A DNA stretch of 64,000 nt from assembly GCA_029263395.1 (NCBI GenBank), contig JAJCXO010000023.1, forward strand, positions 1-64,000. The letters run 5' to 3'. How positions within the stretch are numbered: position 1 is the stretch's first letter; every line of letters starts with the position of its first letter. Below the pieces are notes generated by a model that saw only the letters and a program-made list of their open reading frames with translations, was not told the origin of the DNA and searched no databases. The position numbers were made by a program, and so were the translations under genes. Origin of the DNA: Acidobacteriota bacterium. Lineage in GTDB: Bacteria; Acidobacteriota; Thermoanaerobaculia; Multivoradales; J023. Shown here piece by piece: positions 1-64,000 of the stretch.

Positions 1-95
1 GGCTCCTGCGTAAGCTCCGAGCTGAGAGCGGGAAACGACAAAAACGTGACGATGAGACTGGCGACGAACAGTGTCGTTAGACAGATTCTTTTCAT
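1..95 (-). CDS. Partial secreted protein (N-terminus only)
   Basis: Only the first 31 codons of a leftward gene are inside the window. The reading frame starts at an ATG (95-93) preceded by a GGAGG-type ribosome binding site six bases upstream. It begins MKRICLTTLFVASLIVTF and continues into a small-residue run (PALSS) that looks like a signal peptidase I site. The product is therefore probably exported. Nothing of the mature protein is visible, so no function can be given. Confidence 0.6.
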   Translation of the reverse strand, partial: MKRICLTTLFVASLIVTFLSFPALSSELTQE

Positions 96-417
96 GAGGA
101 GGCCTCCAAAATCGTACATGAATCTTTGCCAGGCATCAGCGCAAGCTGGTCGAGCCCTTCGCAGGGTTGTCCAAGTCTGTTTTGAATTCGACAATCCTCG
201 GCCTTGGACCGCACCTCGGTGAACCCCACGCCTTATTGTGCCTATGCTTCATCTCCAAGCGTTCGCGTATTAATCTTAATCGCGACTATTTTATACTACC
301 ATAAGGTTCAAAATAGCAGTCGACAACAAAGGGTAGCGGGGGCATTTGAACGAGCGGCCACGGTCTCTCTTCTTAGCGCTGGATATTGCACCGTTGCCAT
401 CGGAACCCCGAGTCCAG

Positions 418-562
418 CAGGTATAGGTGCCTGACAGCAGGTATAGGTGCCTGACACCCAGAAAATATTGCGCTCCAAATATAGGTGCCTGACACTCATA
501 AGATAAACTCGAACTCCAGGTATAGGTGCCTGACACTCATAAGACAGACACTCATAAGACAG
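418..562 (+). repeat. Cluster of four REP-like 'GGTATAGGTGCCTGACAC' elements
   Basis: Four copies of a short element occur in the same direction at about 418-437, 438-470, 478-505 and 516-562. The core GGTGCCTGACACC is an imperfect palindrome with GGTG and CACC arms. The second copy carries a tail 'CCAGAAAAT' also seen at 5407; the third and fourth carry 'TCATAAGA' tails. The fourth copy contains a 15-bp tandem duplication (ACACTCATAAGACAG twice) and ends three bases before the stop codon of the neighbouring peptidase gene. Together with the transposase at 1699-2802 these look like REP-type palindromes mobilised by a RAYT enzyme. The rest of 96-564 shows no gene. Confidence 0.75.
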
Positions 563-564
563 GG

Positions 565-1185
565 TCAGTTGATCGCCTCTTCCAGGATCTCCAACTCACG
601 CGGGTGCACCATGCCACTTGGCAGTAGACCGTTCGCACGTTGTAGCGCTTGCACGGCCACCTCGGTCATGGGGCCGAAGTCGCCATCGACGGCGCCGGCG
701 TTGAAGCCCGCCATGTTGAGAGCCGTCTGCAACTCTTCGATGTTGGCCTTTGCAGCACCGATCCCGCGCCGGAGTCGCCCGGTAGCCGCAGCCTTGCGCA
801 GGCGAACACGTAGTGGCGAGGGCAACTGGAAGTGCGGTCGGTCGGGGAATCGGGTCCAGTCGCCTCCCCACTCGAGGCCCAATGCCTTGCCGATTTCCCC
901 TACCGTCTCCCAGGGATTGGCATCGTCGAAGGGATCGGCCGCGGGTGGAGATCTGAAGGCGATGTCGAAGGCCCGGCCGTGGTTGTGGTTCGACTCGCCG
1001 CCCCTTGCATTGGTCACCTTCGGGCCCGGTTTCGTGCGGCCCTGGGCGAAGAGCTCGTCCTGCTCAAAGAAGGTTCGAAGCGTCGAGGTGACGAAGATGA
1101 AGATGTCCCGGCTTTCGCATTCATCGAGGAGTTGCTGGGCCAGAACGGCAGCTTCCGGATGGAGATCTTCGAGTGACTTGCTCAA
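565..1185 (-). CDS. M15-family peptidase with C-terminal peptidoglycan-binding domain (endolysin-like)
   Basis: The product is about 206 residues. The N-terminal half carries the M15 (VanY / L-Ala-D-Glu peptidase) zinc pattern: 'SNHNHGRAFDIAF' supplies the first His and Asp ligands and 'RFPDRPHFQL' the last His. The C-terminal 60 residues (ELQTALNMAGFNAGAVDGDF...) match a PG_binding_1 repeat. Cleavage of peptide cross-links in peptidoglycan is expected. I chose the TTG at 1185-1183 because a GGAGGG ribosome site lies seven bases upstream and the M15 fold starts right there; an ATG at 1227 has no good site. There is no signal peptide, as in phage endolysins. The gene sits between two identical 47-bp repeat copies, which suggests a mobile cassette. 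Confidence 0.75.
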   Translation of the reverse strand: MSKSLEDLHPEAAVLAQQLLDECESRDIFIFVTSTLRTFFEQDELFAQGRTKPGPKVTNARGGESNHNHGRAFDIAFRSPPAADPFDDANPWETVGEIGKALGLEWGGDWTRFPDRPHFQLPSPLRVRLRKAAATGRLRRGIGAAKANIEELQTALNMAGFNAGAVDGDFGPMTEVAVQALQRANGLLPSGMVHPRELEILEEAIN

Positions 1186-1455
1186 GGGGTGCCCTCCAGA
1201 TCGGATGTTTGCAAAACACGTTCTCATCCTATCAATAGAGCATCTGCGCGGAGTGCCGCATCGACGTAGCTCCCCCATCAAGGGCTGATCCCAAAGATCG
1301 CACTTCCCCACCGACGACCCGAGTTGCCGTTGGCGACCCAGCCGAACCCCTCGGTTGGTCGGATGTCCGGCAAGCCGATGCGGCTGGCACTTCGGTCCGA
1401 CCGATCCGACAGCGTCGCGACCGAGGGTCGAAGGTAAGTCGCCCCAGGTATCGGG

Positions 1456-1502
1456 CCAGGTATAGGTGCCTGACACTCATAAGACAGACACTCATAAGAC
1501 AG
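1456..1502 (+). repeat. REP-like element, identical to the copy at 516-562
   Basis: This 47-bp copy is identical base for base to 516-562, including the internal 15-bp tandem duplication ACACTCATAAGACAG. The flanking bases differ. The two copies form a direct repeat around the M15 peptidase gene. The remaining sequence between that gene and the transposase (1186-1455 and 1503-1698) shows no convincing gene. Confidence 0.8.
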
Positions 1503-1698
1503 ACAACAAAGAATCAGCACACTTCATTGCTACACCGCTGCTTTAGTCCAAGACTCAACAGAGCCAAATCTACAATTCTGGTGACGCAGGTCACCCTACT
1601 CGCCTCAAGATCTGCGATCGCAGGCGCACCGCCGCCCTCTCGATCGAAGGATCAAGTTATTGACCAATCTGTGCCGCCAGGGTTCCGCTCGTCACCGC

Positions 1699-2802
1699 TC
1701 AAGGTGGCTGTCCACGAGCTGAAGGCTGTACCCTCGACTGGTCCAGATCAACCCAAATCGCTGGCGCAAGCTCGACTACCGGGATCTCCCCACGATCGAC
1801 CCGGCCCGACTGGTCGACCACGATCCGCCGAGTCGGCGGTGACGGTGGTCGCGGCGGTGGGGGATCACCGACGAAAGGCAAGGCGGGCGGATAGCTTCCC
1901 GCTGGGAACCAACCGATCGCCTCCAAATTCCGGTGGACACGAAGCGCCTCGGACGCGATTCGATACTGCGCGGCGAATTCAGCTTGCTCCCGTCGGAGCT
2001 CGTCTCTCGCTTGGCGTGAAGCGACATGGAATCTCGGCCTGGGTGATCTCTTTGGCTGACGGGTCGGTGGCTCGTAGGGGTCGAGACTCAGGATTCGCTC
2101 AATTCCGGCGACGGGGTCGCCATCTCGCTTTGCTCGGTACTCGTCTTGTATCTCCACGATCAGTTGCGTAACCCTATCTTGATAGGCCTCAGATCCAAGG
2201 TGACGGAAAGCAGGCAAGGGTTTCAGGCTGATGCGATATTTGGTTGCAAAGTCATACGGTCCCACATCTTGTCCTCGGTTCCGGGCGGCCCATTCTTTGC
2301 TCTTGTTGAACCAAACTCCTTCGAGCTTCTCGCCGCGAAGCAAAGGATCAGCGGCGTGCACGCCGGGCCACTCAAGCGGACTCTCGACGAGACCTTCCTT
2401 CACACCATGGCTGAGTATGTAGCGAAGTTTCTTCCATTGAGCTTCGGGCTCTCGGCTGACTGGAATTGCGTCATAACGCCGCCCCCAAAGCGTTCCCTGC
2501 CACTTGCGGAGCTTGCCGATCTTCTTCGATGAGTTACCGCCAAAGTGATACATGAAACGACTCAAGGCTTGTTGATCTCGAACGTGAAGCAACAAGTGAA
2601 AATGATTCGACATGAAAGCACAAGCACAGAGATCAACCGGAGAATACTGCATGGCGCGGCCGATCAAACCGACGATCAGCTCATTGAAGACCCTGGGATT
2701 GGACCCGGGAGTCAAAAGGGCTCGAGCTCCAATCACTCGGTCCGTCACTTCGACAAGGACACCGTCGCTGCTTTCTGGAAGACTACGTTCGTGCCGACCC
2801 AT
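1699..2802 (-). CDS. REP-associated tyrosine transposase (RAYT, Y1/IS200-like)
   Basis: This 367-residue protein has the Y1 HUH nuclease signature: 'FMSNHFHLLLHV' with His67 and His69, followed by a helix containing Tyr128 (LRYILSHGVKEG), the likely nucleophile. The surrounding 'GTLWGRRYDAIPV' and 'SPLEWPGVHA' are typical of the TnpA-REP branch of the IS200/IS605 superfamily. Family members are usually shorter; here an additional region rich in Arg and Pro extends the C-terminus by over 150 residues. There are no partner genes or clear insertion-sequence ends. The short palindromic elements at 418-562, 1456, 5407 and 6119 are the probable substrates. RAYTs nick and move REP palindromes on single-stranded DNA; activity here is inferred. 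Confidence 0.85.
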   Translation of the reverse strand: MGRHERSLPESSDGVLVEVTDRVIGARALLTPGSNPRVFNELIVGLIGRAMQYSPVDLCACAFMSNHFHLLLHVRDQQALSRFMYHFGGNSSKKIGKLRKWQGTLWGRRYDAIPVSREPEAQWKKLRYILSHGVKEGLVESPLEWPGVHAADPLLRGEKLEGVWFNKSKEWAARNRGQDVGPYDFATKYRISLKPLPAFRHLGSEAYQDRVTQLIVEIQDEYRAKRDGDPVAGIERILSLDPYEPPTRQPKRSPRPRFHVASRQARDELRREQAEFAAQYRIASEALRVHRNLEAIGWFPAGSYPPALPFVGDPPPPRPPSPPTRRIVVDQSGRVDRGEIPVVELAPAIWVDLDQSRVQPSARGQPP

Positions 2803-3156
2803 CTTGATCTCCTGGCTGACACCCGCTGCTCTTGAAAAGCAGCAGGGATAGTCCGCTTCTGGACGCTGGCCACACTTCGACCAGCTTCTAAAGAGATAAA
2901 GACGGGAAAACGCCCTCCGATCTTTTGTTTGTCGTAAAAAAACTTCGACAAACTACCGGCAGGATGCTCAGAAGATCGGTCAGGAAACTTCATCCAATTC
3001 AGCCTCTGATTGACAAACCTGCCCTTGCTCGCCTCCCAGATCAACCTCCAATCGATACACCTCCCCGGTATATATAGGTGCCGGTACGGATAAACTGCGA
3101 GAGCCAGCCCAACGGTATGCGGTCTCCCTCCTAAACGGAGGGAGACTCGTACTCTT
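2803..3156. other. Intergenic stretch without recognised gene
   Basis: Between the transposase start and the small secreted-protein gene I see no convincing reading frame. A partial match to the REP-like core (GGTATATATAGGTGCC) lies near 3067-3082 and could be a decayed copy. The open frames crossing this region have no ribosome site and no family resemblance. Confidence 0.5.
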
Positions 3157-3432
3157 CTAGAGCGGTTGGGCCGGGTAGCAGTGGCTCTTCGCTGGTCGAC
3201 CATTGACATCAACCAAACAGCATTCCCGATAGAGGCCAGCTTGGACATTCTCCTCATAGCACAGACCTGTAGGAATCAAACCCGTGGCATCGGATACTTG
3301 CAACATAGGACAGTTGCCCACCCAGGTACCGATAGGTGCCGCAGAGATGGGGGCGATCGCCAAGCCGATCGCCAGAACAAGGCCCAAGGTTAGCGTGAGG
3401 CTCAGGACTTTACGGTTGGTCTTGGAACTCAT
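3157..3432 (-). CDS. Small secreted Cys-containing protein
   Basis: This is a 91-residue protein with a clear signal peptide: MSSKTNRK, then a hydrophobic stretch (VLSLTLTLGLVLAIGLAI) ending in PISAAP, a plausible signal peptidase I site. The mature part is about 60 residues and holds five Cys (NCPM, LCYEE, ECCL, HCYP), so disulfides are likely in the periplasm or outside the cell. The ATG at 3432-3430 has an AAAGGAG ribosome site a few bases upstream. I do not recognise the family. Confidence 0.6.
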   Translation of the reverse strand: MSSKTNRKVLSLTLTLGLVLAIGLAIAPISAAPIGTWVGNCPMLQVSDATGLIPTGLCYEENVQAGLYRECCLVDVNGRPAKSHCYPAQPL

Positions 3433-3778
3433 TTAGACTCCTTTGGCTTTGATGAGCTGTGTGTCATCGACCATCGATGGCAAGGACCGACCATGATATA
3501 GCAATATAGCTATTAACAGAAGCGATTACTGCATGGGCCACGGTAGGGGCGGCACCAAGCACCTATTTAGGTAAAAGTTCGTGAACCCGACCGATACCCC
3601 GCTTGAGTTGTCGATCAGCACAGCCTCGACACCCGGCTCCGAGATCAGGCCCATTGGCAGACAAACGGCACCGGCTCCGGCAAGACTTTCGACGCCGGAA
3701 CATGAGATAGCCTAAGGAATATGACCTCAGAGTCTGCTGAACGCTTCGAACCCACGTGAACCAGAAAGGAGCACGGAC
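3433..3778. other. Divergent intergenic region
   Basis: This stretch separates two divergently read genes, so it should carry promoters for both. It contains an AT-richer part around 3490-3520 (ATATAGCAATATAGC) that could hold a -10 box for the leftward small secreted gene. No gene is seen. Confidence 0.4.
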
Positions 3779-4957
3779 TTGGAAAAGCAAGCCATTCATA
3801 AGCTGGTCAACGCCCGGCCTAACGACCGGGCTCTCGCGGCGATCGAACTGGGCTACGAGTTGAAGGCGCCAGCGAGGAAGGTGCTGGCGGCCGGCACGAT
3901 GCCTCCGCCGGTCGACTTCGCCGACTTCCCGGTCAACGTCAAGCGGATCCTGAATCGCCTGCACGGAGTCAACGACGCCGAGCCCGAGAGAGCCGTCGGC
4001 ATGCGCGAGACGGGCCGGAGCCTGGACACGAGCCTCGGCGCGGTCCGCGACCTGGTGCTGACGGCACAGAACCGCAAGCGCGTCGCGAAAAGCGCAAGGG
4101 TGAAGAAGTCCGGCGAAGACGACGAGGACGTGGCGCTGCGCCAGCTCGCCCTCGGTATGTTGGATCCGTCGATCGCCCCACGGGTCTGCGCCGCCCACGC
4201 CTATTGGCAAGCGACGGGTGCGGCAGACGTTGCTACTCCCGTCCTGGCCGCCGCCCTCGAGGGCGCTCAGGACGAGGAAGATCACCTTCTCGCGGCGCAC
4301 GCGTTGGCCTTGGTCGACGCCACAAAGGTGAGCCATCTGGTCGGTGACGACGTCACGTCAAGAGCGACCCCCGCAGCCAAGAAGACGTCAATTACGGTGA
4401 TCATTCACGGCACCTTCGCCCGCAACAACGAATGGCACCAGCCCGGTGGCAGCTTCCACACCTACATCAAGGACCAGGTCTACCCGGACGTCTACTCGGG
4501 CAGTGACTTCTATCGGTGGAGCGGCGCCTACGGCACTGAGAGGATGCTTCGGCGCATCTGGAAGACGGCAGCCGAGAGTCTGGTGGCCTGGGTGAAGGCA
4601 CATCCGGCGGACATCATTCGGCTGATGGCCCATAGCCACGGCAACAACGTCGTCAACTGGGCCACTCGCATCGGCCTGCCAACCTCCTGCACCCTGATCC
4701 AGATGAGCCCACCCGTACGGGACTGGAACCTGCCGGATATGAACACGGTCTCGAGCAAGACTCTCTACAGCATCTATGCCAGCCGCGACCTGGTCATCGC
4801 GCTGGACCGCGGAGCGGTCACCTATGCCGGCACCGGCACCGCGGCTTTCGAGAAAAAGAAGCGGGTCGCCAGGTTCAGCCATTCCGCCTCGCGTGAGGGC
4901 AGGGTATGGGATAGGCAGAAGGTCGATAGGCTGGTCACCAGGGTTTGCCCACCCTGA
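3779..4957 (+). CDS. Lipase-like alpha/beta hydrolase with HEAT-like N-terminal region
   Basis: This protein has 392 residues. The C-terminal half (about 205-390) is an alpha/beta hydrolase: 'VIIHGTFARNNEWH' around His210 is the oxyanion-hole strand and 'LMAHSHGNNVVNW' with Ser286 is the nucleophile elbow (GHSxG-like with Ala first). The N-terminal 200 residues are helical and Ala/Leu rich, like degenerate HEAT repeats. No signal peptide is present. The start is a TTG at 3779, supported by an AAAGGAG site seven bases upstream. A HEAT-repeat protein follows 20 bases after the stop, so the two are probably co-transcribed. The substrate (lipid or ester) is unknown. Confidence 0.65.
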   Translation: MEKQAIHKLVNARPNDRALAAIELGYELKAPARKVLAAGTMPPPVDFADFPVNVKRILNRLHGVNDAEPERAVGMRETGRSLDTSLGAVRDLVLTAQNRKRVAKSARVKKSGEDDEDVALRQLALGMLDPSIAPRVCAAHAYWQATGAADVATPVLAAALEGAQDEEDHLLAAHALALVDATKVSHLVGDDVTSRATPAAKKTSITVIIHGTFARNNEWHQPGGSFHTYIKDQVYPDVYSGSDFYRWSGAYGTERMLRRIWKTAAESLVAWVKAHPADIIRLMAHSHGNNVVNWATRIGLPTSCTLIQMSPPVRDWNLPDMNTVSSKTLYSIYASRDLVIALDRGAVTYAGTGTAAFEKKKRVARFSHSASREGRVWDRQKVDRLVTRVCPP

Positions 4958-4977
4958 GACATGGACGGTGGCGCGAA

Positions 4978-5349
4978 ATGACGGAGGAGCGTCTCGAGAG
5001 CAAGGGCGGCGTCTTGGGAGTCGCGGGCGTGGCCGAAGCTCTCGGCAGCTATGCCCTTGCCCACATCGCACCTGACTTGGGAACGGGTCGTCTGATCGCC
5101 GCCCTCGGCAGCGCCTACGAGTCCCGGCGCACGGCCGCCTACATGGCTCTGGTCAAGCTCGCTCCCCGAAGCGTGCCGCGTCTCCTGGCGGAAATCGACC
5201 GCGGCCATCCCGAAACGGCGACGCTGGTAGAAATCCTCGGTGGCCTGGGCGATCCTGCCCTCCTCCCCAAGCTCGAGGAATTAGCGGGATCTGAGCAACC
5301 GGAGATTGCTGGCGCAGCCACCGACGCCATCGCGTTGTTGCGCGATTGA
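4978..5349 (+). CDS. HEAT-repeat protein
   Basis: This is a protein of about 123 residues, almost wholly made of alternating helices with HEAT/PBS-lyase-type spacing (for example LIAALGSAYESRRTAAYMAL and LVEILGGLGDPALLPKLEEL). Such proteins act as binding scaffolds. I chose the ATG at 4978; the frame is open from 4945 but that part overlaps the upstream gene's end. The tight spacing after the lipase-like gene, whose own N-terminus looks HEAT-like, suggests the two products interact. An immunity-type or inhibitor role is possible but unproven. Confidence 0.55.
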   Translation: MTEERLESKGGVLGVAGVAEALGSYALAHIAPDLGTGRLIAALGSAYESRRTAAYMALVKLAPRSVPRLLAEIDRGHPETATLVEILGGLGDPALLPKLEELAGSEQPEIAGAATDAIALLRD

Positions 5350-5406
5350 GCGTCGCGCAGGGCGATCGTCAGAGGCCTGGGTTTCCAGTTGGTGGAGGCG
5401 ACTGCT

Positions 5407-5440
5407 AGGTATAGGTGCCTGACACCCAGAAAATCTTGCG
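5407..5440 (+). repeat. REP-like element
   Basis: This is another same-direction copy of the GGTATAGGTGCCTGACACC element. It shares the longer tail CCAGAAAATnTTGCGC with the copy at 438-475, so these two form a subfamily distinct from the 'CATAAGACAG' copies. Confidence 0.75.
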
Positions 5441-5614
5441 CCGCGACCACAGCTTTTGGGCTAGATCGCGGTTACTCCGCCACGGATCGTCGTGCAGTCG
5501 CCCACCAAAGTGACAGGATAACCCTAACAAACTACTGGCCCGAACGACCCATTTGGCACACATGCTTTATTGCCACGAATTCGGGATCTGACTTACTTGG
5601 AGATACGATCCGAT

Positions 5615-6103
5615 ATGAGTTCTACTAACATGATCTTCAGCCGCAGGAACCTCAACCGCTCGGGCCATCGCACACCACGGATCAGCCACTTTGCCCGGCC
5701 ACCGCGAGCCAAGCGTCAACGAATCCTCCCGCGAGCGGTCGCTCTCGTCCTCTTGGTAGCTACCTACGCGCTGGTCTCGGCGTGTGACAACTCCCCGACC
5801 GAACCTTGTTTAGGGCCACTGCAGGTGGGCGGTGAAGTTTCGGCTCCAACCAAGATTTCGAGCCCTCCGCCGATCTACACCAACGAGGCTCGCCAGGCAC
5901 GGGTTCAAGGGGTCGTGATAGTTCAGGCAACCATCGATTGCTCCGGTGTCGTGACCAACACAAGAGTGCTGCAAGGGCTTCCGGCTGGGCTCACCGAGTC
6001 GACGGTGGATGCCATTTCCCGTTGGCGTTTCAACCCGGCTCGCCGCGATGGGACTCCGGTATCCGTGTACTACAACCTGTCTGTCAACTTCCGACTTCAG
6101 TAG
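5615..6103 (+). CDS. TonB-C-domain lipoprotein
   Basis: The C-terminal 80 residues (PPIYTNEARQARVQGVVIVQ ... ISRWRFNPARRDGTPV) are a TonB C-terminal domain, with the usual 'GxVxVxxxId..G.V.n..vl.g' and 'WRFxPA' motifs. Upstream lies a basic N-terminus and a hydrophobic run ending in LVSAC (Cys57), a lipobox. The protein is thus a short lipoprotein with a lone TonB-C domain rather than a full energy-transducing TonB, since the inner-membrane anchor and Pro-rich linker are missing. The ATG at 5615 is preferred; a TTG at 5570 and an ATG at 5630 are alternatives. No exbBD genes are nearby. Confidence 0.65.
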   Translation: MSSTNMIFSRRNLNRSGHRTPRISHFARPPRAKRQRILPRAVALVLLVATYALVSACDNSPTEPCLGPLQVGGEVSAPTKISSPPPIYTNEARQARVQGVVIVQATIDCSGVVTNTRVLQGLPAGLTESTVDAISRWRFNPARRDGTPVSVYYNLSVNFRLQ

Positions 6104-6118
6104 CCACCCCGATCCAGT

Positions 6119-6145
6119 CAGGTATAGGTGCCTGACACCCAGAAG
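6119..6145 (+). repeat. REP-like element
   Basis: This is the last copy of the GGTATAGGTGCCTGACACC element, again in the plus direction with a CCAGAA tail. It lies about 15 bases after the TonB-domain gene and just beyond the stop of the leftward PQQ-repeat gene. Confidence 0.7.
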
Positions 6146-6220
6146 GACAGCAACAGGAGGCTAAAAACGCCGGACCGACCGCATGACCTTGACCGGCAGC
6201 TGACGGCTCGACACTCGTAC

Positions 6221-7618
6221 TTACCGTCTCGACTCCGTAGGCTTCTCAGCCTTGGCACCCTCTGCGACCGAACCTTGGGCGCTGATCGCGTAGAGATACC
6301 GATCACTCCGTACGAGAATCTCGTCACCGACGACGGCGGGTGACGCGTTGACGCCGTCGTCCAAGGTGTTGGTCGCTAGGACCTTGTACTCCTTGCCTGC
6401 GTCGAGCACGATGGATTTGCCGTCTTTTGCGAAAATGTAGAGACGCCCCGCAGCGACGACCGGCGAGGCGTAAACGTTGGTGATGCCTTCGAGGCGTTTT
6501 TCGGTGTAGAGCACCTCACCGGTGGTGGCGTTGAGGCAGGTGAAGATGTTCTTGAAATGTTTGATGAAGCAGATGCGATCTTCGTAGAGCACTGGCGACG
6601 GCACGTAAGGTGTGTGGCGGTCGAAGGTCCAGGCGATGGCCTCTGTGTCGTCGATCGATCCCTTAGCCTTCGCCAAGTCGACGGCTTGCATGAGATTCCC
6701 GCGGTAGCCGCTGGTGAGGTACACCACGCCGTTGCGGTGGACCGGCGTCGGAATGGTGTTGACGGTCATGCCGGCGACGCTCCAGATTTCTTTGCCGGTC
6801 TCGAGATCGTAGCCCCGGCTGCGGCCGGTGGCGGGCACCACCACCTGAAAACGTCCTCCGGACTCGACCACCAGGGGTGTGGCCCAGGAGGTGACTTCGT
6901 CGGGGCGGTTGGTGCGCCACAGCTCTTTGCCTGACCTTGCGTCCAAGGCGACTATGAAGGAGTCGCCTTCGTGGTCCCAATTGACGATCAAGGTATTGCC
7001 ATGGAGGGCAGGAGAGCTGCCCTCCCCAAAACCACGGCGCGTCGTCATATCCCCCAGGTCCACCGACCACGACAACTCACCCTCGAGGGTGTAAGCATAA
7101 AGACCGCTGGATCCGAACTGGGCAAACAGCCGCTTGCCGTCGGTCACGGGAGAGGCCGAGGCCCACGACGAGTCGAGGTAATGACTCTCGTGGGGCACCT
7201 TCTCCGCTGCTGTTTTGCGCCACACTTCGCTGCCGTCCTGGCGCGACAGGGCCAGCACCAGGAAAGCCTGTTTCACCGGCTCGACGCTCGGTGGCCATTC
7301 TTTCTTCGCCAGCTTTTCCGCCGCCGCCTGCTGGGAAGCCTCGTAAGCGTCCGCGTCGGCAGCCATCGCCGTCAAGATGAAGATGTTGTCGCCCCAGACG
7401 ACGGGCGAGGCGAGTCCGCGGCCAGGTATCTCGACCTTGAAGCGAATATTCTCTGTCTCGCTCCAGGTGATCGGCGGATCGCTGTGTGGGGCGACGCCAT
7501 TGTGATGTGGGCCACGCCACTGGGGCCAGTTATGCTCGGCGACCTCAGCTTGGACAGGCAGCATCCACAAGGTCACGGTGAGGAGCGTCATGAACGTCTT
7601 CGCGTGCAACTTCTTCAT
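6221..7618 (-). CDS. PQQ-binding-like beta-propeller protein
   Basis: This is a 465-residue exported protein. The signal peptide (MKKLHAKTFMTLLTVTLWML then PVQAEV) is followed by 'WPQWRGPHHNGVAP', the characteristic opening of secreted PQQ_2 / BamB-like propellers. Repeats with Trp-Ser motifs follow (SWSVDLGDM, GKELWRTNRP, GKEIWSVAG), consistent with a seven- or eight-blade propeller in the periplasm. I chose the ATG at 7618 because GGAGAG lies just upstream; a TTG four codons earlier overlaps that site. Such proteins are abundant in Acidobacteriota and Planctomycetes; binding of PQQ itself is not shown, and a scaffold role is as likely as dehydrogenase activity. Confidence 0.8.
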   Translation of the reverse strand: MKKLHAKTFMTLLTVTLWMLPVQAEVAEHNWPQWRGPHHNGVAPHSDPPITWSETENIRFKVEIPGRGLASPVVWGDNIFILTAMAADADAYEASQQAAAEKLAKKEWPPSVEPVKQAFLVLALSRQDGSEVWRKTAAEKVPHESHYLDSSWASASPVTDGKRLFAQFGSSGLYAYTLEGELSWSVDLGDMTTRRGFGEGSSPALHGNTLIVNWDHEGDSFIVALDARSGKELWRTNRPDEVTSWATPLVVESGGRFQVVVPATGRSRGYDLETGKEIWSVAGMTVNTIPTPVHRNGVVYLTSGYRGNLMQAVDLAKAKGSIDDTEAIAWTFDRHTPYVPSPVLYEDRICFIKHFKNIFTCLNATTGEVLYTEKRLEGITNVYASPVVAAGRLYIFAKDGKSIVLDAGKEYKVLATNTLDDGVNASPAVVGDEILVRSDRYLYAISAQGSVAEGAKAEKPTESRR

Positions 7619-7735
7619 AGCTCTCTCCAACAGAGGATCTATTTCTGGACGGCTCGAGTGATCGCTGGAAGCATATCTCGCTTGGCCCGCTGTAAGGAGC
7701 CCGCGCTCATGTAAGCCTAGGCTCGGGACAGACGT

Positions 7736-7964
7736 CTACTTAGATCCCGTCCCGTGCTGCCATTTTCGGCTCGGTGAGGGAGGTGTTGTGGAGCGAGCAA
7801 GCAGCGAGCGCGCTTGAGCTTCGCACATCTTGGGATCTCGTATTCGTCAGCACCAAAATGACTTAGGCATCTTGCAAGAGATGTGGCGAGTTCCCGGAGC
7901 TGCGGCGCAGCCCACAAGACCGACCGAGCTCTCGACGCGTTATTTGGTGGGCTCTACTTAGATC
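7736..7964 (-). repeat. Structured inverted-arm repeat, copy A
   Basis: About 226 bp here match the reverse complement of 13855-14080, roughly three quarters identical by eye, with long exact runs such as GGAGCGAGCAAGCAGCGAGC. Both copies contain nested complementary arms: here TTGTGG (7786-7791) with CCACAA (7912-7917), and an outer GATCCC (7743-7748) with a near-complementary GGGCTC (7949-7954). The copy lies five bases after the stop codon of the leftward nitrilase gene. Copy B lies in the same relative orientation after the DUF885 gene. It could be a MITE-like element or a structured 3' RNA. No protein is encoded. Confidence 0.7.
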
Positions 7965-7969
7965 AACCT

Positions 7970-8965
7970 TCAGGAACGGTTGACGTCGAATTGAAAAACG
8001 TCGGGCCGTGAGTAGTGACCGGAGACATCGAGCGTCATGGCTTCACGGTCAACCGCGGTCGGGTCGATTTGTGCAACCAACAGTTCCTCACGGTCGAACA
8101 CGGGTTCCACGACATATTGCCCATCCGGACCGATCACCGCACTGCCACCGCGGAGGGCCAGAGTTCCGTCGTCGAATCCATCCGCCCTGGACAACGTTTG
8201 GGGCAAATCTTTGGCCTCGATGATCTGCCCCACCGCCAAGACGAAACAGCGCCCCTCCAAGGCATAGTGCCGACTGGCCAACTGATGTTTGTCATGGACA
8301 GTCGGCCAGACTGCGATGTGAATCAACTCCCCCGAATCATGGAGTGCCTGGCGTGCCAGTGGCATCCAGTGTTCCCAACACACCAAGCCACCGACGCGAC
8401 CGACCGCCGTATCCACCGCTTGCAAACCACGCGGGTCGCCGGGCCCCCAGATCACCCGTTCGGTATAGGTCGGCACCAGCTTACGATGATGATTGGCCAG
8501 CCGACCGTCGGCGTCGAAGGTGAGCAACGAGTTGTACAACGTCCGATTACCCGGCCCGGTGTTCACTCGCTCCGAGAGACCGATGATCAGGACCATGTTG
8601 TTGTCTTTTGCAATGGTCGCCAACCGCTCGGTGATCGGCCCAGGGACAACCACCGATGCCGTCCGGTACCTCGCAAACAAGTCCTTCGTCGGCTCGGAGT
8701 CCCACAGAAACGCTCCCGGGCAAGCGTCGATCCAAGCCGGATAACCGGGAATGGACGTTTCTCCGGTCGCCAGGATCGAAGCACCGGACTGACGAGCGTC
8801 GGACGCGGCATCAGCAAGCTTGTCGAGCGTAGCCGAAAGCTCAGTGGGTTCCGGGCGAAGCTGTGCAATCGCCACCGTCAGCGGTTGGTCAGCTGGCAGG
8901 CGGTCCGACGCGGTCTCACCCTCCTCAGATCTATCACCGTCACCGCGCTGCTCGGACTTCCTCAT
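7970..8965 (-). CDS. Nitrilase (branch 1 carbon-nitrogen hydrolase)
   Basis: The 331-residue protein carries the complete nitrilase triad: Glu69 in 'TGETSIPGYPAW', Lys162 in 'HHRKLVPTYTERVIWG' and Cys196 in 'GGLVCWEHWMPLARQ'. The Cys-Trp-Glu-His context and the 'TYTERVIWG' stretch are specific to true nitrilases (EC 3.5.5.1), which turn nitriles into carboxylic acid and ammonia, rather than amidases. It is cytoplasmic with no signal peptide. The first 25 residues are polar and could be a start-site artefact. No aldoxime dehydratase or nitrile-related partner is adjacent, so the substrate is open. Confidence 0.85.
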   Translation of the reverse strand: MRKSEQRGDGDRSEEGETASDRLPADQPLTVAIAQLRPEPTELSATLDKLADAASDARQSGASILATGETSIPGYPAWIDACPGAFLWDSEPTKDLFARYRTASVVVPGPITERLATIAKDNNMVLIIGLSERVNTGPGNRTLYNSLLTFDADGRLANHHRKLVPTYTERVIWGPGDPRGLQAVDTAVGRVGGLVCWEHWMPLARQALHDSGELIHIAVWPTVHDKHQLASRHYALEGRCFVLAVGQIIEAKDLPQTLSRADGFDDGTLALRGGSAVIGPDGQYVVEPVFDREELLVAQIDPTAVDREAMTLDVSGHYSRPDVFQFDVNRS

Positions 8966-9446
8966 TCCATCTCTCCCAATCTTGGGTTAGGTCGACTGCC
9001 AGGGCTCGGTCTGCCAGGCTTGATCTGCTGCCAGGGTTACGGTCCACTCACTGGCTTCGGATCCATCAATCAAGTTTGGATCTACCGCCTAGGCCAAGTC
9101 AACAGACGAGACGCCTCCGCAGACGGGGCAGCCCCGCGGACGAGGCATCACCGCGAGCCAATCCGGCCACCGACAGGTCAGCCGACAGAGTTCAAGTCCA
9201 CTGACAATTGAACTCGCAATCGGCATGGCCGCGGCTGCGGCAACGTCGCAGCACAACGCTCACTTCCGCGCCCCCGACAAGAGCAGGTTTTTCCCATGCT
9301 GCCTCTGCTATGCCTGTAGCGGCGAGCAGGTCCGCCAGCGCGAGGCGCATGAACAAATCCTCCGTCAATTGAAACTCCTAGGCAGTCATTCCCGTTGTTC
9401 CTAGTGAACACTGAAAGTACTGCCCCCACCACTGCAGGAGACCTCG
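8966..9446. other. Divergent regulatory region
   Basis: This 481-base gap lies between the leftward nitrilase and the rightward permease and should hold both promoters. Three direct copies of CTGCCAGG occur at 8996, 9011 and 9028, close upstream of the nitrilase start, and might be regulator binding sites. No believable gene is present. Confidence 0.4.
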
Positions 9447-11894
9447 ATGGATGCCTTTTCGCGCGAGCTTCGATACGCCTACCGAATGTTGATGAAAAAT
9501 CCCGGTTCGAGCGCCGTCGCGGTGATCGCCATGGCCCTCGGTATCGGCTTGACGGTTTCGATGTACGCGATCATCGACGGCGTCTTTCTCGGTGGCTTGC
9601 CGTTTGAGGAGTCGGAGCGTCTGATGCATCTCGAGCGCAATAACCTGTCTCGCGACGTCGAGAGCATGGAGGTCTCGCGGCACGATTTTGAGGACTGGCA
9701 GAAACAGCAGCAGAGTTTTGAAGCGCTTGCAGGCTTCACTAGCGGCACTTTCAACCTGGCCGATGATGGCCTACCGGAACGCTACGACGGCAGCTGGATT
9801 TCGCCAGGTTTTCTAGACATGTTGCGGGTGAAACCCGTCATTGGCCGAGGTTTCGAACCGGCGGATGCCGTACTCGACGCGCCCCCGGTACTGCTGTTGA
9901 GCCACCAGGTGTGGCAACGACGGTATGCCGGCAGCAACGAGGTCGTCGGCCAGATCGTCCGGCTCAATTCCAAACCGACAACCATTATCGGCGTGCTGCC
10001 GGAAGGCTTCAACTTCCCGGTCACAGAAGAGCTCTGGATGCCTCTGATCTTAGAGACCGAAACCCTGGCCCGCGAAGAGGGTACTACCCTAGAGGTTTTC
10101 GGACGACTGCGTGACGGCGTCTCGATCGACGAAGCTGCGGTCGAGATGGCAACCATCGCACAGCGCTTGGAGCAACAATATCCCGAGACCAACGAAGGTG
10201 TCAGCGCGGTGGTACAACCCTACCTCGACGAGTTCATCGACGACGATACCAGGGTATTGCTCGGGGTGATGTTCGTGGCGGTGCTGATGGTGCTGCTGAT
10301 CGCCTGCTTCAACGTCGCCAATCTGTTGATCGGTCGCGCCGCGGTCCGTACCCGTGAATTGGCGATCCGTTCGGCCTTGGGCTCAGGTCGCGCGCGGGCG
10401 ATTTTTCAGGTGCTCGCCGAAGCTGGACTGCTGGCGCTGCTTGGCGCGGTGTTCGGGATCGGCTTGGCTCATGCTGGACTGAAGGCCTTCGACCGGGCGC
10501 TGGCCCAAACCGACCCGCCGTTTTGGATGCAATTTTCAGTCAGCGGCAAAGTGCTGCTGGTGACCCTGGCCGCGACTATTGGCGCGGCGCTGGTCGCCGG
10601 TCTGATCCCGGCGATTCAAGCGTCGCGGACCAATGTTGGCCTGGTGCTGTCCGATACCAGTCGCGGCTCCACCAGCTTCCGTCTGGGACGCATCAGCCGG
10701 GCCATGGTCATCGCCGAAGTCGCCATCTCGTTTGCATTGCTGGTTGGTGCGGCACTCACCGTGCGCAGTGTACTGGCCGTCAATAGCTACGATTTACACT
10801 TCGACCCCGATCACCTGTTGACCGCCCGTATGGGGCTGTTCGAAGGCGACTACCCCGAAGAGCAGGACTGGGTGGCGTTTTATGAACAGCTGCAGGAAAA
10901 AGTCGCCAGTAAAGCTGCGGTCGCTTCTGCTGCGATCGGCACTGTCGTCCCCACCGAAACCGAAATCGGTTCGGGTGGCACCCGCTTCGAGCGTCCCGGT
11001 GAGGCTTATGAGAAGCCGTGGGACATGCCGTTCGCCCGCTGGTCGGTGGTTAGCCCGAACTATTGGCAAACACTCGGCGTCGAGCTGCTGGCGGGGCGCG
11101 ACTTCACGACGGCCGATCGCGAAGGGGCGCCGGCGGTGGTCATCGTCAACGAAGCCTTTGCGCAACAGGAATGGCCAGGGGAAAATCCGATTGGCCAACG
11201 CGTCAATGTTTACCTGGGTGAGGAGAAAGAAGCCGAGAGCGACGAGGCTGGATGGATGGAGGTCATCGGGGTCGCCCCGGATCTGCGCTTCGCCGATTTC
11301 GACAACGAAGAAGACCAACAAGGTCTTTATGTTCCGCTGGCGCAAAATCCCGTCCGCTTTGCCTGGATCATCGTCGAAACCCACGGTGAGCCCAACAGCT
11401 TCGTCGATCCGCTGCGTCATACGGTACTCGAGCTCGACGCTGGGTTACCGCTGTACTTCGTACGTTCGATGAATCAAGTGCTGGATCGGACGATGTTCTT
11501 CCCCAACATGCTGTGGGTGTTGTTCACCACCTTTGGCGCCGTCGCAATCCTGCTCGCCGCCCTTGGCCTATACGGCGTGGTCGCCTTTGGCGTCAGCCAA
11601 CGCATCCAGGAGATTGGAGTTCGCCTGGCCTTCGGAGCCCAGACGCACGAGATTCTGCGCATGGTGCTGAAACAAGGCATGAGCAAGGTTGCGATCGGCC
11701 TGGTGATCGGCCTCGCCCTGGCGGCGCCGCTGGCTTGGTTTCTAGGTTCGGTGCTCTTCCAGGTTGAGCCGGCGGACCCGGTCACCTTCCTGGTGGTTCC
11801 AGCTCTGCTGGCGGGAATTGCTGTTTTGGCGTGTCTATTACCAGCACGCCGTGCCGCAACGGTCGATCCGTTGCGTGCGCTGCACTACGAGTAG
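9447..11894 (+). CDS. ADOP-type ABC transporter permease (MacB/FtsX duplicated)
   Basis: This is an 815-residue membrane protein with two repeats of the MacB periplasmic core plus FtsX permease unit. The N-terminus (FSRELRYAYRMLMKNPG) and first transmembrane helix are typical. A long periplasmic part follows, then a triple-helix block with 'FNVANLLIGRAAVRTRELAI', then a second periplasmic part and a final block with 'LGLYGVVAFGVSQRIQEIGV'. The C-terminus 'PARRAATVDPLRALHYE' is characteristic. The acidobacterial duplicated orphan permease family normally lacks an adjacent ATPase, as here. The start ATG follows a GCAGGAG site. Export of a macrolide-like compound, lipid or peptide is assumed from the family only. 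Confidence 0.9.
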   Translation: MDAFSRELRYAYRMLMKNPGSSAVAVIAMALGIGLTVSMYAIIDGVFLGGLPFEESERLMHLERNNLSRDVESMEVSRHDFEDWQKQQQSFEALAGFTSGTFNLADDGLPERYDGSWISPGFLDMLRVKPVIGRGFEPADAVLDAPPVLLLSHQVWQRRYAGSNEVVGQIVRLNSKPTTIIGVLPEGFNFPVTEELWMPLILETETLAREEGTTLEVFGRLRDGVSIDEAAVEMATIAQRLEQQYPETNEGVSAVVQPYLDEFIDDDTRVLLGVMFVAVLMVLLIACFNVANLLIGRAAVRTRELAIRSALGSGRARAIFQVLAEAGLLALLGAVFGIGLAHAGLKAFDRALAQTDPPFWMQFSVSGKVLLVTLAATIGAALVAGLIPAIQASRTNVGLVLSDTSRGSTSFRLGRISRAMVIAEVAISFALLVGAALTVRSVLAVNSYDLHFDPDHLLTARMGLFEGDYPEEQDWVAFYEQLQEKVASKAAVASAAIGTVVPTETEIGSGGTRFERPGEAYEKPWDMPFARWSVVSPNYWQTLGVELLAGRDFTTADREGAPAVVIVNEAFAQQEWPGENPIGQRVNVYLGEEKEAESDEAGWMEVIGVAPDLRFADFDNEEDQQGLYVPLAQNPVRFAWIIVETHGEPNSFVDPLRHTVLELDAGLPLYFVRSMNQVLDRTMFFPNMLWVLFTTFGAVAILLAALGLYGVVAFGVSQRIQEIGVRLAFGAQTHEILRMVLKQGMSKVAIGLVIGLALAAPLAWFLGSVLFQVEPADPVTFLVVPALLAGIAVLACLLPARRAATVDPLRALHYE

Positions 11895-12054
11895 CAACTG
11901 AGTTCCCTGGCTGAGCTTCCTCCAGGCTGAGCTTCCTGGCTGAGCTCCCGGCGGCGGCTGCCTGGCGGCGGTTACAATGGCATGGCTCGCAGGCAAACTA
12001 GCCTGGCGCCATGCCTGCCTGTCCGTCCCCATCCGTCATCGAAGGAGCCCTAGT

Positions 12055-13830
12055 ATGCAGCGCGTCTCACACCTTGGCCTGTGGATCGTTCTCTTCGTCT
12101 TGGTTGCTTGCTCTAGCCAAGATTCAGCAACCTCCTCCGATGCCAACGTCCAGTTGCAGGCACTATTCGAGCGCGAGTGGGACTTCCGAACCCGTGAGGA
12201 TCCCCTCCTTGCAACCTCGGTTGGGCGCCACGAGTTCAACCATCTGCTGCCTTCGGTCACCATAGGCGACTTCGAACGGCGGGTAGCGCGCTGGCGCGAG
12301 CTGTTGACCGAGCTCGACGCGATCGATCACTCCCAACTCGACGCGTCGAACCAGGTCAGCGCCGATATCTTTCGAAGTCAACTCGAGAACTTCATCGAAG
12401 ACTTCGAGTATGGCGCGTATCAAATCCCGCTGACCGTCGATGGCGGTTTCCACATTGCCTTCGCTCGTCTGCCGGCCAGTGTACCCCTCCGTACCCGCCT
12501 GGACTACGAGAACTACATCGCCCGTCTCGAGGCCTTTCCGACCTACGTCGAACAGCATATCGAGCATCTACGGGCTGGCCTGGAACGCGGAATGACCCTA
12601 TCGCGGGTGGTACTCGAGGGTTATGAGGTCACGATCGAGTCCCATGTCGTCGACGATCCCAGCACCAGCCTGTTTTATCGTCCGTTCGAACGCTTCCCCG
12701 ACACTGTGCCGGAAGATGCTCGAGACGGCCTGCGGGAAATGGGCACCCGAGCCATCCAGGAACAAGTGGTCACGGGCTACCGCAATTTCCTCGACTTCAT
12801 GATGAACGAGTACATCCCCGGCGCTCGCACCACCCTCGGCGCGTCTGAGCTGCCGGACGGGGATGCCTATTATGCCCAGCGCATCCGCACCTTCACGACC
12901 CTCGATCTGAGCGCCGACGAGATCCATCAGTTGGGTCTCGAAGAGGTTGCCCGGATCCGTGCCGAGATGCTGGAAATCATCGAACAAGTCAACTTCGAGG
13001 GCAGCTTTACCGACTTCTTGACGTTTCTGCGCACCGATCCGAGGTTCTATGCCACGTCTCCCGAGGAGCTGCTCAAGGAAGCCGCGTACATCGCCAAAAC
13101 CATGGACGGCAAGCTGCCAGCGCTGTTCGGAACCCTGCCACGGCTACCCTACAGCGTGGCCCCGGTGCCTGATCACCTCGCACCCAAGTACACCACCGGC
13201 CGCTATGTCGGCGCACCGGTGGGCGGTACTCAGCCGGGCTACTATTGGGTCAACACCTACGCGCTCGAGAACCGCCCTCTGTACGTGCTGACCGCCCTCA
13301 CCTTGCACGAAGCGGTCCCCGGTCATCACCTCCAAATCTCGCTGTCCCAGGAGCTCGAGGATCTACCACCGTTCCGGCGGCATTCCTATTTATCGGCGTT
13401 CGGTGAAGGTTGGGGCCTGTATTCCGAATGGTTGGGTTTGGAAGCTGGCCTTTATGAAGACCCATATCGCAATTTTGGTCGCCTGACTTATGAGATGTGG
13501 CGCGCCTGTCGCCTGGTCGTCGACACTGGCCTCCATGCCAAGGGCTGGACGCATCAACAAACCCTCGACTACATGGCCAGCAACACCGCACTATCGCTGC
13601 ACGAAATCCGCACAGAAACCGACCGCTACATCTCCTGGCCAGGTCAGGCCTTGGCCTACAAAATTGGCGAGCTCAAGATCAAGGAGCTGCGACGCGAGGC
13701 CGAGGCCAAGCTCGGCGATCGCTTCGATGTCCGTGAGTTCCACGACACCGTGCTGAAACATGGCTCGGTGCCGCTGCAAGTATTGGAGACTGTGGTGCGG
13801 AGCTACATCGACCGCGTCGCGGGTTCATAA
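12055..13830 (+). CDS. DUF885-family metallopeptidase-like lipoprotein
   Basis: The 591-residue product has a lipoprotein signal (MQRVSHLGLWIVLFVLVAC, lipid Cys19) and then the DUF885 fold. The zinc motif HEAVPGHH lies at residues 418-425 and the conserved downstream 'GEGWGLYSEWLG' and 'RLVVDTGLHAKGW' are present. Family members are zincin-type peptidases whose substrates are mostly unknown. The ATG at 12055 is preferred over 11977 because AAGGAG lies just upstream and the lipobox then sits at the right distance. It follows the permease by 160 bases. Confidence 0.85.
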   Translation: MQRVSHLGLWIVLFVLVACSSQDSATSSDANVQLQALFEREWDFRTREDPLLATSVGRHEFNHLLPSVTIGDFERRVARWRELLTELDAIDHSQLDASNQVSADIFRSQLENFIEDFEYGAYQIPLTVDGGFHIAFARLPASVPLRTRLDYENYIARLEAFPTYVEQHIEHLRAGLERGMTLSRVVLEGYEVTIESHVVDDPSTSLFYRPFERFPDTVPEDARDGLREMGTRAIQEQVVTGYRNFLDFMMNEYIPGARTTLGASELPDGDAYYAQRIRTFTTLDLSADEIHQLGLEEVARIRAEMLEIIEQVNFEGSFTDFLTFLRTDPRFYATSPEELLKEAAYIAKTMDGKLPALFGTLPRLPYSVAPVPDHLAPKYTTGRYVGAPVGGTQPGYYWVNTYALENRPLYVLTALTLHEAVPGHHLQISLSQELEDLPPFRRHSYLSAFGEGWGLYSEWLGLEAGLYEDPYRNFGRLTYEMWRACRLVVDTGLHAKGWTHQQTLDYMASNTALSLHEIRTETDRYISWPGQALAYKIGELKIKELRREAEAKLGDRFDVREFHDTVLKHGSVPLQVLETVVRSYIDRVAGS

Positions 13831-13854
13831 AGCCATCAACTTACCAGCCCGTCT

Positions 13855-14080
13855 GATTAGATCCCATCCAATAACACGCCGAGAGCTCGGTCGGCCTTGT
13901 GGGCTACGCCGCAGCTCCAGAACTCGCCGGATCTGTTACGAGAAGCCTAAGCCCTTTTGGTGCCATCGGATAAGAGATGCGAACAGGTGCGAAGCTTAAA
14001 CATGCTCGCTGCTTGCTCGCTCCACAAGACCTCCCTCGCTGAGCCGAAAATGGCAAAACGAGACGGGATCCAACTAAAGT
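13855..14080 (+). repeat. Structured inverted-arm repeat, copy B
   Basis: This is the partner of 7736-7964 in opposite orientation. Arms nest correctly around the centre: outer GATCCC (13860-13865) with GGGATC (14065-14070), then CTCGGT (13886-13891) with the wobble-compatible GCTGAG (14038-14043), then CTTGTGG (13896-13902) with CCACAAG (14022-14028). The copy starts 24 bases after the DUF885 stop codon and ends 40 bases before the stop of the oppositely read aminopeptidase. A distant partial resemblance to one end (TAGATCGCATCCAATAC) is seen at about 32132-32148. Confidence 0.7.
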
Positions 14081-14119
14081 TCGGTCTCACTGGCGACTGT
14101 TCTCACGAACAGACCGGTC

Positions 14120-16768
14120 TCATTGAACAGGCGCATCACCGGTCAGATAGCGGGCCACTGCTGCTCCCTCACGGTCGCGAAGTGACACGCAGTCGTGGAC
14201 CTGCTCCGCAACTTGCTTGACCTGCTTCATGGCATGCGGGCCGTGGTCAGCAAAAAACTTCTTGGCATGCTCGAGGCGCTCTAGCGAACATCCGCCTGCA
14301 AAACGGGGCAGGAAGCCAATAAACATCGGCGGCATACGGCTGGACAAGGCCTCCAAGTTCTCGATCAACCACCGATAGGTGGTCTCGCGGCCAGCAGCAG
14401 TTGCGGCGATCGTACGACTGGGGACAATCAACTCGTTGGGGCGTAACTCCCCATGCAAAGCGTAACTCAATGCCATCTGTTGGATCTCGGGGGTCCGGAA
14501 GGACCCGAGGGCCGAGAGAAAGAGACGGCGGCCAACCGGCGACTCTGCGGCCTCCAGTCGACGGACATATGTATCGAAGCGTTTGCGATCACCATCGATC
14601 GCCGCCAATTGCAGGGCGACTCCGGCCAGCGCAGGATCGATCGAGGATGGATCTTTCATGAAACTGTCCGCCATGGCGCTGGCTGCAGCCAAGACTTCTG
14701 GGTCGCGACCTTCACGCCCCAGCCAGTCATAAAGCGTCGGTCGTACCAAGGAGACCGCTTCCGATTCGCCCGCAACCTTCTGCATGCCGAAACGATCAAA
14801 CGCCGGCCGTAGAGTCCGTCGCACATAACCGGCAAACGCGTCCTCGAGATCAACCGGCACCAACGCACCTTTGACCCGTTGCAAGGCTCCCACCAACGAG
14901 CTGATGACCAGAGGCTCGGCATCGTCCGCCAACTCCCCGAGCACTCCGAGGTATTGATCACCATGGATCGAGCCGGCGTCGAGCAACGCCGAAACGTTGC
15001 CGATCAGCTCGACGCGCTCCCGCGGCGTCAGCACCGAGCTGGCATCGGCGGCGAGAGCTCGCAGCGGCGCCGCCGGCAGCCGCCACCGGTAATAACCGTC
15101 GGCGGAACCGTTGGGAAACAGCCAAGCCGGCGCATCATCCCCCAAGTCGACAACCTGGACCGCAGAGTCGAGCAGCACGGTGGTTTGCTCGATACCATCA
15201 GCCGTTGGATACTTGAGAGTGACCGGGATTTTCCAGGTTTTGTCAGGGCTCGGGGAGCCATGGTTCCGGAACCGCTGCTGAGTGAGACGAATCCGGCCGC
15301 CCTCTAGCACTTCGATATCGATCAACGGAAACCCAGGCTGATCGGTGAAGGTTGCCATCGCGGCAGACGTTTGTTTGCCCGAAGCCTTGTCGAGGGCACG
15401 CCACAGGTCAGCAGCCACCGCATTCTTCCAGGCATGCTCGTTGATGTAGTCCACAACACCGCGGCGAAATACGTCGGGTCCAAGCCACTGTTCGAACATG
15501 CTGAGCACGGCCCGGCCCTTTTGATAGGTCAGGCCAAGTCCGTCCAGTAGATTCTTCGCCGAATCGACCGGCTTGCGGATCGCCCGGGTGGTCGACCGTG
15601 CGTCTTGCCGCAGCACCCCCTGGGCCCGCTCCACGGCACTGACATCGAGTCCAAATTGGGGCCAAACCTGGTGCACCACCTTGTCGCCCATCCAGGTGGC
15701 AAACGCTTCGTTGAGCCATAAGTCGTCCCACCACTCCATCGTCACCAGATCCCCGAACCACATGTGAGCCAACTCGTGCGCGATGACGCCGGCCTGGCGG
15801 CGACGCTGGCTGACCGAGGCGGAGTTTGCATCGAGCAACAGGATTCGGTCGGCATAGGTCACGGCGCCAGGGTTCTCCATCGCACCTGGCCAGAATTCCG
15901 GCAGGGCCAGGAAGTCGAGTTTGGCGTAGGGGTAAGGGCGGCCGAAGTACTCTTCGAGTGCCTTCAAGATCGCTGGCGTCGCCTCCCTGGCGAGTTGAGT
16001 CAGATGGCTCTGGCCTTGTACGGTGATCAATCGCCCAGGAACACCCAAACCCGGCATCGGTACCGCTTCGAGGGGACCAGCGGCAACCGCCAGCAGATAA
16101 CTTGGCAGGGGCGGGGTCTTGTGGAATACCGTGGTGCGCCAGCCGTCGGCGACGGTCGCCTCGAGCTCCGGGGTGTTGGTGATCGCCAGGTGAGCTTCGG
16201 GGACTTTCAGCGTCATCTGATAGGGGAACTTGAACCGGGGCTCGTCCCAACAGGGGAAGGCTTCGCGAGCGTCGTCGGCCTGAAACTGACTGAAGACATA
16301 GCCGACACCATCTTTTTCCATGCGATAGAGGCTGATCGCAGTGGTATCGAACGGATTGGTGAAGTCGATCCCCAGAGAATAAGCCCCTGGCACCAACGGC
16401 TCATCGGCAGTAACCCGCACCACTTCGTCGCTTTCAGCCTCGTGGCGCACGGCGACTTCGCCAGTCGCCGAACGCAGGACCAACTTGCCCAAGGTGAGAC
16501 CCTCGGAGTGCAACCGAAAATGATCGGTGGCACGCTGCACGTCGAGCTCGATGCGAACCGAACCGCGGTAGTCGCTTTGCCCGGCATCAATCTCGAGTTC
16601 GATCGCCTGGAACGTCGGGATCACATCATCCCCCAGACGAAAATCGGCGACAGCTGACATTGGCAGCAGCGCTGAGGCAACGGCAATCAACAAGCTCCGC
16701 CACAGACAGGTCTGGCTGGCAGTGCTCCGCCACAAGCTGGGTACGAAGGACTCGGCCACAAGATGCAT
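14120..16768 (-). CDS. M1-family aminopeptidase
   Basis: The protein has 882 residues with the full gluzincin M1 signature: GAMEN at 295-299, HELAH at 331-335 and the third zinc ligand Glu354 in 'WLNEAFATW'. A hydrophobic segment near residues 25-42 ending in SAVADF is a signal peptide, so it works in the periplasm or outside. The remainder fits the M1 layout of beta saddle, catalytic domain and an ERAP1-like helical C-terminal domain. An AGGAG site precedes the ATG by seven bases. It should trim N-terminal residues from peptides. Another exported peptidase-like gene (DUF885) is read toward it from the other side. Confidence 0.92.
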   Translation of the reverse strand: MHLVAESFVPSLWRSTASQTCLWRSLLIAVASALLPMSAVADFRLGDDVIPTFQAIELEIDAGQSDYRGSVRIELDVQRATDHFRLHSEGLTLGKLVLRSATGEVAVRHEAESDEVVRVTADEPLVPGAYSLGIDFTNPFDTTAISLYRMEKDGVGYVFSQFQADDAREAFPCWDEPRFKFPYQMTLKVPEAHLAITNTPELEATVADGWRTTVFHKTPPLPSYLLAVAAGPLEAVPMPGLGVPGRLITVQGQSHLTQLAREATPAILKALEEYFGRPYPYAKLDFLALPEFWPGAMENPGAVTYADRILLLDANSASVSQRRRQAGVIAHELAHMWFGDLVTMEWWDDLWLNEAFATWMGDKVVHQVWPQFGLDVSAVERAQGVLRQDARSTTRAIRKPVDSAKNLLDGLGLTYQKGRAVLSMFEQWLGPDVFRRGVVDYINEHAWKNAVAADLWRALDKASGKQTSAAMATFTDQPGFPLIDIEVLEGGRIRLTQQRFRNHGSPSPDKTWKIPVTLKYPTADGIEQTTVLLDSAVQVVDLGDDAPAWLFPNGSADGYYRWRLPAAPLRALAADASSVLTPRERVELIGNVSALLDAGSIHGDQYLGVLGELADDAEPLVISSLVGALQRVKGALVPVDLEDAFAGYVRRTLRPAFDRFGMQKVAGESEAVSLVRPTLYDWLGREGRDPEVLAAASAMADSFMKDPSSIDPALAGVALQLAAIDGDRKRFDTYVRRLEAAESPVGRRLFLSALGSFRTPEIQQMALSYALHGELRPNELIVPSRTIAATAAGRETTYRWLIENLEALSSRMPPMFIGFLPRFAGGCSLERLEHAKKFFADHGPHAMKQVKQVAEQVHDCVSLRDREGAAVARYLTGDAPVQ

Positions 16769-16989
16769 AGTACGCTCCTAAAGTCTGGACTGGGGACGGA
16801 CGAACAGACCATGGTCTATCGAAGACCGCCATTTTGCAAGCGCGAACACACTCGCTCCATGATCTCTCCATGGTCGCTCCACAAAACTGCGGTCGAGCGA
16901 GTGTCCAAGACCCATACGAGTCGACGTTATAATCGTAGGTATCAGCCGTAGGCACCTGCACCCTCCAGAGCATCGACGAGAGGATCCGC
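16769..16989 (+). promoter_or_regulatory. Divergent promoter region upstream of the three-gene operon
   Basis: A TATAAT hexamer lies at 16928-16933, about 57 bases before the start of the asparagine-synthetase-like gene, a fair -10 box although no good -35 is seen. A perfect 12-bp palindrome AGACCATGGTCT lies near 16806-16817, with a second CCATGGTC about 60 bases further on. These could be an operator pair serving the divergent genes. No reading frame is supported here. Confidence 0.35.
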
Positions 16990-18357
16990 ATGACCCAGAC
17001 AACCCCGCAAGCCGAGCGCCAGACAGAATTGAAATACACCCCGGTGGCCAGCGTCATCCAGTTGATTGATCCCGACAGTCAACAGATCCTCAACATGGAT
17101 CTGGCCGCCGCCGAACGCTGCCTGCTGAGCAACGAGCCCGGCGATGTGCTTGGCATCGAAGGTTCCTTCGCGCTGCTCGCCCGCGACGGCGAACAGATCC
17201 GCATGGCCCGCAGTCTCGATCGGCCGATGCGCTATTTCCTGGCCAAAGCCGAAGCCGGCCCAGTGCTGATCGTCGCTGAGCGTATCGACGAAATCCGCCG
17301 TTGCCTCGAAGCGCACGGTTACCAGGACCAGTTTCATCCCACCTACACCCGGATGATTCCCGCTCATCACGTGACGACTATTCGGCTGGTCGGCTGCCCG
17401 GACCCCAATCCGGTTTATCGCCGGTTTTTCGATCCACCGCGGGCCACTCTGCCGGCGGACCTCGACGTGATCGGCGAACGCTACGTCTCGGCGTTGGCGG
17501 CAGAGGTGCGAGCCTGGCTCACAGCACAAGACGATGATCAACCGATCGGCGTGTTGTTCTCGGGTGGTGCGGATAGCGGCGCCACATTGTTGACGATTTA
17601 CCATCAGCTGCTCGAGCTCGGCCAGAGCCCATCCCGGCTCAAAGCGTTTACGTTGGCGGTTGACGGCGAAGGCCGCGACGCGACCCAAGCCCGGGAGTTC
17701 CTGCGCCGAGTGGATCTCGAGATGCTCGGCGAAACGATCGAGGTTGCATCCAGCGAGCTCAATCCGCTGGCAGCAGTCGAAGTGATCGAAGACTACAAGC
17801 CGCTCGACGTGGAGTGTGCCACGGTCGCCATGGCTTTGCTCGCCGGTATCCGACGTCGCTACCCCGAGTGGCGATTGTTGGCGGACGGTGATGGCGGTGA
17901 CGAGAATCTCAAGGACTATCCGATCGAGGAGAATCCCGAGCTCACGATCCGCAGTGTGGTCAACAACTCCATGTTGTATCAGGAGGGCTGGGGCGTTGAT
18001 GCCATCAAACACAGCTTGACCTTCTCCGGCGGATTCAGTCGCGGCTGTGTGCGCACGTTCGCTCCTGCCCGGCACCTCGGCTTCGCGGGTTTCAGCCCGT
18101 TTACACGGCCAGCAGTGATCGCCGTCGCCGAGGCCATTCCGTTCGCCGAGCTGACCCAAGGTGATCACCAAAAGCTCTACGCTCTCAAGGGCGAAGTACT
18201 GCGTCGCGGGATCGCCAAGCTCACTGGGATCACCATGCCAACGTTTCCAAAATGCCGCTTCCAACACGGCGCGGTCTCTGAAGCCACCCTGTTTGAGCGA
18301 TTCGCAACCTCTCCGAACGCCTACCGACGGCATTTTCTGCAGCTGAATGCCAGCTAG
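16990..18357 (+). CDS. Asparagine-synthetase-like ATP pyrophosphatase, glutaminase-dead
   Basis: This protein has 455 residues. The C-terminal part has the PP-loop 'VLFSGGADSGATLL' (SGGADS at 191-196) of asparagine synthetase B-type enzymes and a variant second motif 'LADGDGGDENLKDY' (298-310) in place of the usual SGxGADExFxGY. The N-terminal 140 residues look like a shortened class II glutaminase fold but begin MTQTT, so the essential Cys2 is missing. Ammonia from glutamine is therefore unlikely, and the enzyme probably adenylates a carboxylate for condensation with another amine or nucleophile. It overlaps the next gene by 11 bases. I infer a role in a small-molecule or modification pathway; plain asparagine synthesis is improbable. 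Confidence 0.75.
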   Translation: MTQTTPQAERQTELKYTPVASVIQLIDPDSQQILNMDLAAAERCLLSNEPGDVLGIEGSFALLARDGEQIRMARSLDRPMRYFLAKAEAGPVLIVAERIDEIRRCLEAHGYQDQFHPTYTRMIPAHHVTTIRLVGCPDPNPVYRRFFDPPRATLPADLDVIGERYVSALAAEVRAWLTAQDDDQPIGVLFSGGADSGATLLTIYHQLLELGQSPSRLKAFTLAVDGEGRDATQAREFLRRVDLEMLGETIEVASSELNPLAAVEVIEDYKPLDVECATVAMALLAGIRRRYPEWRLLADGDGGDENLKDYPIEENPELTIRSVVNNSMLYQEGWGVDAIKHSLTFSGGFSRGCVRTFAPARHLGFAGFSPFTRPAVIAVAEAIPFAELTQGDHQKLYALKGEVLRRGIAKLTGITMPTFPKCRFQHGAVSEATLFERFATSPNAYRRHFLQLNAS

Positions 18358-19300
18358 CAGAACCGAAACTCATCGTATCCGCTCGCTTCGACCGCCCAAG
18401 CCGGCGGTCGACCCCTGGCGCCCGATCGATCAAATGTTAGAGATCGAGCGCCAGCCGGTGGGAACGCCAGCCCAGGTGCTGACGGTGTTTCTGGCCGGCA
18501 GTGAATGCCCATTCACCTGCGTTTTCTGTGACCTGTGGCGCTTCACCCTCGATCAACCGACGCCGCCGGGCGCAATCCCAGCACAGATCGAGCATGCAAT
18601 CGCCAGCGTCCAAGGTGAACTCACAGCCACCACCCACATCAAACTTTACAACGCCAGCAACTTCTTCGATCCCCGAGCGGTACCACCACAGGACGACACT
18701 GAGATCTCAAAGCAACTTGACCGTTTTGCTCAGGTGGTCGTCGAGTGTCACCCGCGGTTGGTCGGTCAGCGCTGCTTGGACTTCGCTGACCGAATCGGAG
18801 GCAAGCTGCAGGTTGCGATGGGACTCGAGACGATTCACCCCGACGCACAACCCAAACTCGGCAAACAAGCAACCCTCGACGACTTCGACGCAGCCGCGAC
18901 GCGGCTCGGCCGGCACGGCATCAGCTGGCGAGCTTTCGTATTGGTAGGAGCCCCGTTCGTGCCCTCCCACGAGGCGGTGTACTGGGCAGTCCGCTCCGTC
19001 GAGTACGCGTTCGACCGAGGTGCCGAACACGTCACACTGATCCCGGTACGCGGCGGCAACGGGGAAATGGAGCGCCTGGCTCAACAAGGCCTCTTCAACC
19101 GGCCGACGCTAGCGCAGTTGGAAGAGGCTCTCGAGCGTAGTCGCGATCTAGGCTCAGGGGTTGTCACTGTCGACACTTGGGACCTCGAAGTGCTCTTCGA
19201 TTGCCTCAGCTGTGGCCCGCAGCGTATCCGCCGCCTGGAACACTTCAACACGAGCGGCACTCTGACACCCCGGCCGGTTTGCACCGCGTGCGTCAGGTGA
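18347..19300 (+). CDS. Radical SAM protein
   Basis: The protein has 317 residues. The cluster-binding motif 'CPFTCVFC' (Cys54, Cys58, Cys61) is the radical SAM CxxxCxxC. Downstream 'HIKLYNASNFFDPRAVP', 'VVVECHPRLVG', 'VAMGLETIHP' and 'VTLIPVRGGNG' follow the order of strands in an Elp3/RaSEA-like radical SAM barrel. The C-terminus has two further Cys pairs (286/289 and 312/315), suggesting a zinc knuckle or second iron-sulfur site. The gene starts inside the end of the asparagine-synthetase-like gene and is followed 13 bases later by a flavoprotein gene, so the three are one transcript. The substrate is unknown; resemblance to the archaeosine enzyme RaSEA is by motif layout only. Confidence 0.8.
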   Translation: MPASRTETHRIRSLRPPKPAVDPWRPIDQMLEIERQPVGTPAQVLTVFLAGSECPFTCVFCDLWRFTLDQPTPPGAIPAQIEHAIASVQGELTATTHIKLYNASNFFDPRAVPPQDDTEISKQLDRFAQVVVECHPRLVGQRCLDFADRIGGKLQVAMGLETIHPDAQPKLGKQATLDDFDAAATRLGRHGISWRAFVLVGAPFVPSHEAVYWAVRSVEYAFDRGAEHVTLIPVRGGNGEMERLAQQGLFNRPTLAQLEEALERSRDLGSGVVTVDTWDLEVLFDCLSCGPQRIRRLEHFNTSGTLTPRPVCTACVR

Positions 19301-19313
19301 AGGTTGGGTATCG

Positions 19314-20885
19314 ATGCACAAGACGTTTGACGTCGTCGTTGTCGGGTCAGGATTTGCAGGCACAATCTTGGCGCGGGCGCTCAACCGCCGTGGCTCGAGG
19401 GTGTTGCTCCTGGAACGTAGGCAACACCCCCGCTTTGCGCTCGGCGAATCCACCACACCTCTCGCCAACTTCGCCCTCGAACGCCTGGCTAAACGGTACG
19501 ACCTGCCAGATCTATTCCACCTATCGTCGCACGGTCGCTGGCTCCAACACCTGCCAAGTCTGCGCCGCGGGTTGAAGCGGGGTTTCACCTTCTTCCGCCA
19601 TGAGCCCGGTAAAGCCTTCACTTGTTCACCAACCAACAACTCCCGTTTGATGGTTGCCGCCAGCCCTGACGAAGAAATTGCCGATACCCACTGGCTGCGA
19701 CAGGACGTGGATCACCACCTGGTGCGCTGCGCGATCGCCGAGGGTGTGCACTACCTCGATCGGGCCGAGCTCACCCAGGCTGACTTCAACGACCACGGCG
19801 CCAGCCTGGAGATCGAAACCCAGGCAGAGCGCCTCCGCGTCAACACCGGCTACCTGGTCGACGGCAGCGGCCCCGACGGTTTCCTCGCCCGCTCGCTAGG
19901 GATTGAGAGACGCATCCATCTTCCGATCGACAGTGGCCTCTTGTTCGCTCACTTCGATGGCATCCGTCCTTGGGATGACATCGTCCGGCTAACACCCGGG
20001 CCTTACCCCCACGAGCACGCCGCGGTCCATCATCTGCTGGCAGAAGGCTGGATGTATGTGCTCCCGTTTGATCACGGGACGGTCAGTGCAGGTATCGTCT
20101 TGCGACGGGACAAGGTCTCAGAACGCAGCACGGTCTCACAGACTGATGTCCTCCTGCAGAACGATCCAGCAACCGTCTGGCAAGATCTGCTCAGCCGCTA
20201 TCCAAGCCTCGAGGCTCAATTCGCCAACGCCAAAACCTCGGGTATCCGTTATCTACCTCGGATCCAACACCGCCTGGAACGAGCGGCCGGCTCACGTTGG
20301 TTCTTGCTACCCCATACCTATGCCTTCTACGACCCGATGTTCTCTACCGGCATGGCTTGGAGCCTGCTCGCGGTCGAGCGCCTTGCTACCCTTCTCACCG
20401 GGGAATATGGCGATCCGACACAATACGATCAGTTGTTGATGGCGGAAGCGGATCAAATCGAGCGCCTGATCGAAGCGGCGTACCTCGCCATGCAAAACTT
20501 CGAGAGCTTCACCGCGGTCAGCCTGCTTTATTTTGCCACCGTGAGCTTCGTCGAAGTGCAGCAACGGCTGGATCTGACGCCTGCACCCGAAAGGCGCCCG
20601 ACGGCCTGGGCATCATTCTTGGGTGCAGACGATAGCGAACGGATTGCGCTGTTCGAAGCCGCCCGAGAGCGTCTTCGAACTAAGGCCGCCGGGGCTGATG
20701 CAAGAACCTTCCAGCGCTGGATCGTCGAGCAGATCGCACCGTTCAATATTGCCGGCCTCGGCGATCCGTCGCGGGCCAACCTCTACCCTGTCGATCTCGA
20801 CGTACTCGTCGAATGTGCATCACGTCTCGGCCTGAGCCGCAACGAGCTGCGTTCGTCTCTACCGCAACTCCGTGGCCCGGCGTAG
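19314..20885 (+). CDS. Halogenase-like FAD-dependent oxidoreductase
   Basis: The protein has 523 residues. It opens with a Rossmann FAD motif 'VVVVGSGFAGTILARAL' (GxGxxG at 11-16) followed by 'GESTTP' at 44-49, a hallmark of flavin-dependent halogenases and their relatives. 'DGSGPDGFLARSLG' (183-196) and 'YDPMFSTGMAWS' (339-350) are the later FAD-binding elements. The halogenase WxWxIP motif is replaced by 'GWMYVLPFDHG', so chlorination is doubtful; oxidation, reduction or hydroxylation of the operon's product is more likely. It is the third gene of the operon with the ATP pyrophosphatase and radical SAM protein. There is no signal peptide. Confidence 0.75.
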   Translation: MHKTFDVVVVGSGFAGTILARALNRRGSRVLLLERRQHPRFALGESTTPLANFALERLAKRYDLPDLFHLSSHGRWLQHLPSLRRGLKRGFTFFRHEPGKAFTCSPTNNSRLMVAASPDEEIADTHWLRQDVDHHLVRCAIAEGVHYLDRAELTQADFNDHGASLEIETQAERLRVNTGYLVDGSGPDGFLARSLGIERRIHLPIDSGLLFAHFDGIRPWDDIVRLTPGPYPHEHAAVHHLLAEGWMYVLPFDHGTVSAGIVLRRDKVSERSTVSQTDVLLQNDPATVWQDLLSRYPSLEAQFANAKTSGIRYLPRIQHRLERAAGSRWFLLPHTYAFYDPMFSTGMAWSLLAVERLATLLTGEYGDPTQYDQLLMAEADQIERLIEAAYLAMQNFESFTAVSLLYFATVSFVEVQQRLDLTPAPERRPTAWASFLGADDSERIALFEAARERLRTKAAGADARTFQRWIVEQIAPFNIAGLGDPSRANLYPVDLDVLVECASRLGLSRNELRSSLPQLRGPA

Positions 20886-20944
20886 CGGAAGACTATCGAT
20901 ATACTGGTCTTGAATTACTGTCTTGAGGAACTGCTAGATAGACT

Positions 20945-20958
20945 GCTGTTCGAACAGC
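20945..20958. promoter_or_regulatory. 14-bp perfect palindrome upstream of DUF2007 gene
   Basis: GCTGTTCGAACAGC reads the same on both strands and lies 25 bases before the start codon at 20984. Its size and position fit a dimeric repressor operator. It is not a canonical LexA box (the CTGT and ACAG halves are too close). No regulator can be assigned. Confidence 0.35.
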
Positions 20959-20983
20959 TCACCCCGGATCCGAGAGGAGAGAC

Positions 20984-21364
20984 ATGTTCTGTCCCAACTG
21001 TAAAACCGAGTATCCTGACGGCACCAACCGCTGTTCCAACTGCCAGGTGGCCTTAGTCGCGGACACGCCGGAGACAGAGGATCATACCGCGACACCCTAT
21101 GCGATGATCTTCGAGACTTCAGAAGTCGACGTTGTGCCGGTGATCAAGTCACTCCTCGACAGCGCCGAGATCCCATATGACACCAGCGGCGAAGCGATGA
21201 TGAACCTATTCCCCTCCGACATGCTGGGCAACATGATGGGGCGCCCAGGTCGGGAGATTCGTTTTCATGTCCCGGAAGATCGTGCGGAGGAAGCGAAAGC
21301 ACTCCTCAAGGCGCAACCCGTAGATACCCCGGAATTGCGTCCAAACGACGACTCGGATCTCTAA
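20984..21364 (+). CDS. Zinc-ribbon DUF2007 protein
   Basis: This is a 126-residue protein. The N-terminus 'MFCPNCKTEYPDGTNRCSNC' is a four-Cys zinc ribbon (Cys3, 6, 17, 20). The rest (FETSEVDVVPVIKSLLDSAEIPYD ... FHVPEDRAEEAKALL) matches the DUF2007 putative signal-transducing domain. Such proteins are widespread, cytoplasmic and of unknown function. A GGAGAG ribosome site precedes the ATG. It sits after the three-gene operon with its own palindrome upstream, so it is probably transcribed separately. Confidence 0.75.
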   Translation: MFCPNCKTEYPDGTNRCSNCQVALVADTPETEDHTATPYAMIFETSEVDVVPVIKSLLDSAEIPYDTSGEAMMNLFPSDMLGNMMGRPGREIRFHVPEDRAEEAKALLKAQPVDTPELRPNDDSDL

Positions 21365-21374
21365 ACACCTGAAA

Positions 21375-21405
21375 GGCCGCACGCAGCCCACACGCTCGCG
21401 CGGCC
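21375..21405. terminator. Hairpin between convergent genes
   Basis: GGCCGC at 21375-21380 can pair with GCGGCC at 21400-21405, between the stops of the convergent DUF2007 and bactofilin genes. There is no T-run, so it would be at best a weak or factor-assisted bidirectional terminator. Confidence 0.3.
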
Positions 21406-21437
21406 GCGGTTGCTATCGTATGAACCCTTGAGTTCAG

Positions 21438-21833
21438 TTAGGACTGGCGCTTTTCCTTGAAGTTTGTCTGAGGCGCCTTGCCCTGGCCACCCATCCGAAC
21501 CTGCCCTTCAAAGAAAGAACCCTCGGCGATCGCAACAGTCTTGGCGGAGAGATCACCCTCGACTTTGCAGTTGGAGCGCAACTCCGCTTTGTCCTTGGCG
21601 TGAATCGTACCTTCGACGTTGCCTTCGACAACGATGTTGGTCGCTACGATCTCGCCACCGACTCGACCACCCTCGCGGACCCAGAACAGACCATCCGTCC
21701 CCGCTTTGCCTTGGATCGAGCCCCAGACCTCGATCGGCGCCGACCCAGTGATCTCACCCTCAACGTGGATTCCTTTTCCGATCACAGTCGAAGCGGTCGA
21801 AGATTGATCTGTAAAACGGCGATTATCGGCCAT
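21438..21833 (-). CDS. Bactofilin (polymer-forming cytoskeletal protein)
   Basis: This 131-residue protein is mainly a bactofilin right-handed beta-helix: short glycine-punctuated turns such as 'STVIGKGIHVEGEITGSAPI', 'VWGSIQGKAGTDGLFWV' and 'VVEGNVEGTIHAKDKAELRS'. Short polar tails flank the core (MADNRRFTDQSS and QTNFKEKRQS), as is usual. Bactofilins polymerise without nucleotide and organise envelope growth or polarity. An AGGAG site precedes the ATG. No M23 peptidase partner is next to it, unlike in many genomes. Confidence 0.9.
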   Translation of the reverse strand: MADNRRFTDQSSTASTVIGKGIHVEGEITGSAPIEVWGSIQGKAGTDGLFWVREGGRVGGEIVATNIVVEGNVEGTIHAKDKAELRSNCKVEGDLSAKTVAIAEGSFFEGQVRMGGQGKAPQTNFKEKRQS

Positions 21834-21915
21834 CGGTTCTCCTCTGTCTCAAAGGTTGTCTGATGATCGTAGCACGGTGCGCGTCCTGATGGGTCGCCGA
21901 TTTCTTCCGGGCTTT

Positions 21916-21935
21916 GAGGACCCCTTACGGTCCTC
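21916..21935 (+). promoter_or_regulatory. Inverted repeat upstream of kynureninase
   Basis: GAGGACC (21916-21922) and GGTCCTC (21929-21935) form a perfect 7-bp stem with a six-base loop, about 40 bases before the kynureninase start and in the gap shared with bactofilin. It could be an operator or a leader hairpin; no T-run follows. Confidence 0.35.
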
Positions 21936-21974
21936 GACTTGACCTCTAGCAGACCCGGTCAATAGGGTGCGGTC

Positions 21975-23225
21975 ATGTTCGACTCCTCACCCATCACCCG
22001 CGAAACCGTCGCAGCCCTCGATCAACAGGATGTCTTGGCGCCCCTGCGAGACAACTTCGATCTGCCTGAGGGCCTGCTGTACTTCGACGGCAACTCGCTT
22101 GGCCCACTGCTCCATGACAGCCGAGAGCGCGTCGCGGAGACTCTACAACAGCACTGGGGGAGGGACCTCATCCAGTCATGGAATCGCCACGGTTGGATTG
22201 ACCTCCCGCGCCGGGTGGGCGCCAAAATTGCCCGTCTGATCGGAGCGCAACCAGACGAGGTTATCGTCAGCGATTCGACTTCCGTCAATCTCTACAAGCT
22301 GTTGGCGGCAGCCCTCGAGCTGCGGCCCGATCGATCGGTCATCCTGTCGCAACCGAGTCAATTCCCCACCGATCTCTACATGGCTCAGGGCCTCGCCGAG
22401 CTTCGGCACCCACGACCCGAGCTGCGGTTGGCCGAAGGCGACAACCTGCTGAGTGCTCTCGACTCCGACGTGGCGGTGGTCAGCCTTAGTCACGTGGACT
22501 TCAAGACGGGGGAACGCGCCGACCTCCAACGCATCACCCAGGCGGCCCACAAACACGGTGCGCTTGTACTCTGGGACCTCTCCCACAGCGCGGGGGCCAT
22601 GGACGTCGGCTTGGCAGCCGCCGATGCGGACCTGGCCGTCGGTTGCACCTACAAATTCCTCAACGGTGGACCAGGTGCCCCCGCCTACGTCTATGTAGCG
22701 CGGCGGCTGCAAGACCGTGCACAGTCTCCACTTTGGGGCTGGTTTGGACATCAAGATCCGTTCGCCTTCGACACCCAGTATCAGCCGGCCACGGGCATCG
22801 ATCGTTTCCAATGTGGAACGCCACCGATTCTCAGCTTGGTAGCGGTTGATGCGGCACTCAACCTCTTCGAACAAGTTGAGCTTTCTCAGATCCGGCAGAA
22901 ATCCGTGCACCTCGGCAATCTCTTGATCGCCTTGGTTGAACAACAATGCCCCGGTTTTGACCTCACCCTCGCCAGTCCGCAGGACGCCAGCATCCGTGGC
23001 AGCCAGGTGTCCTTACGCCACCCAGCCGGTTATCAGATTATGCAAGCGTTGATCGAACGCGGCGTCGTCGGCGATTTCCGTGCCCCCGACATCCTTCGCT
23101 TTGGGCTGACGCCGCTGTACCAACGATTCATCGACGTCTGGAAAGCGGTCGAGGTACTACGGGACATTCTGGAGCACCGCTCCTGGGATCAACCCGAGTT
23201 CGAGCGTCGCGGCAAAGTGACCTGA
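21975..23225 (+). CDS. kynU: Kynureninase
   Basis: The 416-residue protein is a PLP enzyme of fold type I that cleaves kynurenine to anthranilate and alanine (EC 3.7.1.3) in tryptophan breakdown. Diagnostic stretches include 'YFDGNSLGPLL' near the N-terminus, 'WDLSHSAGAMDVGL' with the cofactor Asp, and 'GCTYKFLNGGPGAPAYVYV' with the Schiff-base Lys. 'RFQCGTPPILSLVAV' and 'RFGLTPLYQRFIDVW' complete the family pattern. No tryptophan dioxygenase or formamidase gene lies in the window, so the rest of the pathway must be elsewhere. The ribosome site is weak (AGGGTG). Confidence 0.9.
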   Translation: MFDSSPITRETVAALDQQDVLAPLRDNFDLPEGLLYFDGNSLGPLLHDSRERVAETLQQHWGRDLIQSWNRHGWIDLPRRVGAKIARLIGAQPDEVIVSDSTSVNLYKLLAAALELRPDRSVILSQPSQFPTDLYMAQGLAELRHPRPELRLAEGDNLLSALDSDVAVVSLSHVDFKTGERADLQRITQAAHKHGALVLWDLSHSAGAMDVGLAAADADLAVGCTYKFLNGGPGAPAYVYVARRLQDRAQSPLWGWFGHQDPFAFDTQYQPATGIDRFQCGTPPILSLVAVDAALNLFEQVELSQIRQKSVHLGNLLIALVEQQCPGFDLTLASPQDASIRGSQVSLRHPAGYQIMQALIERGVVGDFRAPDILRFGLTPLYQRFIDVWKAVEVLRDILEHRSWDQPEFERRGKVT

Positions 23226-23284
23226 ATTACCGCTAGACTCGTTCTTGGTCACGCGATCTCCGGCACCCGGTCTCCGCCACCCGG

Positions 23285-23698
23285 TCAAGGCGAGGGCGCA
23301 AGGACCGCCATAACCAACAACCGCTCGTCACTGTTGTTGCGAATGCCATGAGGCACCCCCTGCGGAGCCACCATAATCTCACCGGCCCGCATATCGAGCT
23401 CGCGGCCTTCGAGCAGAAATAGTCCGTGCCCGGAAACTACGTAATAAACCTTGTCCATATCCTCGTGGGTGTGCAACTTGTGCTCTTGCCCGACCTCGAA
23501 GGCGTTGAGCCCCACCAGCATGCGCTCCGAATGGAACAGCGTCGCCTTGCCCATCTTCTCGGATCGGTAGACGGCGTGCTCTTCTGGTCGCATCACCATG
23601 ATGCGAGGCCCAGCCGTAGGGTCGCTGGACACCGGCACGATGCCCGTTTCCTCTTCGTTGAACGGCAAGTCGTATCCACTACGGTTCCGATCGATCAT
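23285..23698 (-). CDS. Cupin-domain protein
   Basis: This is a protein of about 137 residues with one cupin barrel. Motif 1 is 'VGQEHKLHTHEDMDKVYYVVSG' in part (His-x-His, then Asp in place of the usual Glu) and motif 2 is 'APQGVPHGIRNN', giving a likely metal site. The ATG at 23698 follows a GGAAAGGGGG ribosome site; a TTG ten codons upstream is less likely. It may bind or convert a small molecule. It lies beside kynureninase in convergent orientation, so a link with that pathway is only suggestive. Confidence 0.75.
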   Translation of the reverse strand: MIDRNRSGYDLPFNEEETGIVPVSSDPTAGPRIMVMRPEEHAVYRSEKMGKATLFHSERMLVGLNAFEVGQEHKLHTHEDMDKVYYVVSGHGLFLLEGRELDMRAGEIMVAPQGVPHGIRNNSDERLLVMAVLAPSP

Positions 23699-23751
23699 CA
23701 CGCCCCCTTTCCGGGAAAACAAGCCCAAATTCTACCAGACCCCGACGTGAC

Positions 23752-24444
23752 CTAGCGAAGATCTGCTGCCAGCCTGAAGCCGTAGTCGCTGTAACGCATG
23801 TGTGGTGGGATCGAAGACCGGGCGGCACAACGGCTCACCTTCACCGCATGCCGCCAAGCACCGCCGCGTGATGCGCGTCGACGTCCAGTTTCGGGGCCTT
23901 GCGGGTCAGTATCTGGTGATCTGGAATAATAGTCCGCGTCATACCAATCGGCGCACCACTCGTGCACGTTCTCCCCGAGCCCCAGGAAGCCCCACGGGTG
24001 GCGGGACGGGTAGGCGTCGACAACTTCTGGCCCGTCCTGCCAGCGCACAGCATAATCGGGTAGTGACTCCGGCGGATCGTCCCCCCAGGAGTAAAGCACA
24101 TCACGCCCTGCCCGAGCCGCCAGCTCCCACTCGGCCTCGGTCGGCAACCGGACCGTTTCTGCAAGTTGACCGCTGAGCCAACGACAGTATGCGACGGCGT
24201 CGTCCCACGACGGACCGACCGCTGGTTTCGTCGAACCGGCGAACTCGGGTCCGTCCCAGAACGGCGGCGCTGAGTGGCTCTGAGCTTCGAGGAAACCTTG
24301 GTACTCGCCTCGAGTAACCGGGGCCCTCGCCAACCGAAAGGCGCTGACCGTCACCTCATGGGGTGGGTTCTCGTTGGTTTTTGGGCCGCCCCCCATCCTG
24401 AAGCGGGTGGCAGGCACATCGATCCAGTCGGGGGTAGAAACCAT
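23752..24444 (-). CDS. SUMF1/FGE-domain protein lacking the catalytic cysteines
   Basis: The 230-residue protein is a formylglycine-generating-enzyme (SUMF1) domain: 'LARAPVTRGEYQGFLEA', 'LPTEAEWELAARAG', 'GLGENVHEWCADWY', 'SRGGAWRHAVKVSRCAARS' and 'YSDYGFRLAADL' occur in the usual order. True FGE needs two Cys just before the final RCAAR; here those positions are Val and Ala, so sulfatase activation is unlikely. It has no signal peptide. The gene begins 30 bases after the stop of the receptor kinase on the same strand, suggesting one transcript and a role in the same signalling unit, perhaps as a binding domain. Confidence 0.8.
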   Translation of the reverse strand: MVSTPDWIDVPATRFRMGGGPKTNENPPHEVTVSAFRLARAPVTRGEYQGFLEAQSHSAPPFWDGPEFAGSTKPAVGPSWDDAVAYCRWLSGQLAETVRLPTEAEWELAARAGRDVLYSWGDDPPESLPDYAVRWQDGPEVVDAYPSRHPWGFLGLGENVHEWCADWYDADYYSRSPDTDPQGPETGRRRASRGGAWRHAVKVSRCAARSSIPPHMRYSDYGFRLAADLR

Positions 24445-24474
24445 GACGACGCAGAGTCTACAGTGGCAAAAGGC

Positions 24475-26757
24475 CTACTGCGTTCCGATCTCTGCTGCCG
24501 CTCGTACTTTCTTGAACGCCTCAATGCGAGCGAGCGCTTCTCTAGCCTGGCGGGCGTTGGATCCTGTTTGGGCCTCGATCACCGGGTGGCTGTGAATTAG
24601 CAACGGCTCGGCCTCATCGAACCTGCCAAGAGCTGTCAAGCACTCCCCAAGGACGCTCTCGGCATCGGCGATCTGCCAATTCTTGAAGTCCTTCTGCCTG
24701 ATCGACAAAGATGTCTCTGCTGCAGCCAACGCCCCCTCATAATCGCCCCTGGCCAACAGCACGGGTGCCAAGTTCCTCAGAACATGGGCAACTCGCCCAT
24801 CATCGGGTCCATATCGAGTGCGAAAGATCTGCAAAGCCTCGTTGTAATCCGCCTCGGCAGCGGCAAACTCACCCCGCAGCTGCTGTAGGAAAGCTCGATT
24901 GTTGAGCGCCAGCCCTACCTCGTTGGAGCCTGAACCCAGCAGACGCTTACGAATCTCTAAACTCTCACGACTCAGATGGTCAGCAGACTCAAAATCGCCC
25001 GTGTTTTGATAGAGCACACCAAGATTGTTTAATGTCAGGGCAGTCTCCAGCGACTCTCGACCATGAACTCTGGTTCTCAGTTCAAGCGTCTCCAAGTAGA
25101 GTTCCTCCGCCTCTTGATACTTACCCAAAGTCTCGAGGACCTCTGCCAAGTTGTTCATTCCTCGAATCACCGAAGGATGCTGCTCGTCGATCAAGCGGCG
25201 CTTCATATCCAGTGCTTCACGGAACAACACTTCGGCTGTTCTGACTCCCCCCTGGTTTTGCAGTATCGAAGCCTGATCGTTGAGGATAGTGGCAAGCTTG
25301 AGGTCATCGACATATAGCCTCAGCTCATTGTGGAAGTCGCCAGCGAATCCAGGGACTTCACCTGCTTCAGGGTCGAGTGTATGGAGGCGCTCCATCAGGT
25401 CTGCAAGCGATTCAGAAATATGGCGTTCGTGCGCCGCGAGTTGGCGCTCTCGCTCAGCCTGAGTCTGTGAGACACCCCAGCCTATTCCGGAAAGCCCCGT
25501 CAATAGCACAGCTCCCAGCATGAAGAGCCGCATTTTGTGACGGCGGAAGAACTTGGCAGTCTGGTAAGCCAGGGTCCCCTGCCTAGCCAAAACAGGCAGC
25601 CCGTCTAGATGGCGCCCAATATCTTCCGATAACTGCTCGACCGAGCCATACCGATCTTTTGGCTCCTTACGTAAAGTCTTGAGCACTATGCTGTCGAGAT
25701 CACCTGTCAATCGACGGTGCAGGGCTTTAGGGTCACCTTCACGAGTCTCACTAACCGACTCGGGCGTGAGCGCTCCTACTTTACCTCCCCTGCTGAACTC
25801 GTCAGTGGCGAGAACCGCATCGCTGGGTTTTGTCGGATCCTCCTCCTGAATGGCCTGGAATAGACCACTCATTGAATGATCCCGCAGCCGATAAGGCTGG
25901 TGTCCCGTAAGCAGCTTGAATAACAGGACTCCCAGCGAATAGATATCGCTCGAAGTGGTAATCGCTTCACCTCGAACTTGCTCGGGGCTGGCGAACGGGG
26001 GTGTCATGGGTCCGGCGCCCGCGACTGTCAGCAGTGGCAACGTCGGAGTCTGGGTTGACAGCTTCTCGGATTCCAACAGCTTGGCGATACCAAAGTCCAA
26101 CAGCTTCGGTTCGGCGCCTTCAGTGACCAAAATATTTCCTGGTTTGAGATCACGATGTACAACCAAGTTCTGATGCGCAAAATGGACCGCTGAGCACACT
26201 TTGCGGAACAACTGTAGGCGTTCACGAGTGGAGAGTCTCCGATCGTCGCAATAACGATCGATGGGCTCTCCTTCGACCCTCTCCATAACAAAATACGGAC
26301 GGCCATCCCCAGTCGTACCGCCGTCGAGAAGCTTGGAAATGTTGGGGTGGTCCAGGTTTGCAAGGATCTGCCGTTCATGCTCGAACCGACGAACGATCTC
26401 GTCGGTATCCATCCCTCGCTTGAGGATCTTGATGGCCACTGACTTTTCGAAGTCATCAGCACGCGATGCTAGGTAGACACTGCCCATGCCGCCGCTGCCG
26501 ACCTGATGGCGGATGTTGTAGGATCCAATCCGGCCTTCAGACACTGAATCTGCGGGTCTCTCGGCATGCAGCGAGAAGACTGGCTCTTCTATGAAGGTCT
26601 CCGCATCTTCGGCTCCCGCGAGCAACGAACCGACCTCTTCCTTCAGCTCCGGTTTACCGGCGCATACCTTGTCCAGAAATGCAGCCCGCTCGGCCGCTGC
26701 AAGATGCAACGACTGATCTACAACGATCTGGACTTGCTCCCAAAGCTCTGGTGACAT
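24475..26757 (-). CDS. PknB-type Ser/Thr kinase with TPR sensor
   Basis: The 760-residue protein has a short helical N-terminus, then a Hanks-type kinase domain: glycine loop 'VGSGGMGSVYL', Lys110 in VAIK, 'HRDLKPGN' at 201-208 and DFG at 221-223. A single transmembrane helix (MRLFMLGAVLLTGLSGIGWG) lies near residue 405-425. The C-terminal 330 residues are tetratricopeptide repeats with 'AEELYLETLELRTRVHG' and 'ALTLNNLGVLYQNTGDF' type units. The kinase is cytoplasmic and the repeats periplasmic. It is the sister of the kinase at 37225-39801; both are downstream of an ECF sigma gene. An unusual acidobacterial-type insert with Ser/Pro residues sits between the activation loop and the APE-like motif. 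Confidence 0.92.
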   Translation of the reverse strand: MSPELWEQVQIVVDQSLHLAAAERAAFLDKVCAGKPELKEEVGSLLAGAEDAETFIEEPVFSLHAERPADSVSEGRIGSYNIRHQVGSGGMGSVYLASRADDFEKSVAIKILKRGMDTDEIVRRFEHERQILANLDHPNISKLLDGGTTGDGRPYFVMERVEGEPIDRYCDDRRLSTRERLQLFRKVCSAVHFAHQNLVVHRDLKPGNILVTEGAEPKLLDFGIAKLLESEKLSTQTPTLPLLTVAGAGPMTPPFASPEQVRGEAITTSSDIYSLGVLLFKLLTGHQPYRLRDHSMSGLFQAIQEEDPTKPSDAVLATDEFSRGGKVGALTPESVSETREGDPKALHRRLTGDLDSIVLKTLRKEPKDRYGSVEQLSEDIGRHLDGLPVLARQGTLAYQTAKFFRRHKMRLFMLGAVLLTGLSGIGWGVSQTQAERERQLAAHERHISESLADLMERLHTLDPEAGEVPGFAGDFHNELRLYVDDLKLATILNDQASILQNQGGVRTAEVLFREALDMKRRLIDEQHPSVIRGMNNLAEVLETLGKYQEAEELYLETLELRTRVHGRESLETALTLNNLGVLYQNTGDFESADHLSRESLEIRKRLLGSGSNEVGLALNNRAFLQQLRGEFAAAEADYNEALQIFRTRYGPDDGRVAHVLRNLAPVLLARGDYEGALAAAETSLSIRQKDFKNWQIADAESVLGECLTALGRFDEAEPLLIHSHPVIEAQTGSNARQAREALARIEAFKKVRAAAEIGTQ

Positions 26758-26787
26758 CGCTAACTCCCCTGGGCCTCCCAGCCGAGT

Positions 26788-27135
26788 TTACTGCGAGACC
26801 ACCGTCAGCGGACAATCTGGAGAAAGATCTCCCAAATGGTTGACTCGAGAACAGGCTAGCAGCTTGTCTAGGTCCTTGACCAAGCTGGCACAAACGCCGG
26901 GGGTACAGGCAACAAAAGCACCTGCGAAGCGCTCACAAGGAAACTCAATACAGACACCAAACAGTGGGAACGAATAGAAACAATCAGGATCAGCGAAAAC
27001 GCCAACTACCTGCGTCAAACATAAACCGAGCAAATCAAAGGATATCCCTACCCTGAACTCACAAGCTCGTCGACAATCAAAGATTCCACCGTTCGATTGA
27101 TTAGAGTTACCCGTACCCCCGCCAGAGTTTCTTGG
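26788..27135 (-). other. Cys-rich open frame directly continuing the upstream gene after a TAG
   Basis: Reading on in frame past the TAG stop (27138-27136) of the gene at 27136-27489, the frame stays open for 115 more codons. It begins with a Gly/Ser/Asn linker (PRNSGGGTGNSNQSNGG) and then encodes ten Cys spread through FDCRRACEF, GLCLTQ, DPDCFY, FGVCIEF, PCER, VACTPGVCAS, LACSR and SPDC. No ATG is present; the only near-canonical start is a TTG at 27033 without a good ribosome site. It could be a readthrough extension, a gene that lost its start, or a chance frame. The rest of 26758-27135 shows nothing else. Confidence 0.3.
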
Positions 27136-27489
27136 CTAGGCCGCCTTCACGGCTTCCAGCTGCTCTTGCCAATTCGCTCGCCCAGCCAAGCTCACCAAGG
27201 ATCTTAGGACCATCGGTTTGCTTTCTTGTAGATTCACCAAAGCCGAAAACAACTTCGGATCCGTTTCCTGGAGCTGCCGGCCGGCCGTGATTTCCTTCAC
27301 GTCAAACTCCCGGCCTTGCAACTGATCGAAGACATTCATGACTGCGGCGTCACCCTTGCTCATCCGCCCGACCAACAACGTCACGATCGGCTCTCCGACC
27401 CTCAACGCGCCTGCGACCAACATCAAATATCGATCCAGTTTTGTCGTCGAGATCTGCATCTTGTCTTTGTCTATCTCTCGTTTTCCCAT
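27136..27489 (-). CDS. Small unknown protein between ECF sigma and kinase genes
   Basis: This 117-residue, mostly helical cytoplasmic protein (MGKREIDKDKMQISTTKLDR ... LAGRANWQEQLEAVKAA) has no Cys, no signal peptide and no membrane segment. I do not recognise the family. A GGAGG ribosome site nine bases before the ATG supports it as a real gene. It lies between the ECF sigma gene and the PknB-TPR kinase on the same strand, so it may be a regulator or adaptor in that module. Its frame continues past the TAG stop into a Cys-rich stretch. Confidence 0.6.
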   Translation of the reverse strand: MGKREIDKDKMQISTTKLDRYLMLVAGALRVGEPIVTLLVGRMSKGDAAVMNVFDQLQGREFDVKEITAGRQLQETDPKLFSALVNLQESKPMVLRSLVSLAGRANWQEQLEAVKAA

Positions 27490-27689
27490 GGCTGCCGTCC
27501 TCCGCGGTTGCCTGATACCAGTCCTCCGACAGCGGCGATCGAGCCTAACCGGAGGTTCCTTCGCTGTATCTACTACGGACTCGAATACTCGCTTAATCGT
27601 TCCTATCTGGTATCCGACAAGATCCTTGTCCCTCTCTGTTCACTTCCTTCTACTTACAAGGGCGGAAAAAAGAGCACAAGGTGATCAGG

Positions 27690-27708
27690 GGAATCAAGAA
27701 ATGATTCC
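27690..27708. promoter_or_regulatory. Perfect 7-bp inverted repeat upstream of the small unknown gene
   Basis: GGAATCA (27690-27696) and TGATTCC (27702-27708) are separated by five bases. The repeat lies about 200 bases upstream of the leftward start at 27489 and just beyond the terminator of the ECF gene, where a promoter for the downstream genes would be expected. An operator role is a guess. Confidence 0.3.
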
Positions 27709-27715
27709 GTGACCC

Positions 27716-27743
27716 AAAAAAGAATCACCCCAGTCGATGGGGT
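27716..27743 (-). terminator. Rho-independent terminator of the ECF sigma gene
   Basis: On the minus strand, ACCCCA and TGGGGT pair around a five-base loop, and after five bases a run of six T follows. It begins about ten bases after the ECF stop codon at 27752. This would end most transcripts before the small unknown gene and the kinase, so those probably have their own promoter or depend on partial readthrough. Confidence 0.65.
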
Positions 27744-27751
27744 ACCGGCCT

Positions 27752-28330
27752 TTAGTCTTGTTTCAGGTGGCGAAAAAGCCACAACTTAGCGGTGTTCCAT
27801 TGACGCCGGGCGGTGATCGGCGAAACACCCAAGACTTCCGCGATCTCTTCGTGCGTGAGGCCGGCGAAAAACCGCATCTCGACAACTCTGCTGCCTTGTG
27901 GGTCGATCCGCGCCAAGTCATCGAGAGCCTCGTCGAGGGCCAGCAGATCCAGATCGCGGTTCTCCGCTAGGGCCAAAGCCTCGTCGAGAGACGCCTTCGG
28001 CAGATGGCTACCACGTTTGGCGGCACCCCGGCCGCGGGCGTGATCTACCAAGACCCGTCGCATGAGCTGAGCAGCAAAGCCGAAGAAGTGCGATCGATTC
28101 TCCCAACTCACCTGCCGACGGTCCATCAGGCGCAAGAACACCTCATTGACCAAGGCCGTCGGCTGCAGCGTATGTCCGGCACGCTCGTCCGCAAAATACA
28201 CCTTGGCGACACGACGCAGCTCATCAAAAACCAGAGGCATGAGCTGCCCCAAGGCCTTCTTGTCGCCGCGGCCCCAGTCCAAGAGCAGCGTCGTGATATC
28301 GGATTCGGCGTTAGACACGGATCGACTCAT
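27752..28330 (-). CDS. ECF-type RNA polymerase sigma factor
   Basis: The 192-residue protein has region 2 ('ELRRVAKVYFADERAGHTLQ', 'FFGFAAQLMRRVLVDHARGR') and region 4 ('RVVEMRFFAGLTHEEIAEVL' then 'VSPITARRQWNTAKLWLFRH') of the ECF subfamily common in Acidobacteriota and Planctomycetes (TIGR02999-like). These are usually encoded near PknB-type kinases and lack anti-sigma factors, as here. The ATG at 28330 gives the expected length; a GTG eight codons upstream is an alternative. It likely reads promoters on a signal from the linked kinase at 24475-26757. Confidence 0.9.
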   Translation of the reverse strand: MSRSVSNAESDITTLLLDWGRGDKKALGQLMPLVFDELRRVAKVYFADERAGHTLQPTALVNEVFLRLMDRRQVSWENRSHFFGFAAQLMRRVLVDHARGRGAAKRGSHLPKASLDEALALAENRDLDLLALDEALDDLARIDPQGSRVVEMRFFAGLTHEEIAEVLGVSPITARRQWNTAKLWLFRHLKQD

Positions 28331-28707
28331 CCAACAAAGGTACGCGCAGTGCACTGTTAAGCAGAGATAGCCCCTTAAATCGGGCCGTTCTACTCTCCAG
28401 ATGGTTCAATTCGGCAGAACTGCGAGCACCGGTGCCGCAGATGGCTCCACGGATGCCGATCAGCAACCATGAACCTACCAGCCCTGACACGGTGAGCTTG
28501 TTGCTTTCTACCATATCCATGGCGATGAATCACATTGCGAACGATTACCGCATAGATCGTTAAGAGCGTATGGAGTCTCCGAACGTCTATTGCGCCCGTG
28601 TTAAAGTCAGCCTGTCACAGGCGTAGGATCCCGCAATGCTATCGCCGTGGCGCTCCTGTCGTGACGTGGCCGCCGTGGCGTCACAGTCCCAAGCAACGAG
28701 GTGCTCG
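28331..28707. other. Divergent intergenic region between ECF sigma and cytochrome genes
   Basis: This 377-base stretch holds the promoter sides of both divergent genes. An open frame at 28311-28520 on the minus strand begins ATGGATATGG but has no ribosome site and runs into the ECF start, so I do not count it. No clear promoter box or hairpin was identified. Confidence 0.4.
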
Positions 28708-30549
28708 ATGACAACTCAGATCCACACCAATGTTCCGCGCCGACTGCTTTGGCTAGCTGGCTCACTTTCACTCCTATTGATCGCAACACTGTGGGCGGCC
28801 ACAGCTCCAGCTCAGGAAGAAGCGGCAACCCCGCCACCCCCAAGTGCTGATCAAGAGCATGCAGCACTCTTCTCGGAAAACCGATTCCCGGCTGCTACGA
28901 CGTGTGCAACCTGCCATCCCGATCACTACCGTGAATGGTCAGTCTCGCCGCACGCCTATGCTCAGATGAGCCCAGTCTTCAATGCCATGCATGGCACGAT
29001 CCTCAAACGCACTAATGGCACCAACGGCGATTTCTGCATCCGCTGCCACACACCGGTCGGCATGAACCTCGGCGAGCCCGAGTTCATGTCGAATATCGAC
29101 CGTCATCCGACATCCCGCGAGGGTGTCACTTGTATCGTCTGCCATCGCGTCAACCAGGCCTACGGCAAACTCAGCGGTCGCTTGGCCATCGTCGAGGGGG
29201 ACCTCTTCGAGCCGGTTTATGGTCCCAAGGGCGGCGAAGAGCTCGAGCGGGTGATCGAAAGCGGGGACTATCGAGTCAATACCGAGCGCGGCAAGGCCGG
29301 CCGAGCAATTCACACCGAGGCTGAGAAGTTCTTTCAGCTGTCGACGTCAGGCTTTTGTGGTACCTGCCACGACGTCAACCTGGTGAACGGCTTTCGTCTC
29401 GAAGAAGCCTTCAGTGAGTTCAAGAACTCCCCCGCCGCCAAAGAAGGCGTGTCGTGCCAGGATTGCCACATGGGAACCGAGCCAGGCGTGGCTTCGGGCT
29501 ATGCCGAAGCGCCTGCGGCCGTCGTCGGTGGCAAGCCGACGATGCCTCGCAAACGCACGGACCACATGTTCATTGGCCCGGATTACTCAGTGGTTCATCC
29601 AGGAATCTTCCCTCATAACACTCAGGCCTCTGAACTCGCCACGATCCGCGAGTGGCTGACCTTCGACGTCGAGGCGGGTTGGGGCACCGATGAGTTCGAG
29701 ACCGAGACTCCAGAAGGTCAAGAGTTTCCGGAACGCTGGCGCTCGGCTGACGATCGCTATGACGCACGCGACATCCTGAACGCCAACCAAACCCTGCTGG
29801 ACGAAGCCCACCACGCCCGACGCAAGGTGCTTCAGGCGGGATATCAGCTGGGCGAAATGGTCGTCGAGCAAGCCGACGAGCAACGCGGCTTGAAGTTCAA
29901 GGTTGAACTCCGCAACGGCACCAACGGCCACGGCGTGCCGACCGGCTTCGACGCTGAGCGCCTGGTATTCCTGCGGGTGACCGTCTCCGACCGCGACAAC
30001 ACGGTGGTGTATCGCTCCGGAGATCTGGATCCCAACGGAGACGTCAGAGACCTGCACTCGTTGTATGTGCACAATGGCGAACTGCCCCTCGACAAAGACC
30101 TTCTCAGCTTGCAATCACGTTTCCTGACCCGCATGGTGCGCGGCGGGGAGCGCGAACAAGTGCTGGCGGTCAACTACTCACCGGACCCCTTACCCTTTCT
30201 TCGTCCGTCGACCTCATCAACCGTGTTGACAGGCCGACCACGGGGGGCTCGCAAGCATAAGCAGAACATCGCGCCAGGTGACAGCATCTGGGGCACCTAC
30301 AACGTGGAACCTTCGGCATTGACCGGCAAGGGCCCCTACAGAGCGAGAGTTCAAGTCGTTGCAGGAATGATCCCGGTGAATCTCATCCACGAGATCAAAG
30401 ACGTTGGCTTCGACTATTACATGAGTGCCCGCGAGGTTGCTGACAAAATCGTAGCCGGTCATCTCGTGCTGTGGGAGTCAGATCTCGAGCTGGATACCGG
30501 AACCAAGCCCACACCCAAGACCAAACAAGCCGTAGCGGCATCGCCTTGA
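28708..30549 (+). CDS. Pentahaem cytochrome c
   Basis: The 613-residue protein has a signal peptide (RRLLWLAGSLSLLLIATLWA, then ATAPAQE) and five CXXCH haem sites at residues 66-70, 110-114, 142-146, 217-221 and 250-254. The arrangement 'TCATCHPDHYREWSVSPHAY' is typical of the cytochrome c554-like multihaem family. The C-terminal half (about 380-600) has no haem and carries the 'NGHGVPTGFDAERLVFLRVTV' beta-domain motif common to these proteins. It is periplasmic or surface exposed. The ATG at 28708 follows CGAGGTG; one 24 codons earlier is less likely. The next gene, 25 bases on, is a porin-like protein, suggesting an electron conduit. Confidence 0.88.
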   Translation: MTTQIHTNVPRRLLWLAGSLSLLLIATLWAATAPAQEEAATPPPPSADQEHAALFSENRFPAATTCATCHPDHYREWSVSPHAYAQMSPVFNAMHGTILKRTNGTNGDFCIRCHTPVGMNLGEPEFMSNIDRHPTSREGVTCIVCHRVNQAYGKLSGRLAIVEGDLFEPVYGPKGGEELERVIESGDYRVNTERGKAGRAIHTEAEKFFQLSTSGFCGTCHDVNLVNGFRLEEAFSEFKNSPAAKEGVSCQDCHMGTEPGVASGYAEAPAAVVGGKPTMPRKRTDHMFIGPDYSVVHPGIFPHNTQASELATIREWLTFDVEAGWGTDEFETETPEGQEFPERWRSADDRYDARDILNANQTLLDEAHHARRKVLQAGYQLGEMVVEQADEQRGLKFKVELRNGTNGHGVPTGFDAERLVFLRVTVSDRDNTVVYRSGDLDPNGDVRDLHSLYVHNGELPLDKDLLSLQSRFLTRMVRGGEREQVLAVNYSPDPLPFLRPSTSSTVLTGRPRGARKHKQNIAPGDSIWGTYNVEPSALTGKGPYRARVQVVAGMIPVNLIHEIKDVGFDYYMSAREVADKIVAGHLVLWESDLELDTGTKPTPKTKQAVAASP

Positions 30550-30574
30550 CTCGAACTCCTTGGGAATCATCGGA

Positions 30575-32125
30575 ATGAGTACACGCTGGTTGATCTTTGG
30601 TTTGTTGGCAGCGCTGATGTTCGCTCCCACCCTGAGTGCGGTGGGAGCACCTGTTGATGACAAGCGGGAGGGCGCCGGCAAGGATGGTGCCGATGAAACT
30701 ACTGAAGATGATCCATCTGATAGCCACATAGGCGGCGAGCCGGAAGATCACGACGAGTCAGCACACGGCGCTTCCCAGGGTGAGGAACACGGAAAAGAGC
30801 ACGGCAAGGGGCATTCGAGTCGCTTGACTGACGAGAAGATTCCCCTCCAGCTCGAAGGTTTCCCACAGCGTCCGAAGCCGATTCTCGAACTCGGCGAGCC
30901 TTTCCTCGGTACCGGTACGCTGCGATCAGGCTTCAGACTCCCCACCGGAGCGGTCTGGCAACCCTCGCTGCTCGCCTTCGGTACGTTTCGCACCGCAGTC
31001 CAGACCTTCGAGCCAGATGATGTCGGCGGTTCGCGGATTACCGAGTGGGCCAATCGGCTCGATCTATTTCTGAATCTTCAACTCTCCGGCAGTGAGCGCC
31101 TGGTGGTGGGAATCCGTGCCCTCGATGATGACGGCCGCTTCACCAGCTACTTCTTCGAACATCCGGACGACAGCCTGGACGGCAGCTTCGACGATGCGTT
31201 CGACGCCGGAATTGAAGCCCTCTACTTTGAAGGCGACTTCGGCGAGATTTTCCCCAACCTGGATCGCGATGACTTCGGTTCGACCGACATCGGCTTTTCG
31301 GTCGGGCGCCAGCCGATGCTCTTTCAGGAGGGCATGTTGATCGACGACACCCTCGATGGCGTCGGTTTCACTCGCAATACGCTGCTACCTCGTAACACCT
31401 CCAACTTCCGGCTGACTTTCTTTTATGGCTGGGACAACATCAACATCAACAATGCCGAACAGCGCTCAGCCAATCTTTTTGCGCTGCTGTCTTCCACTGA
31501 CTTCCGCAAGTCGACGGTGGACGTCGATGTCGCCTACATCCAGACTCATGATGCCAGCGGAGATTTGATTACCGGCGGCATCAACGCCGTCCAACGCCTC
31601 GGCAAAACCAACAGCGCATTCCGGATTCTGGGATCGGTCGCCACCGACGAAGAGACCGCATCCTCGACCGATGGGTTTCTGCTCTTCAGCGAGCTGTCGT
31701 GGACACCTCACTACACGCACGATCACGTGTACCTCACCACCTTCGCGGCGTTTGACGAATACTCCCCAGCGGCACGTGGCGCCGGCCCCGCCTCGAGCGG
31801 CCCGCTGGGACGAGCTGGGATCAACTTTGCCGCGGTCGGTATCGGTAGCTTTGGCGCGCCGCTTTCGGGGCGTGCTAGCGACGTCGTCGGTGGCGCCTTC
31901 GGCTACCAGAAATTCTTTGACCACACCCGAAGGCAGCTGATCATTGAAGCCGGAGCGCGTATCGGTATCGATGACTTGGTGGACGACGCTTTCGCCGCCA
32001 CGGCCCGTTATCAGGCCGCTTTGGGTAGGCGCACGGTGGTGGTTGTCGATGGTTTTGTCGGCTACAACGAAAGCTCCGATCAGGTCCCTTTTGGGGGTCG
32101 CCTCGAACTGCTTTTGAAGTTTTGA
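30575..32125 (+). CDS. Porin-like outer-membrane protein
   Basis: The 516-residue protein has a signal peptide (STRWLIFGLLAALMFAPTLS) and then a stretch very rich in His, Asp and Glu (residues about 40-85, e.g. EEHGKEHGKGHSS) that could bind metal. The rest alternates short hydrophobic and polar residues as in a beta barrel and ends with a C-terminal Phe (LLLKF), the outer-membrane insertion signal. No close family was recognised by eye. It is co-transcribed with the pentahaem cytochrome, so it may be the porin part of a porin-cytochrome complex or simply a substrate channel. Confidence 0.65.
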   Translation: MSTRWLIFGLLAALMFAPTLSAVGAPVDDKREGAGKDGADETTEDDPSDSHIGGEPEDHDESAHGASQGEEHGKEHGKGHSSRLTDEKIPLQLEGFPQRPKPILELGEPFLGTGTLRSGFRLPTGAVWQPSLLAFGTFRTAVQTFEPDDVGGSRITEWANRLDLFLNLQLSGSERLVVGIRALDDDGRFTSYFFEHPDDSLDGSFDDAFDAGIEALYFEGDFGEIFPNLDRDDFGSTDIGFSVGRQPMLFQEGMLIDDTLDGVGFTRNTLLPRNTSNFRLTFFYGWDNININNAEQRSANLFALLSSTDFRKSTVDVDVAYIQTHDASGDLITGGINAVQRLGKTNSAFRILGSVATDEETASSTDGFLLFSELSWTPHYTHDHVYLTTFAAFDEYSPAARGAGPASSGPLGRAGINFAAVGIGSFGAPLSGRASDVVGGAFGYQKFFDHTRRQLIIEAGARIGIDDLVDDAFAATARYQAALGRRTVVVVDGFVGYNESSDQVPFGGRLELLLKF

Positions 32126-32149
32126 CTCTGGCTAGATCGCATCCAATAC

Positions 32150-32166
32150 CGACCGCGGGCCGGTCG
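32150..32166 (+). terminator. Hairpin after the cytochrome-porin operon
   Basis: CGACCG and CGGTCG pair around a five-base loop some 25 bases after the porin stop. There is no T-run. Just before it, TAGATCGCATCCAATAC resembles one end of the structured repeat at 13855. It may be a weak terminator or a remnant of that repeat. Confidence 0.3.
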
Positions 32167-32375
32167 AGCGTTCGCTGCAACACCGTCACCGCCTTGACAG
32201 GTTGCTGGCAGCAAACCATGATATAGAATCATCTCGATACCTCCATAGCCGCTACGAGGTGTCGAGATTCTCCGCCTCAGATCCTCAGATCTGGGCGCCA
32301 CCAACCTCATAGACCTTCTGGACTTACCCTGGTTCCACCTCGTACGGGACTACACGTTCGCCCAAACGCATCACC

Positions 32376-33350
32376 ATGCTCCGCAGCAAGACTTCAGCTT
32401 GGCTTCCTTCGACCTGGTTGTGTTCAACAATCCTGCTGTGCACAACACCCTCTTGGGCAATGAGCTCCCCGCAGGACCCGGAGCAGGCTCAGCCAGGCTT
32501 CGAAGCCGCGGTCGAAGTTGAATGGATCCTGGTGCCGGTTGTGGTCAGGAGCTCATCGGGCTATCTCCGTGGACTCGATGCTGAAGATTTTGTTCTGGCG
32601 GTGGATGGTCATCCCGTCACTCTCGACAGTTTCGAAAATCGCGCCGACGCACCGGTCAGCCTGATCCACCTCCAGGATCTGTCAGGCAGCATGGCACTCG
32701 GTGATAAGCTCGAAACCAGCCGTCGGGCTCTTGGCTGCTTCCTGGACCACACGCAACCTGGCGACGAGATCGCCCTTGCGACATTCGCCAGCGGTCGGAT
32801 CCAGGTCGAAGTACCGCTGACCACCGACCTCGGAGTCGTCCGTGAAGCGATGGCCTCCTGGCGAGGTTACGGTACGACCGCTCTGCATGACGCGGTTTCG
32901 TGGTTGCCAGATATCGCGGTCCGCGAACACAGTGTCAAAAGAGCAGCCTTGTTGATCTCCGACGGCGTCGACAATGCCAGCGTCCTCAGTTCCGGCGCGG
33001 CCCGGGCGATGGTGCGCCAGGCTCAAATGCCGGTTTATGTCCTCGGGCTTGAATCAGGCAGCCCGTTCGAGCTCAACGCCGAGGGACGCAAACGGCATCG
33101 TTATGCCGACGGTTTGAATCTCTTGGCGCACCTCACTGGCGGTCAGTACCACGCTATTCAAGGGCACAAAGGCCTCACCGAAGCTTGTCGGGCGATGGTC
33201 GAAGATCTCCGGGCCCAATATGTCCTGGGATTCGCGACCGGTTCCGGCGGCGACTCTGCACAGCGGGCTCTAAGGGTCGACATTCCTGGAAAGAACGTAG
33301 CTGTGGTCCATCGAAGAAGTTACACCGGCCGACTTCCGGCCACTGACTGA
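32376..33350 (+). CDS. Secreted VWFA-domain protein (acidobacterial type)
   Basis: This is a 324-residue protein with a signal peptide (LPSTWLCSTILLCTTPSWAM). 'WILVPVVVRSSSGYLRGLDA' and 'EDFVLAVDGHPVTLDSFE' form the small beta-domain that precedes the VWA fold in the VWFA-related acidobacterial family. The metal site is 'DLSGSMALGDKL' (DxSGS), with 'GTTALHDAV' as the Thr loop and 'LLISDGVDN' as the later Asp loop, so the MIDAS is complete. Such proteins bind protein partners at the surface through a divalent cation. The following Pal-like gene is 38 bases on, likely the same transcript. Confidence 0.85.
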   Translation: MLRSKTSAWLPSTWLCSTILLCTTPSWAMSSPQDPEQAQPGFEAAVEVEWILVPVVVRSSSGYLRGLDAEDFVLAVDGHPVTLDSFENRADAPVSLIHLQDLSGSMALGDKLETSRRALGCFLDHTQPGDEIALATFASGRIQVEVPLTTDLGVVREAMASWRGYGTTALHDAVSWLPDIAVREHSVKRAALLISDGVDNASVLSSGAARAMVRQAQMPVYVLGLESGSPFELNAEGRKRHRYADGLNLLAHLTGGQYHAIQGHKGLTEACRAMVEDLRAQYVLGFATGSGGDSAQRALRVDIPGKNVAVVHRRSYTGRLPATD

Positions 33351-33388
33351 TCCTCCACCTTTTCCCAACCAACTACACAGGAGAATTC

Positions 33389-34018
33389 ATGCGATTCACT
33401 ACGCTCTCCGTACTCGCCATCACCCTGCTGACGACCGCCTGCGCTACCAAGAACTTTGTCCGTCGTGAGAACAGCACGATGGAAGAACGAATGGCGCAAA
33501 AGATGACCGAGATGGAGGGGCAAATCGAAGAAACTCAGACCGAGATCGAACGCGTCGAGGACCGTACCGAGCAAAACGAGCAGCAGGTCGTCGAGCTCTC
33601 GAAAACGTCTCAGGAAGCCTTGGATCGGGCAATCGCTGCTGGCAAGCTAGCGGAGGGCAAGTTCCTCTACGAAGCGGTGCTCACCGATGACAAAGTGCGC
33701 TTCGGGTTTGATCGCGCCGAGCTCAGCGACGAGGCCAAGGCAGCCCTCGACAGCTTCGCAGCCGAGGTCAAGAGTAACAACCAGGACGTTTATATCGAGA
33801 TCCAGGGCCATACAGATTCCGTCGGTCCAGACGCCTACAACCACACACTCGGCCTCGAACGGGCCGAAGCGGTCCGCACCTACCTCAGTCAAGGCCAGGG
33901 CTTCGCACTCCACCGCATGTCTGTCATCTCCTACGGCGAAAGTGAACCTGTGGTCGCCAACGACAATCGCGAGAACCGGAGTCAGAATCGACGCGTTCTA
34001 CTCGTGGTCTTGAAATAG
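33389..34018 (+). CDS. OmpA/Pal-like peptidoglycan-associated lipoprotein
   Basis: The 209-residue protein has a lipoprotein signal (MRFTTLSVLAITLLTTAC, Cys18), a Glu/Gln-rich coiled coil at about 28-75 (EERMAQKMTEMEGQIEETQT) and an OmpA-C domain from about 95 to the end. 'IEIQGHTDSVGPDAYNHTLG', 'LERAEAVRTYL' and 'NRSQNRRV' are the peptidoglycan-binding pattern, including the Asp and Arg that hold diaminopimelate. It should anchor the outer membrane to the cell wall. The coiled coil makes it longer than Pal. The ATG follows an ACAGGAG ribosome site. Confidence 0.88.
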   Translation: MRFTTLSVLAITLLTTACATKNFVRRENSTMEERMAQKMTEMEGQIEETQTEIERVEDRTEQNEQQVVELSKTSQEALDRAIAAGKLAEGKFLYEAVLTDDKVRFGFDRAELSDEAKAALDSFAAEVKSNNQDVYIEIQGHTDSVGPDAYNHTLGLERAEAVRTYLSQGQGFALHRMSVISYGESEPVVANDNRENRSQNRRVLLVVLK

Positions 34019-34054
34019 CAGACGTCAGCGACCAGCCAGCGCTCGGTGAATCCC

Positions 34055-34083
34055 AGTTCAGCGGTCTCGAGGACTGCTGAACT
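34055..34083 (+). terminator. Strong hairpin after the OmpA-family gene
   Basis: AGTTCAGC (34055-34062) and GCTGAACT (34076-34083) form an 8-bp stem; inside it GTC and GAC pair again around TCGAG. It begins 37 bases after the stop codon. No T-run follows, so it may terminate poorly or protect the 3' end of the transcript. Confidence 0.5.
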
Positions 34084-34186
34084 GAATCGGACTCCTTGAT
34101 AACCTCGCTGAGTTCTCTCCAGCAGTAGCCTCGGCCAGGCCGTGGAGAGAGCACCTCAACCGTCGTCAATCAAGGGAGTCCCGTTT

Positions 34187-35179
34187 ATGGAATATCGATA
34201 CCTAGGCTCTTCCGGCCTACAAGTCTCCGCACTGTCGTTTGGCGCCTGGGTCACCTTCGGCACCCAGATGGGTGAAGATGTGGCTCACGAGTGTATGCAG
34301 GCCGCTCATGACGCGGGGGTCAATTTCTTCGACAACGCTGAGGTTTATGCTGGTGGCGTTGCCGAGACCATCATGGGGAGCATCATCCGCAAGGCGGGAT
34401 GGAAGCGCTCTGACCTGGTGATCTCCACCAAAGTGTTCTGGGGTGGCAAAGGACCCAACGACCGGGGATTGTCGCGCAAACATGTCATCGAGGGTACCGA
34501 CGCAGCCCTCGCCCGTTTGCAACTCGACTATGTTGATCTCATTTACGCTCATCGTCCCGATCCTGAGACACCGATCGAAGAAACGGTCCGGGCGATGAAC
34601 TTTCTCATCGATCAAGGGAAGGCTTTCTACTGGGGAACCAGCGAGTGGTCCGCGGAGCAGATCACCGAAGCTTATGGCATCGCTCGGAGTGAACATCTGA
34701 TCCCACCCACCATGGAGCAGTCGCAGTACAACATGTTCCACCGCGAACGGGTGGAGCGTGAATATGCCCGGCTCTATCGCGAGATCGGTCTCGGCACAAC
34801 CATCTGGAGCCCATTGGCCAGCGGTATCCTCACCGGCAAATACGAAAAAGGTATGCCCGAAGGGACACGATTCTCGGTACCAGACTACGAATGGCTGCGC
34901 GAGAACATCGAGAGCGAACAGGGCCAACAAAATATCGACAAAGCTCGCCGTCTCCGTCCGTTGGCCGAAAAACTCGGTTGCACCCTGGCCCAGCTTGCCC
35001 TGGCCTGGTGTCTCAAGAACGACAACGTCAGCACGGTGATCACCGGTGCCTCCAAACCACAGCAAGTAGTCGAGAACATGAAGGCGCTGGACGTCGCCCA
35101 CAAGCTCGATTCCGACGTCATGGAGCAGATCGAAGCGATCCTCGACAATAAGCCGGAACCAGAAGCCAGCTTCCGCTGA
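34187..35179 (+). CDS. Aldo/keto reductase (Kv-beta-like)
   Basis: The 330-residue protein is a TIM-barrel NADPH oxidoreductase. The catalytic tetrad is visible: Asp and Tyr in '[12 protein letters not shown]', Lys in '[10 protein letters not shown]' and His in '[11 protein letters not shown]'. '[21 protein letters not shown]' in part and '[15 protein letters not shown]' place it with the voltage-gated potassium channel beta subunit group (AKR6-like). It reduces aldehydes or ketones; the physiological substrate is unknown. The ATG at 34187 is supported by AAGGGAG; an upstream ATG at 34142 would add an unconserved extension. Confidence 0.9.
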
Positions 35180-35244
35180 GTGCACCAAGCACAATCTCAA
35201 GCTACTTTTTCTTATCTCTCTCGCTGGTTTATTCCGCTTCTCCA

Positions 35245-35278
35245 GTTGAGCCCTCAGAACTGCCTCTGTGGGCTCAAC
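35245..35278 (+). promoter_or_regulatory. Long hairpin abutting a ribosome binding site
   Basis: GTTGAGCCC (35245-35253) pairs perfectly with GGGCTCAAC (35270-35278). Inside, CAGA (35255-35258) pairs with TCTG (35265-35268) around a six-base loop. The AAGGAG ribosome site of the next gene follows two bases later. It may terminate the aldo/keto reductase transcript or control translation of the downstream secreted protein. Confidence 0.55.
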
Positions 35279-35290
35279 CAAGGAGAAGAG

Positions 35291-37165
35291 ATGAAGCTCA
35301 TGTCACGTCGCCCGCTCGGCGGGTATCTAAGCCTCACCGCCTGGTTCGTCACCCTTTGTTTCGCCATCCCCGCCGGAGCTCAGATTTGCGCGTTTCCGGT
35401 CGATCCGATTTCCACCGGTCCCCTGGGACGCACCAACGAGCCCTATCCGATGTTCAACTTTGATCATCGCTACGATCACTCGGGAACCCATCTGCAAGGT
35501 GTGCGAGCCCGTGAGAAGTGGGCGGGCGGTCTAGTTCACACTCCAGCAGGCACCGGCTTCACACCGATGACGGGTGTGGTGATCGTCAACAATCCAGACC
35601 CGAACTTGCTGATGACGGCTACCGTCGACTTTTTCGATCCTCTCGGGGCGCTCGTCGGAACCGTCGTTCGTGTGATTCGTCCGGAAGGATTTGCAGCCGT
35701 TTCCGCCGCCCCGCTTGCCACGACCTTCGGTGTCGGCACCGCCCGAGTCACCGTGTCCGAAGACAGCCCACCGCTTGTCGGCGCCACGCTACAGCACACC
35801 CCTTCGTTCACGGTCCCACTGGGTGGCGTCCCGGCCACTTTCGTCGATGGCGACCGGCCGCTGTCTACCAACGGCAATCCGCCCGGAGCTAGCTCTATGC
35901 AGCAGCTCCAAAAGCCTCAAGACAACGGCACCCGTTTGCAGACGGTAGTCCCAATGTCTCTGATCAGCAGGGTCGACAAGTGGGTCGGAAATCTGCCTTG
36001 GCTGCACGTCGTCAATCCCAACCCGACACCCAATGTCATCCAACTCAACCTCAACGTCTTCGATCGGACCACCGGCACGGTCGCCGGGCCCATTCTGTGG
36101 CGCACGGTCGTGCTGAATGGCTTCGGCAGCCTTACCGATTTCACCGGTCCCCATCTGACCGCACTAGGCACCACCAACCTGGGCCTATTCGAAGCCCTTG
36201 TCCCGCTGTACGGCACGCCCGGACTCGACTTCGACCTCATCATCGACATCAACAGCCTCAACGGGCTGTCGATTATCGGGGACAGCTATATGGCCGACCT
36301 CGTGGGTCCCACCGCACCCGGCGGTAATGCCATCCGGATGACCTCGACCATGATGTCAACCACCCCAAATCGTATCCTGACGAACCCGGAATTCAGCTAC
36401 GACCGACCGACTGCTGGCGGTATCCAACAGACACTGATGGTCGTGGCCAACACGGGCGCCGTCGACGCTGGCCCGGTAACGATTCAATACTTCGATAACA
36501 GCAATACTCTGCTCAGCACCTTCACCGTTCCCAATCTGCCTCCCAACCAAACTCTTCGCATTGAGCCTGGAGCGCTCGGCTACCCGGCAGCTCCGGCGAC
36601 GAGTGGATTCGGTACGGCACGGATCATCGCCTGCCAACCCATCTTTGGATGGTCAGAGCGGGAAACGTTGCCGAGCAACAGCGTGCCAGCCCAGTACCAC
36701 AAGACCTATGGCGAGGCCTTGCTGAGCCTCAACGGCGCCGAACCGGGTAAGGGTTTTGCTGTTGCAGCCCAGAATCCGATCCGTAAAGTCTCACCGTTGG
36801 TACGGGTCGACTCCAACAATCCCGCCTTCCAGTGGCCCGGTTATACCGTAGCCGCTAATCTGGCGACGTCGAATACCGGCCCCTACAATTGGTCGTTCTG
36901 GAACGCTGGCGGCACTCTGTGTGGCTTTACACCCTTCAACGGTCTGCCATTCCGCTTCTCTTCCTGGACCTATGAAGATCCTCTGACCTTCTGCGGGGGC
37001 CCGTTCAACATGAGTGGCCGTTTCGACATCACTTCCGGACGTGTCGAAGGCATCGATGTCCTCGGCGACCCGTTTGACGAATACGGTTTGCCCAGCTTTG
37101 CACGCGAGACCCCGACCCCGACCTACGAAGGACCGGGCGATATCGTACCGACCCCTGACCCTTAG
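35291..37165 (+). CDS. Large secreted protein of unknown function
   Basis: The 624-residue protein has a clear signal peptide (LMSRRPLGGYLSLTAWFVTL then CFAIPAGAQI). The mature part is rich in Asn, Pro, Gly and Thr with beta-strand-like segments (for example TATVDFFDPLGALVGTVVRV and QTLMVVANTGAVDAGPVTIQ), which suggests repeated immunoglobulin-like or beta-sandwich domains at the surface. Six or seven Cys are scattered. The C-terminus ends PTPTYEGPGDIVPTPDP without a recognised sorting signal. An AAGGAGAAG site precedes the ATG, next to a strong hairpin. I do not recognise the family. Confidence 0.6.
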   Translation: MKLMSRRPLGGYLSLTAWFVTLCFAIPAGAQICAFPVDPISTGPLGRTNEPYPMFNFDHRYDHSGTHLQGVRAREKWAGGLVHTPAGTGFTPMTGVVIVNNPDPNLLMTATVDFFDPLGALVGTVVRVIRPEGFAAVSAAPLATTFGVGTARVTVSEDSPPLVGATLQHTPSFTVPLGGVPATFVDGDRPLSTNGNPPGASSMQQLQKPQDNGTRLQTVVPMSLISRVDKWVGNLPWLHVVNPNPTPNVIQLNLNVFDRTTGTVAGPILWRTVVLNGFGSLTDFTGPHLTALGTTNLGLFEALVPLYGTPGLDFDLIIDINSLNGLSIIGDSYMADLVGPTAPGGNAIRMTSTMMSTTPNRILTNPEFSYDRPTAGGIQQTLMVVANTGAVDAGPVTIQYFDNSNTLLSTFTVPNLPPNQTLRIEPGALGYPAAPATSGFGTARIIACQPIFGWSERETLPSNSVPAQYHKTYGEALLSLNGAEPGKGFAVAAQNPIRKVSPLVRVDSNNPAFQWPGYTVAANLATSNTGPYNWSFWNAGGTLCGFTPFNGLPFRFSSWTYEDPLTFCGGPFNMSGRFDITSGRVEGIDVLGDPFDEYGLPSFARETPTPTYEGPGDIVPTPDP

Positions 37166-37224
37166 GCTCAGCCCCAGTAACTCAGCCTCACCGCCGAGCT
37201 ACCGTTGCTAACTCGGGAGCAGGT

Positions 37225-39801
37225 TCATCCGGCATTCGCCGCAACCCGCACCTGGTTCAACAGCTCGAGACGGGCCACAGCCCGTCTCGTGCTCGGATGA
37301 TCGGATCCGAGTTCAGCACGAATCGGAGCCTCGCTACCGACCAGTAAATGCCGAGCTTCCTCGGTGCGACCGCGAGTCGCCAGACACCCGCCCAGCGCAT
37401 TCTCCACCTCGGCTACCAACCAACCATCGCCATCGAGCTTGCGCCGCCGGATATCGAGCGCTTCACGCAGCAACGGCTCTGCAAGATCATAAACACCCCG
37501 TGCCATCAAAAGCTCACTCATCGCCAGCAAAGCATCGGCGATCAATGGATGCCCGCTCGGTAGGGATGCGCGGTAAATATCCATCACTCGACCGTAGAGG
37601 CGTTCGGCTTCCTTGGCATCACCGCGTGCCACATGCCACGCAGCCAGCCCCGTCAAGCTAGCCGCAACTTCAGGATGGTCTTCACCCATCAGTGTCAGTC
37701 GACGTTCGAGCGCGGCTCGCAACAGACGCCCAGCCTCGGCCAGATCGCCACGATCGATCAGCAGTCGACCAAGGTTGGTTTGACTGCCAGCAACATACCG
37801 GTGACGCTCACCAAGTATCCGTAGGCGGGTTTCCAATGCCGCGCTCAGGTGGGTCGCCCCTTCATCCAACTTACCACGAGCGTGCAGCGTCATGCCAAGC
37901 TCGTCATGGGCAGCAGCTGTCAACTCACTGTCAGGACCCAATGCCGTTGCCCGAGCCGCCAAGACTTGCCGATACATGGTCTCGGCTTGGCTGTATTCTC
38001 CGAGATCGTAATGTAAAAGGGCCCGGTTGCCGAGTATGAAGGCCTCGGCTCCTTCCTGTTTGTCCCGAATTCGGAGCTGTACCTCGAGCCCCTCTTGGTA
38101 GAGCGATGCCGCCGCTCGGTAGTCCCCTAGATCGTGAAGGATCAGGCCGAGATTGTTGATGCTCCACAACACACCTGGATGATTGCCACCCTCGACTTGG
38201 CGGTGGATCTCGAGGGCTTCGCGAAAGACCGTTTCCGCACTACCGTAGTCGCCGCGCCAAGCCCGCAATCGCCCCATGTTGGTGAGGGCACGAGCGAGCT
38301 CGGGACTCTGTTCACCAAAAGCTTGTCGATAGATAGCCAGGGACCGTTCGCGGAGTGGAATCGACCGTCCAAAGAGACCGAGCTCTTCGTACAAACGAGC
38401 AAGCGTATCGAGCAGGACCGCTGTTTCAGGCTCGTCATCGAACGCTCCAACCTGCTCGGCGCCATGATCAAGCAGTTCTCGCGCCGTGATGGTATTGCCA
38501 CGGACCTCTCCGGGATCGGCGATCTCGAACATATCCTTGAGCATGGCTGATACCCGGGTTGCACGATCACGTTCTCGGGCTGCACGATCCCGCTCATGGG
38601 CCACACGTACTGACTGCACGATCAGCGCAATGATCAAGCCGATGGTCACCGCCAACGCCCCCGCCGCACTGACGACCCCAAGCCGGTGGCGTTGAACAAA
38701 TTTCGTGGCCCGATAACGCACCGTATCTCGTCGAGCGATGACAGGTCGTCCAGCCAAGTATCGTTCGATATCCTCCGATAACTGTTCCACCGAGCCGTAG
38801 CGTCGACTGGGCTCCTTACGCAAGGCCATCAACACGATCTTGTCGAGGTCCTCGGTCAGCCCAGAGGGCTCTGGTTTTCGACTGCAGATCGCCTGTTCGA
38901 ACTCTTTCAGACTCCCGGTCAATCGATAGGGCAACCTGCCAGTCAAAACTTCATAGAGCAGCACACCCAACGAATAAACGTCGCTCGCTGTGGTAATCAC
39001 ACCACCGCTGATCTGCTCTGGGCTGGCGTAGTTGGGCGTCATCAGTTGTTCGAGGCGACGGGTCGAGGCCAGAGACCCGGCGGTGAGCTCTGGATTCAAC
39101 AACTTGGCAATCCCGAAGTCGAGCAACTTGGGCACACCGTCAGCCGTGACCAGCACGTTCGAGGGCTTCAGGTCGCGATGAACCACAAGATTGCGATGGG
39201 CATAGTGGACGGCTGCTAGCACCGGCAACAGCAACACCAATCGCTGGCGGCTCGTCAGCTGCTGGCCATCACAATAGGCATCGACTCCCAACCCATCAAT
39301 GTACTCCATGACGAAGAATGGCAGACCATCAGCGGTTGTTCCTCCATCGTGCAGACGTGCGATATTGGGATGATCTAAGCTGGCCAAGATCTGACGTTCG
39401 GAACGAAAGCGTCGGGCGATATCGTCCGTATCCATACCTCGACGCATGACCTTGATCGCCACGCGTTTGCGAAATTGCGCATCGTCTCGCTCGGCCAAGT
39501 AGACCGAGCTCATACCTCCGCGACCGAGCTGTCGAACCAAGCGATAAGACCCGATACGGTGTCCGACACGAAGCTCCCCAATATCATCCGATAAGGCTGC
39601 CGCCCCGGCCTCGACCGCCCGCTCGATGAAGCCCCCTGCCCGTTCGTCGGCACTCAGAAGCTTTTCGATCTCGGACCTAAGCGCGGGATCGTCTCCGCAC
39701 TGTAGCTCCAGGTAGGTCTCGCGGGCATCAGCCTGTCGCTGCGCAGCGCCTGCAAAAATCGTCTCGACACGCTGCCAACGCTCAGAAAGCACCGTTTGCA
39801 T
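37225..39801 (-). CDS. PknB-type Ser/Thr kinase with TPR sensor, second copy
   Basis: The 858-residue protein has a Hanks kinase domain (glycine loop 'LGRGGMSSVYL', Lys117 in VAIK, 'HRDLKPSN' at 208-215, DFG at 228-230), one transmembrane helix (VVSAAGALAVTIGLIIALIV) near residue 375-395, and a long run of about ten tetratricopeptide units to the C-terminus. It closely mirrors the kinase at 24475-26757 in order and in many motifs (LASLDHPNI, DGGTT, YGSVEQLSEDI), so the two are paralogues. The start ATG lies inside the end of the ECF sigma gene, implying translational coupling. The periplasmic repeats presumably sense a peptide or protein. Confidence 0.93.
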   Translation of the reverse strand: MQTVLSERWQRVETIFAGAAQRQADARETYLELQCGDDPALRSEIEKLLSADERAGGFIERAVEAGAAALSDDIGELRVGHRIGSYRLVRQLGRGGMSSVYLAERDDAQFRKRVAIKVMRRGMDTDDIARRFRSERQILASLDHPNIARLHDGGTTADGLPFFVMEYIDGLGVDAYCDGQQLTSRQRLVLLLPVLAAVHYAHRNLVVHRDLKPSNVLVTADGVPKLLDFGIAKLLNPELTAGSLASTRRLEQLMTPNYASPEQISGGVITTASDVYSLGVLLYEVLTGRLPYRLTGSLKEFEQAICSRKPEPSGLTEDLDKIVLMALRKEPSRRYGSVEQLSEDIERYLAGRPVIARRDTVRYRATKFVQRHRLGVVSAAGALAVTIGLIIALIVQSVRVAHERDRAARERDRATRVSAMLKDMFEIADPGEVRGNTITARELLDHGAEQVGAFDDEPETAVLLDTLARLYEELGLFGRSIPLRERSLAIYRQAFGEQSPELARALTNMGRLRAWRGDYGSAETVFREALEIHRQVEGGNHPGVLWSINNLGLILHDLGDYRAAASLYQEGLEVQLRIRDKQEGAEAFILGNRALLHYDLGEYSQAETMYRQVLAARATALGPDSELTAAAHDELGMTLHARGKLDEGATHLSAALETRLRILGERHRYVAGSQTNLGRLLIDRGDLAEAGRLLRAALERRLTLMGEDHPEVAASLTGLAAWHVARGDAKEAERLYGRVMDIYRASLPSGHPLIADALLAMSELLMARGVYDLAEPLLREALDIRRRKLDGDGWLVAEVENALGGCLATRGRTEEARHLLVGSEAPIRAELGSDHPSTRRAVARLELLNQVRVAANAG

Positions 39802-40381
39802 CCTCAAGCCGAGAGAACAACCAAGCGCGAGCCAGGCGAGTATCGAGGATCACTGTTGGCTTCGACACCGACAGCGCCTCCGCAGTCTCGGCGACACTCA
39901 TGCCGCCGAAGAAACGCAGCTCGACGACACGCGCTTTGCGAGCATCCACTCGGTGAAGCCGATCCAACGCCTCGTCGAGGGCCAGCAGATCGACACACGG
40001 CGGATCGCCCGAGCCGTAGGAGTCTGCTAGCTGGGTTTTCTGCCAACCGCCACCGCGCCGTGCCGCGCACAGAGTACGAGCATGATCCACCAGGATCCGC
40101 CGCATCATCCCTGCCGCCACCGCATAAAAGTGGCGACGATCATTCCACTGGATCGGCGCCCCCTCAGCGAGTCGAACAAACGCCTCGTGAACCAGCGCGG
40201 TGGCCTGCAGAGTGTGATCGCGGCGCTCTCCTCGCATCGCACGTTCGGCCAGTCGCCTGAGGTGAGCATAAACCGCCGGCATTAATGCACTGACCGCACT
40301 GGAATCCCCCTCGCGCCACAGACTCAAAAGTCCAGTGACATCCGCTTGCTCTGCGAGACTCTCATTCCTGACTGTCTCCAT
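39782..40381 (-). CDS. ECF-type RNA polymerase sigma factor, second copy
   Basis: This is a 199-residue ECF sigma factor with region 2 ('LRRLAERAMRGERRDHTLQA', 'HFYAVAAGMMRRILVDHART') and region 4 ('ARVVELRFFGGMSVAETAEA' then 'LSVSKPTVILDTRLARAWLF'). It shares layout with the ECF factor at 27752-28330. The stop codon overlaps the start of the kinase gene by about 20 bases, and there is no anti-sigma gene, so kinase and sigma factor are expected to work as a pair. The ATG at 40381 follows GGGGGA; a start at 40456 would add an unconserved tail. Confidence 0.9.
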   Translation of the reverse strand: METVRNESLAEQADVTGLLSLWREGDSSAVSALMPAVYAHLRRLAERAMRGERRDHTLQATALVHEAFVRLAEGAPIQWNDRRHFYAVAAGMMRRILVDHARTLCAARRGGGWQKTQLADSYGSGDPPCVDLLALDEALDRLHRVDARKARVVELRFFGGMSVAETAEALSVSKPTVILDTRLARAWLFSRLEDANGAF

Positions 40382-40741
40382 AAATCCCCCAGTTGATCCG
40401 GCTTCGGATCGTTGGACGAGACCCTTCACACATAGCTCAATCAAAATATATCTCAAATACTCTGGTCAGAGTCACAGTGTCTGTGGAACGTGCAGCATCA
40501 TGCTCCGAAAAAAAGGCCTGGCTCACCGGAGATGTTCCCTGATGGCGGATTAGAAGCTTGACTGTTCATGGGTTCCAATTCGGACACCAATGGTTCAATC
40601 GAAAAGCTTCCCCTTGAGACTAGCAAGGTGCAAACTTAGCATATAGACTGCATGCTATATATTGATCCGCGACAGTTGTCTCCTCTAAACCGAACCTCTC
40701 TTGCCGACAGGGTTGCACCGTGGAGGAGCGTAAGTCACCAA
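40382..40741. other. Intergenic region upstream of the ECF sigma gene
   Basis: This stretch is visibly more AT-rich than its neighbours. An A/T-rich block near 40441-40462 (AAAATATATCTCAAATA) could be part of the leftward ECF promoter. Around 40637-40660 an interrupted inverted repeat with ATATAG and CTATAT arms flanks GCATGC. No gene is supported. Confidence 0.4.
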
Positions 40742-40836
40742 ACCCGTTTTTCGGGTCTGTGAACAATGGGACGCCCGCCAATTAGCCTCACGCGACTTGG
40801 CGCCCAAGCCTCTGTGCCCTGCCTCGGGCGGGAAGG
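40742..40836 (+). promoter_or_regulatory. Structured 5' leader of the CSLREA-protein gene
   Basis: Three successive hairpins can form: ACCCG (40742-40746) with CGGGT (40752-40756) around five T; CGCCAA (40776-40781) with TTGGCG (40797-40802); and GCCC (40816-40819) with GGGC (40826-40829). The last ends directly before the GGAAGG ribosome site (40831-40836). Such a row suggests a cis-acting RNA that hides or exposes the ribosome site. It does not match the cyclic-di-GMP, SAM or c-di-AMP riboswitch consensus as I know them. Confidence 0.35.
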
Positions 40837-40844
40837 ACTACCTC

Positions 40845-42014
40845 ATGAGATATTTTTCCGCACAGTTCCTCATCGCTTTTGCCTTTATAAAACTCGCTAC
40901 AGCTGCAGCTGCAGACTCCGCAACCATCCCAGTCAATTCGACCTCGGACGACTTCGACCAACCAGACAACGGCAACTGCACCTTGCGGGAGGCGATCCTA
41001 GCGGCCAACACCAACACTGCCGTTGACGGGTGTCCGAGCGGCGCGCCAGGCCCGGGCACCGTCGATCAGATCGTCGTGCCGGCAGGAATCCATCAGTTGA
41101 CAATCGGACCACGTGGTGACGACGTTGCTGAGCGTGGGGACTTGGATCTCACCGATGACATCGAGATTGTTGGTGCCGGTGCCAACACGACCCAAGTTGA
41201 TGCCACCGAGCTCGATCGGATATTCCATATCCACAGCGGCATCACCGCCTCGATCTCCGGCTTGGCACTCCGCAACGGAAACGCAGGCTCAGATAACGGG
41301 GGCGGCATCAACAACAACGGCAACCTGGTCCTCGATCAGGTCGAAGTCAGTGCCAACTTCGCCTCGGGCTCTGGCGGCGGCATCCGCAACAACAGCCAAC
41401 TAACCGTGCACAACTCCTTGCTGGACGCCAACATCACCCTCGATCATGGCGGTGGGATCGACAACCACGGTGACGCGATTTTCAGCAATTCGACAGTCAG
41501 TGGCAATGACGGCAGCAGCCTCGGAGGTGGGCTCTACAACCTTGGCGGCATGGAGCTCACCATGACGCACTGCACGGTGCAAGGTAACTCAGCGGACGCG
41601 GGTGGTGCGATCCACAACGCGGGCACTTTGATGGCGAGCAACAACCTGATCGTTGGTCCATGTTCAGGCCAGATCGATGTAAGTGGTGGCGGAAACCTGG
41701 AAAGCCCGGGTAACACATGTGGCCTTGGCACCAACGACAACCACAGCGTAAGTGGTCCGCGCTTGGGACCACTCGGCGCCAACGGCGGAGCGACCCGGAC
41801 GCATCCCCTACTTGCCGCCAGCCCAGCGATCGACACCGCTGCATCCGGCCCATGCACAGCCGAGGATCAACGCGGGGTCGCCCGACCAATAGATGGCGAC
41901 GGAGACTCCCTGGACGAGTGCGACATCGGTGCCTTCGAGGCAGCCGAAAATACGATGGCTCCGGAAATATTCATCGATGACTTCGAAACCGGTGATGCCT
42001 CGGCTTGGCAATAG
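40845..42014 (+). CDS. Secreted CSLREA-domain parallel beta-helix protein
   Basis: This is a 389-residue exported protein. After the signal peptide (FSAQFLIAFAFIKLATAAAA) comes 'NSTSDDFDQPDNGNCTLREA', the CSLREA motif that opens many surface beta-helix proteins, then repeated 'GGGIxNNG' turns (NGGGINNNGNLVLDQVEV, GGGIRNNSQLTVHNS, GGGIDNHGDAIFSNS) of a pectate-lyase-like helix. It ends exactly in 'IFIDDFETGDASAWQ', a short conserved tail (F-x-D-D/G-F-E-x-G-D) seen on secreted proteins of several phyla and perhaps a sorting tag. It is likely surface attached or secreted, without catalytic residues that I can point to. Confidence 0.75.
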   Translation: MRYFSAQFLIAFAFIKLATAAAADSATIPVNSTSDDFDQPDNGNCTLREAILAANTNTAVDGCPSGAPGPGTVDQIVVPAGIHQLTIGPRGDDVAERGDLDLTDDIEIVGAGANTTQVDATELDRIFHIHSGITASISGLALRNGNAGSDNGGGINNNGNLVLDQVEVSANFASGSGGGIRNNSQLTVHNSLLDANITLDHGGGIDNHGDAIFSNSTVSGNDGSSLGGGLYNLGGMELTMTHCTVQGNSADAGGAIHNAGTLMASNNLIVGPCSGQIDVSGGGNLESPGNTCGLGTNDNHSVSGPRLGPLGANGGATRTHPLLAASPAIDTAASGPCTAEDQRGVARPIDGDGDSLDECDIGAFEAAENTMAPEIFIDDFETGDASAWQ

Positions 42015-42173
42015 TCCTACCCGACTTGATACGCAGTGGAACGGGGCAGAGATATACTCTAGGCATTCCTATCCAGAGGTGAAGACCTCTTATTTCAGAG
42101 CGGAGCCTTGGATCTTCGAGGTTTTCGCAATACATGAGGAGAACTCTTGGTAACCACAAGGAGGAGAGTCGGA

Positions 42174-43679
42174 ATGGTAGATGCGAAACGTTTAATTACA
42201 GTCCTTTCACTGGTGTTGTTGCTCGCCGCACCTTACTCGTTGGCACAGGATGCCGACGAAGGCCCGGCGCACCCGGACATCCCGAGTCTGGACGATCTTC
42301 TCGATGCGCTAGACGCTGGCGACATTGACCTGGATGATCTGCGGACCATGGGATTTTCGGTCTTCAGTACACCGTTCAACACTTACGATGGATACGGCGA
42401 CGGTCCCTTCGACCCGGCAGAGACGGATACCGCGGCTTTTGGCCACCGGCCGACACTGCAAGGTAATGGTTTGACATTGCGAGTGAATGGACTCGATGCA
42501 CAGAGCTGCAACGAGTGTCACACCATCGTCAGCAACCGGACTCGCCCACCAACCTTGGGTATTGGTGGAGTTGGTGGCGTGGTACAAAATGCCATCATCA
42601 TGCCGAGTGTCATCGATGTCGCCGACTCCTTTGATGACCGGGTCGTATTTCAGGCGGGCCATGATCCCGCGCTCCCTCTGGCGTTTGATGGGGTTGCGGA
42701 TTTCAACGGTCGTTTCGCCAACCCTCCCTTCCTGTTTGGAGGCGGTGGCGTCGAGCTTCTGGGCAAGGAGATGACGGCTGATCTCCAAGATCTTCTGGCT
42801 CAGGCGCGAACTGCACCGGCTGGAACCGTCACCTTGCTCACGACCCATGGTGTCGATTTCGGCTCGATCACGACCCTCGACGCTGCGGGTAATGTCGAGC
42901 TCGACGTCGAAGGCATCGGACCTGAAGACATCACCGGAGTGCCTCCCGAAGAGGTGTTGGTGGTTCGCCCCTTTGGACGCAAAGGGGAAAATTTCTCGAT
43001 GCGCGACTTCGATCGAGGTGCTATGCAGTTCCACTTCGGCATTCAACCCGTCGAGGTGGTGGGTGAAGACGTAGACGAAGACGGCGATGGCCTGGACAAC
43101 GAGGTTTCAGTCGCCGAGATGAGTGTCCTGCACGTTTTCGACGTCACCAATCCACGCCCTAGAATCGGCAAACTGGGCCCTGGCGCGGTAGCTGGCTTCC
43201 AGACTTTTGTCGATATCGGGTGCGCCGAGTGCCATCGCCCGGTCATGAAGACGCGATCTCGCTTCTTGCCACTAGCCCATCCCGAGGATCCAACCGACCC
43301 CTCAGCCGACGTCTATCTCGAAGTTGACCTGAAGAAGGTAGGCTTTGACAAAGCTCCTGGAGGAGGCGTCTTCGTACCACTCTTCGCAGACTTGAAACGT
43401 CACAAGATGGGACCCGGCCTGGCAGAGACCTTCGAACGTGGCGAGCTCGCCAACGACGAGTTCACCACCGCACGGCTGTGGGGCATCGCCGATTCTGCCC
43501 CCTATCTCCACGACGGTCGCGCCACGACCTTGTTCCAAGCAATCGACCTTCATGGTGGCGAAGCCCAATCCGCACGGGACAACTTCATCGCCCTGAGCGT
43601 GCCACAACAGAAGAAACTTCTACGTTTTCTCAAGAAGCTGCGGGCTCCGAAGCAGCCCAACGAGGAGCTTGTCGATTAG
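42174..43679 (+). CDS. Di-haem oxidoreductase-family cytochrome
   Basis: The 501-residue protein has a signal peptide (RLITVLSLVLLLAAPYSLAQ) and two CXXCH haem sites, CNECH at 112-116 and CAECH at 350-354. The C-terminal pattern 'FADLKRHKMGPGLAE', 'EFTTARLWGIADSAPYLHDG' and 'AIDLHGGEAQSARDNF' is that of the DHOR / DUF1111 family, which is related to di-haem peroxidases. It acts in the periplasm. I chose the ATG at 42174 with AAGGAGG nine bases upstream over a TTG at 42147. An ankyrin-repeat gene overlaps its 3' end. Confidence 0.85.
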   Translation: MVDAKRLITVLSLVLLLAAPYSLAQDADEGPAHPDIPSLDDLLDALDAGDIDLDDLRTMGFSVFSTPFNTYDGYGDGPFDPAETDTAAFGHRPTLQGNGLTLRVNGLDAQSCNECHTIVSNRTRPPTLGIGGVGGVVQNAIIMPSVIDVADSFDDRVVFQAGHDPALPLAFDGVADFNGRFANPPFLFGGGGVELLGKEMTADLQDLLAQARTAPAGTVTLLTTHGVDFGSITTLDAAGNVELDVEGIGPEDITGVPPEEVLVVRPFGRKGENFSMRDFDRGAMQFHFGIQPVEVVGEDVDEDGDGLDNEVSVAEMSVLHVFDVTNPRPRIGKLGPGAVAGFQTFVDIGCAECHRPVMKTRSRFLPLAHPEDPTDPSADVYLEVDLKKVGFDKAPGGGVFVPLFADLKRHKMGPGLAETFERGELANDEFTTARLWGIADSAPYLHDGRATTLFQAIDLHGGEAQSARDNFIALSVPQQKKLLRFLKKLRAPKQPNEELVD

Positions 43680-45318
43680 GAAAGTTGCGGAATTACGAGG
43701 CATAACGTTCTTGATCGGAGCGTTATGCCTCGTGTGGATAGGGCCAACTCTTCGCTCACAGTCAAGCGAAGCGCAAGATCGGAAACAGAACGAAGACCCG
43801 GGGTCCGAGGAGAACGAAACAGGAGTCTCGCTGCTCTCCTTGGTCGCTGACAGTCTCGAGAACGAACCCGAGCGATTCGCAGACACGGCGCTCCACCAAG
43901 CTGCCCAGGCGGGGGAGCTCGATCGGGTTCTGGCCCTGCTACTCACCGGGACCGAGGTCGATACCGTCGGCGGACAAGGTAGATCGCCCTTGATGACCGC
44001 TATCGCGGCGACCCAGCTCGAAGTTGCACGGGCTCTCCTTGCTGCCGGTGCCAACCCCCAGGCACAAGACCACGCCGGTAACAGCCCTCTTTTCTATGCT
44101 GCCTCGGGTGGTCCCGAAGCAGCTCGCTTGCTGCTCGAGCACGGCGCCAACGCCCATACTCGAAACGCCCTGGGCCAAACGCCGCTGGCCGGTGCAGCGT
44201 TGCTCGGGAAAGCAGAAGTAGTCTCACTGTTGTTGGCCGCAGGCGCTCCGGTAACCTCCGATTCTTCGACGTGTCGCGGGCGGTGCGGGCGCGGAGCTCT
44301 GGCCCAAGCGACGCTTGGAGGCCATCTCGATATCGCCAAGACACTGCTAGCCAACGGTGCCGAGATCGACCCAATCCTGGGCGACGACCGCCGTCTACTG
44401 CACCTAGCGGCGGATCGTGGCAACGCCACGGCGGTTGGCTTTCTGCTTGACAACGGTGCTGATCCTGACACCCGGGCCGGTACCACCAGCTGTTGCCCTA
44501 AGGAAACCCCTCTGATAGCCGCTGCCAGGGCTGGACATCCGAACGTCATCCAGCAACTTGTGAAGGGCGGCGCCGATCTCGAAGCCTATGACGCCGAGGG
44601 CGTCACCCCGTTGCAATGGGCGGCGCGGGAAGGACACCATGAAGTGTCGCGAAACCTGCTCACCGCGAAGGCACGAGCCGATAACCCGGGACGTGAGACG
44701 AACCGGTCACCGCCGTTGTTGTTGGCAACGATGGCTGGGCACCTCGAAACAGCCAAGACCCTACTCGAGGGCGGTGCAGACCCGAACACTGCTAACCGGC
44801 GCGGTGCAACTCCCTTGATTGCTGCCGCCTACCAAGGCCAGCTACCTTTGGTCCAGCACCTGCTCAGCCACCGAGCTGACCCCAACATCGCCAACCGAAC
44901 GGGGCATACACCGCTGGTTTACGCAACAGTCCGCGCTCATCCTGACGTCGTGCGGTCTCTGCTCGAGCACCGCGCCAAGCCCAACGTAACAACGCAGATC
45001 GAGGCTTTCGGAGACGTCACTCCATTGATGCTGGCCGCAGGACGTAATCACCTGGAGATCACTCGTGACCTACTACGTTTTGGCGCACAGGTCGATACGG
45101 TTTGTGACGTCAAGTCGTTCGGGGTCGTGACACCGCTGCTGCTCGCCGCTGCTCGCGGCTTCGCAGAGATCGTCGAGGTGTTGCTCGCAAACGGTGCCGA
45201 CCCTTCGCTGACGGACGATCAGGGGCAGACACCTCATGCCCGGGCTCTGGCAGCCGGTCACTCAGATGTCGCGACTCGAATACAAGCTGCCGTCAGCGCC
45301 AATCGCTCCGGAATCTGA
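43669..45318 (+). CDS. Exported ankyrin-repeat protein
   Basis: The 549-residue protein starts with a hydrophobic segment (ITFLIGALCLVWIGPTL) that serves as signal peptide or anchor, followed by an acidic linker and roughly thirteen ankyrin repeats with the usual 'TPLxxAAxxGHxEVxxxLLxxGADP' spacing (for example GNSPLFYAASGGPEAARLLL and TPLIAAAYQGQLPLVQHLLS). The start is a TTG at 43669 overlapping the end of the di-haem oxidoreductase gene by 11 bases, so the two are translationally coupled and the proteins may form a periplasmic complex. Two repeats carry insertions with Cys (SSTCRGRCGRG; TTSCCPKE), which is unusual. Confidence 0.82.
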   Translation: MSIRKVAELRGITFLIGALCLVWIGPTLRSQSSEAQDRKQNEDPGSEENETGVSLLSLVADSLENEPERFADTALHQAAQAGELDRVLALLLTGTEVDTVGGQGRSPLMTAIAATQLEVARALLAAGANPQAQDHAGNSPLFYAASGGPEAARLLLEHGANAHTRNALGQTPLAGAALLGKAEVVSLLLAAGAPVTSDSSTCRGRCGRGALAQATLGGHLDIAKTLLANGAEIDPILGDDRRLLHLAADRGNATAVGFLLDNGADPDTRAGTTSCCPKETPLIAAARAGHPNVIQQLVKGGADLEAYDAEGVTPLQWAAREGHHEVSRNLLTAKARADNPGRETNRSPPLLLATMAGHLETAKTLLEGGADPNTANRRGATPLIAAAYQGQLPLVQHLLSHRADPNIANRTGHTPLVYATVRAHPDVVRSLLEHRAKPNVTTQIEAFGDVTPLMLAAGRNHLEITRDLLRFGAQVDTVCDVKSFGVVTPLLLAAARGFAEIVEVLLANGADPSLTDDQGQTPHARALAAGHSDVATRIQAAVSANRSGI

Positions 45319-45321
45319 GGC

Positions 45322-46827
45322 TCAGGCGAGGCTGCCGTAAACTTCTTCGGTCGTCCGCCTGAGGTAAGCCAACAGATCATCGGGGGCCAACGGCTTGCCC
45401 GTTGCCATCTCGATCAACTCGGCAGCTTCATATTGGCTACCATGCCGATGAATCCGGTCTCGCAGCCATTCGAGGAGTGGGCTGAACTCCCCTTCAGCAA
45501 AGGCATCCTCGAGGTTCCCAAGATCCTGATCAGCGGCTGCAAAAAGTTGAGCTGCTGCCATCGATCCGAGCGTGTAGGTCGGGAAGTAGCCGAACATTCC
45601 TTGTGACCAATGAATGTCTTGCAACACCCCGTTGGCGGCATCGGTTGGCCGAACCCCGAGAAGCTCAGCATAGATATCGTCCCAGGCAGCGGGTAAATCC
45701 TGTACCTCGAGACCGCCGCCGAACAACGCCCGTTCGATTTCAAAGCGAGCTATGACGTGCAAATTGTAGGTTGCTTCATCGGCCTCGACCCGAATCAGTG
45801 ACGGTCTAACCGTGTGCAGCAACGCCCAGATCTGCTCGACATCACACTCCGGAGCAGCCGGGAAAGCGTCACGGTAACGCGGCATTGCCCAACGCCAGAA
45901 TCCCCGACTACGGCCGACGTGATTTTCCCACAGTCTGGACTGTGATTCGTGGATCCCGAGCGATACCGGCGATCCTGCAGGTGTGCGGGCGAGATCTTCG
46001 GGAAGTCCTTGTTCGTAGAGCCCGTGACCGGTCTCGTGCAAAATGCCGAACACGGCGGCGCGAAAATCATCGGCTTCGTACCGCCAAGTCATGCGAACGT
46101 CACCGCGATTGATGCCGATACAAAAAGGATGTGTCGATTCGTCAAGTCGCCCCGACTTAAAGTCGAATCCGATCGCGGCTGCCAGGGAGCGCCCAAACTT
46201 CAACTGGCTTGACGCTGGAAAGTTGCCCCGGGCTGGCGATTCATCCACTTCGACACCGCGCTCGACGATCGAGCCTACCAACGGGATCAGAGACTCTCGA
46301 AGGCCAGAAAATAGCGGCACAAGCGCAGCTTCCGAAGCACCAGGCTCGAACTCACACAGCAGGGCATCGTAGGCATTACCCTCGGGATTGATGGCGACAG
46401 CTTCTTGGCGTCGCAAGTCGACCATCCGTTTGAGCTCGGGCGCAAATAGGCTGAAGTCTGCACTTGCGCGAGCTTGACGCCAGGCATGAAGCCCAGTAAC
46501 TCGGGCTTCGGCCAAGGCCTGAGCAACTGCCTGAGGTACCTTGGCAGCTCGGTCAACCTCGAGGCGCGCCCGTCTTACCTGGGCGGCTAGCAAACTGCCC
46601 GGTTCGGCACCCTCGGCACAGCAGTCGAGGACATCTGCGAGTTCCGATGAGGTCAGGCCTCGATGTTTGAACCCTTCGAGGGTAGAAACAACCTTACCCC
46701 GGGCGGCAACGCCACCAGCCGGCATGTTGATTTCCTGATCCCATTCAAGGAGGTCACTGGCGGCGCTGAGGTCGCGAAGTTCGCCCCAGAGTGTGTATAG
46801 GCGCTTTTCGGCGGTCTGCAAGTTCAT
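45322..46827 (-). CDS. M32-family metallocarboxypeptidase
   Basis: The protein is 501 residues, the usual M32 length. All family motifs are visible: HPF at 233-235, 'DVRMT' at 243-247, the zinc site HETGH at 264-268, 'GIHESQSRLWENHVGRS' with the third ligand Glu, and 'VRPSLIRVEADEATYNLHVI' near 350. It removes C-terminal residues from peptides (EC 3.4.17.19 type) in the cytoplasm. The ATG at 46827 matches the conserved N-terminus; the GGAGG right before it is too close to be ideal. It converges with the ankyrin gene with only three bases between stops. Confidence 0.93.
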   Translation of the reverse strand: MNLQTAEKRLYTLWGELRDLSAASDLLEWDQEINMPAGGVAARGKVVSTLEGFKHRGLTSSELADVLDCCAEGAEPGSLLAAQVRRARLEVDRAAKVPQAVAQALAEARVTGLHAWRQARASADFSLFAPELKRMVDLRRQEAVAINPEGNAYDALLCEFEPGASEAALVPLFSGLRESLIPLVGSIVERGVEVDESPARGNFPASSQLKFGRSLAAAIGFDFKSGRLDESTHPFCIGINRGDVRMTWRYEADDFRAAVFGILHETGHGLYEQGLPEDLARTPAGSPVSLGIHESQSRLWENHVGRSRGFWRWAMPRYRDAFPAAPECDVEQIWALLHTVRPSLIRVEADEATYNLHVIARFEIERALFGGGLEVQDLPAAWDDIYAELLGVRPTDAANGVLQDIHWSQGMFGYFPTYTLGSMAAAQLFAAADQDLGNLEDAFAEGEFSPLLEWLRDRIHRHGSQYEAAELIEMATGKPLAPDDLLAYLRRTTEEVYGSLA

Positions 46828-46886
46828 CCTCCGATTGTACCGCTCGGCCAACGCCGCCAACTAGGCTAATTCCGTCCGAACTAAAG

Positions 46887-49800
46887 CTAGTCCCAATAGC
46901 CGGAAAGTGTCCGAGGCTTGAGCCCACGACGATCGACATCGATGATCACGGTACGCCAAGATTCGCCGCGGGAGGGTTCACGAGGATAGTAGGCCAGCAG
47001 ATACTGGCTCCGCAGCTCGCGCTCGATCTCGTCGTAAACCTCACCCAGATCTCGGTATTCCTTCGCGTAGAAAACCCGTCCTCCGGTCGCTTCGACGAGA
47101 CGGTTGGCCCGCGACGTAAACGAGCGCACTAATAGGCTCAGCCCGGTGTCTTTCTTCGGGCTCTTCTTCATCAGGATGAGGTAAATCGGAACACCCATTT
47201 TCTTGGCGATCGAAAACGAGGAGCGGAACGGGAACTGGTCATCTTCGTCAGCACCATCGGAAAAAACGACCAACGCTTTACGACCACGCACACCCTGTAG
47301 CTGGACCAAAGAGAAGACGATCGACTCCCACAATGCGGTGCGACCATTCGCTTCCAGGCTGTCGATCGACGACAGGATCCGATCGAGGCTGCCAGTTGTG
47401 CTGCGAGCTAGCCGCGGCTCAGAGTCGAAATCCACCACAAAGGCCCGATCTTGTTCGGAGAACGTGGAGCGCAGAAATTCACTTGCCGCATTCTGCACCC
47501 GCGGTAGCTTGACGAACATACTCGCTGAGGAGTCGATCGCCATGCCGAGGGTCAGGGGAAGATCACTGGCATCGCTGAAGGTGGCGATATCCTGAGGCAC
47601 GCCGTCCTCACGGACCTTGAACTCTTCCTGCTTCAAACCCCGCACGGGCCGACCGCTTTCGTCGGTGACCACCACGTAAAGCTCTACCAGGTTGACTTCG
47701 AGCTGTTCACCTTGCGCCGGCCCATTCATGAAGGCGACGTCCTCAGCAACGGTGCCATCATCGAGCAAGGCTACAACCCGCACATAACCAACAGGCTTGT
47801 CCTTGTCGATGAGAACCCTTTGGCGAAAAGGTTCCGAGTAGACCGTGGCGACCGGTTGGTTATTCCAGAAGAACAACACCCGATCGAGCCGACGCTCGAC
47901 CGGCACGACAACCTCTGCCTCTACATCAACCCAGCCGGTGCCGCGACGGTTGGTAGGTCGAACGATCTTGACTTCCAATCCGCTACCGCCACCGTTCAAA
48001 ATCGCCGAGTCTCGTCCCAGCTCAGTATCCCCACTGCCGTATGCAACGACGGTGAGGTTACGACGCCGGGGCGTACGTCCGAGGTCGAGGCGAGCGGTAA
48101 ACGGGCGACGACTCTTGGAGGCTACCTCCCGGTCGTCGAGCAAGAAGTCGACCCGAGTTACCTGCGAGTCGTAAACTTCGGTTTCGAACTTCACACGACC
48201 ACGCAGCACCTCGCCGGGCGGCCGTACGATCTCGACGACCGTTGGCGCCGGCAAAGCTTCCGCCCCGGAAGCCGCCCAGCTGCCCTGGACTACGCTAGCC
48301 CGACGCCCACCCCACAGACCGCCACTGAGCTCCTCGATCAGAACGCCCACCTCATTGGCGTTGTCGGGCAACTCGAGCGCCTTACGGTAGTGCCACTCCG
48401 TCTGTTCTCGGAGATCCGACGCTCGCACCACTTCGCTGTGCAGTTGCGGTAATTCGCCGGTGGCAGCCACCGCCAGCGTGACTCGAAACACCGCCGCATC
48501 GAGACCGGCCCATTCTTCCTCTGGATCGGAGGAAGCCAGATCTCTCAATTCGAGCCGGGCTTCGAGCTGAGCCGTAGCTTTCGCATTGTCGTCGGCCGGA
48601 TTTTCGAGTGTCAGGACCGCCGCCACATCGAACCCACCGTCCTCTTCGATACCCGCCAACAGCCGATTCAACCGAACTGCCGCCACTCGCTCCGGAATGC
48701 CTCGGCTTATCCAGCGCCGTGCTTTGACTCGCAGACCAGGACGCAGAGAACGTACTTCGATCGGCTCCAGCCCCGCCTCCGGAGGCAAGCTCGAGCGATA
48801 ACTCAACTCGAACCTGCCGGCAAATCGCTCGAACGCATCCCGCAAACCTTGGTCGGTCGCGATCACGTCGCCACCGGATGCGTCAGCCAACTGGCGGAGG
48901 GGGGCCTGTGGTGCAATATAACTGGCTACCGGGACCTTTGGCTCTTCGTCCTTGTGATCGCGGCGGCCGAAGAGGGAACCTGGACGAAGGGTGATACCCG
49001 GAGCCGAGGTCGTCGCGCCGCCGGTCGCAGCACCGCTTGAACCACCCGTTGCATCCACCGAAAGAGGTGCATAGGCGACCGTCGCATCGTCCTCATCTTC
49101 GGCCTTGAATGCCACCGGCAGTACCGTCCAGCCAAGGGCTGACAATGCCGCCGAGGTATCGCGGGTTACCGTCTCGAGCGAGACTTTCTCTAGGGTTCCG
49201 GTCTGAGCGGTGCTGCGCAGTACCGCTCGAGTCGACGCCTCGTCCAAATTCTGTACATAAAAACGGACAGGGTCCAAGTCGAAACCATCCACGACCCACA
49301 GCAGCAACGAAGGTTTGGCAGCGTTCGGTTGGCTCGCCCAGGCCACCAGACGATCCTGGCGTTGTCGCACCAATTCAATCTCTTCTTCGATGCCCGCGAC
49401 GACAACTTCTGCAATTTCGGCAGGTTCGAGACTGGCTGGGGCGGGAGCGTTCAATCGCAGATCGCGCAACACTCGCTGCCGCACCTGCAGGATCTGTTGA
49501 TCGCCGGAGTCGGTCAAGGACATCCGCGATAGTTTCTCCCCTAGAACCAGCTGATCCCGGGAGCGCAACGCGAGATCGATCTCTTCGGCGGACGTCACGA
49601 TCTCCACCTCGCCGAACTCCACCAGTTGCCGGGTGAGGGCCGCGAGGGCCGCAGCGGACCGTTTGATGTTGTAATTCGACGCCAAAGACTGCTCGAAGTA
49701 GATCACCACCCGGGCTGACTCAGCGGGTATGGTCGGGCTCGCCAGATTCGACAGCGGCACTATCGAGCTTCCTTCTAGGATCTCAAAATCTGCTGATGAC

Positions 49801-49991
49801 AAGTCCTGCGGAACTTTGCCTTTTGTGTCCAACACTTCGACGACCAGATGGACATCTCGAGGATCTGCCGAGGCAGGCATCGCTGCCCCGGCCATCCAAA
49901 GTGCCAAAACGGCCCAGCCGATGCCGGAGACGAGCCGGTCCCTGACCTGGCTGATGGCTTTTGATTCTCTTCCAGCCGTCCCTCGCATCAT
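46887..49991 (-). CDS. Large secreted VWFA-domain protein (acidobacterial type)
   Basis: The 1034-residue protein has a signal peptide (LVSGIGWAVLALWMAGAAMP then ASADP). Two VWA-type units can be traced. The first (from about 45) opens with 'VEVLDTKGKVPQDLSSADFE' but has an incomplete metal site. The last (from about 795) opens with 'LVELYVVVTDESGRPVRGLK', then 'GMAIDSSASMFVKLP', where the DxSGS glycine is Ala, and 'ALVVFSDGADEDDQF'. Between them are beta-rich segments. It is exported and probably binds proteins. The two adjacent ATGs at 49991 and 49988 follow AAAGGA; a longer frame to 50099 lacks support. Confidence 0.85.
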   Translation of the reverse strand: MMRGTAGRESKAISQVRDRLVSGIGWAVLALWMAGAAMPASADPRDVHLVVEVLDTKGKVPQDLSSADFEILEGSSIVPLSNLASPTIPAESARVVIYFEQSLASNYNIKRSAAALAALTRQLVEFGEVEIVTSAEEIDLALRSRDQLVLGEKLSRMSLTDSGDQQILQVRQRVLRDLRLNAPAPASLEPAEIAEVVVAGIEEEIELVRQRQDRLVAWASQPNAAKPSLLLWVVDGFDLDPVRFYVQNLDEASTRAVLRSTAQTGTLEKVSLETVTRDTSAALSALGWTVLPVAFKAEDEDDATVAYAPLSVDATGGSSGAATGGATTSAPGITLRPGSLFGRRDHKDEEPKVPVASYIAPQAPLRQLADASGGDVIATDQGLRDAFERFAGRFELSYRSSLPPEAGLEPIEVRSLRPGLRVKARRWISRGIPERVAAVRLNRLLAGIEEDGGFDVAAVLTLENPADDNAKATAQLEARLELRDLASSDPEEEWAGLDAAVFRVTLAVAATGELPQLHSEVVRASDLREQTEWHYRKALELPDNANEVGVLIEELSGGLWGGRRASVVQGSWAASGAEALPAPTVVEIVRPPGEVLRGRVKFETEVYDSQVTRVDFLLDDREVASKSRRPFTARLDLGRTPRRRNLTVVAYGSGDTELGRDSAILNGGGSGLEVKIVRPTNRRGTGWVDVEAEVVVPVERRLDRVLFFWNNQPVATVYSEPFRQRVLIDKDKPVGYVRVVALLDDGTVAEDVAFMNGPAQGEQLEVNLVELYVVVTDESGRPVRGLKQEEFKVREDGVPQDIATFSDASDLPLTLGMAIDSSASMFVKLPRVQNAASEFLRSTFSEQDRAFVVDFDSEPRLARSTTGSLDRILSSIDSLEANGRTALWESIVFSLVQLQGVRGRKALVVFSDGADEDDQFPFRSSFSIAKKMGVPIYLILMKKSPKKDTGLSLLVRSFTSRANRLVEATGGRVFYAKEYRDLGEVYDEIERELRSQYLLAYYPREPSRGESWRTVIIDVDRRGLKPRTLSGYWD

Positions 49992-50131
49992 GTTCCTTTC
50001 CCTCGAACGTTCTACCGAGGCTTGCCTTCGTTCATACGCGACTCTTCGATGGTGAGTTTGGTGATCAACCTCCGCCTGATTGCGTTGCCGCACCATCAAT
50101 AACTAGCAAAGGGCTTGCCAGCTTTGCTGCG

Positions 50132-52156
50132 TCACTCCTCGGGGGCAACTTGATCGCGACCGACGTCTTCGTCGCGACTAGATCCAGCAGCCTGCGCAGG
50201 AGGCTGATCTAGCACTTCTCGCACCTTGCGCATCAGCTTGTCGGGTGAAAAGGGCTTCTGTAAGAACGGAACATCGGAGCCAAACTCTCCCCAGGGCGGT
50301 GACGAGCCATCAGCATAACCGGAGATATACAGCGTCCGCAGACCGGGACGCGAAGCAAGAATTCGCTCAACGAGCTCAGGCCCGCGCATGTCGGGCATCA
50401 CAACGTCACTGATCAACAGATCGATTGGATCGCTCATTGCTGCGGCAAGAGAAAGTGCCTCCCCGCCATCCGCAGCTTCGAGCACTCGGTAACCATGCTT
50501 CAGCAATACCGTCGAAACCAAATGGCGCACGCTTTCGTCGTCTTCCGCCAGCAACACACTCTCATCCCCCTTCTCGACCTTCCCAGCTGGAGATTTGGAT
50601 AACGGTTGAACCGGGATGTCGCTACTGCGGGGTAAGAACACAGTGAACATTGTTCCCTGTTCGAACTCACTCTCGACGCTGAGGAAGCCACCACTTTGCT
50701 TGACGATGCCATAAACCGTAGCCAGTCCGAGTCCAGTGCCTTTTTCCTTGCCCTTGGTGGTGAAAAAAGGTTCGAAGATTTTGGCTTGCGTCTCAGCATC
50801 CATGCCCAGACCAGAATCGCGAACCTGGACCCGAATATAGGCGCCCGGTTCGCCATCAATCTCACGGGCAGCCTCAGCCCCGAGTTCAACCTCGCCAATC
50901 TCGATCATTAGCTGTCCACCGTGCGGCATGGCATCGCGAGCATTGATCGCCAGATTCAGGATGACCTGTTCGAGCTGCCCAGGGTCCGATTTGACCTTCG
51001 CAGGTTTGGATGTCGAGCGGATTTCCAGGTCGATATCCTCACCGATCAAACGGCGCAGGATGGGCTCGATACCATTCAGCACTTCATTGAAGTCGATCAC
51101 CTTGAGCTGCAACACTTGGCGTCGACTGAATGCCAACAACTGGCCGGTCAAGTTCGCCGCACGCTTGGCTGCCTTACCAATCTGCTCGACAGCATCACGC
51201 TGAGGGTGTTCGGGGCCGATAGCGTTCAACAACAATTGGTTGTAACCGATAATCGCAGTCAAGAGATTGTTGAAGTCATGTGAGACACCGCCCGCTAGCC
51301 GCCCCACCGCTTCCATCTTCTGAGATTGGCGTAACTGGTTCTCCATCCGCCTTTGTTCGGTGACATCCCGTTGAATCGCCACCAAATGCGTCACCTCGCC
51401 ATCGGCACCTCCTCGCAGTGGCACAACTTGCCACTGCATAATGAACTCAGAACGATCCTTGTCATAAGCGACCATCTCTCCACTCAGCGTCCGCCCAGCA
51501 GTCAGCTCGTTGAAGAGTTGCTCAGCACGGTCCCTGTCAGTCTCGGGGCCGCCGAGCAGAAACGGCGATTGGGCAAGTATCTCCCCCGGCTCATAGCCCG
51601 TCATTCGGGTGAATGCAGGATTGACGTAGACAACCTCGTGGCTGGCCGGATCGTGGGCCTGGGCGGTGCAGATCAAAATCGCGTCCGAAGCTTGCTCCGC
51701 CGCCGCCTCCAACAGGCGAAGTCGCTTCGACTCCCCACTGCTGCCGAGGTCCAACGGCCGGACGCGCCGACGCTCGATCGCAAATCGTACCGAACGGGCA
51801 AGTGAGGTGAGATCCCACTCTCCATGGATCAAACAGTCCTGGGCTCCACTGCGCAGGGCCTTGACAGCTAGATCCTGCTTTTCCGGTTGAACGAAGACGA
51901 TCACCGCCAACGCCGGAAAGCTCTGAACCAGCTGATTGACCTTCGACAAGTCACCATCCGAAGCGTCGAACAACACAGCCTCGAAGGCGTGATCGCCGAG
52001 GCGATCCATCGCAACACCTAGACGATCGACGCATTCGACTACGAAGTGCTCAGGCTCAAATGTCCCGAGCATCTCGCCGACCTCATGGCCCAACTTGGGG
52101 TCAGGACCGACCCAGAGCACCAACACCGCCCCATCGGAGCGATCTGGGATGTTCAT
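50132..52156 (-). CDS. Hybrid sensor histidine kinase with PAS and receiver domains
   Basis: This is a soluble protein of 674 residues. Order: a degenerate receiver (about 10-130, lacking the usual acidic pair but with Asp in VLFDASDGD), a PAS domain (about 145-270, 'VVYVNPAFTRMTGYEPGEIL', 'RDVTEQRRMENQLRQSQKME'), HisKA with His293 in 'GVSHDFNNLLTAII', HATPase ('NLAINARDAMP', 'DSGLGMD', 'KGTGLGLATVYGI') and a full C-terminal receiver ('LLAEDDESVR', 'LLISDVVMPDMRG', final Lys in FLQKPF). It senses a cytoplasmic signal and relays phosphate internally. No output regulator is adjacent. Start ATG 52156 follows CAGGAG. Confidence 0.92.
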   Translation of the reverse strand: MNIPDRSDGAVLVLWVGPDPKLGHEVGEMLGTFEPEHFVVECVDRLGVAMDRLGDHAFEAVLFDASDGDLSKVNQLVQSFPALAVIVFVQPEKQDLAVKALRSGAQDCLIHGEWDLTSLARSVRFAIERRRVRPLDLGSSGESKRLRLLEAAAEQASDAILICTAQAHDPASHEVVYVNPAFTRMTGYEPGEILAQSPFLLGGPETDRDRAEQLFNELTAGRTLSGEMVAYDKDRSEFIMQWQVVPLRGGADGEVTHLVAIQRDVTEQRRMENQLRQSQKMEAVGRLAGGVSHDFNNLLTAIIGYNQLLLNAIGPEHPQRDAVEQIGKAAKRAANLTGQLLAFSRRQVLQLKVIDFNEVLNGIEPILRRLIGEDIDLEIRSTSKPAKVKSDPGQLEQVILNLAINARDAMPHGGQLMIEIGEVELGAEAAREIDGEPGAYIRVQVRDSGLGMDAETQAKIFEPFFTTKGKEKGTGLGLATVYGIVKQSGGFLSVESEFEQGTMFTVFLPRSSDIPVQPLSKSPAGKVEKGDESVLLAEDDESVRHLVSTVLLKHGYRVLEAADGGEALSLAAAMSDPIDLLISDVVMPDMRGPELVERILASRPGLRTLYISGYADGSSPPWGEFGSDVPFLQKPFSPDKLMRKVREVLDQPPAQAAGSSRDEDVGRDQVAPEE

Positions 52157-52380
52157 CACTCCTGAGAATAAACTATATGCGGCAGAAACACGATGTCTAG
52201 CGACAACAAATGGCCCCTAGCGAGACCACTGTCTGCCGTCGGAGACACGTCTGCCGGAAACACCGCCCGTCAGGATAACCGCCCCGAAAACATTAAAGCA
52301 CACCGTCGCCGTATCTCGAGCATTCGACGACGGTTCGCTGCGTCAGCACCCAACCGATGTCGGGTGCCGACAGTGAAACC

Positions 52381-52884
52381 TCAGCCTTCGACTGGCGGAA
52401 TACGCAAGACCTGGCCAGGGTAGATCTTGTCGGGGTGCTCCAACATCGGCTTGTTGGCCTCGAAGATCACCGGGTACTTCATGGCGTTGCCGTATTGCGC
52501 TTTGGCAATTTTCGACAAACTGTCGCCCGAGACTACCGTATAGAAGACCGCTTCCGGCTCGGGAGTGACCACTTCCAACTGGTTGTCCACGCTCTCGACG
52601 TCGGCAACATTGCCGACCGCCAGCGCCACCTTCTCGGACGTTTCCTGGGTGTCGACTTTTCCTTTGACCGTCACAACACCTCCAACCACGGAAAAGGAGG
52701 CGCCCTCGATCTCGAGTCCCAGCCCAGACACGTGATTTTCTAGCAGCTTCGCTTTTTTCAGCCGTCTGACATTCTCGGCCTGCCGCCGAGCCGCTTCCTC
52801 CATCGCTGCTTCCTTCTGCTTGTCCTCGTCGCTCTTACCGAAAATGCGCTCACCAGCGGACTTGACGAAACTCAATAGTCCCAT
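52381..52884 (-). CDS. kbp: BON-LysM protein, potassium-binding Kbp (YgaU) type
   Basis: This 167-residue protein opens 'MGLLSFVKSAGERIFGK' like the E. coli Kbp protein, continues with a short charged helix, a BON domain (about 52-105, 'GASFSVVGGVVTVKGKVDTQ') and a C-terminal LysM domain ('YTVVSGDSLSKIAKAQYGNA', 'IYPGQVLRIP'). Kbp binds potassium and is soluble; there is no signal peptide here either. E. coli Kbp has 149 residues, slightly shorter because of the helix. The ATG at 52884 is preceded by GGGAG; an upstream in-frame start adds 20 unconserved residues. Confidence 0.9.
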   Translation of the reverse strand: MGLLSFVKSAGERIFGKSDEDKQKEAAMEEAARRQAENVRRLKKAKLLENHVSGLGLEIEGASFSVVGGVVTVKGKVDTQETSEKVALAVGNVADVESVDNQLEVVTPEPEAVFYTVVSGDSLSKIAKAQYGNAMKYPVIFEANKPMLEHPDKIYPGQVLRIPPVEG

Positions 52885-52944
52885 TTCATAGCTCCCATGC
52901 AAGAAGTTGTTGAGTGTGGTCGACCCTCGAGCGGTCGGTGGCAA

Positions 52945-53256
52945 TATCTAATGCAATAGTCGCGCCAGATCTGAGTACGCCAAATCGACGCCAGACCGCC
53001 ACCAAAGCCTATTCAAGGGTATTTAGACTATCCCTAGGATACAGGGAAATCCTGGGGGCCTGGGAATTTTTCCCGCCCTAGCAGGCCGTGCCCTCAACCG
53101 GATGGCGCCCCGGCACCGTCTAGTGGAACCGTCGGGTGGGCGTGAGCAACAACCTGATGGTAGTGACCAACACATGTACTAAGATGCGCCTATCTACTGC
53201 GACAACAAAGTGAGGCGTGCCGCATCTTCGGAAGCCGCACCCAATGGAGGATCGAC
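52945..53256. other. Intergenic stretch
   Basis: This 312-base gap separates the Kbp-like gene from the ATPase gene. Interrupted C/G runs (CCTGGGGGCCTGGG near 53050-53065) occur, but no hairpin with a T-run. A ribosome site GGAGG at 53246-53250 belongs to the downstream gene. Nothing else was recognised. Confidence 0.4.
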
Positions 53257-55686
53257 GTGAGCTCTAAAGCCGAAGCCTACGAGAAGCTCGGAGCCTTCTA
53301 CCTAGGACGCCCCTGCGATCCAGAAACTGGCGAGACCGAGTCCTCGCCGCTACTTTACGACTCCAAAGATCTACAGACCCATGGTGTCTGTGTCGGCATG
53401 ACTGGCAGCGGCAAGACCGGCTTGTGTGTGAGCTTGCTCGAAGAGGCCGCCATCGATGGCATCCCGGCGCTGGTGATCGACGTCAAAGGAGACCTAGGAA
53501 ATCTGCTGCTGACCTTCCCTGATCTAACAGCAGAAAACTTCCGTCCCTGGATCGACGAAGCAGCAGCCAGCCGCGAAGGTGTAGCCCCCGACGAATTTGC
53601 GCAACAGCAAGCGGATTTGTGGCGGCGAGGACTTGCCAGCTGGGATCAGGACGGAGACCGCATCCGCCGACTTCGCGAGGCGGTCGAATTTGCCATCTAC
53701 ACCCCGGGCAGCGAAGCCGGATTACCAGTTTCGATCCTGTCCTCGTTTGCTGCCCCGCCGCCCCATGTTGTCGCCGACAACGATTTGCTGCGAGAGCGGA
53801 TCTCGACCACAGCGTCCAGCTTACTCGGACTGCTAGGGATCGATGCCGATCCGATCCGCAGCCGCGAGAGCATCTTTCTGGCCGGTCTTCTCGATCACAG
53901 TTGGCGCCAAGGCCAGGATCTTGATCTCGGCGCCCTGATCCAGCTGATTCAGGAACCGCCTTTCGACCGCGTTGGCGTTATGCCGGTGAGTTCTTTTTAT
54001 CCCGACAAGGAACGGTTCGAGCTTGCGATGGCGCTCAACAGCCTGCTGGCGGCGCCGAGCTTTCAGAGTTGGATGTCCGGTGAGCCCTTGGACGTCGACC
54101 GGATGCTCTACACCGAAACCGGCAAACCGCGCATCGCCATTTTTTCGATCGCTCATCTGTCTGAAGCCGAACGCATGTTTTTTGTCTCGCTGCTGCTGAA
54201 TCAAGCCCTCGGGTGGATGCGCAGCAAATCGGGCACTTCGAGCCTGCGGGCGCTGCTCTACATGGACGAAATCTTCGGCTACCTGCCGCCAGTCAGTAAT
54301 CCGCCATCCAAGAGGCCACTCCTCACCCTGCTGAAACAAGCTCGCGCTTTTGGCTTTGGCATGTTGCTGGCGACCCAGAACCCGGTGGATCTGGACTACA
54401 AAGCTTTGTCGAACATCGGCACTTGGTTTCTCGGCCGACTACAGACGGAGCGCGACAAGGAACGTGTGATCGAAGGCCTGTTGGGCACCGCCAGCGACCT
54501 CAGTCGTCAGCAGATCGAGCGCATCCTGTCGGGCGTCGGCAAACGAGTTTTCCTGCTCCACAATGTGCACGAAGAGTCGCCGGTCCTGTTCAAAGTACGT
54601 TGGGCGATGTCTTACCTCCGTGGTCCGCTCACTCGACTGCAGATCAAAAGTCTGATGTCGGATCGGCAGGCCCAAGTCCCAACTCCGGCCACTGCTGCAC
54701 GGCGTGCCGCAACCATCCCGGCCAATGCCGCAGCGACAACTGGATCACGGCCCCTGCTACCACCGGGCGTGCCGCAATGCTTCCTACCCGTATCAGGACG
54801 CCCGCACGGAATCCGTTATCAGCCCCACCTTATCGGCGTCTCGCGCGTCCATTTCATTGATGCCCGTAAGGGATTGGAGACGTCCGAGGACGTGACGTTG
54901 ACCATTCCACTGAGCGAAGAGGGCAACATCGATTGGTATGAGGCACAGGTGATCGATGTCGTCGAGAACGAGCTCGAAGACGAGCCTGCAATCCAAGACG
55001 CAACGTTCGATGAACTTCCGTCCACCGCCACCGAAAAGAAACGCTACAGCGCATGGCGCAAATCGCTGAGCGACATGCTGTATCGCAGTCGGCGTTATCC
55101 GCTGTGGAAAAGCACAACGCTCAAGGCGGTTTCCCAGCCCGGAGAGAGTGAACGCGACTTCCGGATCCGTCTAGCCGACATCGGCCGCGAAAAGCGCGAC
55201 GCCCAAACCGACAAACTGCGCAAGCGGTACGCCGGCAAGGTGGCCACCCTCGAGAGCCGAATCCTGCGCGCAGAACAGAAGATCGAACGCGAACAAGAAC
55301 AGGCCAAACAAAAAAAATACGAATCCGTGATTTCAGTCGGAACCTCCCTGCTCGGCGCCTTACTCGGCCGCAAGCGGGCTTCGGTCACTAACCTGAGACG
55401 AGCAGGCACCGCCTTTCGCGGTGTCGGCCGGATCGCCAAAGAGAAACAGGACGTCGTTAGAGCCGAGGAGCAACTGGTCGATCTGCAGCAAAAGATGCAG
55501 GATCTAGAAGCGGAGTTGCAGGCGGAGGTCGATGAACTCGAGACAAGATTCCAGCAAGATATCGAGACCCTCGAACCGTTGAACTTGAAGCCGAGAAAAA
55601 CCGATATCGATATTCGGATCTTGGCGCTGGCCTGGGTTCCCTTCCGAGAGTCTGAAAACGGAAGGCTGGACCCGGCCTGGGACTAA
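53257..55686 (+). CDS. HerA-like (DUF87/DUF853) ATPase with C-terminal coiled coil
   Basis: The 809-residue protein has a RecA-like FtsK/HerA core: Walker A 'GMTGSGKT' at 47-54, Walker B 'ALLYMDEI' with Asp337 and Glu338, and 'GFGMLLATQNPVDLDYKALS' as the sensor region. After the core (to about 480) come an Ala/Pro linker and a domain with a long Lys/Glu/Gln coiled coil (about 640-765, e.g. ESRILRAEQKIEREQEQAKQ) interrupted by a short hydrophobic stretch (SVGTSLLGALLG). It starts with GTG after GGAGG. It probably moves DNA or protein. No nuclease such as NurA is adjacent. Its stop codon overlaps that of the convergent FHA gene. Confidence 0.8.
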   Translation: MSSKAEAYEKLGAFYLGRPCDPETGETESSPLLYDSKDLQTHGVCVGMTGSGKTGLCVSLLEEAAIDGIPALVIDVKGDLGNLLLTFPDLTAENFRPWIDEAAASREGVAPDEFAQQQADLWRRGLASWDQDGDRIRRLREAVEFAIYTPGSEAGLPVSILSSFAAPPPHVVADNDLLRERISTTASSLLGLLGIDADPIRSRESIFLAGLLDHSWRQGQDLDLGALIQLIQEPPFDRVGVMPVSSFYPDKERFELAMALNSLLAAPSFQSWMSGEPLDVDRMLYTETGKPRIAIFSIAHLSEAERMFFVSLLLNQALGWMRSKSGTSSLRALLYMDEIFGYLPPVSNPPSKRPLLTLLKQARAFGFGMLLATQNPVDLDYKALSNIGTWFLGRLQTERDKERVIEGLLGTASDLSRQQIERILSGVGKRVFLLHNVHEESPVLFKVRWAMSYLRGPLTRLQIKSLMSDRQAQVPTPATAARRAATIPANAAATTGSRPLLPPGVPQCFLPVSGRPHGIRYQPHLIGVSRVHFIDARKGLETSEDVTLTIPLSEEGNIDWYEAQVIDVVENELEDEPAIQDATFDELPSTATEKKRYSAWRKSLSDMLYRSRRYPLWKSTTLKAVSQPGESERDFRIRLADIGREKRDAQTDKLRKRYAGKVATLESRILRAEQKIEREQEQAKQKKYESVISVGTSLLGALLGRKRASVTNLRRAGTAFRGVGRIAKEKQDVVRAEEQLVDLQQKMQDLEAELQAEVDELETRFQQDIETLEPLNLKPRKTDIDIRILALAWVPFRESENGRLDPAWD

Positions 55687-57017
55687 CGCTTCTTGACGTT
55701 GACCTTGAAGTTGAAGGTCACGCCACCGAAGCTGATCACATCACCATCCTGTAGATGACCAACCGAGATCGGCCGGTCATTGACCGCGGTGCCGTTGGTG
55801 GAGGCGAGATCCTTAAGAGTGTAGATCCTTGGGCCGGACACATCCAGTTGCGCATGCTTGGACGACACTCGCCGATCATGAATGATCATGTCGCCTCCGG
55901 AGCGGCCGACTACCACCGGGCTCTTGGTGACTTTGAAAGCCTGCCCTTTGGCCGGGCCATCAGCCCGAATCAGCTGGACATCCAACCCTTCTAGTGGATT
56001 GCCAAAACGCATCGCCTGGAATCCTTGAGCCCCCAGATCGGTAATCGTTTGGTCGCCATCGAGTGCGGCTTGCACGGCATCCGCGTCAGCGCCGAACGAC
56101 GATTGATCCGGGCGGACCTCGATCGCCAACTCTTGCAGCTGATTCCGGAGATCGTGCCCCCCGGGACGTCCTGCACCTGGAGAGATCGGTGCCGAAAACG
56201 GAGACGGAGCCGGTGCTTGCAGTATCGGTGCTTGCGGTATCGGTGCTTGCGGTATCGGTGGTTGCGGCATCGGTGAAGACGGAACGGGTGTTGGCGGATC
56301 AGGAGCTCTAGATGCTGGCGTCGGAGGAACAGCAGGTTCGAGATCAGCGATCGGCCGGCCGGGAGTTGTGCTCGGCTCGAGCTGGAGCTCGTAGGGCGCG
56401 AGTTGGAAGCAGACCGCCCCTCCCTGCTCTATCTGCCCGGAAACCACCGAAACCGTACCAATCGGCACCGCAAAGCCAGCTATCCCTTCAAATTGGAAAC
56501 TCTTGCCAGCGACACGAATACGAATCGCCCGCGGCGGGATCGTGGCTTTAGGAAGATTGAGGTGACACCCAGCCTGACCGATCAGGAAACTCTTCGAGCC
56601 CAATTCAAAAACGCCTTTGCGGCTTTGCCCGGTCGCGGGCACACTGATCACAACCCTCAGGGTCGGCGACGAGTGGCTCACGGTCGGCACCTGAACCCGG
56701 GTAGTTACCCCGGCGCCTGGTGCTGGATGCCTGCTGTCTGCTCGGCTGGGCACCCCAGGGGGCTGCCCGCTGGGTCCCCTTGCAGGGGACATGGTCCCCG
56801 TGCCCGCCTGCCGATAGTCCCCGAGATCTACCGGAGCACGCTCGGGGCGCCCCTTCACCAACTTCACCGCCGGCCCGTTCGAGGCCGGCAGCGGTACCCA
56901 CCAGCGCTCACAAGTGACGCAGAAGGCTGCACGTCCTTCGAGCTGCTGGCGCAGAGCCGCCGGCAACACATACCGTGCGCCACAAGACGAGCAGGTCAGT
57001 GGCAGGGCGCTGATCAT
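55683..57017 (-). CDS. Zinc-ribbon and FHA-domain protein
   Basis: The 444-residue protein begins with a zinc ribbon (Cys9, 12, 33, 36), then a linker, a possible degenerate FHA-like beta domain (about 120-215), a Pro-rich linker with a repeated QAPIP unit (DNA repeat at about 56213-56275), and a canonical C-terminal FHA domain ('VVVGRSGGDMIIHDRRVSSK', 'HAQL', 'DLASTNGTAVNDRPI'). FHA domains bind phosphothreonine, so it may read marks laid by the PknB-type kinases. Its ATG overlaps the stop of the PhzF gene (ATGA), showing translational coupling, and its stop overlaps the ATPase gene. Confidence 0.85.
   Translation of the reverse strand: MISALPLTCSSCGARYVLPAALRQQLEGRAAFCVTCERWWVPLPASNGPAVKLVKGRPERAPVDLGDYRQAGTGTMSPARGPSGQPPGVPSRADSRHPAPGAGVTTRVQVPTVSHSSPTLRVVISVPATGQSRKGVFELGSKSFLIGQAGCHLNLPKATIPPRAIRIRVAGKSFQFEGIAGFAVPIGTVSVVSGQIEQGGAVCFQLAPYELQLEPSTTPGRPIADLEPAVPPTPASRAPDPPTPVPSSPMPQPPIPQAPIPQAPILQAPAPSPFSAPISPGAGRPGGHDLRNQLQELAIEVRPDQSSFGADADAVQAALDGDQTITDLGAQGFQAMRFGNPLEGLDVQLIRADGPAKGQAFKVTKSPVVVGRSGGDMIIHDRRVSSKHAQLDVSGPRIYTLKDLASTNGTAVNDRPISVGHLQDGDVISFGGVTFNFKVNVKKR
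56213..56275. repeat. Tandem 15-bp repeat inside the FHA gene
   Basis: The unit CGGTGCTTGCGGTAT and close variants repeats about four times and codes for a Pro-Gln-Ala-Pro-Ile linker on the minus strand. Units differ at one to three positions. Such in-frame repeats can change copy number without breaking the frame. Confidence 0.7.
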
Positions 57018-57955
57018 GTTCGAGTCTGACCCGGGATGTTCATCGTGCCTGCGCTCATCATCACCGCGCTGCCAGCAACTCGGATCGCGGTGATCTCGCC
57101 GTCCACTTTATCGGCCTCGATTTCGAGAATACTCGGGCGGTCGATCTCGAGGCCTTGTTCGACGACCCACCGCAAAGTGCCGTCAATCTCGGGAGACCGC
57201 GCCGCCAACAAGCCCGCCAAGGCCGCAGCCGCTGAACCGGTCGCTGGGTCCTCGGGAACCCCCGCAGCTGGAGCGAACATTCGGCTATGCAGATCGCAAC
57301 CTTCGAGTTCGCCTTGATGGACGAATAGGTACACATGGGGAGTCCAATAGTCGGCCAAGAGCTGAGTCCAGCGATGCATGTCGAGTTGTGCCCGCCGTGC
57401 CGCCCCCAAATCCCGCAACGGAATAAATAGGAACGGCAAACCGCAAGACACCGCAACCGGCGGCCGGGTTTCGAGCAGCAGATCCGACACCTCCAAGGAC
57501 AGCATGCTCGCCAGATCTTCCGGTGGCGGCGCCGGTGGCCCAAACTCCGGCAACATGGCGGTTGTGAATTGGGCATCTTTGGGGTTCCCGCGCTCGGATC
57601 GGATCGTCACATGGACGGGACCTACCCCCTCGTCGAACACAATCTCGGTGACGTCACCTCGCAAGGCAAGATCTCCGATCGTCGCCAGGACCAAAGCCGT
57701 CCCGATCGTCGGATGGCCAGCAAACGGCACTTCGGTCTGCGGAGTGAAAATCCGTAATTTGGCACGGAAAGGACCATCAACCTGAGACGATGGTTCCGGT
57801 GGAAGTACGAAGACCGTCTCCGAGAGATTGAACTCGCGTGCGACCTGTTGCATCTGAGAGCTGCTCAAGCCCGCCGCGTCTGGAAACACTGCCAGCGGGT
57901 TGCCGCCGAACGGCGATTCGGTAAAGACATCCGCAGTGTAGAAGCGATATCGCAC
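57014..57955 (-). CDS. PhzF-family isomerase
   Basis: The protein has about 313 residues in the diaminopimelate-epimerase fold of the PhzF family. 'YTADVFTESPFGGNPLAVF' and 'EFNLSETVFVLP' contain the N-terminal motif and the catalytic Glu, 'FTPQTEVPFAGHPTIGTALV' the central loop and 'GVPEDPATGSAAAALAGLL' the C-terminal glycine-rich motif. Members isomerise small acids; no other phenazine genes are present, so phenazine synthesis is not implied. The GTG at 57955 gives the family length; an ATG at 58075 would add a 40-residue extension that does not match the family. Coupled to the FHA gene by ATGA. Confidence 0.85.
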   Translation of the reverse strand: MRYRFYTADVFTESPFGGNPLAVFPDAAGLSSSQMQQVAREFNLSETVFVLPPEPSSQVDGPFRAKLRIFTPQTEVPFAGHPTIGTALVLATIGDLALRGDVTEIVFDEGVGPVHVTIRSERGNPKDAQFTTAMLPEFGPPAPPPEDLASMLSLEVSDLLLETRPPVAVSCGLPFLFIPLRDLGAARRAQLDMHRWTQLLADYWTPHVYLFVHQGELEGCDLHSRMFAPAAGVPEDPATGSAAAALAGLLAARSPEIDGTLRWVVEQGLEIDRPSILEIEADKVDGEITAIRVAGSAVMMSAGTMNIPGQTRT

Positions 57956-58294
57956 GTTGAAAGACCTGGTCCAAATCAAACCAGGCCGGGGGCAACCCAC
58001 TGCGACCAACTTCGGGTCACCGGGTCTCTCTTGAGCGCCAGTCTCTGAAGATGACCAAGTTTCATTCGATGCCAAGCCTCGACTGGTCGAAAAACTTCAC
58101 GGTCTGAAATTTCAGCAGATACACATAATACTCTACACCCTCCTTACTGTCTTCACATACAAACACTCTCCACACGCCAAGCCACGTCCACGCTTAGCTC
58201 GGCAAGCGGGCGTACCAGGCTTCGCCGGTTACGCAGCTGCGCGCGCAGTCCACAGGGGGGGCGACCGGACAACCCACTGCTTGGACGGGATCTG
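57956..58294. other. Intergenic stretch
   Basis: Apart from the optional N-terminal extension of the PhzF gene (to 58075), no gene is seen. A perfect 12-bp GC-rich palindrome CTGCGCGCGCAG lies at 58237-58248, downstream of the small coiled-coil gene; it has no T-run. Confidence 0.4.
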
Positions 58295-58600
58295 CTAGTG
58301 CCCGCCGCTGCGGACCCGTGCAATCTTGCGGTCTCGGTCCTCTTCGGCCCGTTGCCGCTCGCGACGAAAGTCATCCTTCTCTTCCTGACGCTGGCCGGGG
58401 TCACCAATCTTCGCCAATCGATCCTTGTGCAGGATCTCGAGCTCGGCGATCTTGGCTTCCGCCTTGCTCCGAATTTCGGCTACCTGTTCGCGTTCACGAT
58501 CGCTCAGTGCCTCTTGCCGCGGCCGCTCGATGCCTTGTTTCTCCATCCGCTCGAGCGCCAATTCGTAGGCCGACTTCATTCCCTGTGATTTGTCGTTCAT
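58295..58600 (-). CDS. Small charged coiled-coil protein
   Basis: This 101-residue protein consists almost wholly of charged helices (SAYELALERMEKQGIERPRQ, EQVAEIRSKAEAKIAELEIL, EEKDDFRRERQRAEEDRDRK) and should form a coiled coil in the cytoplasm. It has no Cys, no Trp and no membrane segment. I have no named family for it; proteins with a similar SAYELALERM opening seem to recur in related phyla, but this is from memory. The ATG at 58600 has only a weak ribosome site. Confidence 0.55.
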   Translation of the reverse strand: MNDKSQGMKSAYELALERMEKQGIERPRQEALSDREREQVAEIRSKAEAKIAELEILHKDRLAKIGDPGQRQEEKDDFRRERQRAEEDRDRKIARVRSGGH

Positions 58601-58837
58601 AGTCCGAAGAGACTACCATCACCACTGCTCGCGATGGCGGTAAACAGCGTGGCTCGCAGCGCCGACCGTTTTCGGCGCGCCAAAGTGACGCCAGACTGGC
58701 ACTTGCGGCACCCTCGCCTCTCCCAGAAAAGAAGATTTCGCCCCCACCCCCCGGCATCTGTTTTGCTTGCCAGGACAGAATCAATCTGTCCGGGTCAGCT
58801 GTAATTGAGTAGTCAGCTGTGAAGAGGAGCACGTTCG

Positions 58838-59890
58838 ATGATCGAAGCGCAAGGACTGACTCGCCGATACGGTGAGTTCACCGCTGTTCAGGGCATAAGC
58901 TTCAGCGTTGCCGACGGCGAAATTCTAGGAATTCTCGGCCCCAACGGTGCCGGTAAAACGACGACTATCCGGATGATCACCGGCTTCCTGCCGCCATCCA
59001 GTGGGCGCGTCACCGTCAATGGTCACGATCTCTTCAACGAGCCGAGCAAAGCTCGGCGTGAGATCGGTTACCTGCCCGAGAACGTTGCGCTCTACGGCGA
59101 GATGCGAGTCAACGAATATCTCGCCTACCGAGCTCAACTCGAAGGCATGAGTCGCGGCGACTCACGCGAGGCCATCCCGCGGACGATCGACAGCTGCTTG
59201 CTCGGAGATGTTGACCATCAGATCATCCGCACCCTTTCCAAAGGCTACAAACAGCGTGTCGGGTTGGCCGCAGCCATCCTGCATGGACCGCGGGTGCTGG
59301 TACTCGATGAACCAACCGTCGGTTTGGACCCGAAGCAGATCATCGCCATTCGCGAGTTGATTCGCGATCTTGGCCAAAAACGTACGCTGATGATCTCGAC
59401 CCACATCCTGCCGGAGGTCGAGCAACTGTGCCGTCGGGTTTTGATCATCGATCGGGGCCGGCTGATTGCCGAGGGCACACCCCAAGAACTCCGCGAACAA
59501 TCTCGGGGCAGCTCACTCCTCCACCTCACGGTCAAGAATGCGCCGCCAGATGTGGTGGACGTCTTGACCAACATCGAGGGCATCGATACTGCTACCGAGC
59601 GGCCCGACAACGAGACGCCTGAGAACGCTGAGGAGCGCACCACAACCCGGGTCCAACTGGCCTACAGCCAAGCCATCGATCCCCGAGAGACGGTTTTCCG
59701 TGCAGCTGTCGAACGCGGCTGGGTGCTGCTCGAAATGGTGGAAAAAAAGGCGTCGCTGGAAGACGTTTTTGTCCGCCTCACCAGCAAGGATGCCCCCAAG
59801 CAGGACGAGAAGACAGACGAGACCGCAGTCGAGGCGTCCGACGATCCCGAAATTTCACCCACGTCTGAGAACACGGAGGTGGCATCGTGA
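58838..59890 (+). CDS. ABC transporter ATP-binding protein (GldA-like)
   Basis: The 350-residue ATPase has Walker A 'GPNGAGKT' at 34-41, the signature 'LSKGYKQRVGLAAA' from 133 and Walker B 'VLVLDEPTVGLDPKQ' from 153. The 'GYLPENVALYGEMRVNEYL' stretch and the C-terminal region of about 130 residues are typical of GldA/NatA-type export ATPases. An unusually acidic tail (PKQDEKTDETAVEASDDPE) follows. A GGAG site precedes the ATG. Its stop overlaps the GTG of the permease gene. Together with the next three genes it forms the Gld-like exporter operon. Confidence 0.9.
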   Translation: MIEAQGLTRRYGEFTAVQGISFSVADGEILGILGPNGAGKTTTIRMITGFLPPSSGRVTVNGHDLFNEPSKARREIGYLPENVALYGEMRVNEYLAYRAQLEGMSRGDSREAIPRTIDSCLLGDVDHQIIRTLSKGYKQRVGLAAAILHGPRVLVLDEPTVGLDPKQIIAIRELIRDLGQKRTLMISTHILPEVEQLCRRVLIIDRGRLIAEGTPQELREQSRGSSLLHLTVKNAPPDVVDVLTNIEGIDTATERPDNETPENAEERTTTRVQLAYSQAIDPRETVFRAAVERGWVLLEMVEKKASLEDVFVRLTSKDAPKQDEKTDETAVEASDDPEISPTSENTEVAS

Positions 59891-60630
59891 GCAGTTTCCT
59901 CGCCGTTTTCAACCGCGAGCTCCGGGCCTACTTCTTTTCGCCCACCGCCTATGTCGTCCTGACGTTCTTCCTGCTGGTCAACGGCTACGTATTCTCCCTC
60001 ATCGTCAGCTTCCTCAACGATCCACGAGCTGGCGGCTCGACGACACCGCTCAAACTCTTCTTTGGTGACACCTTCTTCTTCTGGTTGGTGCTGCTGTTCA
60101 TCACGCCGGTGTTGACCATGCGATTGATCAGCGAAGAGCTCCGCAGTGGCTCGATCGAAGCCTTGATGACCGCTCCCGTATCGGAGCTACAAGTTGTTCT
60201 CGGCAAATACTTCGCAGCCCTCGCCTTTTACGTTTTCTTGTGGCTGCCGACCTTGGCTTATGTCGTCATCATCGGTCGCTCCAGCGAAGTCGACTGGGGG
60301 CCGATCGTCTCCGGCTACATCGGCATTCTAGGCATCGGCGCAGTGTTTATGGCGGCAGGCATCTTTGCTTCTGCCATGAGTAAGAGCCAAATCGTGGCGG
60401 CGGTGATCACCTTTGCCATTCTGATGTTCTTCTTTGCCATTGCCTTTCTCGACAATCTCGTCAGTGGCGAAACTTCCAAGAACGTCCTCGGCTACATGAA
60501 CCTGCTGAACCACATGGAAGAGTTTGGCAAAGGGATCGTCGACACTCGGCGCATCGTCTACTACATCACCACCTCGGCGCTGTTCCTCTTTCTGACCAGC
60601 CGTGCCCTCGAGACAAAGAAGTGGAGATAG
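59887..60630 (+). CDS. ABC-2 type permease (GldF-like)
   Basis: This 247-residue protein has about six transmembrane helices. 'FLAVFNRELRAYFFSPTAYV' and 'MRLISEELRSGSIEALMTAP' are hallmarks of the ABC-2 / GldF permease family. It begins with GTG overlapping the ATPase stop (GTGA), so it is translationally coupled. It should form the membrane channel used by the ATPase of 58838-59890. In Bacteroidetes the homologue takes part in gliding; outside that phylum the function is unknown. Confidence 0.9.
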   Translation: MSSFLAVFNRELRAYFFSPTAYVVLTFFLLVNGYVFSLIVSFLNDPRAGGSTTPLKLFFGDTFFFWLVLLFITPVLTMRLISEELRSGSIEALMTAPVSELQVVLGKYFAALAFYVFLWLPTLAYVVIIGRSSEVDWGPIVSGYIGILGIGAVFMAAGIFASAMSKSQIVAAVITFAILMFFFAIAFLDNLVSGETSKNVLGYMNLLNHMEEFGKGIVDTRRIVYYITTSALFLFLTSRALETKKWR

Positions 60631-60635
60631 ACGCG

Positions 60636-62219
60636 ATGCACGAACGATCCGAAACCCAACGTCAGCTGATCAAAGGCTCAACTCTCGGTGCCGGACTTGG
60701 CCTCATCCTGGCCCTCTTCGTGATGGTCAACTATTTGTCGCTACGTCACTACAAACGGTTCGATTGGACATCGAGCCAACTGTACTCGCTGTCGGAGCGC
60801 TCACAATCCCTGGCCGAGAGTATCGATCAGGAAATCGACATGGTGATCTTTCTGAGTCCGGCGTCGGAGCTCTACGGGGCGGTCGACGAACTGCTTTCAC
60901 GGTACGCTGCCGCCAATCCCGCAATGATCACCAAACGCGAGGTGGATCCGGCCAGGAATCTCCTCCAGGCTCAAAGCCTGGTCGAGAGGTACTCGATCGA
61001 ACGCGAGAACGTAGTGGTTATCGCGACCGCCAACGATCAACGTGTGATCAGCGAGATCGACTTGGCCGAATACGACTATTCGGGTGCCCAATATGGCCAA
61101 CCTCCGAAGCTCACCGAGTTCAAAGGGGAACAGCTCATTACCAGCGCGCTGCTGGCGCTAGCCGAGGCCAAAAAGCCCAAGGTCGTCTTCACCAGCGGCC
61201 ACGGTGAAGCCCGGTTCGAGCCCAGCGAACGTTCACTGAGCCGAGCCCGCGATCTTCTGGGCAAGGACAACTACGACATCGAAGAATGGAGCTCGTTGGG
61301 TAAAGGCTCGGTGCCGGAAGGTACCGACCTGTTGGTGGTTGCCGGACCCACAACCAATTTCCTGCCACCCGAGCTCGAGTTGTTGACCGACTACCTGGCG
61401 TCCGGTGGACGCATGCTGATGATGCTCGACCCGGTGTTCTCCGAAGGCACCGGCACCCTCGTCGATCTCGGGTTCAGCGACTGGCTCAGGGGTTACGGTG
61501 TCGAGATCCGTGACGACATCGTGGTCGATCCCAGCAGCGAGCTGCCTTTTTTTGGCCCTGAGACCATTTTCACCGACTCGTTCGGTCTCCATCCGATCGT
61601 CGAAAATCTCGAACAGACGCGAACCCGGGTCCTGCTTCCGCTCGCCCGCTCGGTCTCTCGCGCCGCCGACGCTCCCGCCGACTATGAGGTGACCGAATTG
61701 GTTCGCACGTCCGATGCCGGTTGGGGCGAAACCAATCTCGCGGCCTTGGAAGAAGTGGCCCCCGATGATCAGGATACTCGAGGGCCAGTCTCGCTGGGTG
61801 TTGCGGTGTCGTTCGACGTCGCAGCGCAAAGCGCTCCGAGCCTGGGCGCGCCGGCGGAGAGCCCAGTCGACGAGGCCGGCGAAAGGGCGCTCAGCGAGTC
61901 GACTGACACCACCGACTCAACTACGGAATCAACAGACGAGGTAGAACCGGAACAAGCCCGATTAGTAGTGCTCGGCGATCTCGACTTTGCGAGCGACGCC
62001 CAGATCGCGAACGGCGCTAACGGCGTCCTGCTACTCAATGCGCTCAACTGGCTGGTGAAACGGGAACAACTGATCGACATCGAAGCTCGGAAGCCGGAAC
62101 AAACCAGCATGAGCCTGACCCAAGCCGAGTTGTCTCAGGTTTACCTCCTCGTCCTCGTGATCTTGCCCGGTTTGGCCATCACCTTGGGCGTTTCGACCCA
62201 CATGCGCCGCAGGAGGTAG
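60636..62219 (+). CDS. GldG-family ABC auxiliary protein
   Basis: This is a 527-residue protein with one N-terminal transmembrane helix (STLGAGLGLILALFVMVNYL), the ABC_transp_aux domain ('FDWTSSQLYSLSERSQSLAE', 'VVFTSGHGEARFEPSERSLS', 'TDLLVVAGPTTNFLPPELEL') and a C-terminal membrane helix (VYLLVLVILPGLAITLGVST). The body is periplasmic. A low-complexity Ser/Thr/Glu patch (STDTTDSTTESTDEVEPE) interrupts it. I chose the ATG at 60636 with GGAG nine bases upstream. It is the third member of the exporter operon. Confidence 0.88.
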   Translation: MHERSETQRQLIKGSTLGAGLGLILALFVMVNYLSLRHYKRFDWTSSQLYSLSERSQSLAESIDQEIDMVIFLSPASELYGAVDELLSRYAAANPAMITKREVDPARNLLQAQSLVERYSIERENVVVIATANDQRVISEIDLAEYDYSGAQYGQPPKLTEFKGEQLITSALLALAEAKKPKVVFTSGHGEARFEPSERSLSRARDLLGKDNYDIEEWSSLGKGSVPEGTDLLVVAGPTTNFLPPELELLTDYLASGGRMLMMLDPVFSEGTGTLVDLGFSDWLRGYGVEIRDDIVVDPSSELPFFGPETIFTDSFGLHPIVENLEQTRTRVLLPLARSVSRAADAPADYEVTELVRTSDAGWGETNLAALEEVAPDDQDTRGPVSLGVAVSFDVAAQSAPSLGAPAESPVDEAGERALSESTDTTDSTTESTDEVEPEQARLVVLGDLDFASDAQIANGANGVLLLNALNWLVKREQLIDIEARKPEQTSMSLTQAELSQVYLLVLVILPGLAITLGVSTHMRRRR

Positions 62220-62223
62220 CGCC

Positions 62224-63705
62224 ATGCAGCCGAAACAGCTCCTCGTCCTGACCCTGGTTGTCGCCGTGCTCGGCGGCTTCATCTTCTTCTATGAAAAGGA
62301 TCTCCCGTCGACCGAAGAACGAGCGGAGCGTGCCAAGAAAGTCCTCCTGCTGGAGGAAGACGCGATCGACTCGATCGTGATCGCTTGGGATGATCACAAA
62401 GTCCAGCTCGAACGGGACCGAGCCGATGATGCAGACGAAGACTCGAAAACAGATGCACAGGCTGAGGTCTCACTCAACGAGCCCATAATCAACGAGACCA
62501 TCGTCAACGAGACCTCAGAGCCATCCGACACATGGCGCCTCACCTCGCCACTCGACGCGCGCGCCGACGCGGCAGCTATCGATGGATTACTGCGCTCGCT
62601 GATCGATCTCGAGTCGGAACGTAAGCTCGAGGAGATTGATCGCGAAGAGCTCGGGCTTGCATCTCCCCGAGCCTCAGTCACCCTGAGTTCCGGTACTGCC
62701 GAGTCAGCGTTTGAGACAACTCTCGAGATCGGAGCCGACATCCCGGCCTCGAGCGACATGATCGTCGCCATCGCAGGTCATAACACGGCCTTTCAGGTTG
62801 CCTCGAACCTATTCGAAGAGCTCACCAAAACGCCCGGGGACTGGCGCGACAAGAAGCTATTTCTCGCCAGTCGCGGCGCGATCGAGCAGGTGGCCCTCGA
62901 CGGCAGCCACTACATCGAACTGGCTCGAAGGGGTGACGACTTCTGGCTGGCGGCGCCACTCTCCGACCGAGCCGAGGAAGGTAAAGTCAACGGTTTGCTG
63001 TCCAGCCTCACCGGCTTGACGGTCAAGTCTTTCATCGACAGCAGTCCGATGACACCCGAAGGTATGGGCCTGGAGCCTGCTCACGGCACCGTCGAGGTCC
63101 AGCTAGCAGCCAACGATCAACCCTTCCGATTCGAACTCGGTGCTGAAAAGGAATCTGAGCCGGGGGTCTACTACGGACGTATCGGGAGCCAGATCTTCGA
63201 GGTCGAGACGGCATTGGCTGCATCCCTTACCACCACCCCAGCCGAATGGCGCTCGCTTGCCTGGACATCGTTGCAAGTTTTTGGCATCGAAACCGCTCAG
63301 TTCCGAGGCAGCAACCTCACAGTCGAGTTGACCCGCGATGGCGCCGACTGGCGGCGAGGGAAGGATCGAGTTGCCTATTCAGCCGTCAGTGATGTCCTCT
63401 ACCCAATCACCGAGATCAAGGGTGAGCTGGTCGTCGAACGGAACGCTGCCCTCTCTGCTGGCTATAAACTGGATACGCCCTCGCTCAGCATTTCGTTGAC
63501 CACCAAGGACTCCGCCGAAGAGCTCGAGCTGTTCGAGGCTGTAGACGGCCAGGTTGCAGCCATGACCGGAGGTCGCGATGCGGTGTTACTTCTGCCCGAG
63601 GACAAGGCGGCTGAAATTCACAGCAAACTCGAAGAACTGATGGCGGCTGAGCCACTCCCTGAAGAACCGGAAGCCTCAGAGGAGGCCGCGTCGGAGGATG
63701 AGTGA
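62224..63705 (+). CDS. DUF4340-domain membrane-anchored protein
   Basis: The 493-residue protein has an N-terminal membrane helix (LLVLTLVVAVLGGFIFFYEK) and a periplasmic body with the repeated DUF4340 pattern ('WRLTSPLDARADAAAIDGLL', 'DWRDKKLFLASRGAIEQVAL', 'FWLAAPLSDRAEEGKVNGLL', 'EWRSLAWTSLQVFGIETAQF'). DUF4340 proteins regularly follow GldA-F-G genes and are thought to be part of the same transporter. A strong AGGAGG site and four-base gap tie it to the GldG gene. The C-terminus is a Glu/Ala-rich acidic tail. The precise role is unknown. Confidence 0.85.
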   Translation: MQPKQLLVLTLVVAVLGGFIFFYEKDLPSTEERAERAKKVLLLEEDAIDSIVIAWDDHKVQLERDRADDADEDSKTDAQAEVSLNEPIINETIVNETSEPSDTWRLTSPLDARADAAAIDGLLRSLIDLESERKLEEIDREELGLASPRASVTLSSGTAESAFETTLEIGADIPASSDMIVAIAGHNTAFQVASNLFEELTKTPGDWRDKKLFLASRGAIEQVALDGSHYIELARRGDDFWLAAPLSDRAEEGKVNGLLSSLTGLTVKSFIDSSPMTPEGMGLEPAHGTVEVQLAANDQPFRFELGAEKESEPGVYYGRIGSQIFEVETALAASLTTTPAEWRSLAWTSLQVFGIETAQFRGSNLTVELTRDGADWRRGKDRVAYSAVSDVLYPITEIKGELVVERNAALSAGYKLDTPSLSISLTTKDSAEELELFEAVDGQVAAMTGGRDAVLLLPEDKAAEIHSKLEELMAAEPLPEEPEASEEAASEDE

Positions 63706-63784
63706 ACCCCAGACTCCTCCTAGCCGTAGAACTGCTTTAGGAATTCCCACGAAACGACACTAACGCTAGTCGGGACTTACAACG

Positions 63785-64000
63785 ATGTCCAACGAGAATC
63801 TTTCTGAAGAGCCCCCTTCGAAGCCGCCCTCTCCCGGCGTTGCAGTCGCCCGCTGGATGTTATTGGTTGCTGCCTCGTTCGGTGTGCTTGCCGTCGGTTT
63901 CGGGTGGGTCGCCAAATCGACGACCATCGCGTCGCCAGTCGTGCAACCCATCCCTGAATCCAGCGCTCTGGCTGGTACCTATCCAGCCCCAGACTTCAGG
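63785..64000 (+). CDS. Partial membrane-anchored protein, possibly SCO/thioredoxin-like
   Basis: The first 72 codons are present and the rest is beyond the window. The N-terminus is polar and Pro-rich, followed by one transmembrane helix (WMLLVAASFGVLAVGFGWVA). The last visible residues 'LAGTYPAPDF' resemble the start of a SCO1/SenC or redoxin domain, in which APDF commonly leads into the thioredoxin fold. The Cys pair would lie further on, so this is a guess. The ribosome site is weak. Confidence 0.5.
   Translation, partial: MSNENLSEEPPSKPPSPGVAVARWMLLVAASFGVLAVGFGWVAKSTTIASPVVQPIPESSALAGTYPAPDFR

Follow-up and report, generated by a model that had tools for sequence, protein, structure and literature searches.

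Several described systems combine some of the enzyme types treated here. In T. kodakarensis, ArcS is described as transferring lysine only when complexed with RaSEA, a radical SAM enzyme that then converts the adduct (PMC11298593). The substrates of RaSEA and queuine lyase are given as 7-deazaguanine derivatives in PMC11298593 and PMC7694415, and the K87A variant of the flavin-dependent halogenase PltM is reported as inactive in PMC6424973. In the ammosamide pathway, Amm3 is a flavin halogenase and Amm20 a putative asparagine synthetase; this pathway starts from a precursor peptide and involves numerous additional genes, and the portion of its description consulted (PMC12715798) names no RaSEA-like radical SAM enzyme. 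We regard ammosamide biosynthesis as distinct from the system of the genes described below.

The locus lies in a window of 64 kb (the whole stretch of DNA analysed) and comprises three genes on the forward strand. These encode AS, a PP-loop ligase of the asparagine-synthetase type with an incomplete glutaminase domain (nt 16990–18357, 455 a.a.; assigned via PF00733 and an AlphaFold2 model); RS, a radical SAM protein resembling RaSEA and queuine lyase (nt 18347–19300, 317 a.a.; assigned via a TIGR01210 match, a PDB profile search, and a model); and FH, a flavoprotein of the flavin-dependent halogenase/monooxygenase type (nt 19314–20885, 523 a.a.; assigned via PF04820 and a PltM match). An open reading frame check of the window recovered the three frames, the 11-base overlap of AS and RS, and the 13-base gap between RS and FH exactly to the base, as given in the original prediction.

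AS passed the cut-off for the PF00733 asparagine synthase domain (E 3e-7, 30.8 bits vs. 21) and failed that of the TIGR01536 equivalog (29.2 bits vs. 267.1). The PP-loop, SGGADS, occupies residues 191–196 (nt 17560–17577, forward strand; placed from the sequence and its relatives), of which S191, G192, G193, D195, and S196 are identical in 94/94 distinct relatives. The same was true of 12 of the 15 positions surveyed, the remainder being K421 (93/94, with one relative not covering it), C136 (93/94), and H116 (92/94). A Cys at position 2 was present in none of 18 alignment rows (start codons being script-chosen), and the PP-loop and missing Cys2 originally predicted are thus both borne out. The AS model (pLDDT 81.9) matched β-lactam synthetase (1m1z; Z 24.4, rmsd 3.3, 348 aligned residues) and AsnB (Z 23.6), aligning from approximately residue 44 of the former and residue 40 of the latter, with the start of the glutaminase domain absent. 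AS resembles the β-lactam and carbapenam synthetases in its fold over nearly the whole chain, in its PP-loop, and in that glutaminase activity is not expected, but differs in its low identity (10–19%), the loss of ~43 N-terminal Ntn-domain residues, motifs of its own (GCPDP and KRRFQHG), and different partner genes. Judged by sequence and model, AS is a predicted glutaminase-less synthetase. A model comparison with AsnB, β-lactam synthetase, and lasso cyclase had been proposed beforehand; the first two proved to be tied, and the third was missing from the fold lists, which excludes nothing. Lasso-peptide cyclase was weighed solely by the fact that neither a small gene nor a protease gene is constant at the loci.

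The [4Fe-4S]/SAM motif of RS, C54-x3-C58-x2-C61 (residues 54–61; nt 18506–18529, forward strand; placed from the sequence and its relatives), is present as claimed, its three cysteines occurring in all 89 relatives that cover it (91 in total, two not covering). Two C-terminal Cys pairs, at residues 286/289 and 312/315, are likewise present and are common, not universal, among relatives (Cys in 15, 18, 17, and 15 of 21 rows, respectively). RS matched the RaSEA profile TIGR01210 (E 4.1e-19, 69 bits) under its equivalog cut-off of 212.15, and none of the RS proteins from eight trio genomes (52–107 bits) reached that value. PF04055 scored below its cut-off with the window RS alone (25 bits vs. 29.5). 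When the RS family profile was searched against the PDB, queuine lyase (QueL, 6p78; E 2.3e-5) was the sole convincing sequence relative. The RS model (pLDDT 93.6) shows the barrel fold, with queuine lyase as its top match (Z 16.9), tied with HydE (Z 16.6), while Foldseek placed Elp3 first. Compared with QueL, RS shares 14% identity and has an extra C-terminal region carrying the Cys pairs. By its sequence, RS is a probable relative of RaSEA and queuine lyase, both radical enzymes of 7-deazaguanine chemistry. The locus is like ArcS and RaSEA in pairing a ligase with a radical SAM enzyme homologous to RaSEA, but unlike them in the scores of RS given above, in AS having no match to the ArcS families among Pfam and NCBIfam profiles, and in the lack of full QueC in half of the trio-bearing Acidobacteriota.

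FH exceeded the PF04820 cut-off (47.1 bits vs. 21), and its nearest solved structure is PltM (6bzt, E 1.3e-48). The dinucleotide-binding motif GxGxxG (residues 11–16; nt 19344–19361, forward strand; placed from the sequence) includes two glycines, G11 and G13, that do not vary across 17 rows, and a third, G16, that does. Lys88 (nt 19575–19577, forward strand), which aligns with the catalytic Lys87 of PltM, is conserved in 82/82 covering relatives (83 in total, one not covering). The region equivalent to WxWxIP reads WMYVLPF in FH by alignment (residues 246–252; nt 20049–20069, forward strand). W246 occurs in 83/83 relatives, the third position is Y in 43 and W in 40, Leu replaces Ile in 77/83, and Pro is kept in 16/83 with Arg in 52/83, such that the family pattern is W-x-[YW]-x-L-[mostly R] and the window form WMYVLP. 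GxGxxG and GEST without an intact WxWxIP were thus correctly anticipated. FH shares the FAD fold, GxGxxG, GES[ST], catalytic lysine, and STG motif with the phenolic halogenases of the PltM/CtcP type, differing in the altered W-x-[YW]-x-L-[R/P], and is best placed as a flavoenzyme of the PltM type that keeps the catalytic lysine. The maturases QhpG, LodB, and GoxB, which act on protein side chains, belong to the same flavoprotein superfamily, but FH scored only 46, 29, and 34 bits against their cut-offs of 240, 400, and 400.

The three genes are inherited together with their active-site residues intact, and we place the probability that they form one pathway at about 97%. Among 297 Acidobacteriota genomes (5–7 first-look candidates scored per genome), AS and RS occur in an identical set of 30, with a single AS match in each, and FH in 28 of these and in none outside, clearly contradicting the rare co-occurrence that the original prediction had set as evidence against itself. 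AS and RS are present in G098 and G176, where no FH ortholog was found, and FH may therefore be a tailoring step. In G246, all three genes are retained, each inside a separate contig, and they are also dispersed in several Verrucomicrobiota and Planctomycetota. A neighbourhood search of the three families, as had been proposed, covered 80 loci of other records, the best 80 of 588 stretches reported with E no higher than 1e-3; in 56 of them, AS, RS, and FH follow one another in that order on a single strand. Cultivated bacteria whose trio locus is complete include Acidobacterium sp. S8, Fodinibius sediminis DSM 21194, Roseithermus sacchariphilus, and Planctomycetes bacterium CA13. Among the matches listed, AS relatives span seven phyla, phylum being taken from the titles of records that are mostly MAGs, for which mislabelling or misbinning is possible; within the best 80, AS identity was 56–69% in loci titled as other phyla. 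A complete local trio was lacking at 22 loci; when 14 of these genomes were searched, RS was found in 13 (two of which already had RS adjoining AS) and a close FH in 12. Eight of the 14 have at least 3 kb of sequence following AS that lacks RS; seven of these carry RS at another site, and FH was likewise found in seven. Across 53 full trios, pairwise distances of AS, RS, and FH correlated at r 0.86–0.91 (permuted maximum 0.25), a comparison made without a control gene and partly expected from common ancestry. Same genomes, same order, and correlated divergence uphold the claim that the genes belong together, and since active-site positions are near-invariant in AS and RS relatives, this conservation is not a matter of chance.

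No further gene family recurs at most of the 80 loci. Of 2,851 short open reading frames (20–75 a.a.) lying no more than 2.5 kb from either end of the trio, the most widespread family reached 11/80 loci, all close relatives and partly overlying other genes, although very short or diverged peptides may escape the BLAST clustering used. The predicted lack of a precursor, NRPS, or PKS gene as a constant neighbour thus holds within the loci tested (the best 80 of 588). The extra neighbours inspected, aside from the CRTAC and RnfD-like genes discussed below, recur within related genomes, for instance ribosomal protein genes in Verrucomicrobiota and a presumably tmk-like and holB-like pair with 11 and 8 loci, respectively; one such locus (L067) carries the title Deltaproteobacteria, which may be outdated. 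Searches of viral contigs found no relatives of AS or RS; RS had no match in phages and AS none in plasmids. RS matched two Streptomyces plasmids at 26% identity; one of these, pFRL5, carries what looks like a biosynthetic cluster (including P450, glycosyltransferase, and heptose genes) and was rejected as an instance of the trio.

By analogy with ArcS and RaSEA, we tentatively propose a three-step mechanism running from AS through RS to FH, although we hold the full sequence at rather less than an even chance. AS would use ATP to adenylate a carboxylate, which an amine not derived from glutamine would attack to form an amide, as in β-lactam synthetase. RS would then cleave a C–N (or C–C) bond in this product with the 5′-deoxyadenosyl radical; because RS lies far below the RaSEA cut-off, C–N cleavage here is reasoned from relatives. 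As with ArcS and RaSEA, the two steps together would attach an amino acid and remove its carbon skeleton, leaving the nitrogen. Finally, FH, reduced to its FADH2 form, would draw on O2 and the conserved lysine to place a halogen or a hydroxyl group on an electron-rich position. As no further gene was found constantly linked to the trio, the substrate must be either shared by many lineages or a protein coded elsewhere.

One candidate of the latter kind is the secreted FG-GAP/ASPIC-UnbV (CRTAC) β-propeller proteins, which the trio might modify or supply with a small-molecule cofactor; such a target would account for the absence of a dedicated substrate gene next to it. The ASPIC-UnbV domain (PF07593) was detected in all 30 trio-positive Acidobacteriota (4–47 matches) vs. 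14 of 39 without the trio (p 4e-9 by Fisher test, 3e-6 when counted by genus), and in 48/48 trio-bearing genomes titled as other phyla (2–31 matches), i.e., in 78/78 trio genomes, although the trio-negative comparison is confined to Acidobacteriota. CRTAC genes also lie in the fetched flanks of 17/80 loci, including 9/17 of Gemmatimonadota vs. 0.36 expected, a contrast in which the expected numbers derive from Pfam counts and the flanks were scanned with a broader custom profile. A gene of an RnfD-like cluster in 7/80 loci (one of them checked against Pfam) points the same way. Against this, nine of the 39 trio-negative genomes have at least four matches (6–39), and no CRTAC gene was found within the 64-kb window. 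Furthermore, no residue separated CRTAC proteins by trio status among those compared (28 proteins from trio-negative and 30 from trio-positive Acidobacteriota, and 47 from other loci; subfamilies mixed and sets partial), and lifestyle or ancestry could enrich both in the same lineages. We consider a CRTAC target possible but doubtful.

An action of the trio on tRNA or on bases derived from 7-deazaguanine, like that of RaSEA and queuine lyase, is distinctly improbable, even though both RS relatives of known function act on such derivatives and, in some Verrucomicrobiota, RS sits within or behind a fusA-rpsJ-rplC-rplD-rplW-like cluster. The QueC profile gave a tool tally of 28/30 trio-positive Acidobacteriota over its 22-bit cut-off, but full-length matches (E below 1e-60) occur in only 15/30. 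The remaining 14 matches cover 45–76 positions at 21–27 bits and are attributed here to other PP-loop proteins; in G246 there is no match at all. No relative of AS or FH is known to act on RNA. Dependence of the trio on 7-deazaguanine synthesis is thereby disfavoured, although precursor salvage may still apply, and a RaSEA-type role for RS on preQ0-lysine in tRNA with ArcS is, given this QueC distribution, unlikely. A β-lactam-type natural product pathway, in which AS would close a lactam that RS and FH decorate, seems highly improbable: β-lactam synthetase is the top fold match of AS, but AsnB is tied within 1 Z, other pathway genes do not recur beside the trio, and a single AS match in each of the 30 genomes, together with the 56–69% AS identity of the loci titled as other phyla, is unlike a variable antibiotic cluster. 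The radical SAM enzymes of thienamycin clusters are of the cobalamin type, whereas RS is related to RaSEA. That the genes are chance neighbours in unrelated pathways, for which their dispersal in G246 and in several Verrucomicrobiota and Planctomycetota might speak, can practically be dismissed, as AS and RS share the same genomes, falling in 17/167 genera (Fisher p 8e-42, ancestry ignored), even where dispersed.

Searches of an open-access literature library aimed at the trio found no description of it or its product. The original prediction is supported in part: successive action on one substrate, thioamide formation, and halogenation by FH are possible steps, and it did not foresee the kinship of RS with RaSEA and queuine lyase, the spread of the set over several phyla, or its association with CRTAC proteins. 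The trio appears to be an old pathway, held nearly as a single unit by many bacterial groups. Its near-exceptionless co-inheritance where tested, together with near-invariant active sites, indicates a product that these bacteria keep, and each of the three enzymes represents a new subfamily of a well-studied enzyme superfamily. It is conceivable, if rather unlikely, that amide ligation, radical cleavage, and flavin-dependent oxidation or halogenation yield a new modification or diffusible cofactor needed by secreted CRTAC proteins, perhaps with an RnfD-like membrane protein serving as the redox partner. If true, this would, to our knowledge, be the first biochemical role for bacterial members of the CRTAC family, and the link, if causal, would open up the function of a family that reaches 47 matches in a single one of the genomes searched.

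The trio comprises three genes transcribed in the forward direction, encoding an asparagine synthetase-type PP-loop ligase (AS, 16990–18357, 455 a.a), a RaSEA/queuine lyase-like radical SAM protein (RS, 18347–19300, 317 a.a), and a PltM-type flavin-dependent halogenase/monooxygenase-like protein (FH, 19314–20885, 523 a.a). All three frames match the original prediction exactly, as do the 11 bases shared by AS and RS (18347–18357) and the 13-base gap before FH (19301–19313). The window derives from a 10.7 Mb genome of the phylum Acidobacteriota, and its closest named relative among the best 80 of at least 588 stretches encoding an AS relative is an Acidobacteriota MAG (L064; 90% AS identity), in which the trio is flanked on both sides by the same genes (76–89% identical). 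A kynureninase gene (21975–23225), on the same strand as FH and 1.1 kb downstream of it, keeps its position in this relative (83% identical) but is not consistently found beside the trio. Directly after FH lies a gene for a zinc-ribbon/DUF2007-like protein (20984–21364; weak NCBIfam ribbon_DG_selen match, 31 bits vs. a cut-off of 130). Elsewhere in the window, a reading frame at 28636–30549 contains several CxxCH motifs and, from translation alone, probably encodes a multihaem cytochrome c.

The co-inheritance of AS, RS, and FH shows that they form one pathway. Among 297 Acidobacteriota genomes, RS occurs in 30 (E up to 1e-10). Exactly these 30 also have AS (E up to 1e-20), and 28 of them, but no other genome, have FH (E up to 1e-60); the searches scored 5–7 candidates per genome and could miss a divergent copy. 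The two exceptions, G098 and G176, carry only distant FH paralogs. The complete set was seen within 1.5 kb of RS in 27 of the 30 genomes (AS cut by a contig end in one), and in G246 all three are present, each inside a different contig. In two families of genomes with labelled members both with and without the trio (f19 and f34), the trio is all or none; in a third (f6), G055 has the complete trio, and FH is missing from G098 and G176.

An AS alignment search of genome contigs returned at least 588 stretches encoding a relative (E up to 1e-3), of which the best 80 were analyzed. By record title, these belong to Acidobacteriota (29), Gemmatimonadota (17), Planctomycetota (13), Verrucomicrobiota (10), Pseudomonadota (Lysobacterales, Rhodanobacteraceae; 3), 'Deltaproteobacteria' (3), Fodinibius (Balneolota), and Roseithermus (Rhodothermota), with three lacking a group. 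The AS-RS-FH order on one strand is found in 56 of these best 80 loci and all three genes in another order in 2, with AS and RS only in 7 and AS only in 15. Nine of the 22 loci with an incomplete local trio have <3 kb of sequence after AS. When the genomes of 14 of these 22 were searched, 13 had RS, which in L130 and L136 was already present beside AS, and 12 had an FH with an E-value of 6.4e-110 or better; L113, among the 14, is apparently G077 again, with a contig end cutting the trio. The failures among the 14 were G304 (no RS), G301 (no FH), and G305 (FH paralogs only). Eight of the searched loci have no RS in the 3 kb or more of sequence that follows AS; in seven of these genomes RS lies elsewhere, and seven have FH. 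Pairwise distances of the three proteins, across the 53 of 80 loci where all are well covered, correlate at r 0.86–0.91 (shuffled at most 0.25), part of which is common ancestry, given the comparison was run without a control gene.

AS falls in Pfam Asn_synthase, below the asparagine synthetase equivalog cut-off (29 bits vs. 267). Its AlphaFold2 model (pLDDT 81.9; residues 308–347 of low confidence) best matches beta-lactam synthetase (Foldseek E 8e-12; VIA Z 24.4, rmsd 3.3, 348 aligned), tied with AsnB (Z 23.6) and followed by carbapenam synthetase (Z 20.8) and TsnB9 (Z 19.1). The alignment begins at beta-lactam synthetase residue 44, so AS lacks the portion of this Ntn domain that would bear the nucleophilic Cys. 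Among 94 distinct relatives drawn from 125 loci, 12 of 15 surveyed positions, including the PP-loop, are identical in all 94; the others are K421 (93, one relative not covering it), C136 (93), and H116 (92).

The best family for RS is the archaeosine enzyme RaSEA (E 4e-19), yet at 69 bits vs. a cut-off of 212, and trio RS proteins from eight genomes score 52–107 bits. In the PDB, a profile of 21 RS proteins has a single convincing relative by sequence: 6p78, a queuine lyase (E 2.3e-5; next 0.18). By fold, Foldseek ranked Elp3 first, and a second look with VIA placed 6p78 first (Z 16.9), tied with HydE (16.6). The CxxxCxxC motif is retained in all 89 relatives covering it (91 in all), and the remaining core positions surveyed are almost invariant, with Asp replacing K173 in two relatives and Arg replacing H135 in one. 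In some Verrucomicrobiota (L178, L181, L182), RS lies directly 3′ of the rplW-like gene of a fusA-rpsJ-rplC-rplD-rplW-like cluster, a position usually held by rplB, and in L179 it follows an rplD-like gene (assigned by Pfam in L178 and by BLAST cluster in the others). A distant RS relative (26%) on the Streptomyces sp. F8 plasmid pFRL5 (L205:11827–24754) sits among P450, serine hydroxymethyltransferase, glycosyltransferase, carbamoyltransferase, and heptose genes, a cluster which, at a guess, probably makes a nucleoside or heptose natural product.

The nearest solved structures to FH are PltM (E 1.3e-48) and tetracycline 7-halogenase (1.7e-41). K88 corresponds in the alignment to Lys87, the catalytic residue of PltM, and is present in all 82 relatives covering the site; the K87A mutant of PltM is inactive (PMC6424973). 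The WxWxIP motif is modified, with W in 83/83 relatives, then Y or W, Leu in 77/83, and Pro in only 16/83. FH thus retains the machinery of a halogenase, but it cannot be presumed to halogenate.

The best analogue of the AS-RS pair is ArcS-RaSEA. In Thermococcus kodakarensis, ArcS attaches lysine to preQ0 and is active only in complex with RaSEA, which then converts the lysine adduct to archaeosine (PMC11298593). A glutaminase-less ligase such as AS requires an amine source other than glutamine-derived ammonia. In the inferred scheme, a RaSEA-like enzyme such as RS could strip the carbon skeleton from an amino-acid donor, and FH would oxidize or halogenate before or after the other steps. A 7-deazaguanine is an unlikely substrate, because full-length QueC (E below 1e-60) occurs in only half (15/30) of the trio-positive Acidobacteriota; the tally over a 22-bit cut-off is 28/30, the weak ones being short partial matches.

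At the loci compared, we found no constant neighbour gene of the trio, and none of the short ORF families at its ends exceeds 11 of the 80 loci. The association seen in more than one phylum was with CRTAC-type secreted proteins (FG-GAP repeats and ASPIC_UnbV, PF07593) and an RnfD-like membrane protein, which we take to resemble the UnbV/UnbU pair of enediyne clusters. CRTAC genes, in several loci with the RnfD-like gene, adjoin the trio in L118 (9334–14807), L139, L141, and L120 and in the Gemmatimonadota L070, L073, L075, and L082; in L075, SusC- and SusD-like genes also adjoin it. CRTAC genes lie inside the fetched flanks of 17 of 80 loci, as scanned with our own profile built from such neighbours, which may catch FG-GAP proteins lacking the ASPIC domain. 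Outside Acidobacteriota, 10 of 48 loci have them, where Pfam match counts and genome size predict 1.3; Gemmatimonadota account for nine of the ten (9 of 17 loci vs. 0.36 expected), loci of one phylum not being independent.

Genome-wide, PF07593 occurs in all 30 trio-positive Acidobacteriota (4–47 matches each, 47 in the genome of the window) and in 14 of 39 trio-negative ones (9 with four or more), the latter a non-random sample of the 267 negatives (all 12 of the window's class and 27 by handle number). Within that class, the figures are 21/21 trio-positive (4–47 matches) vs. 4/12 trio-negative (one match each). CRTAC also occurs in every one of the 48 genomes with the trio whose titles name other phyla (the 80 loci less the Acidobacteriota and three unlabelled ones), which agrees with prediction and is not a contrast, as only trio-bearing genomes were included. 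Counting against a dependence, nine trio-negative genomes carry 6–39 matches, the 64-kb window contains no CRTAC gene, and no residue emerged that sets CRTAC proteins of trio-positive genomes apart from those of trio-negative ones. Given that the trio genomes tested all have CRTAC and that nine trio-negative genomes are also rich in it, the dependence is one-way, with the trio implying CRTAC, and lineage or lifestyle may lie behind it.

Open-access literature searches on the trio and on its parts turned up no account of the trio. AS, RS, and FH each belong to a known superfamily, and each failed, or did not demonstrably pass, the defining test of its nearest named family. A trio serving CRTAC proteins, if true, would be more than variants within known superfamilies.
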